Source: a virus. From it: DNA of 21,557 bases. The position numbers were made by a program, and so were the translations under genes. Where the stretch lies: IMG/VR virus record IMGVR_UViG_3300017719_000263, positions 1 to 21,557 of that record; one strand, 5' to 3'. Below are positions 1 through 21,557 of the stretch, in pieces. The notes under the pieces are model-generated. The model was not told where the DNA came from. It did no database searches and saw only the letters and a list, made by a program, of their open reading frames with translations. Each line of letters begins with the position of its first letter. Within the stretch, counting starts at the first letter, position 1.

Positions 1-1461
1 AACAATTAAATGCTCTGAGCCAAACCTACTGACAATCGCTTTTCTAACCGGAAAGCCCCTTTTGGGCATGTTCTGTAGATTTAAGGTTATACCGCCGCCG
101 CTAGAAAGTCGGCCTGTTGCGGTGATACACTGATTAAAGTTGGGGTGTAGAAGCCCATTCTCTCTAGTGCCACGCTCAATTCCCGCAATAAAAGAGTCCA
201 GATATGTGCTGATGGCATTTAGCCTTGCAACTTTAGTAAGAAATTCTATTGCAAGTGTATTGCCCTTGCGCTCTGCCTGAGAGATCAGGGATTTAATAGT
301 AATCTTATCAGTCTTAAAACCATTGGCAGAAGCATAGCTGGATGCTTTAGGCTCTAGCTGCAAGCCAGCAACTTGACCCGTAGGCTGATACAACGCCCCA
401 GCCCCATCACAGACCTTGCATTTAGTTCTGTTTTTGTACGGATCACCCTGTACTCGGAAAAGCTTACCGTTCTTGCGTTTGTTTTTAACTTTATACTTCT
501 GTATTGATCCAACGCCTTGGCAGTCTGGGCATTGTACTGCTTGCGTTTTCTGCATTTGATTAAAGTTAGATCTGATCGAGTCCTTTATTTCTCTATCAGT
601 CATTTTAGGTGGCATGAGAGATTTACCAGCCGCGTTGACGCCAATGTTAAAGGTTAGGATATGCGCGTCACGATTAATCAGATCCAGACTATAGATTACT
701 TTAGTTCTATCTCTGCCAGAGGATAAATTGATGGGAGTATCACCCATGACTTCCTCTACAATCTCATTGCATCGTGCTTGGGTTTCAATCTGTTCAGCTA
801 AAAACTTTTGCTTCACTTCTTCCAGAGCAAACCGATCAATTTTCACACCATTCATTTCTATTTCACAAAGAAATAAAAGTGTTTCGTTCATCGATTTTAG
901 TACAGGTAAAAGAGAAGAATTTTCATCTTTAGCGAGATCAATTTGTTGCGATAAATATATCTCTCCACAGGTTTTAACGTCCGCAATTCCGTACGCAATT
1001 ACGTCTGCCAGCGGTATTTTTTCAAAACCAATGCCCTGCTTAAATTGTTCGTCAACAAGATCTGACTTCTTAAAGCTTTTGGTGCGGCGGCGAATAGCAG
1101 TTTCTTTTAAAGACATAGGTATCCTTGCACCTTTGGCTAAAAGATATTCAGCTATTAACGTATCATATATCAAAGGCGGCAATTCAAAGCCCATTTCAAG
1201 CAGCCAGCCGCAATCAAATTTAGCATTTTGGGCTACTAGTACGTCAGCTTCTGCTAAGTGGTCAGTAAGTCGCTCTATGCCATCAGGAACGCTACACTCC
1301 TCATGAAACCAAGTGTCCACATGGACTTCATCAACTGTAGTTTCCCCAAGCCAGCCATACTGAGCCATAATACATTTATTATCAGGATTTTTAGGGCTAT
1401 TATCTATGCGTCCTTCGATCCACTTCACCGTGACTTCTAAGTCGAGTACAAGTATTTTCAA
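1..1461 (-). CDS. Family A DNA polymerase with 3'-5' exonuclease and DnaJ-type zinc insert (partial)
   Basis: Replicative phage DNA polymerase; 487 N-terminal residues are present and the gene runs off the left edge, so the palm and fingers catalytic motifs are outside the window. Exonuclease motifs are visible: D7/E9 (ExoI, LDLE), N79-AKFD83 (ExoII) and Y157xxxD161 (ExoIII). The TGRLSS motif at 449-454 opens the polymerase domain. Between them lie two CXXCXGXG motifs (C311/C314 and C348/C351), as in the DnaJ zinc domain; four cysteines would make one zinc site. I recall this arrangement from HMO-2011-type marine phages. Start: TTG at 1461, just after an in-frame TGA, preceded by GGGGAG about 8 nt upstream. 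It overlaps the stop of the 48-aa gene (TTGA), so coupled translation is likely. It is the last visible gene of the helicase unit. Family call is firm; the zinc-insert function is unknown. Confidence 0.95.
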   Translation of the reverse strand, partial: MKILVLDLEVTVKWIEGRIDNSPKNPDNKCIMAQYGWLGETTVDEVHVDTWFHEECSVPDGIERLTDHLAEADVLVAQNAKFDCGWLLEMGFELPPLIYDTLIAEYLLAKGARIPMSLKETAIRRRTKSFKKSDLVDEQFKQGIGFEKIPLADVIAYGIADVKTCGEIYLSQQIDLAKDENSSLLPVLKSMNETLLFLCEIEMNGVKIDRFALEEVKQKFLAEQIETQARCNEIVEEVMGDTPINLSSGRDRTKVIYSLDLINRDAHILTFNIGVNAAGKSLMPPKMTDREIKDSIRSNFNQMQKTQAVQCPDCQGVGSIQKYKVKNKRKNGKLFRVQGDPYKNRTKCKVCDGAGALYQPTGQVAGLQLEPKASSYASANGFKTDKITIKSLISQAERKGNTLAIEFLTKVARLNAISTYLDSFIAGIERGTRENGLLHPNFNQCITATGRLSSGGGITLNLQNMPKRGFPVRKAIVSRFGSEHLIV

Positions 1462-1604
1462 AAGTCAGGCTCCCCATTCTCATCTAAAATGGGCATCTTG
1501 AAAGAAAAATCTCTAACGACTACCGGCTCTGGTTGTTTGGGTATAATTACGCCTAGTTCTCTCAAATATATTTCTATGTGAGGCGGTAGATTATCATACA
1601 ACAT
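1458..1604 (-). CDS. Small conserved-looking hypothetical protein between helicase and polymerase
   Basis: A 48-residue protein of unknown function, acidic toward the C-terminus, with a PPHIEIYLRELGV segment near the N-terminus. The start at 1604 overlaps the helicase stop by 11 nt and has GGGGAG 10 nt upstream. A longer reading from 1640 would lie deeper inside the helicase gene and is less likely. The stop overlaps the TTG start of the polymerase, so the three genes form a tightly packed cassette. A replisome accessory role is possible from position only; there is no recognisable domain. Confidence 0.6.
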   Translation of the reverse strand: MLYDNLPPHIEIYLRELGVIIPKQPEPVVVRDFSFKMPILDENGEPDF

Positions 1605-2820
1605 AACGATTAATCTCCCCTTCAAGATTACACTGAACAAGCGTGTGCCTTCCGCTAATCTTGTTTTTCATAATGTTAATATATCTGGTGGGGTCATCAG
1701 GGTTGTCGGGGTTATCCGCTTTCCCTATGCCGAAAAGTAAATCCGCTTCTGACTGTTTAGCCACACGACTTCCTTCTAGCATGCTCATAGATAGGCGTGT
1801 TCTGCCCTCTGCATCACCCGTTGCCTGACTCATGGCGATGATTGCGGTATTATGTTTTTTGGCTAAAGCGCGTAGCTGAGTATATAAGCTTCTAAGCCGC
1901 TGATGGCCTTGATCAAACTTTTCAGTCAGTTCGACTTTATCTGCCATGTCTACGATAACTACACTGAATTCTTCTTTAGCTAGATAGGCGTCAAGGATGT
2001 TCATATCCCACCCCTGCGTATCTCTAAATATGATCCGGTCTTTGATGCCAGAGAAGCGAGTTACTGCAGCCGCTGGATCAACCCTGATTTCATCCTCAGT
2101 CATGCCAGTGTAAGACTGCAAAGCTCTAAGCTTCACCCTGCGTCCAAATTCTTCGTTACAGATGTAACCGACTTTAGCACCTTGCTGGCAGAAACCTGCA
2201 GGGCCGCAAGATATCGACACGGCAAAGGCTGTCTTGCCAACATTAGAATACGCAGCAACAATCATAAACTCACCGCGCCCAATGCCATAAACTTCGCGGC
2301 TGAGTGTTTCTATATTGAATTTAAATCGGTTGTCGTTGGCTGTTGTAGCCAGCAATTCATAAATGTCATCTGTGACCGGAAGACCAAAGATATCGTCTGG
2401 AAGATAACCCGCCGTGACACGCTCGACTAGAGTGTTAATCTTCCGTAGCGCATCCTTATCTCCTTGGTTCATAAGCAACGCTAGTTGTGCTATATCGTTT
2501 GCAACTTCTTGCATCCACAGATTGTTGATAACTGTGGCACTGATCTCTGCATCGATAGGCTCAGAAGTAGCAATTTCTTGCACTTGCTCTTCGACTTGAT
2601 CAGCTTGGGCGGGAGTCCATACAGGATGGTTCGACTTCCAATATGCAAACAAATCTAAGGAAGTTATATCCTTTTCAAACTTGTCATGCATTTCAACGAT
2701 AGAAGTATATATTTCTTTTAGAGTTTCATTAAAAAGCTCAGGTCTAAGCTTCGATTTATTTGCCTCATAGAACTCATTATTTAAGCAGTTTTTTAGTAGT
2801 GAGTGTTCCAATTTAGTCAT
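1594..2820 (-). CDS. DnaB-like replicative DNA helicase
   Basis: A 408-residue RecA-fold helicase expected to unwind DNA at the phage fork with the nearby polymerase and separate primase. The N-terminal ~140 residues are helical and resemble a DnaB N-domain. The ATPase core has a P-loop ending SNVGKT (G195-K196-T197), in which the usual first glycine is alanine (A190). A Walker B strand reads VVIVD (D291), with E223/E224 between them. SQATGDAEGR (331-340) and LEGSRVAKQSEADLLF (349-363) fit the C-terminal DnaB/T7-gp4 helicase motifs. The protein has no zinc-finger or TOPRIM part, so helicase and primase are split here, unlike T7 gp4. AAGGA abuts the ATG, an unusually short spacing. A bipartite TTGACA-like/TAATTGTTA motif lies 15-35 nt upstream (2835-2855) and a terminator for the preceding unit lies beyond it, so this gene probably opens its own leftward unit. 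Confidence 0.92.
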   Translation of the reverse strand: MTKLEHSLLKNCLNNEFYEANKSKLRPELFNETLKEIYTSIVEMHDKFEKDITSLDLFAYWKSNHPVWTPAQADQVEEQVQEIATSEPIDAEISATVINNLWMQEVANDIAQLALLMNQGDKDALRKINTLVERVTAGYLPDDIFGLPVTDDIYELLATTANDNRFKFNIETLSREVYGIGRGEFMIVAAYSNVGKTAFAVSISCGPAGFCQQGAKVGYICNEEFGRRVKLRALQSYTGMTEDEIRVDPAAAVTRFSGIKDRIIFRDTQGWDMNILDAYLAKEEFSVVIVDMADKVELTEKFDQGHQRLRSLYTQLRALAKKHNTAIIAMSQATGDAEGRTRLSMSMLEGSRVAKQSEADLLFGIGKADNPDNPDDPTRYINIMKNKISGRHTLVQCNLEGEINRYVV

Positions 2821-2834
2821 TCCTTAGTTGCCTG

Positions 2835-2855
2835 TAACAATTAGCTACTTGTCAG
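2835..2855 (-). promoter_or_regulatory. Bipartite motif upstream of helicase unit
   Basis: Leftward strand reads CTGACA-N6-TAATTGTTA, then CAGG. The -35-like half is good but no -10 is recognisable at 17 nt (GGCAAC). Lies between the preceding terminator and the helicase ATG, so some promoter is expected here. Confidence 0.45.
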
Positions 2856-2876
2856 GGCTAACACACAAGAAGACAT

Positions 2877-2910
2877 AAAAAAAGCCCCAATTTTCATTGA
2901 GGCCTTTTTC
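2877..2910 (-). terminator. Rho-independent terminator with GNRA loop
   Basis: Leftward: GCCTCAAT-GAAA-ATTGGGGC (8 bp, one T-G pair; 2903-2884) then TTTTTTT (2883-2877). The rightward strand also ends in a T-rich run (CTTTTTCTTCT), so it may be bidirectional. Ends the primase unit. Confidence 0.85.
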
Positions 2911-2928
2911 TTCTAGATTATGGAAAGT

Positions 2929-3141
2929 TTATTTAGATGGCTTGTTTTGTCTGAACGCCATTTGCTCTAAATCAGGTTTTGCTGATCCTCTACGCTCTTT
3001 AATGTTCAAAGCGGTATAGCTTACACATTTATTAGAGTTGGAGAATTCTTCTAGGATCGCGCTTAATTTCTGTTCGATTTTAGCTGCCTCTGTGAAGTTT
3101 GCTACTTCAAGATCAGCCAACATAATTGCTCTTAGTTGCAT
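2929..3141 (-). CDS. Small hypothetical protein
   Basis: Seventy residues, not recognised. The first ~35 are amphipathic and helical (EVANFTEAAKIEQKLSAILEEF) and the C-terminus is basic (RRGSAKPD..., ending NKPSK), so a small DNA- or protein-binding helical protein is conceivable. AAGGA sits 9 nt upstream of the ATG. It is the last gene of the primase unit: a strong leftward terminator follows the stop by about 20 nt (2877-2910). Confidence 0.7.
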   Translation of the reverse strand: MQLRAIMLADLEVANFTEAAKIEQKLSAILEEFSNSNKCVSYTALNIKERRGSAKPDLEQMAFRQNKPSK

Positions 3142-3231
3142 TTTTGATATTCCTTGATTTTAACGTCGGTATTATCAGCTTCGACGGATACTTTTTCTCG
3201 CAGAATTACCTGCGCCTATGTTAAATTTATT

Positions 3232-3438
3232 TTAAGGGTGTTGTGGCGGTGCTAATGCAACTATTGGACTACCCCAGACAGTGTTACCCACCCAATCTGA
3301 CGAAGATACACTTTTCACTTTACTTATAATACGCAACGATTTTCTGTACGCCGCGCCATATTGTCTTAACAAATAAGAACCTGTCCAGTTATGCTCGACA
3401 AGTCTAAAATGGTTAGATGGAAGAATATTAATCTCCAT
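3232..3438 (-). CDS. Small hypothetical protein overlapping primase end
   Basis: Sixty-eight residues, not recognised. The ATG lies inside the last codons of the primase gene (11-nt overlap), suggesting coupling. The middle is basic (RQYGAAYRKSLRIISKVK) and the end is hydrophobic and proline-rich (SPIVALAPPQHP). Codon use resembles the neighbours and it fills the gap between two better-supported genes. The ribosome site is weak, so the call is moderate. Confidence 0.55.
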   Translation of the reverse strand: MEINILPSNHFRLVEHNWTGSYLLRQYGAAYRKSLRIISKVKSVSSSDWVGNTVWGSPIVALAPPQHP

Positions 3439-4189
3439 ACAACACCCGTTTAACTTGCTCAGTATCCAACACTTTTAAGTCTCTCTTAGTTAAACATACA
3501 CGAATATTACATCCATGCTTCCTAGCTTGTTGTACTGCCTTAATACTTGCGTCCATGTCAAGCACTAAATACTTATCACTGTATTTTTTAAGTGTCTTTG
3601 TGATGTTATAGCTAAGTTTAGTTCCTAGCAAAGCTAAACCTACAAAACCTTTTATCCGTGACACCGAACAAGCAGAAGGCACATCTTCTACCATCACAAC
3701 TTTGTTACCAACGCCTATAGTAATTCCAGATTCAATTACACCGTAAGTGATCCACTTCGGGCCAAAGCCAGACAGTAATCTGCCTACCGCGCCATTAGCA
3801 TAATAAAAGATTACTCTGTTTTCTGATGGTGCATATCTAATTTTTATTAATTGATTGTTATATGCTTCCAGACTGTTTACCGACTCCAGATAATCTAAAG
3901 AGGGTTGGTGGTTCGTTACAGAAGTTGTAATCGAAGGTAAAGGCTTACCTATAGGTTTGTCAGCTTTAATATTGTTTAATCTATTTTTGACATACTCTAT
4001 CGTTCTATCACCAGTGTAGATTCCTTTTCCTTCACAACTGGCTCTAAAGCAATTCCACATTACTGTACCATCAATTTTAGAAATAGATAACTTCTTATCC
4101 ATATAGCAGAATGGACAGGTGATTACTTTTCTATCACCTTCCCGCAAAGGTATTCTTTTGATGATATCTAGTTGTTCAGAGTAAGTCAT
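3428..4189 (-). CDS. DNA primase (zinc ribbon plus TOPRIM), separate from helicase
   Basis: A 253-residue primase that would lay RNA primers for the phage polymerase. The N-terminal zinc ribbon has C25/C28 (CPFC) and C47/C52 (CFRASC), as in T7 gp4 or DnaG-type template-recognition domains. A TOPRIM catalytic fold follows: the acidic residue in VVMVEDVPSA (E168) and the DxD in YLVLDMDAS (D211, D213). The whole is about the size of the primase half of T7 gp4, so helicase and primase are encoded by separate genes in separate units, with two small genes and a terminator between them. The ATG is preceded by a purine-rich AAGAAGATAG. A TATAAT on the leftward strand at 4215-4210 could be a -10, but no good -35 pairs with it. 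Confidence 0.9.
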   Translation of the reverse strand: MTYSEQLDIIKRIPLREGDRKVITCPFCYMDKKLSISKIDGTVMWNCFRASCEGKGIYTGDRTIEYVKNRLNNIKADKPIGKPLPSITTSVTNHQPSLDYLESVNSLEAYNNQLIKIRYAPSENRVIFYYANGAVGRLLSGFGPKWITYGVIESGITIGVGNKVVMVEDVPSACSVSRIKGFVGLALLGTKLSYNITKTLKKYSDKYLVLDMDASIKAVQQARKHGCNIRVCLTKRDLKVLDTEQVKRVLYGD

Positions 4190-4209
4190 ATATCTATCTT
4201 CTTTAGTTG

Positions 4210-4215
4210 ATTATA
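4210..4215 (-). promoter_or_regulatory. Possible -10 box for primase unit
   Basis: Leftward strand reads a perfect TATAAT about 20 nt upstream of the primase ATG. No recognisable -35 at 16-18 nt and no extended -10, so it could be chance in AT-rich sequence. Confidence 0.3.
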
Positions 4216-4280
4216 AGTCATGTCACCTCGCGGCGACATCCGAAGGATACACGCTTTAACAATATTGTAAATGGTACAAA

Positions 4281-4301
4281 CGACAATTAGTTAAATGTGA
4301 C
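4281..4301 (-). promoter_or_regulatory. Degenerate copy of bipartite intergenic motif upstream of primase unit
   Basis: Leftward strand reads GTCACA-N6-TAATTGTCG. It matches TTGACA at 4 of 6 and TAATTGTTA at 7 of 9, with the same 6-nt gap as the better copies at 2835, 7829, 8293 and 12724. Weakest member of the set. Confidence 0.35.
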
Positions 4302-4368
4302 TAAAAGTATTTTTGATTAACAGTTTATCACACTCATAGTATTTAAGTCATTGTTTTATATGCAAAAA

Positions 4369-4413
4369 CTGGTAATCAATTGGTCGTAGGTTCGATCCCT
4401 ACCGCCGGAGCCA
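4369..4413 (+). other. attP-like 3' fragment of a host tRNA gene
   Basis: Bases 4387-4403 form a perfect T-arm (GTAGG, loop TTCGATC, CCTAC). They are followed by a seven-base acceptor strand CGCCGGA, discriminator G and encoded CCA (4411-4413). Upstream lies TAATCAATTGGTC, an anticodon-stem 3' side and variable loop. The 5' half of a tRNA is absent (an A-run stands in its place), so this is not a functional gene. A 3' tRNA fragment in a phage with a tyrosine integrase is the standard look of attP. U1-type pairing (acceptor ending ...GGA) and G73 fit tRNA-Asn best, although the anticodon triplet reads GGT rather than GTT. Confidence 0.75.
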
Positions 4414-4455
4414 AAGTCACTGATATTAAACAATTAATCAGGGTCTTGGATGAGT

Positions 4456-4506
4456 AAAAAAAGGAAGAAATTGACGAAAAAGTAATTCCTTTTTTCTTCC
4501 TTTTTT
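4456..4506 (-). terminator. Rho-independent terminator of integrase-ThyX unit
   Basis: Inverted repeat GGAAGAAA (4463-4470) / TTTCTTCC (4493-4500), flanked by an A-run (4456-4462) and a T-run (4501-4506), so it could work both ways. Leftward, the stem ends in TTTTTTT right after the 41-aa gene. Confidence 0.75.
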
Positions 4507-4517
4507 CTATAACCGAC

Positions 4518-4643
4518 TCACTTGTATTTTATGTAGACATCTTTAATCGATAGGTTATCGGCTTCTTTGCGTGCATCTTTTTCAAGTACTGTTTTATAAG
4601 CCAGCGCATTGTCAGTTTTAGAACAGTAATATGTTAGTATCAC
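4518..4643 (-). CDS. Very small hypothetical protein after ThyX
   Basis: A 41-residue reading frame with a GTG start 4 nt after the ThyX stop. It is lysine-rich and polar (CSKTDNALAYKTVLEKDARK..., ending VYIKYK). The ribosome site (GAACGG) is weak. Support comes from spacing, phage-like codon use and the terminator that follows the stop within about 12 nt. Not recognised; moderate to low certainty. Confidence 0.45.
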   Translation of the reverse strand: MILTYYCSKTDNALAYKTVLEKDARKEADNLSIKDVYIKYK

Positions 4644-4647
4644 CGTT

Positions 4648-5361
4648 CTATATCCGCTTCGCATCATACTCTTCCAGAACGCTTGTGGTGGTCAGAGAAG
4701 CCCATGAAATAGGATAGAGCCGTGACATCTCATGGCTGACTAAATTGGCTACTGAGCGTGTCTCCTGTTGAGTGTCAGGTGAGCATCTAAGTACTGCCAT
4801 TCGTGCAAACGCATCTAGTGACCCAGACCACCAAAACTGCGTCATTAAATTAGCCGGTAATACCATTCGCGCTTGTTCTTCACAGACGCCTAATTCTAGC
4901 AGATAATTATAGTGAGCTACTGCCTTGTTACATTGTGACAGTGTGGATGCTATCACTTTGTTAGCTGTATCATCTTCAAGTCGGTCACCAGAACCTTGCT
5001 TCTTATCTTTGACTGACTGTCTCCACCAATCTGGATAAAATATGTCAGGCTGCGATTTCACATATCTGCGGCTCACTTCGTTAATTCTCAAATATGAATG
5101 TTTTACAAGTTGTCGGCTCACAAAAATTGGACAGCTAATTCTAAAAGATGCAAAGCAATGTCCAAATGGACTAAAATGCTTATGCTTGGCTAAATACTTT
5201 ATAAGCTTTTCGTCTGAATAGTGGAGTATGGGGCGCATATCTCCATCTGTTCCAGTAAAGCCCAGACCTTTGCTATGCTTACTGAATGACACTCTAGCTG
5301 CATTTACGCACGAAAGGTCACTGCCCATGCTGTCGAGCAATTCTACAGAGATTTTACTCAT
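4648..5361 (-). CDS. thyX: Flavin-dependent thymidylate synthase ThyX, divergent signature
   Basis: Makes dTMP from dUMP using methylene-tetrahydrofolate and FAD, boosting thymidine for phage replication. 237 residues, normal for ThyX. Family landmarks: AARVSF (21-26), LIKYLAKHKHFSPF (53-66), CPIFVSRQ (77-84), INEVSRRY (93-100), LPANLMTQFWWSGSL (168-182) and the C-terminal LRCSPDTQQETR (191-202). The hallmark RHRx7S motif is altered to K87-H88-S89...S97, and the usual glutamate of PFEH is G67. So flavin or dUMP contacts may differ, yet the surrounding fold signature is intact. The ATG overlaps the stop of the 67-aa gene, so it is part of the integrase unit, an unusual pairing of a metabolic gene with lysogeny functions. 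Confidence 0.9.
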   Translation of the reverse strand: MSKISVELLDSMGSDLSCVNAARVSFSKHSKGLGFTGTDGDMRPILHYSDEKLIKYLAKHKHFSPFGHCFASFRISCPIFVSRQLVKHSYLRINEVSRRYVKSQPDIFYPDWWRQSVKDKKQGSGDRLEDDTANKVIASTLSQCNKAVAHYNYLLELGVCEEQARMVLPANLMTQFWWSGSLDAFARMAVLRCSPDTQQETRSVANLVSHEMSRLYPISWASLTTTSVLEEYDAKRI

Positions 5362-5564
5362 TACACTAACCTCTCGTAGATAACATAATCTTTGCCGTGC
5401 AAATACTCTTGGCCTACTCGCATTGTGCGAAGGTGATCAAAGGGCAGTTCGTGACCCATGCCCGCAACTCTGCCAACAGTCTGGGATTTGCAGTGAGTAG
5501 TTTTAAAAACTTTATATTTGTCGTAATGATCCATTTTTGTAATCGATAGTGTATCAAAATGCAT
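5361..5564 (-). CDS. Small hypothetical protein between integrase and ThyX
   Basis: Sixty-seven residues, not recognised. It is rich in charged and aromatic residues with a central GMGHELPFDHLRTMRVGQEY segment; no membrane segment. The start at 5564 overlaps the integrase end by 11 nt; an alternative ATG is at 5534. The stop touches the ThyX start. It sits within a continuous coupled series, so it is very likely translated. Confidence 0.65.
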   Translation of the reverse strand: MHFDTLSITKMDHYDKYKVFKTTHCKSQTVGRVAGMGHELPFDHLRTMRVGQEYLHGKDYVIYERLV

Positions 5565-6828
5565 TTGTAGCTTTCTCTTTCAGTAATTGTTGAATTAAAA
5601 TGTTTTGTTCTGCGATAATATCTTGCAGCTTTTCGGGCGAGTCAGTGCCTTGTTTGTACCGCCGCATTTCCCTGCCCAGCTTCTTAAAGCCGACAGTATC
5701 TAGTCCACGTTTCTCCAAGGCGTTGTGAGCGTTAGTTTCCGTCAGTACAGAGTAAACCATGAGGCTGTTTATGTTCTTGTGACCTGAGATAGCCATCAGT
5801 TCGTCATGGGTGCAGCCGCACTCAGAGCCGTGTGTTACTCCAGAGCGCCTCAAATCAGCCAGCCTTACGTCAGTATATACATACGATCCATCAGGCCGCT
5901 TCTTGCCCTTGTCACGCACTGGCGGGAGCAACTTAGAAGCCTTCCTAATATCAGAGAATACTTTAGTCAGCCGGTCAGCCGTGTAAGGCTTTCGCGTACC
6001 TTCCTCGCGTATAATAAAATCATCAGAGTTATGCTTAGAATGCAGCTTTAGCCGCTTCTCTATGCCAACGGTGACAGGAATACGCATTTCAGCGCCTGTC
6101 TTCTTCTGAGCAAACTCAGCTACATTATGTACTGTGTCAAAGTCATTCCATTTCAGAAGTCGTACATCAACAGGCCGCTGCATCCATTCATAGCAAATCG
6201 TAATGACAGTACCCATACTGACTTTGCCGTTTGCATCACAGTATTCTACCATTTCTTTGACTTGATCAGGCGTCCACATGACCCTGCGTACATGACCTTT
6301 TGGAAGCTTTAGATCAGAGAAAGGGTTTGTAGTAGCCAGATTAAGCCGCCTACCCTCTGCCCATGCTGATCGAAGTCGGATGATAGTTACACGCGCATTG
6401 TTAGTTGTAACTTTGTCCTCAACGATTTGAAATATCTTCTGCGCGTACTGATAGTCTACATCTTCTACCAGAACGTCAGAGAAAGGCTTGCCATCTCCTA
6501 GATCCCACTGCAGCAAGCGGTCTATGATTTGTCGATAATTTCGCTTCGTATTAGCCGCATTATCTTTGAAGGCCATAGACCTTTTCCATGCGGAAATAAG
6601 TGCATGTACTGTGTTTTGGGGGGCGTAAACTGATGTGTCTGTACCTGCGCCCGTATGTTTCTCCCATTGCTTGTGCCACTGGCGCACTAAGTATTGAGCT
6701 TCCGATTTGGACTCTAAGGTGGTGCGCTTAATGTTGGGAAATACTTTTAGCATGGCTGCGCTAGGTCTAACAAAGTAGACCCAGCCGTTTTTACGCTGGA
6801 CAGGTTCTATATATCCAGCGGTCTTCAT
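5554..6828 (-). CDS. int: Tyrosine-family phage integrase
   Basis: Site-specific recombinase for integration, probably at the tRNA whose 3' end lies at 4369-4413. 424 residues: an N-terminal arm-binding part (1-60), a SAM-like core-binding domain (about 70-170) and the catalytic domain (180-370). Catalytic residues: R218 (MQRPVDVRLLKW), K243 in the QKKTG turn, R327 (ADLRRSG), H350 (ISGHKN) and Y359 (LMVYSVL). The first histidine of the usual HxxR box is alanine here (A324), a variation that may be tolerated in phage enzymes. The C-terminal ~50 residues are helical. The ATG overlaps the preceding stop (ATGA). The attP lies 1.1 kb beyond the gene, past ThyX, rather than directly beside int. Confidence 0.93.
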   Translation of the reverse strand: MKTAGYIEPVQRKNGWVYFVRPSAAMLKVFPNIKRTTLESKSEAQYLVRQWHKQWEKHTGAGTDTSVYAPQNTVHALISAWKRSMAFKDNAANTKRNYRQIIDRLLQWDLGDGKPFSDVLVEDVDYQYAQKIFQIVEDKVTTNNARVTIIRLRSAWAEGRRLNLATTNPFSDLKLPKGHVRRVMWTPDQVKEMVEYCDANGKVSMGTVITICYEWMQRPVDVRLLKWNDFDTVHNVAEFAQKKTGAEMRIPVTVGIEKRLKLHSKHNSDDFIIREEGTRKPYTADRLTKVFSDIRKASKLLPPVRDKGKKRPDGSYVYTDVRLADLRRSGVTHGSECGCTHDELMAISGHKNINSLMVYSVLTETNAHNALEKRGLDTVGFKKLGREMRRYKQGTDSPEKLQDIIAEQNILIQQLLKEKATNAF

Positions 6829-7052
6829 CGTGTAGCGCCCAAAGTAACGTGAGGTTCAGTCAGGCGCTGAAGATGCTTGTTTAAGTGTTTAAGCTTGGCG
6901 TTCTCTTCCATGAGCGCACCAATCCGAAACCTAGCCTGATAAACATCTTGGCTGGTGAATTCGTTACCCGCCTCTGCCAAGTCTTCTGCTAATTGCTCCA
7001 AGTAGTTTCTGAATTCGGCGTCCGTCATATCATTAAAAATTTGCGTACTCAT
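6825..7052 (-). CDS. Small acidic coiled-coil hypothetical protein upstream of int
   Basis: Seventy-five residues starting at 7052, where ATG overlaps the previous stop and GAAGGAG lies 8 nt upstream; a longer frame from 7142 runs through the neighbour and is rejected. The N-terminal half is acidic and helical (DMTDAEFRNYLEQLAEDLAEAG), followed by a possible coiled coil (LMEENAKLKHLNKHLQRL). Immediately before int, it could be an excisionase-like or regulatory factor by position only; no helix-turn-helix is evident. Confidence 0.65.
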   Translation of the reverse strand: MSTQIFNDMTDAEFRNYLEQLAEDLAEAGNEFTSQDVYQARFRIGALMEENAKLKHLNKHLQRLTEPHVTLGATR

Positions 7053-7360
7053 TGAGACATCTCCTTCTGTAGCCGCAGACCCTTGATCAGCATCTCTTCG
7101 GCATCTTTCTTCTGACCCCTTTGCAGACGCTCTAAAGCCCATGACACCCAGCTAGTTGCGTGAGGCGATAATTGGTCAGGCTTTGGCTCTGGCTTGTGAC
7201 CTAGAGCCTCGAATGAACCCACTGCGTTATCGTTTAAGAAGGAAAGCAGATTGGGTTTATCGACGGGCACCTCGACTAAGCGCATGTCATCCTTGAACCG
7301 CTTGCGAGCATCAGCTTGAGTGCCTGACCAGTGGCCTTGATTGTTTGTGTACAACTTCAT
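7049..7360 (-). CDS. Hypothetical protein, integrase unit
   Basis: A 103-residue soluble protein of unknown function. The N-terminal part is basic (QADARKRFKDDMR), the middle is Pro/Lys-rich (HKPEPKPDQ), and the C-terminal helix WALERLQRGQKKDAEEML resembles tetratricopeptide-like helices but is too short to call. The ATG overlaps the stop of the 84-aa gene inside an AGAGGTGGCGGCATGA junction that also occurs at the next junction upstream. The end overlaps the next start (ATG at 7052). Confidence 0.7.
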   Translation of the reverse strand: MKLYTNNQGHWSGTQADARKRFKDDMRLVEVPVDKPNLLSFLNDNAVGSFEALGHKPEPKPDQLSPHATSWVSWALERLQRGQKKDAEEMLIKGLRLQKEMSQ

Positions 7361-7611
7361 GCCGCCACCTCTTCCATGCAGACGTCATCTGCCCAGACTG
7401 TGAAGGTTGCTGGATTGCCTGTGGCGCTCTCAAAGCTTCCAACCTCTACACTTACAGACCCATCAGCAATCAACTCATCATCAAAGTTGTCTCCGCACAT
7501 AATCAAATTCGCTTCGGCATATGTTAGCTGGTGGCTGGTGTTAGCTAACTCATTCCACTGATCGACAAGATGCTGTGCTTGACTATGTGTGATTGAAATG
7601 TGGATGCTCAT
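7357..7611 (-). CDS. Small acidic hypothetical protein ending EEVAA
   Basis: Eighty-four residues from the ATG at 7611, which overlaps the preceding stop (ATGA) behind an AGAGGTGG ribosome site; a longer frame from 7650 is less likely. The protein is acidic, apparently alpha then beta (ITHSQAQHLVDQWNELA, then DGSVSVEVGSFESATG). Not recognised. Its last codons (GAG GTG GCG GCA) double as the ribosome site of the next gene. The protein tail EEVAA looks like the AVAA end of alphaproteobacterial ssrA tags. Confidence 0.7.
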   Translation of the reverse strand: MSIHISITHSQAQHLVDQWNELANTSHQLTYAEANLIMCGDNFDDELIADGSVSVEVGSFESATGNPATFTVWADDVCMEEVAA

Positions 7612-7763
7612 GCCGCCACCTCTGATCCAAGGGCTTGTATTTGCTTCCACCAGTAATCTTGGGCTTCAATACTATTGGATAAACACATGCGGCGGTGGAG
7701 ATAGTTAAACCGTTCTTCAGCTTGCTTGTATGTACGGTCAGTAAGTTTAATAGTAGTTTTCAT
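7608..7763 (-). CDS. Small hypothetical protein opening the integrase unit, ending SEVAA
   Basis: Fifty-one residues, basic and helical with a Trp pair (DYWWKQIQ) and a C-terminal SEVAA. Start supported by a GAGAAAGTGACT leader of the kind seen before several other genes in this window (9461, 11002, 11291). First gene of the int unit: a bipartite promoter-like motif lies at 7829-7849, giving a leader of ~60 nt, and the stop overlaps the next start. Possibly a small regulator; no domain recognised. Confidence 0.7.
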   Translation of the reverse strand: MKTTIKLTDRTYKQAEERFNYLHRRMCLSNSIEAQDYWWKQIQALGSEVAA

Positions 7764-7828
7764 GTTAGTCACTTTCTCAGTTGGCTGTTATACACAACGT
7801 ACAACAGTTCAGTGACTAGTGTTTATTC

Positions 7829-7849
7829 TAACAATTATCAGTATGTCAA
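7829..7849 (-). promoter_or_regulatory. Bipartite motif / candidate promoter of integrase unit
   Basis: Leftward strand reads TTGACA-N6-TAATTGTTA, followed by GAAT, giving TGTTAGAAT, an extended -10-like box at a short 13-nt spacing. At 17 nt the hexamer is only ATAAAC. The last nine bases plus flank (TAATTGTTAGAATAAACA) recur with one change at 13951-13968. Confidence 0.5.
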
Positions 7850-7868
7850 TCAGAAATATATTTAGACA

Positions 7869-7893
7869 TAAAAAAAGACACTAAAAAGTGTCT
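7869..7893 (-). terminator. Rho-independent terminator of the 64-aa gene
   Basis: Leftward: AGACACT, loop TTTT, AGTGTCT, then TTTTTTT (stem 7876-7893, tail 7876-7870). Perfect 7-bp stem. Follows the stop of the gene at 7927-8121 by about 33 nt. Confidence 0.8.
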
Positions 7894-7926
7894 AATTTTA
7901 CCTGCGCGTCAATGTTATATACTGTA

Positions 7927-8121
7927 CTAAGTGTTTGATATTTCCGCTATGATATTCATACCGTATTCATGGGTTGAATCATCCGTTGGCACACAAATAG
8001 TTGCACCTAACTCTTTATTAAATATCAAAGAATGTGTGATTCTAGTCTGCTCGACTTTGATAGTTGCATTCTTAATATCTTCGCTTAGTTCGTAGGCGTC
8101 GAGGGTAGTAAGTTTGTACAT
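7927..8121 (-). CDS. Small hypothetical protein, single-gene leftward unit
   Basis: Sixty-four residues, soluble and slightly acidic, beta-rich by appearance (ATIKVEQTRITHSLIFNKELGATICVP). Not recognised. AGG lies 9 nt upstream of the ATG. The gene stands alone between its own motif (8293-8313) and its own terminator (7869-7893), which suggests separately controlled expression, as for an early or lysogeny gene. No helix-turn-helix is visible, so I do not call it a repressor. Confidence 0.65.
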   Translation of the reverse strand: MYKLTTLDAYELSEDIKNATIKVEQTRITHSLIFNKELGATICVPTDDSTHEYGMNIIAEISNT

Positions 8122-8373
8122 ATTTTAGCCTAACTTTTTATATTTTAAATTTGAGACTTGCGCGTGAACTCCTAGTAGCCCTCATATGGGCTTTAACGAC
8201 AATTTGTACTGCGTAAAGTAGTATCATTTTGCTGTCAATAAAAATCCAGATTTTAATCGAAAAACTTTTTTAAATAATAATTTGACAAATCATAACAATT
8301 AATTGACTGTCGAGCTAATAGGCGTGACTTCCTATTTGTTAAAACTCTAATCAACTAAGAACGGATCAAAAAA
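8122..8373. promoter_or_regulatory. Divergent intergenic control region
   Basis: No gene. It separates the leftward and rightward halves and should hold promoters for both. Seen: GCCC-TCATAT-GGGC dyad (~8178-8192), a leftward TTGACA at ~8240 with a poor -10 (TACGCA) 17 nt on, a rightward TTGACA at 8282-8287 without a fitting -10, and the bipartite motif at 8293-8313. AT-rich throughout. Confidence 0.5.
8293..8313 (-). promoter_or_regulatory. Bipartite intergenic motif, divergent region
   Basis: Leftward strand reads TCGACA-N6-TAATTGTTA followed by TGAT, so TGTTATGAT forms an extended -10-like box. On the other strand TAACAATTA lies 5 nt after a TTGACA. Could serve the leftward 64-aa gene, the rightward cassette, or both. 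Confidence 0.45.
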
Positions 8374-9309
8374 ATGACAGTAAAGCAATACAAGCTTGCC
8401 ACGGCGCAAGCCATGAAAACTATGAGAGAACACTGCGACAGCGACAATTTTATTAAAGAGTGTAGAGCCGCCGCGCACGCTAAAATAAAAGCCGCGACTT
8501 GCAAAAAAGGCTTTTTGAACTGGTCTAAGCTTCCGGCTTTAATCGGGCAAAACACAAAAATTAAAAAAGATGTAACAAGCTTAAACACGGATCTAGAAAT
8601 TTGGGGCTTATCGCTCGCGCCGCATTGGGTGAGCGGCTTCAATACTTGCAACGGCTTATCAATGGGCTGCGCGAAGAATTGTCTGATGTTTACGGGCATG
8701 GGGCAAAAATTTATGATTGCCAGCGATGGTAAGCATAAAGTCGCAATAGCTCGCATTATTAGATCAATTCTATGGTTTAAATATCGTGATCAATTCAAGG
8801 CGCGGCTTTTGTTGGAAATAGAACGAAAAGCCGCCAGCCTACAAAATAAGAATATAGCAATGGCATTTAGGCCAAACGTGTTTAGTGAAGTAAAATTTGA
8901 AAAGACTTTCCCCGAATTGTTTGAGCTTTGTAATGATCTAAATGTTAAATGTTACGATTATGTAAAGGACATAAAACGGATAAAAGAAAACCCGTTTCCG
9001 TCATATCACATGACTTTTAGTCTATCTGAAAACAATGCGCTTTTTATTCCAACCGCTTTAAAGCACGGCGCTAATATTGCCATTGTCACGGATTTACCCA
9101 CAAATAAAAACCGCGACAAAACATATAAACATTTACCGCCCAAAAGCTTATCTGTTGCTGGGGTTACTTTGCCAACTGTAGACGGTGACCAGCATGACGC
9201 CCGTTTTTTAGATAAAGCAAAAGCCGCGTTTATAGTTTTGCGCGGAAAAGGCCAAACAATAAAAAGCGATTTAACCGGCTTCAAACATCAAATTTCTGAG
9301 GCGGCTTGA
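8374..9309 (+). CDS. GP88/DUF7227-like conserved phage protein of unknown function
   Basis: A 311-residue cytoplasmic protein. The central stretch WGLSLAPHWVSGFN (77-90) followed by C92, C99 and C103 (TCNGLSMGCAKNCL) and RDQFKARLLLEIE (138-150) resembles the LAP-x-SG-x-N-x-C-x-C-x-C signature of phage proteins annotated 'gene product 88' or DUF7227. I know that family only by sequence pattern and cannot assign an activity; the three clustered cysteines could bind metal. First gene of the rightward cassette. By eye it uses GCC/GCG, CGC and AAAAGC more than the flanking replication genes, hinting at separate acquisition. It ends SEAA, with the GAG GCG GCT codons offering a ribosome site to what follows. 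Family assignment tentative. Confidence 0.75.
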   Translation: MTVKQYKLATAQAMKTMREHCDSDNFIKECRAAAHAKIKAATCKKGFLNWSKLPALIGQNTKIKKDVTSLNTDLEIWGLSLAPHWVSGFNTCNGLSMGCAKNCLMFTGMGQKFMIASDGKHKVAIARIIRSILWFKYRDQFKARLLLEIERKAASLQNKNIAMAFRPNVFSEVKFEKTFPELFELCNDLNVKCYDYVKDIKRIKENPFPSYHMTFSLSENNALFIPTALKHGANIAIVTDLPTNKNRDKTYKHLPPKSLSVAGVTLPTVDGDQHDARFLDKAKAAFIVLRGKGQTIKSDLTGFKHQISEAA

Positions 9310-9310
9310 A

Positions 9311-9379
9311 TTGTCCTATCTTTATCAAGCCATCGGCTTTGTTTGCGTGTGGATCTATTTGCTGGATCTATTCGCGTAA
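9311..9379 (+). CDS. Possible 22-residue membrane microprotein
   Basis: TTG start 2 nt after the preceding stop, behind GAGGCGG. It encodes MSYLYQAIGFVCVWIYLLDL plus two residues, almost entirely a membrane helix. Short and without other support, so it may be chance. Confidence 0.25.
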   Translation: MSYLYQAIGFVCVWIYLLDLFA

Positions 9380-9460
9380 ATAAAACATTTACAAAGTGTT
9401 TTTTAAATGTTACGAACCCCAACGACCTAAATTTTAACCAACTAAGAAAGTGACTGAAAA

Positions 9461-10327
9461 ATGTTAGATTTTAATTTGACTGCAGAACAAAACGCCGCGC
9501 AAATCGTAAACGACTTTGCACCCGCGTCATTATCCACAAGCGCCGCGCCGACTGTGAGTAGTCGTTACGCTTTTATCAATAGCGCAAAGGCAATTGATAT
9601 TTTAGCCGACTATGGATTCCATGCGACTGCAGCGCAGCAGCAGAAAAGCCGTGACAAATCAAAAGCGCCCTACGCCGCTCACATGCTTAGATTTCAAAAC
9701 GAAGCGTTTTCTACTGGTGAAGGTATTCCAGAACTGTTGCTATTAAACAGTCATAACAAAAGAACGTCACTTGGTTTAGGCCAAGGCTTTTTTCGTTATG
9801 CTTGCTCTAACAATGTAGTGTTGGCGACTTCTGGCATATTCCAACGGCTGCGCCATAATGCAGCAACCGAGAGCGCTTTTGAAAAGTTAGTCGCTGAAAA
9901 GGCTGCGGGTTTACCTGAGACAATGGCGCGGATTGAAACAATGCAAGGCGCGGAAATAAGTAACGTTAGCGCGTTTTCTATGGCGGCGGAAATGTGCGAA
10001 GCAAGGGGGTGGCTAGCGTCCTATAAACAGCCCGCTTTAAATCTAAAAGCCGCCAGCTATTACAACGAAAACACTATTAGCGATTTGCTGACGGTACGGC
10101 GTTCAGAAGACAAAAGCCGCACAGTTTGGAATATATTCAACCGCGTTCAAGAATGTTTCTGCAGCGCTAATAACGGCTTTGCGCCGGTTCGCATTGTCTC
10201 GACTTCTAAAAAATATCCAGAGGGGCGCGAGCGTAAAGCACGTTCAGTCAGATCAATTGCGGGCAACACTGCATTAAATGCAAAATTGTTTTCTATTGGC
10301 GAAACCTACGCAAAAGAGGCGGCTTAA
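9461..10327 (+). CDS. DUF932-like phage/plasmid protein
   Basis: A 288-residue protein resembling DUF932 (phage/plasmid-like protein) by its order of landmarks: LLLNSHNKRTSLGLGQGFFR (93-112), ACSNNVV (114-120), QRLRHN (128-133), then WNIFNRVQECF and a C-terminal RKARSVRSIAG...LNAKLFSIGETYA. The family is common on phages and plasmids, and its function is not established to my knowledge. The start is preceded by the ACTAAGAAAGTGACT leader shared with other genes here. It ends KEAA, with GAGGCGG serving as ribosome site for the next gene, whose ATG follows the stop directly. Its pairing with a GP88-like gene suggests a conserved accessory module. Confidence 0.75.
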   Translation: MLDFNLTAEQNAAQIVNDFAPASLSTSAAPTVSSRYAFINSAKAIDILADYGFHATAAQQQKSRDKSKAPYAAHMLRFQNEAFSTGEGIPELLLLNSHNKRTSLGLGQGFFRYACSNNVVLATSGIFQRLRHNAATESAFEKLVAEKAAGLPETMARIETMQGAEISNVSAFSMAAEMCEARGWLASYKQPALNLKAASYYNENTISDLLTVRRSEDKSRTVWNIFNRVQECFCSANNGFAPVRIVSTSKKYPEGRERKARSVRSIAGNTALNAKLFSIGETYAKEAA

Positions 10328-10657
10328 ATGTCTCTGGATCTAGCAAAGAATAAAGCGGTTAAAGGCGAAACCGTGCGAGCAAAACGCCGCATAAAATCGC
10401 TGGCGAAAAAAGAGGCTGCGCTTGTGCGCGGCTTCAAAGAATTAAAACAATTACAGGACAATAAAAAAATGAAATATTTAACGCTCGACCGGATGATAAA
10501 AATTGAAGCCGCCACGCATGACCAGAAAACGCCGCATGATTTGTTAGCTTTTGCCAATGCCAAGCGCTGGTCAAAAAGCAAAAACGACTTTGAGCGGTAT
10601 GGTGATTTAACATTGCCAAATTTAATCCGCGCAATGCGTAAAGAAATGGAGGCATGA
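10328..10657 (+). CDS. Small basic helical hypothetical protein
   Basis: A 109-residue, strongly basic protein. Residues 1-45 are Lys/Arg-rich and likely helical (KRRIKSLAKKEAALVRGFKEL), and the C-terminal half is mixed (HDLLAFANAKRWSKSKNDFERYG). Nucleic-acid binding is plausible from charge only. The ATG directly abuts the DUF932 stop, with a ribosome site inside that gene's end. Its own end (GGAGGCATGAT) supplies the site for the next gene. Confidence 0.75.
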   Translation: MSLDLAKNKAVKGETVRAKRRIKSLAKKEAALVRGFKELKQLQDNKKMKYLTLDRMIKIEAATHDQKTPHDLLAFANAKRWSKSKNDFERYGDLTLPNLIRAMRKEMEA

Positions 10658-10658
10658 T

Positions 10659-10853
10659 ATGAGAAGTGTAAGACGTTCAGAGGAAAGCCTAACAAGCCGC
10701 ATAAATGGCTTGGGTAATGCAACTATGTCGGGGCGCGGGCATGGGCGCATACAAAGCAAGCAATTGGCTGGCTTGGATGACTTGCCGCCAGAAAGCTTAA
10801 ACCGCGCCCAGCGCCGCGCAAAAGCGGCTGATAAGAAGCGGCGCAAAGAATAG
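10659..10853 (+). CDS. Small basic protein with NRAQRRA motif
   Basis: Sixty-four residues. The C-terminus carries SLNRAQRRAKAADKKRRKE, and NRAQRRA-type tails recur in small phage proteins; their function is unknown to me. ATG 1 nt after the preceding stop behind GGAGG. Last gene before the strong terminator at 10881-10907, so the first cassette unit (8374-10853) ends here. Confidence 0.75.
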   Translation: MRSVRRSEESLTSRINGLGNATMSGRGHGRIQSKQLAGLDDLPPESLNRAQRRAKAADKKRRKE

Positions 10854-10880
10854 CTGTCTTCGATCACAAACAATTAAATT

Positions 10881-10907
10881 AGCCGCCTTAAACGGGCGGC
10901 TTTTTTT
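10881..10907 (+). terminator. Rho-independent terminator of first accessory unit
   Basis: AGCCGCC (10881-10887), short loop, GGCGGCT (10895-10901), then a run of T. Closely resembles the terminator at 12154-12179, including the preceding CAATTAA, as if the two were copies. Confidence 0.9.
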
Positions 10908-10922
10908 ATGACAATTTACTAT

Positions 10923-11001
10923 TGTTTTTTGTAACACTTTTATTTAACAATGCAGGGGCAGGCCGAAGGCTTGCTTATCAATAATTAAGAAGGTGACTGA
11001 A
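10923..11001 (+). repeat. Leader repeat, copy 1, with conserved hairpin
   Basis: Gap-free direct repeat of 11212-11290 (offset 289), ending at the start codon of the following gene; 7 differences over 82 nt when the ATG is included. Contains hairpin GCAGGCC-GAA-GGCTTGC (10958-10974), then AGAAGG 8 nt before the ATG. Probably a 5' leader with a regulatory or stabilising stem. Confidence 0.8.
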
Positions 11002-11223
11002 ATGACAATTGAAACGCTTACAAGCCCGCTTTTTATGGCCGCATTTTTTGCTGTGGCTGTTTTCATATCTTGGGCAATTGCTGCGGTAATTACTGCCCTA
11101 CAAGATAGAGCAGATCGCAAAAAACTTGATGCAATTGTTGCAAAGTATGCAGCAAGACGCGCAGCGGATGACGCCTATCACGCCGAATTTATGGCAGAAA
11201 TAAACCGCAAATGTTTTTTGTAA
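11002..11223 (+). CDS. Small single-pass membrane protein
   Basis: Seventy-three residues. One membrane helix near the N-terminus (about 9-32, PLFMAAFFAVAVFISWAIAAVI) is followed by a charged, Ala-rich helical tail that would face the cytoplasm (ALQDRADRKKLDAIVAKYAARR). The start is taken at ATG 11002, 8 nt after AGAAGG; an in-frame GTG at 10993 overlaps the ribosome site and is rejected. The last codons (TGT TTT TTG TAA) belong to the second copy of the leader repeat. Could be a holin-like or superinfection-type protein by shape, but there is no specific evidence. Confidence 0.7.
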   Translation: MTIETLTSPLFMAAFFAVAVFISWAIAAVITALQDRADRKKLDAIVAKYAARRAADDAYHAEFMAEINRKCFL

Positions 11224-11290
11224 TACTTTTATTTAACAATGTAGGGGCGGGCCGAAGGCTTGCTCCTCAACAATTAAGAAGGTGACTAAA
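11212..11290 (+). repeat. Leader repeat, copy 2, with conserved hairpin
   Basis: Second copy of the leader at 10923-11001. Its hairpin is GCGGGCC-GAA-GGCTTGC (11247-11263). The one stem difference (A to G) still pairs as G-T, so the structure is kept while the sequence changes. The repeat begins inside the preceding reading frame and runs to the next ATG. Confidence 0.8.
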
Positions 11291-11560
11291 ATGACTGAAC
11301 TAGTAACAAATAAATACGGTGAAACATTTAAGAAGGTAGCTTTAAAAAGCTTAAAGAAAGGCGACGAATTCAAGCGCAAGCCTGATGCGCTAAAAAGCTT
11401 TTATAAATGGCATTACAACCGCAAATCGGCTTGCTACAAGCAAGCGACTTTCTGCTGCATTCCTGATGATGATGTTTATGGTGGCGGTATGGAAATAAAC
11501 GCTAAAGCTTTTGTTTATGTCGATAGTGCTGGACCAGCTAATTATAAGGGGTTGCTCTGA
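11291..11560 (+). CDS. Hypothetical protein of accessory cassette
   Basis: Eighty-nine residues, Lys-rich N-terminal half (KKVALKSLKKGDEFKRKPDA), then CYKQATFCCIPDDDVYGGGM with three cysteines and a short hydrophobic end. The fragment LKKGDEFKRK resembles small phage proteins that are beta-barrel-like, but I cannot assign one. Start at ATG 11291 behind the repeated leader; the stop overlaps the next start (TGATG). Confidence 0.7.
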   Translation: MTELVTNKYGETFKKVALKSLKKGDEFKRKPDALKSFYKWHYNRKSACYKQATFCCIPDDDVYGGGMEINAKAFVYVDSAGPANYKGLL

Positions 11561-11790
11561 TGAATTATCGAATGGTTACGGTAGTAACGCAAAAGAAACA
11601 AAAGCTAGGCTTGTCGGGGATGGTAACTTTACGCAATAACTTTGCGCTGGAAACAGATAAGGCGCATAGATTTGTGCAAGCAATAATCGCATTGCCAACA
11701 ATTGTTGATATTGAAATAAGCGAGGGCTTTACGATTACGGACAATGTTGATCGAGCAATAGCCGCCGTTACTCGCAATGGGGTGCTATGA
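11560..11790 (+). CDS. Hypothetical protein of accessory cassette
   Basis: Seventy-six residues, soluble, beta/alpha by appearance (YRMVTVVTQKKQ, then HRFVQAIIALPTIVDIEISEG). Not recognised. It starts at a TGATG overlap with the gene before and ends overlapping the gene after, so it is expressed from the same transcript. Confidence 0.7.
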   Translation: MNYRMVTVVTQKKQKLGLSGMVTLRNNFALETDKAHRFVQAIIALPTIVDIEISEGFTITDNVDRAIAAVTRNGVL

Positions 11791-12131
11791 TGCAGAAATA
11801 TTTTGAATTCACATGGCTCGAAATAAATGGCGACTTTTTTGAGCAAATTGTAATTGCAAACAATAGTGATAAAGCCGAAGAAATTTGGCGCACGACTTGG
11901 CCTGATCATTTAGGCGCAAGCTATAAGCCGCCCGCTATTCTGGAAGTTACGGAAGCTTGTTACCTATCTGGAAAAGCTTTCTTTAAATCTGGCGGTATTT
12001 CTCCGCTCATGCATCATTGCACGACTTGCGGCGCGGCTGATAAAAAAGACAATTTGTTATTAGATTGCGAAAAGCTTTATTGCAGCGACTGCATAGGCGA
12101 GCAACGTTATAACGACTGGCCTTGCCAATAG
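11787..12131 (+). CDS. Small protein with C-terminal zinc-ribbon-like cysteines
   Basis: A 114-residue protein. The N-terminal ~60 residues (MQKYFEFTWLEINGDFFEQIVIANN...) are of unknown fold. The C-terminal ~45 carry HHCTTCGAADKKDN...LDCEKLYCSDC: a CxxC plus CxxxxCxxC set fit for one zinc ion. A nucleic-acid or protein-interaction role is possible. Last gene of the cassette; terminator at 12154-12179. Confidence 0.7.
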   Translation: MMQKYFEFTWLEINGDFFEQIVIANNSDKAEEIWRTTWPDHLGASYKPPAILEVTEACYLSGKAFFKSGGISPLMHHCTTCGAADKKDNLLLDCEKLYCSDCIGEQRYNDWPCQ

Positions 12132-12153
12132 ATCCAGCCAACAGAAAGCAATT

Positions 12154-12179
12154 AAGCCGCCTTAAATGGCGGTTTTTTT
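12154..12179 (+). terminator. Rho-independent terminator of second accessory unit
   Basis: AAGCCGCC / GGCGGTTT stem (12154-12161 with 12168-12175) including one G-T pair, with a T tail to 12179. Sister of the terminator at 10881-10907. Confidence 0.85.
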
Positions 12180-12186
12180 GTGCCTG

Positions 12187-12235
12187 ACGTTTAGCTAATA
12201 ATTTAAAGTCGGGTGATTAGGCACCAGCTAAACGT
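12187..12235. repeat. Perfect 10-bp inverted repeat
   Basis: ACGTTTAGCT at 12187-12196 and its exact reverse complement AGCTAAACGT at 12226-12235, 29 nt apart; a further TGCCTGA / TTAGGCA pair is out of register. Could form a cruciform or bind a dimer at its two ends. Sits 15 bp before the tandem repeats. Confidence 0.75.
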
Positions 12236-12250
12236 GAGAACGGCTTGAGG

Positions 12251-12340
12251 GCTATCAGACTTCGAGCTATCAGACTTCGAGCTATCGACCATCGAGCTAT
12301 CGACCATCGAGCTATCGACCATCGAGCTATCGACCATCGA
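12251..12340. repeat. Six tandem 15-bp repeats (iteron-like)
   Basis: Two units of GCTATCAGACTTCGA (12251-12280) then four identical units of GCTATCGACCATCGA (12281-12340). In the last four, TCGA recurs every 7-8 bp, giving a symmetric rhythm. Followed by AT-rich sequence. Candidate binding array for a replication or partition protein; the alternative is a simple tandem expansion. Confidence 0.9.
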
Positions 12341-12481
12341 GCATGCACAAAGCCGCCGCCCGCACTGCCATTTCAAAACTATCAAACTAATTTTTTAAAA
12401 CTTCCGAAACATTGCAGAATAAAAGAAAGCTTTTTTCCTTTTATTTATTTTCGCTGCATAAAATCTCTATATTTTTAAGGG

Positions 12482-12518
12482 CTGTTTTATTCTTTGACTG
12501 ATATCAAAGCGTTAACAG
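12482..12518. promoter_or_regulatory. Nested dyad, possible operator or terminator
   Basis: CTTTGA-CTGATA-TCAAAG (12492-12509) lies inside CTGTT...AACAG (12482-12486, 12514-12518). A T-rich run follows, so a terminator is possible, but no gene precedes it closely; an operator is equally likely. Confidence 0.4.
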
Positions 12519-12723
12519 TTTTGTTTATTATTATTTTTTATCTAATGCTTTCAAAGACTTATGATGACGCAAGAAAAAATCAAAAGGCCACCGACTGCCA
12601 CCCCCACCCCTACCGGTATCGTATACAGCCCTGACATATTTTTGAGAAAATAGAACCGTAAACCGCCTACTCTAAGTCTGCAGCCTTTTAAATATGTAAA
12701 CGTACTAGATTTAGTAGTTACGC

Positions 12724-12752
12724 TTGACAACTTACTAATTGTTACATATACT
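12724..12752 (+). promoter_or_regulatory. Strong sigma70-type promoter for rightward operon, containing bipartite motif
   Basis: TTGACA (12724-12729), exactly 17 nt, TATACT (12747-12752). Transcript start expected near 12759, with the first ATG at 12796 and AAGG 7 nt before it. The spacer holds TAATTGTTA (12736-12744) at the same offset as the other copies of the motif, so the promoter may be under a common regulator. Confidence 0.85.
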
Positions 12753-12795
12753 GATAACTATTATATTTATTTATTTATTTTTTTAAGGCTTATTA

Positions 12796-13137
12796 ATGAA
12801 TTCACCATTGGATAATGGTCAGTCGATTCTTTTAGATTTTGGTTTTATTCTTACCCATGAGTTGTCTATAGATGAGCATGGCGTATTAAACATCACTGCT
12901 TCTGTCCACGATGAACTGACAGAACACTTGCAGAAAACAATTAAAGCCCCTTTCTACCAGCTAACTGACTATCTAGTTAATCTTCCTGATAATGAACAAG
13001 ATTATAATCAGCTTTATGCAATAGCCAATGAGCTAGTCCGTGAGTCAGAGCGTATCCGCGAAGTAGCTGACCGCATAGAGACAAGCACTGCTAATGTAGC
13101 TGACCTATTTAACACTTCGTATGTTCCCCCAACCTGA
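12796..13137 (+). CDS. Hypothetical acidic helical protein, first gene of rightward operon
   Basis: A 113-residue acidic protein, not recognised. The C-terminal half is helical and probably coiled (YNQLYAIANELVRESERIRE...DRIETSTANVADLF). It directly follows the strong promoter, with AAGG 7 nt before the ATG, and overlaps the nuclease gene by 17 nt. First position behind a host-type promoter suggests an early role. Confidence 0.75.
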   Translation: MNSPLDNGQSILLDFGFILTHELSIDEHGVLNITASVHDELTEHLQKTIKAPFYQLTDYLVNLPDNEQDYNQLYAIANELVRESERIREVADRIETSTANVADLFNTSYVPPT

Positions 13138-13585
13138 TTTATTTGGGTGGCATAAAGACGAAGAGAAGTCCGTTGCTACTAAGACCACCCACAAACAGTG
13201 TGGCACTTGCGAAGTCACTAAAGAGATAACAGATTTCCCTGTTTTTGCAGCAAAAGTTTCTATGACTTGTACAGAAGATGGTACTCGTAGATCTCAATGC
13301 AGAGAATGTTACAATAGAGGTAAAGCTATTTGCAGTAGATGGGAGAAGGATAATCCTCTTCCTAAAGACTTCAGATGCCCGATATGCAATTCAGCAGCGG
13401 AAGACTTCACCTCTACTGGTAGATATCTAAAGCAGCGGCCCTTTGCAGTAGACCATGACCATAAAGCTAACAAAGTTAGAGGCTGGGTATGCTGTTCATG
13501 CAATAGCGCAATGGGTTATATAAAGGATGACATTGAGGCGGCTACTAGGATGATAGATTTCCTTAAAAGATCTAAGGATGCATAG
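13121..13585 (+). CDS. Endonuclease VII-like HNH nuclease
   Basis: A 154-residue recombination endonuclease VII-type protein, expected to resolve branched DNA during replication or packaging. C-terminal His-Me finger: C86-PIC89, the catalytic D111-HDH114 (FAVDHDHKANKVRGW), then C124 and C127 (WVCCSCN) and a D-rich helix after it, matching the endonuclease VII pattern CxxC...VDHDH...VRG..C..CN. An extra N-terminal zinc finger is visible (C27/C30 and C60/C63) with a KEITDFPVF loop typical of HNH-associated fingers. ATG inside the preceding gene's end. In T4 and T7 the analogous nucleases debranch DNA for packaging. Confidence 0.88.
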   Translation: MFPQPDLFGWHKDEEKSVATKTTHKQCGTCEVTKEITDFPVFAAKVSMTCTEDGTRRSQCRECYNRGKAICSRWEKDNPLPKDFRCPICNSAAEDFTSTGRYLKQRPFAVDHDHKANKVRGWVCCSCNSAMGYIKDDIEAATRMIDFLKRSKDA

Positions 13586-13625
13586 CGGCTATACCTAATC
13601 GCTAACTACTCCTAAAACCTATCCT

Positions 13626-13635
13626 TTGGTATAAT
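13626..13635 (+). promoter_or_regulatory. Extended -10 promoter for DUF1127 gene
   Basis: TTGGTATAAT: perfect TATAAT (13630-13635) with an upstream TGn extension and no clear -35. Start of transcription near 13642, 20 nt before the ATG, with AAGGAG 7 nt before it. Confidence 0.75.
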
Positions 13636-13661
13636 GTAACTACATATTAAGGAGTTATATT

Positions 13662-13814
13662 ATGTTTAAGAAATTACTAAGTAAGCTACAAGAAAATCAG
13701 ATGCGTAGAACCGCCTACTGGCAGTTACAGAACCTTACTAACAAAGAACTTAATGACATCGGATTATGTCGAGGCGATATTCGACGTATAGCCTATAAAG
13801 ATCCTATTAAGTAG
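13662..13814 (+). CDS. DUF1127 (YjiS-like) small protein
   Basis: Fifty residues. R15-RTAYWQLQNLTNKELNDIGLCRGDI-R41 matches the DUF1127 pattern (R..EL..L...EL.DIGL.R.DI), a short bacterial family abundant in alphaproteobacteria. As I recall, a Rhodobacter member, CcaF1, binds RNA and affects sRNA maturation and RNA turnover. So an RNA-level effect on the host is a reasonable guess. The gene has its own extended -10 promoter and a near-perfect AAGGAG site, unlike its operon neighbours, and a 7-bp stem over its stop codon. It may be expressed independently of the lytic programme, like a moron gene. Confidence 0.85.
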   Translation: MFKKLLSKLQENQMRRTAYWQLQNLTNKELNDIGLCRGDIRRIAYKDPIK

Positions 13815-13818
13815 GATC
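13800..13818 (+). other. Hairpin over DUF1127 stop codon
   Basis: GATCCTA-TTAAG-TAGGATC, a perfect 7-bp stem whose 3' arm starts with the TAG stop. No T-run follows, so it is not a classic terminator; it may protect the mRNA end. Confidence 0.5.
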
Positions 13819-14037
13819 GGCGGTAGACTGCTTTAAGTCATCTACTTAGAGACAACTATCCATACTAGGGTGACTTAGAGTTAGTTTATATATTAAACCC
13901 CTCAACCGACAATTCATTATACCAATTAAATGCTATTTCGTCAATATTAATGTTTATTTTAACAATTAATTAAATGATTGCCTTACCATCAGATAAGTGG
14001 TACAATGTATGGATTAGGCATTCTAACTGGAGTGCTT
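13815..14037. other. Non-coding stretch between DUF1127 gene and packaging operon
   Basis: No gene. Contains partial stems just after the DUF1127 stop (GACT...AGTC near 13826-13839), the 18-nt TGTTTATTTTAACAATTA (13951-13968) shared with the integrase-unit promoter region, and the rightward promoter at 13978-14006. Confidence 0.6.
13978..14006 (+). promoter_or_regulatory. Promoter ahead of the small-protein/packaging operon
   Basis: TTGCCT (13978-13983), 17 nt, TACAAT (14001-14006) with a TGG extension. Start expected near 14013; ATG at 14038 behind GGAG. Its -10 context (TGGTACAATGTA) is nearly that of the DUF1127 promoter (TGGTATAATGTA). Confidence 0.7.
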
Positions 14038-14295
14038 ATGAAAAGTTTAAACCTCTATTACATCAGAGCCGCAATTGAAGCGAAGACAGGCCAACGGCTA
14101 GACTTTCCCACAATCCGAAAGCTCTTAGTAGAAGAAAAACTAATCACCCAGAAAGAACTCAACGCTAATCCAATGGCACATGAGTTTAAAGGTTACGGCG
14201 CATACTTCTTCTCAGAGGAGAATGCTGTTGATATCCCCTCAAACCCCCAACGCTTTTTACCAGAACCCATTTTAGAGGAAGACTTTGATGAATAA
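14038..14295 (+). CDS. Hypothetical protein
   Basis: Eighty-five residues from the ATG at 14038 (GGAG 7 nt upstream); an upstream TTG in frame lies inside the promoter. The N-terminal half looks like a short winged or helical domain (IRAAIEAKTGQRLDFPTIRKLLVEEKLI), and the end is acidic (EPILEEDFDE). The ANP...FKGYGAYFFSEENAVDIP segment suggests a compact fold, possibly DNA-related, but no family is recognised. Overlaps the next gene. Confidence 0.75.
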   Translation: MKSLNLYYIRAAIEAKTGQRLDFPTIRKLLVEEKLITQKELNANPMAHEFKGYGAYFFSEENAVDIPSNPQRFLPEPILEEDFDE

Positions 14296-14467
14296 AAAAT
14301 ATGACAACTGTGGTGCTTCTGTGAAGCCTAATGGCGCTGCCGCAAATATGTATGGCGGTGGAATGGCGATGAAGAAGAAGCCAGCTTACAACATGGGCGG
14401 CATGGCTGCGAAGCCGAAGAAGAAGGCAGGTATGGCCTCTGGGAATATGGGCATCAAGAACAAGTAG
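14288..14467 (+). CDS. Met/Gly/Lys-rich low-complexity small protein
   Basis: Fifty-nine residues dominated by M, G, A and K (NMYGGGMAMKKKPAYNMGGM...). Small basic proteins of this kind recur in marine podovirus structural regions as I recall; their role is unknown, and DNA condensation or virion association is conceivable. ATG at 14288 overlaps the preceding stop. Confidence 0.7.
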   Translation: MNKKYDNCGASVKPNGAAANMYGGGMAMKKKPAYNMGGMAAKPKKKAGMASGNMGIKNK

Positions 14468-14500
14468 CTGCTTTGGAGCTAGTGGGGGGATCGTACTACT

Positions 14501-14968
14501 ATGTTAGCGGAAATCGCTGCAGCCAACGCAGCTTTCGGAATTTTGCGCCAAGCTGTAAGCAATTCGCAAGATTTGGCAAATTTTGGAAAGGCGATTTCAG
14601 CCGTAGTTGTAGGCGAGGAAGCTCTAAAGAAGAAGTCGGAGAGGGAGAGCAAGAGCATCTGGAGCAAGATTGCTGGTAAAGATGCTCAAGACATGGACTC
14701 ATTCATGGAGCTTGAGAAGCTGCGTGAGAATAAAAAACAGTTAGAGTCCATGATGCGCTTATACGGAAGACCCGGATTGCATGCAGATTGGGTTAAATTC
14801 TGTGCAGAAGCTCGCAAGTCTAAGCGTATGGCTGAGATGGAGCGCAAGGAAGCTATAGCCCGAATTAAAGAGATCACTGCTTACATTGTTGGAGGTGTAG
14901 TCTTAATAGGCGGCATTGCTGGCCTCATCTACATGGCAATAGCTTTTAGAGATTTTAATGTCGGGTGA
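14501..14968 (+). CDS. Membrane-anchored helical phage protein
   Basis: A 155-residue protein: a small-residue-rich N-terminus (LAEIAAANAAFGILRQAVSN), a long basic helical middle (residues 45-125, likely coiled coil) and one membrane helix (128-148, AYIVGGVVLIGGIAGLIYMAI) near the C-terminus. Proteins starting MLAEIAAANAAF are familiar from marine phage genomes in my memory, without known function. By topology it could be a structural/injection protein or an inner-membrane lysis partner. A GGGGGG run lies about 11 nt before the ATG. Confidence 0.8.
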   Translation: MLAEIAAANAAFGILRQAVSNSQDLANFGKAISAVVVGEEALKKKSERESKSIWSKIAGKDAQDMDSFMELEKLRENKKQLESMMRLYGRPGLHADWVKFCAEARKSKRMAEMERKEAIARIKEITAYIVGGVVLIGGIAGLIYMAIAFRDFNVG

Positions 14969-15218
14969 ATCCCTCATAAGCCATTTCCCCTTACCGTCGA
15001 TGCCCTTTGAGACGCATGTAAATGTAATCTTTGAAAGTGGACGCGGTGAGCAGGTTGAGAAGAAGGCACAGGCTGGAGAAGCTGGCTCAGTAGAGCCGAT
15101 AGACGAACATACTCCTGTCGAGAACCTAAAGCTGGTTGATCAGAGATACGCTTATAATCCTGACCCTAGTAAGCTTCGGACCCCTGACGGACAAATTGTA
15201 GATTTTGTGGTGGCGTAA
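14958..15218 (+). CDS. Hypothetical protein
   Basis: Eighty-six residues, acidic in the middle, not recognised. Starts within the end of the preceding gene (11-nt overlap) and abuts the next. The C-terminal AYNPDPSKLRTPDGQIVDFVVA looks like a beta-strand tail. Position suggests a minor virion or morphogenesis role. Confidence 0.7.
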   Translation: MSGESLISHFPLPSMPFETHVNVIFESGRGEQVEKKAQAGEAGSVEPIDEHTPVENLKLVDQRYAYNPDPSKLRTPDGQIVDFVVA

Positions 15219-15431
15219 ATGACAAAGAAAAAAGTACCTGCAAGCCGAAAGTATGCCAACGGCACAACTTACAAGGACAGCAAGGGTAAGACCCACAAGC
15301 GTACATCTGCAAAGGGTACGAAGCGTGGAGATGCCTATTGCGCTAGGTCTAGCGGTCAGAAGCAGACTGAGAAGGTAAAAGTACGGCGCAAGGCTTGGGG
15401 ATGTCGTGGCAAGAAAAGCGTCCGTAGTTAA
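15219..15431 (+). CDS. Small very basic protein with YCARS motif
   Basis: Seventy residues, Lys/Arg-rich. GTKRGDAYCARSSGQ and a second Cys in RRKAWGCRGKKS form a pattern I have seen in small proteins of marine phages next to terminase genes; function unknown. Nucleic-acid binding is likely from charge. ATG directly follows the preceding stop. Confidence 0.75.
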   Translation: MTKKKVPASRKYANGTTYKDSKGKTHKRTSAKGTKRGDAYCARSSGQKQTEKVKVRRKAWGCRGKKSVRS

Positions 15432-15552
15432 AAAGAACGGCTCCTACATAGTCTACGGCGAGGATGGCTACATCCTAATAGTAACTGTGTCTAGGACTGC
15501 AGTTAAACAGATAATTCAAGAGTATGAGGGAAGTCTAAATGTCTCTTTATAA
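15406..15552 (+). CDS. Small hypothetical protein, GTG start
   Basis: Forty-eight residues: MARKASVVKKNGSYIVYG, then EDGYILIVTVSRTAVKQ, apparently beta-strands and a helix. Overlaps both neighbours, filling what would otherwise be a 107-nt gap in a dense operon. The start codon is GTG with only GGGGAT near it, so support is moderate. Not recognised. Confidence 0.5.
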   Translation: MARKASVVKKNGSYIVYGEDGYILIVTVSRTAVKQIIQEYEGSLNVSL

Positions 15553-15673
15553 GAACATGAATAAACGCAAGAAGGCAGGTACTAGCCGTTCCAAAAAGGA
15601 AAGCACAGTATCTCCGAAAGCCTACGCCAACATGAAGGCGGGCTTCCCCAAGAAAAAAGCCAAGAAGAAATGA
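15539..15673 (+). CDS. Small lysine-rich protein
   Basis: Forty-four residues, about a third Lys/Arg (NMNKRKKAGTSRSKKES, ending PKKKAKKK). GAGGGAAG lies 5-12 nt before the ATG. Similar in character to the Met/Gly/Lys-rich protein at 14288; perhaps DNA-binding and packaged. The stop overlaps the next start (ATGA). Confidence 0.65.
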   Translation: MSLYKNMNKRKKAGTSRSKKESTVSPKAYANMKAGFPKKKAKKK

Positions 15674-15864
15674 TCTTCGGCCTACTCCTAGCCTGTAGCA
15701 GTGCTGTAGATGCCAGAAGCTGTCAGGCAGTTCCTTACGACAAAAAGTACTTCTCTTCGATGCAAGAATGTCAGGGGGAGATGAAAGCAGCAGCCATCTA
15801 CACCGCGAATGCATTCAATTTAGTGACCCGCCCATACTGCTTTAAAATTAAAACTAACGTCTAA
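15670..15864 (+). CDS. Small exported protein, possible lipoprotein
   Basis: Sixty-four residues. MIFGLLLACSSAVDA reads as a short export signal, with LLAC a fair lipobox (C9) or signal cleavage after DA. The n-region lacks a positive charge, which weakens both. The mature part has three cysteines (SCQAVPY, ECQGEM, PYCFK) and ends basic. A small lipoprotein before a coiled-coil membrane protein would fit an outer-membrane spanin or superinfection factor, but that is positional inference. Confidence 0.65.
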   Translation: MIFGLLLACSSAVDARSCQAVPYDKKYFSSMQECQGEMKAAAIYTANAFNLVTRPYCFKIKTNV

Positions 15865-15874
15865 GGAATGACTA

Positions 15875-16141
15875 ATGAGTGATGAACGTCTGTCTCGCGT
15901 AGAGAATAAAATTGATAAACTATCTGAGGCAATCGTTGAAATGGCTAGAATGGAAGAGCGTGTAGTATCAGCCTTCAAGCGCATGGATAACATCATTGAA
16001 TATCAGAGCAAGATGGATAACCGCTTAGATGACATGGAGAAGCAATCTCTAGTCAGAGGCCAGAAGATAGCCTTTGCTGAGAGGTTCTTCTGGATGATTG
16101 CTACAGGCGCAGTGGGCTTGGCCTTCGTATTTTTGAGGTAG
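15875..16141 (+). CDS. XhlA/holin-associated-like coiled-coil membrane protein
   Basis: Eighty-eight residues: a long heptad coiled coil (1-62, ENKIDKLSEAIVEMARMEER) then one C-terminal membrane helix (67-86, ERFFWMIATGAVGLAFVF). This is the layout of haemolysin XhlA-type phage proteins that assist holins. It could equally anchor a virion or lysis complex in the inner membrane. AAGGA upstream of the ATG. No endolysin or classic multi-pass holin is visible in the window, so the lysis role is tentative. Confidence 0.75.
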   Translation: MSDERLSRVENKIDKLSEAIVEMARMEERVVSAFKRMDNIIEYQSKMDNRLDDMEKQSLVRGQKIAFAERFFWMIATGAVGLAFVFLR

Positions 16142-16143
16142 TT

Positions 16144-16515
16144 ATGGAAGATAAAGTATTAACTGAGAAGCAAGCTCTATTCCTTGAATTGCTTATGACG
16201 CCCGAAGTTAGGGGAAACATTCGCAAGGCTATGAATGAGGCTGGATATGCGGAGACTACAAGTATCTCTGCAGTAGTCGGCCCCTTGCAGAAGGAGATTA
16301 ATGAGAAGGCATCTCTCATGCTGGCTATGAATGCGCCTAAAGCAGCATGGGGCATGGTGGACGTACTGGATAATCCAGAGGCTATGGGAGCCAGAAACTC
16401 TATAGCTGCAGCCTCTCAGATCTTAGATCGAACCGGTCTGATCAAGAAAGAACAAATTGAAGTCAACAATACAGGCGGTGCGATGTTTATATTGCCACCG
16501 AAGTCTGAAGATTGA
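16144..16515 (+). CDS. terS: Terminase small subunit-like protein
   Basis: A 123-residue protein directly before the large terminase. N-terminal LTEKQALFLELLMTPEVRGNIRKAMNEAGYAE (6-37) is the helix-turn-helix typical of small terminases that select phage DNA for packaging. Residues 60-105 (LAMNAPKAAWGMVDVLDNPEAMGARNSIAAASQILDRTGL) are the oligomerisation-like helices, and the tail ends MFILPPKSED. GAGG precedes the ATG; the stop overlaps the TTG start of terL. Confidence 0.88.
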   Translation: MEDKVLTEKQALFLELLMTPEVRGNIRKAMNEAGYAETTSISAVVGPLQKEINEKASLMLAMNAPKAAWGMVDVLDNPEAMGARNSIAAASQILDRTGLIKKEQIEVNNTGGAMFILPPKSED

Positions 16516-18386
16516 GCAAGTGGCCTAACCGCACAAGACCTAATAAGACAGCTAAGATACCTTACGCATACAAGGAATCTGAAGATGATCCCTTAGTTCT
16601 AGTACCGGACCAGTGGAAGGTAGACTTCGTAGAGAAGGCTATGGATCATCTGGAAGAGGGTAATAGCTCTAGAAAGGTAACTGCTTGGCTAGTTAGTAAG
16701 ACAGGAGATACACTTTCGCATCAGGGTCTTAATCTAATCTGGAAACGGTTTAGAGGCAAAGGTACGGAGAACCCATCTAAACGTCTTAAAGAGATGGATA
16801 AGACTAGGCGAAAGAACAAGCCGAAGACTTTAGAAGAAAAGAAAATAGCCGCAGCCAAACGTAAGCAGACAGATGCTAAACGTAGGCTGACTATGGCTAA
16901 GAAAAGTTTAAAAGAATTATCCCCTAAAGAGCAATTGGCTACTAGTGGGCTTGATTTTGATGTGGTAGAACAACAGAAGCAGCAACAAGATGTTATCTTT
17001 GCTCCGAATAAAGGTCCACAAACTGAGTTTCTCGCAGCAAGTGAGAGAGAAGTATTATACGGCGGCGCAGCGGGCGGCGGCAAGTCATTCGGTTTACTTG
17101 CAGACCCCATGCGTTATTTTAACAATCCTAATTTTAATGGTCTTATCCTTCGACGCAGTACAGATGAACTTCGTGAACTAATATGGAAATCACAAGAATT
17201 ATATCCCAGAGCATTTAAAGGTGCGAAGTGGGCTGAGAAGAAATCACAGTGGTCTTTTCCTAGTGGCGCTAAACTATGGCTCACCTACTTAGACAGAGAT
17301 CAAGATGTATTACGTTATCAGGGTCAGTCCTTCAGCTACATAGCCGTAGATGAGCTAACCCAATACCCAAGCAGCTTTTGCTGGGATTATCTGAGGTCAC
17401 GACTTCGTACAACAGATCCTACTCTGCCGATCTTTATGAGAGCTACTACCAATCCGGGTGGTATAGGAATGGGATGGGTAAAGAGAACCTTTATCGACCC
17501 TGCACCAGCTAACACAAAGTTTGTAGCCAAGGATCAGGAAAGTGGGAAAGACTTAGTTTATCCCGAAGGACACGACAAGGCTGGAGAGCCGTTATTCTAC
17601 AGGCGTTTCATACCAGCAAGATTATCCGACAACCCTTATCTAATGGAAGGCGGTCAGTATGAAGCCAACCTACTATCTCTCCCCGAAATGCAAAGAAGGC
17701 AGCTTCTTGACGGAGATTGGAGCGTTACTGACGGCGCTGCGTTCTCTGAGTGGCGACATAAAGACCATGTTATTGAGCCGTATGATATACCGACTGATTG
17801 GATGCGATTTAGGTCATGCGACTATGGCTACTCTAGCTTTAGCTCAGTTCACTGGTTTGCTGTTGACCCAAATTACGACACCTTAGTTTGCTATAGAGAA
17901 TTATACGTCACTAAACATACAGGCCGTGACCTAGCCAAAGCCGTATTAGAGGCAGAGGGCGCAGAGAGAATACAGTATGGCGTGCTGGATAGCTCATGCT
18001 GGCACAATAGAGGTCAGCTTGGACCTTCGATTGCAGAGGAAATGATTTCTCAGGGCTGCAGATGGCGACCTAGCGACAGAACTAACGGCGCAAGGATAGC
18101 TGGCAAGAACCGACTACATGAGTTGCTTAAAGTAAATGAGGACACAGGGCTGGCCGGCATACAATTTTTCAACACCTGTCGGCAAGTTATAGCAGATTTC
18201 CCCCTTATACCGTCAGATCCTAAAGGCGGTGACGATATAGACCCCCGAACCTCACAACAACGGCACACATACGACAGCATTAGGTATGCAGCTATGTCCA
18301 GACCGAAGGCATTTAGCCCCTTCGACATGGGAATGGGCGTACCACAACAAGTCTGGCGACCTGCAGACGCAATATTTGGATATTAA
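16512..18386 (+). CDS. terL: Terminase large subunit
   Basis: A 624-residue packaging motor: ATP-driven DNA translocation and headful or site cleavage at the portal. ATPase domain with Walker A GGAAGGGKS (184-192) and Walker B YIAVDELTQ (D280-E281). The coupling motif is in MRATTNPGG (309-317). RNase H-like nuclease residues: D437 (RSCDYGYSS), D493 (GVLDSSCW) and a C-terminal D588 (HTYDSIRYAAM). Residues 30-80 form an extra helical, possibly DNA-binding, N-terminal part, followed by a very basic linker (90-135). TTG start overlaps the terS stop (TTGA); the first in-frame ATG is 44 codons later and would remove the N-terminal part. Confidence 0.96.
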   Translation: MSKWPNRTRPNKTAKIPYAYKESEDDPLVLVPDQWKVDFVEKAMDHLEEGNSSRKVTAWLVSKTGDTLSHQGLNLIWKRFRGKGTENPSKRLKEMDKTRRKNKPKTLEEKKIAAAKRKQTDAKRRLTMAKKSLKELSPKEQLATSGLDFDVVEQQKQQQDVIFAPNKGPQTEFLAASEREVLYGGAAGGGKSFGLLADPMRYFNNPNFNGLILRRSTDELRELIWKSQELYPRAFKGAKWAEKKSQWSFPSGAKLWLTYLDRDQDVLRYQGQSFSYIAVDELTQYPSSFCWDYLRSRLRTTDPTLPIFMRATTNPGGIGMGWVKRTFIDPAPANTKFVAKDQESGKDLVYPEGHDKAGEPLFYRRFIPARLSDNPYLMEGGQYEANLLSLPEMQRRQLLDGDWSVTDGAAFSEWRHKDHVIEPYDIPTDWMRFRSCDYGYSSFSSVHWFAVDPNYDTLVCYRELYVTKHTGRDLAKAVLEAEGAERIQYGVLDSSCWHNRGQLGPSIAEEMISQGCRWRPSDRTNGARIAGKNRLHELLKVNEDTGLAGIQFFNTCRQVIADFPLIPSDPKGGDDIDPRTSQQRHTYDSIRYAAMSRPKAFSPFDMGMGVPQQVWRPADAIFGY

Positions 18387-18388
18387 TA

Positions 18389-20518
18389 ATGGCTTTAATG
18401 GATAAACCTCTACCAGATGACGTTACGGACACCGACATTGCGGTTCCCTTGGAAGAAACTGGTGACGTAGAAGTAGAAAATACGGAATATTCGGGTACAG
18501 TAGAGTTTATTAAGTCGCAGTTTAATCGTTCTGAGGAAGCTAGGCGCGTAGATGAAGAGCGATGGCTGGATGCTTACCGCAATTATAGAGGTATATACTC
18601 TAGCGAAGTACAATTCACTGAAACTGAGAAGTCTAAAGCCTTTATAAAGGTAACTAAGACTAAAGTTTTGGCTGCATATGCTCAAGTTGTGGACGTATTA
18701 TTTGCAGGATCGAAGTTTCCCATTGGAATTGAGGCCCGACAGTTCCCTTCTAACGTAGCAGACTCCATATCCTACAATCCAAATGAATTAACCAGCGATA
18801 AAGTCGAGGAAACTGTAGGCGTAGAATACAAGATCTCTAATAATATAGCCCGTCCTAATCTAGCTAAAGACTTGGGCATGTATGAGGAGACTTTGGAGCC
18901 TGTAAAAGACGAATTAGAGCTTGGTGCAGGTACTATGCAGGGGGCTGTTACTTATGAACCCGCTAAAAGAGCCGCCCAGAAGATGGAAAAGCTCATGCAC
19001 GACCAGCTAGAAGAGACAGAGGCTCCAAAACACCTTAGATCCCTAGCTTTTGAGACTTGCCTCTTCGGAACTGGCGTTATGAAGGGTCCATTTGCTCAGT
19101 CTAAGGAATATCCACGCTGGACAGAGGATGGAGACTACGATCCGCTGTTTGAAACCATCCCAAAGATGGAATATGTGTCTATTTGGGATTTTTATCCTGA
19201 CCCTGACGCCAGAAATATGTCTGAAGCTGAATATACGGTACAGCGCCACCGTATGAACCGTACTCAGCTACGAAATCTGAAGAAAAGACCACATTTCCGC
19301 GAAGAGAGTATAGAATTAGCCTTAGATTATGGACCAGACTACTCCAGAAGCTATTGGGAAGACGCTCTAGAGGATGACGGTACTTCTACAGGCATCGAAA
19401 GGTTTGAGGTATTAGAATATTGGGGTGTTTTAGACGCTGAATTAGCAGAAGAAGCCGATATTAAGATCCCTAAAGATTTACGCAAACAGGACGAATTACA
19501 GGTCAATATCTGGGTTTGTAACGGACAAATCCTTCGATTAGTGCTAAATCCGTTCACTCCACGGCGTATTCCCTATCTCTCAGTACCATACGAATTAAAT
19601 CCATACAGTTTCTTTGGAATCGGCGTAGCTGAGAATATGACGGACACCCAGCTTCTTATGAATGGGGCGATGAGGATGATGGTGGATAACGCCGCTTTGT
19701 CTGGTAACCTATTGATAGAAGTGGATGAAACCAATTTAGTTCCGGGCCAAGATATGAGTATTTATCCGGGCAAAGTGTTTAGGCGACAAGCGGGCGCACC
19801 GGGTTCTAGCATCTATGGAACCAAGTTCCCCAACGTCAGCCAAGAGCTTCTAATGATGTTTGACAAGAGCCGACAGCTTGCGGATGAGGCCACAGGCATA
19901 CCTAGCTACTCTCACGGCTCTGGGGCAGTTGGCGGTGTAGGACGTACAGCGTCTGGCATGTCTATGCTGATGGGCGCGGCTGCACAGAACATCAAGGCAG
20001 TAGTGCGTAACGTAGATGACTACCTACTCAGCCCACTAGGAAAGAGCCTGTTCGCCTTTAACATGCAATTTAATTTTGATGCAGAGTTTATTGGTGACCT
20101 CGACGTCAAAGCCAGAGGCACAGAGAGCCTGATGCGAAACGAAGTCCGAAGCCAGCGGCTGCTACAGTTTATGCAGATGACCCAGAATGAACAGATGGCT
20201 CCGTTTGTGAAGTACGACTACATCTTACGCGAGTTAGCTTCCAGCATGGATTTGGATGAAGACAAGATCCTTAATGATCCGCGTGAAGCAGCTATCCAAC
20301 AGAAGATGATGGCTGACATCAAGGCACTCATGCCAGAGCAACCTGCACCGCCCCCACAGGCGGCTCCAGAGGGCCAAGGCATTCCACAAGGCGCACCAGT
20401 ACCACAAGCACCTGAACCTGACGCACAGGGCTTCACAGGTGGCGGCGGTGGAGACAACGGCGGTAATGCACCTCAACCAGAACAACAGGCTGGGCCACCC
20501 CCTCAACAGATTCAGTAA
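18389..20518 (+). CDS. Portal protein (podovirus type)
   Basis: A 709-residue portal forming the dodecameric gate for DNA packaging and tail attachment. It follows terL by 2 nt. Seen: helical clip/wing-like N-terminal part (FIKSQFNRSEEARRVDEERWLDAYRNYRG), TKTKVLAAYAQVVDVLF, a middle with WDFYPDPDARNMSEAEY (about 268-284) and PYLSVPYELNPYSFFGIG, and a late EATGIPSYSHG...TASGMSMLM stretch, which are typical of large podovirus portals. The last ~65 residues are Pro/Gln/Gly-rich and low-complexity, perhaps a disordered tail. No strong ribosome site, so reinitiation from terL is likely. Confidence 0.93.
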   Translation: MALMDKPLPDDVTDTDIAVPLEETGDVEVENTEYSGTVEFIKSQFNRSEEARRVDEERWLDAYRNYRGIYSSEVQFTETEKSKAFIKVTKTKVLAAYAQVVDVLFAGSKFPIGIEARQFPSNVADSISYNPNELTSDKVEETVGVEYKISNNIARPNLAKDLGMYEETLEPVKDELELGAGTMQGAVTYEPAKRAAQKMEKLMHDQLEETEAPKHLRSLAFETCLFGTGVMKGPFAQSKEYPRWTEDGDYDPLFETIPKMEYVSIWDFYPDPDARNMSEAEYTVQRHRMNRTQLRNLKKRPHFREESIELALDYGPDYSRSYWEDALEDDGTSTGIERFEVLEYWGVLDAELAEEADIKIPKDLRKQDELQVNIWVCNGQILRLVLNPFTPRRIPYLSVPYELNPYSFFGIGVAENMTDTQLLMNGAMRMMVDNAALSGNLLIEVDETNLVPGQDMSIYPGKVFRRQAGAPGSSIYGTKFPNVSQELLMMFDKSRQLADEATGIPSYSHGSGAVGGVGRTASGMSMLMGAAAQNIKAVVRNVDDYLLSPLGKSLFAFNMQFNFDAEFIGDLDVKARGTESLMRNEVRSQRLLQFMQMTQNEQMAPFVKYDYILRELASSMDLDEDKILNDPREAAIQQKMMADIKALMPEQPAPPPQAAPEGQGIPQGAPVPQAPEPDAQGFTGGGGGDNGGNAPQPEQQAGPPPQQIQ

Positions 20519-20539
20519 AAAGAAAGTTACCCAGCAATA

Positions 20540-20758
20540 ATGGATAATGAATTTTTTATAAATCTACTGCCCCTCGTAAATGACAAGCTACAACTTCAAA
20601 GCGTACAAGACTACGCCAAGGGCAGAATAGATATCCTATTACAGCAACTCTCTACTGAGAGAGACATGAACAATGTTGTTAGAATCCAAGGGGCTATAGC
20701 AGAGCTTAGACGCTTTAGTACTCTGAGAGAAGAAGTCATCAAGGGGTCAGGTAAGTGA
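20540..20758 (+). CDS. Small hypothetical protein after portal
   Basis: Seventy-two residues, helical (FINLLPLVNDKLQLQSVQDYAKGRIDILLQQL...VVRIQGAIAELRRFS), not recognised. Small helical proteins in this slot of podovirus operons are often virion or scaffold-linked. The stop overlaps the GTG start of the next gene, with AAGGGG between. Confidence 0.75.
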   Translation: MDNEFFINLLPLVNDKLQLQSVQDYAKGRIDILLQQLSTERDMNNVVRIQGAIAELRRFSTLREEVIKGSGK

Positions 20759-21557
20759 GCCTACTTCAAAGCGTATTCAGTCTTATTAAAGAGCCTACTA
20801 GTGACAGGAATAGGTCAGAAGAGCTTATAGGTGATCGCCGTAGTATGGGCTATCATCTTGCTGATAATATTTTTGGCTTTGATGATGATTATGAGACTAA
20901 AGGCGAGAAGGCTGGAACTGCAGTTAAAGAGGCAATTACCCAAGCCGTAACTGATCCAATTGGTACAGGTAAAGCTATAGCCACTGGAATGTATGATGCC
21001 ATCGATAAAGGCATGGATGGGCCAGTAGCTTTTTATGAGGGGCCAGACTATCAGGTAGATTTTTTAGGTAATCCGGTAGGTACAGAAGAAGAAGTAGCCG
21101 AAGTCAATCAGGCGTTAGCTCAAGCAGAGCAAGACTACCTAATGAATAACCTTGATATTACGGCTGGCGTAGGTGCTGGCGGTATGTCGGCAAGTAAAGC
21201 TTTGGTAGATGTAGATCCTGATGCTGCGTATTCTGGATTATTTTTAAATACTAGAGCCGCCCGTACATCTGACCCTGATTTTCAAAAAGCATATAAATTA
21301 GATGCACAAGGTGAAGACCGTGACAAAATCTGGGAACAAACTGGATGGGGGAAGCTTTTTGGCGAGTGGGTCAAGGAAACTGATGACAGTTTAACCTATA
21401 CAAAGAAGATGGCTGATACTGGAGTGGCAGCTAAAAATCTTGGCGTACCAGAAGCTCCAACCAAAAAACCAGAAGGATCTTCTGTAGTAACAAGCGCGGT
21501 TAGTGCAAAAAAACGTAAGGAAGCTGAAAAAGAAGTTAAACAGGTACAGCTTAGATA
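20755..21557 (+). CDS. Large virion or polyvalent-type protein, N-terminal part (partial)
   Basis: GTG start overlapping the preceding stop (GTGA) with AAGGGG about 9 nt upstream. 267 residues without a stop, running off the right edge. The N-terminal 140 residues are Ala/Gly/Asp-rich with small-residue helices (AVKEAITQAVTDPIGTGKAIATG). Residues ~165-215 (ARTSDPDFQKAYKLDAQGED, then IWEQTGWGKLFGEW, then DDS) resemble a motif I know from large phage polyvalent/ejected proteins (A.T.D...A..M...G.....IW..TGW......W..E..DS). The end turns Lys/Glu-rich. Likely an internal, injected protein; the catalytic domains, if any, lie outside the window. Confidence 0.7.
   Translation, partial: MSLLQSVFSLIKEPTSDRNRSEELIGDRRSMGYHLADNIFGFDDDYETKGEKAGTAVKEAITQAVTDPIGTGKAIATGMYDAIDKGMDGPVAFYEGPDYQVDFLGNPVGTEEEVAEVNQALAQAEQDYLMNNLDITAGVGAGGMSASKALVDVDPDAAYSGLFLNTRAARTSDPDFQKAYKLDAQGEDRDKIWEQTGWGKLFGEWVKETDDSLTYTKKMADTGVAAKNLGVPEAPTKKPEGSSVVTSAVSAKKRKEAEKEVKQVQLR

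Follow-up and report, generated by a model that had tools for sequence, protein, structure and literature searches.

Several copies of a hexamer-and-9-mer composite of similar spelling lie between the genes of a marine phage genome fragment, and they raise the question of whether the repeated element is a promoter of its own kind or an operator, laid over ordinary promoters, through which a single regulator could switch several transcription units. The stretch analysed here (the window) is the entire IMG/VR record G000, 21,557 bases. Judged by its genes, it is a fragment of an HMO-2011-type, integrase-bearing marine phage, a type that ranks among the commonest marine groups. Helicase identity is 58% with Roseobacter phage CRP-738 and 30-46% with other HMO-2011-type phages, and genes for integrase, ThyX, GP88, DUF932, terminase and portal can be recognised.

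Five genes mark the units concerned. On the minus strand are a DnaB-like helicase (1594-2820; PF03796, E 2e-14), a primase (3428-4189), about 56% identical to the CRP-738 primase, and a tyrosine integrase (5554-6828; PF00589, E 6e-12). On the plus strand are the first gene of the rightward unit (12796-13137), which is conserved in the family and carries no known domain, and the gene for a conserved acidic protein of 85 aa (14038-14295; 67 ORF hits in the fetched loci). Many relatives share, at 95% identity, the interval 4373-4437 with its tRNA 3' end, and this conserved core looks like an attP. The window thus holds both an integrase and an attachment-site candidate, as expected of a temperate-phage repressor/operator system. 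Some HMO-2011-type phages encode integrases, and integration has been demonstrated for CRP-3 (PMC9038755, PMC6918029), at tRNA-Met (PMC6918029). A search of bacterial genomes for relatives of the window integrase found none.

Recurrence of the composite element

The composite reads TTGACA-N6-TAATTGTTA. All five sites listed in the initial annotation were recovered: 2835-2855 (CTGACA as the hexamer), 7829-7849 (exact) and 8293-8313 (TCGACA) on the minus strand, 12724-12744 (exact) on the plus strand, and the degenerate minus-strand copy at 4281-4301 (GTCACA-N6-TAATTGTCG, 4 mismatches). An exact TAACAATTA is likewise present at 13960-13968, and the 12724 copy alone has a good -10 box at a distance of 17 nt, as had been noted.

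Allowing up to 3 mismatches, we counted 10 matches in the window versus 1.11 expected, a number reached by none of 100 shuffles. The gap of 6 nt, described as invariant, proved to be so: at no more than 1 mismatch, this spacing gave four copies, and all other spacings between 0 and 18 nt gave none. The 9-mer TAATTGTTA occurs five times; Markov-1 shuffling of the window gave 0.4 (at most 3), and shuffling of the intergenic DNA gave 0.08 (at most 2). With intergenic regions defined by a greedy ORF call, all five copies are intergenic, the one at 7829 having been scored as genic solely through a 56-aa antisense ORF that is probably spurious. The comparison with shuffled and genic sequence proposed in the annotation therefore upholds the motif.

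Symmetry of the element and its position at promoters

Comparison with relatives shows that the element is, in its letters, an imperfect palindrome of 20 bp with halves of roughly TRACAANTAR and YTANTTGTYA. The "6-nt gap" is its centre, and TTGACA and TGTTA of the composite are its two arms. The mean dyad score was 7.0/10 for 22 sites, a list curated after the sites had been seen, versus 2.7 for random intergenic 20-mers. When intergenic DNA was screened de novo for palindromes that recur, the element ranked first in the window and in G001, G002 and G004. Expectation maximization (EM), with controls retrained on shuffled sequence, gave 67.5 for the window against a null maximum of 40.7, and 36.5 for G004 against 21.9. 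EM palindromes did not exceed the retrained shuffles in G009, G013, G016, CRP-738 and HMO-2011, and on G019 the procedure drifted to a G+C-rich motif. For the five originally listed sites alone, core symmetry was only modestly beyond chance (P ~0.016). All copies in the window have their TGACA arm on the upstream side, an orientation that a fully symmetric operator would not need. The genome thus carries multiple copies of one dyad-symmetric site, the 7829 copy being a weak case.

The position of the palindrome relative to the predicted promoter differs from unit to unit. Before the helicase (2835-2854, minus strand; TGACAAGTAGCTAATTGTTA, 8/10 dyad matches), it sits between the promoter region and the start codon, where transcription would be expected to start, and immediately precedes the ribosome-binding site. 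Before the primase (4281-4300, minus strand; TCACATTTAACTAATTGTCG, 6/10), it lies about 10 bp upstream of the -35 of a promoter predicted by consensus scan at 4244-4271 on the minus strand (TTTACA 4271-4266, 16 nt, TATCCT 4249-4244). A weaker second palindrome, a possible second operator, overlaps this -35 (4257-4276, minus strand; TACCATTTACAATATTGTTA, containing ACAATATTGT); the corresponding stretch of G004 was recovered de novo. At the 12796 gene, the element (12725-12744, plus strand; TGACAACTTACTAATTGTTA) is inside the predicted main rightward promoter (-35 TTGACA 12724-12729, 17 nt, -10 TATACT 12747-12752), running from the -35 into the spacer. At the 14038 gene, the palindrome (13960-13979, plus strand; TAACAATTAATTAAATGATT, 7/10) is over the -35 of the predicted promoter (TTGCCT 13978-13983, 17 nt, TACAAT 14001-14006). 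A palindrome scan detected an extra site in four sister contigs, outside the window, after the DNA polymerase gene (TAACAATTAACAAAATGTTA or TAACAACTAACTAAATGTTA). It sits between that promoter's own TTGACG and TACAAT, which indicates that the element as such does not include TTGACA. More generally, the gene after DNA polymerase has TTGAyn-17/18-TATAAT, with the palindrome or a half-site within the spacer. The initial annotation had overlooked the palindromy, the 13960 copy over the 14038 gene promoter and the post-polymerase copy.

Since the palindrome shifts relative to the promoter while its symmetry stays constant, we consider it an operator rather than a promoter element. The annotation had also offered a phage-specific promoter class, in which TTGACA and an extended -10 (TGTTAnnAT) at a short spacing would be used by host RNA polymerase. 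The helicase, primase, integrase and 12724 composites are indeed all oriented in the direction of their genes, TGnTAnnAT recurs in the helicase leaders of several relatives, and the integrase unit of L003 has TTGACA-N13-TATAAT with TG-T before the -10. This reading nevertheless fared poorly and we regard it as rather improbable: the primase, 12724, 14038 and post-polymerase promoters have normal -35/-10 boxes at 16-18 nt with the element placed differently each time, only 14 bp separate the end of the 2835 copy from the start codon, too few for a promoter plus leader, and dyad symmetry is unexpected in a promoter. It may apply to the integrase unit, where the copy (7829-7848, minus strand) scores 4/10 with a core symmetry of 0/5 and overlaps an extended -10, TGTTAGAAT (7833-7825); to judge from the TG-T-TATAAT of L003, it is perhaps just an extended -10 promoter. 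The weakest case is the copy in the divergent region (8293-8312, minus strand; 6/10), which is not clearly kept in L003.

Near relatives point to the same operator reading. The helicase site is kept in L001, L002, L003, L004 and L005. In L003, a close relative (~80-88% DNA identity), it reads TGACAAGTAACTACTTGTTA (8/10), and the primase site reads TCACAATTAACTAATTGTCA (8/10, versus 6/10 in the window), so that changes at these two sites keep or raise symmetry. The primase promoter, TTTACA-16-TATCCT in the window, is TTGACA-16-TAAGCT or TATCCT elsewhere, and its palindrome lies upstream of the -35 in the window and L009 and overlaps the -35 in L027, L033 and CRP-235. At the place of the 13960 site, L068/L066 have TAACACTTAATTAAATGATT. 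Viral scans with endonuclease VII and DUF932 proteins found no close relatives at 12724, and the conservation of that copy thus rests on distant relatives. Overall, the sites overlap predicted promoters of lytic and replication units, and these promoters are conserved in relatives. The operator alternative of the annotation was in this way strengthened by dyad symmetry, by conservation in near relatives and by a variable distance from recognisable -35/-10 boxes.

Two further explanations were weighed against these positions. The palindromes could act as RNA hairpins in mRNA leaders: that of the helicase may be transcribed, its arms can pair with a G-U, and several relatives have inverted repeats at the helicase. 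We deem this very unlikely, as the primase, post-polymerase, 12724 and 14038 palindromes lie upstream of the predicted start and would be untranscribed from there. A 7-row alignment of the leftward RNA revealed little structure, and comparison with Rfam gave no credible match. Integrase arm-type or IHF-like sites would fit AAACAATTA, a sequence that relatives retain and that adjoins the attP-like core at 4428. Such a role is hardly credible for the set, given that 8-10 kb separate that core from the sites at 12724 and 13960.

Distant relatives and the search for a regulator

The near relatives retain the helicase and primase sites. In distant relatives, outside G001-G005, the exact window spelling was not above a reversed-pattern control. 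Distant relatives carry a palindrome at the same promoters with other half-sites: AACCAT/ATGGTT, ACACTT/AAGTGT or ACATTT/AAATGT. Examples are AACCATTAATTAATGGTT at the primase promoter of CRP-235, GACACTTAGTTAGGTGTC at the integrase of CRP-212, and TTGCATTTAGTTAAATGTTA in the CRP-738 promoter orthologous to that of the 12796 gene (TTGCAT-17-TATAAT). G019 carries ACACTTAGCTAAGTGT between genes, and G011/G012 have about 10 copies of AACTATTTACGTAAATAGTT versus 0.4-0.5 expected. Differences between lineages affect both arms together, and the copies inside one genome resemble each other. Half-sites were enriched between genes in most members (11 versus 0.2-0.7 in CRP-235, 8 versus 0.6-0.7 in G012, 7 versus 0.2-0.3 in G006), figures that are descriptive, the patterns having been written after looking at the sites. 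Enrichment was not clear in HTVC033P, HMO-2011 and G015. HMO-2011 and G015 also encode an integrase, and the presence of an integrase does not, therefore, fully predict the motif.

Which protein would read these sites? As in the annotation, which had identified no repressor gene, Pfam and PHROGs scans of the small proteins in this 21.6-kb fragment yielded no DNA-binding regulator. Nor did 107 small non-redundant proteins of relatives contain a DNA-binding family (Pfam; best 25 families for PHROGs), and HTH_3 was found in 0 of 18 relatives' records versus 14 of 14 control genomes. No member searched revealed a cognate repressor gene with a DNA-binding domain. Three window proteins were considered and set aside. 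The 14038 protein (AF2 pLDDT 71.6) has no fold match and no domain. The conserved 70-aa protein of 2929-3141 (pLDDT 83.6) matches no PDB fold, and no PDB sequence at E below 0.02. The positional candidate of the annotation, the 64-aa product of 7927-8121, lacks a known domain and has few close relatives, and the 8293 site preceding it is not clearly kept in L003.

The regulator may be encoded outside this fragment of the genome; a regulator of a new phage type, or a host factor, is possible. If a host transcription factor read the same operators, the phage would sense host physiology, and the lack of a DNA-binding family among the 107 proteins and of HTH_3 in the 18 records fits such a reading. 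We think it unlikely: CRP-235 and CRP-212 share one host strain, FZCC0040, yet differ in their half-sites (AACC-type versus ACAC-type), which favours phage-specific proteins.

Proposed co-ordination of units and comparison with known systems

Taken together, these results make it probable that the 20-bp imperfect palindrome serves as an operator, at which a dimeric DNA-binding protein co-ordinates the promoters of several units. We infer binding and repression from the symmetry of the sites, their conservation and their overlap with predicted promoters. The operators would overlap or adjoin ordinary sigma-70-type promoters: those of the primase, the helicase, the post-DNA-polymerase gene, the main rightward unit and the 14038 gene, and, as a weaker case, that of the integrase unit. 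Once bound, the regulator would cover the -35, the spacer or the start site, positions that suggest steric repression, and the units would thereby be co-ordinated; at the primase, where the site is upstream of the -35, activation would be possible as well. In this way a dimeric regulator would co-ordinate the replication units, the rightward unit and late units, and perhaps integration. On sequence grounds, the site set is most likely the target of one regulator switching the main gene blocks together, and a single regulator for all units is plausible. Given the integrase and the attP-like tRNA end of the phage, its likeliest identity is that of a lysogeny repressor or an early/late switch protein.

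We tentatively extend this to HMO-2011-type phages at large, in which palindromic operators that differ by lineage might serve a genome-wide switch, their reader being either a DNA-binding protein of a type absent from present libraries or a co-opted host factor. The words "promoter" and "repressor" were not found in PMC9038755 and PMC6918029. The operators offer a handle for DNA-affinity recovery of the regulator and predict the units under its control, and immunity groups may be defined by the sequence code of their half-sites.

Among known systems, sigma-70 extended -10 promoters share TGTTAnnAT with some copies, whereas the element lacks their fixed distance to the -10 and start site. In the lambdoid CI/Cro system, too, palindromes lie over the promoters of a temperate phage, but as triplets at one divergent switch, while here the sites are at many separate units and no CI/Cro-type gene was found. 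The 434-type operator is ACAA-N6-TTGT; its half-site ACAA/TTGT resembles ours, but the spacing here is ACAA-N8-TTGT. The operators and stoperators of cluster A mycobacteriophages (L5, Bxb1) are genome-wide repeats, alike within a genome and respelled between lineages (PMC6550527). Those stoperators are 13-14 bp long, without dyad symmetry, bound by a monomer and present at 20-30 per genome, whereas the element described here is 20 bp long, palindromic, located at promoters and present in about 4-7 copies; it shares with them the repetition over the genome, the likeness of copies within each genome and the respelling from one lineage to another.

Hairpin in the primase leader

Directly 3′ of the predicted −10 element of the primase gene, the minus strand carries a hairpin at positions 4218-4240 (GATGTCGCCGCGAGGTGACATGA). 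The hairpin is present in all 14 aligned phages with differing arm sequences, and compensatory two-sided changes were found at 7 of its 8 pairs in this alignment. Judged from these sequences, it is probably a conserved hairpin of the 5′ mRNA.

Probable attachment-site core and other elements

The tRNA 3′-end core at 4373-4437 shows 95% identity across many relatives, extending to the flank ATTAAACAATTAA, and is the probable attP. We also found a conserved stretch (3152-3300, minus strand; 72-75% DNA identity) preceding the gene for a 70-aa product. Since its peptide SDWVG..VWGSPIVALAPP was found again in ORFs with differing N-termini, the recurring element may be a nucleotide signal rather than a protein signal.

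About 10 copies of another palindrome, AACTATTTACGTAAATAGTT, were detected in the related phage records G012 and G011 (loci L171, 18404-19940, and L189), several of them within the long intergenic region upstream of the orthologue of window gene 12796. In the window, the long non-coding stretch preceding the main rightward promoter contains short tandem repeats, ATCGACCATCGAGCT, at ~12255-12345.

Predicted leftward unit facing the DUF1127 gene

A strongly conserved, extended leftward promoter (TTGACG-N17-TATAAT) is predicted on the minus strand at 13808-13944, together with a conserved non-coding start, GAATTGTCGGTTGAG(C/G)GG. Both elements also occur in the Roseobacter phage CRP-738 and in several IMG/VR contigs. 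This predicted unit reads toward the DUF1127 gene, in antisense orientation to the rightward genes on either side; its putative RNA shows little structure in a seven-row alignment. Such an arrangement could possibly yield a phage small RNA or antisense RNA. The 50-aa DUF1127 protein (13662-13814, plus strand; PF06568, E 7e-9) has a counterpart in most of the phage family members compared (7/8). Alphaproteobacteria are known to have small RNA-related proteins that belong to DUF1127.
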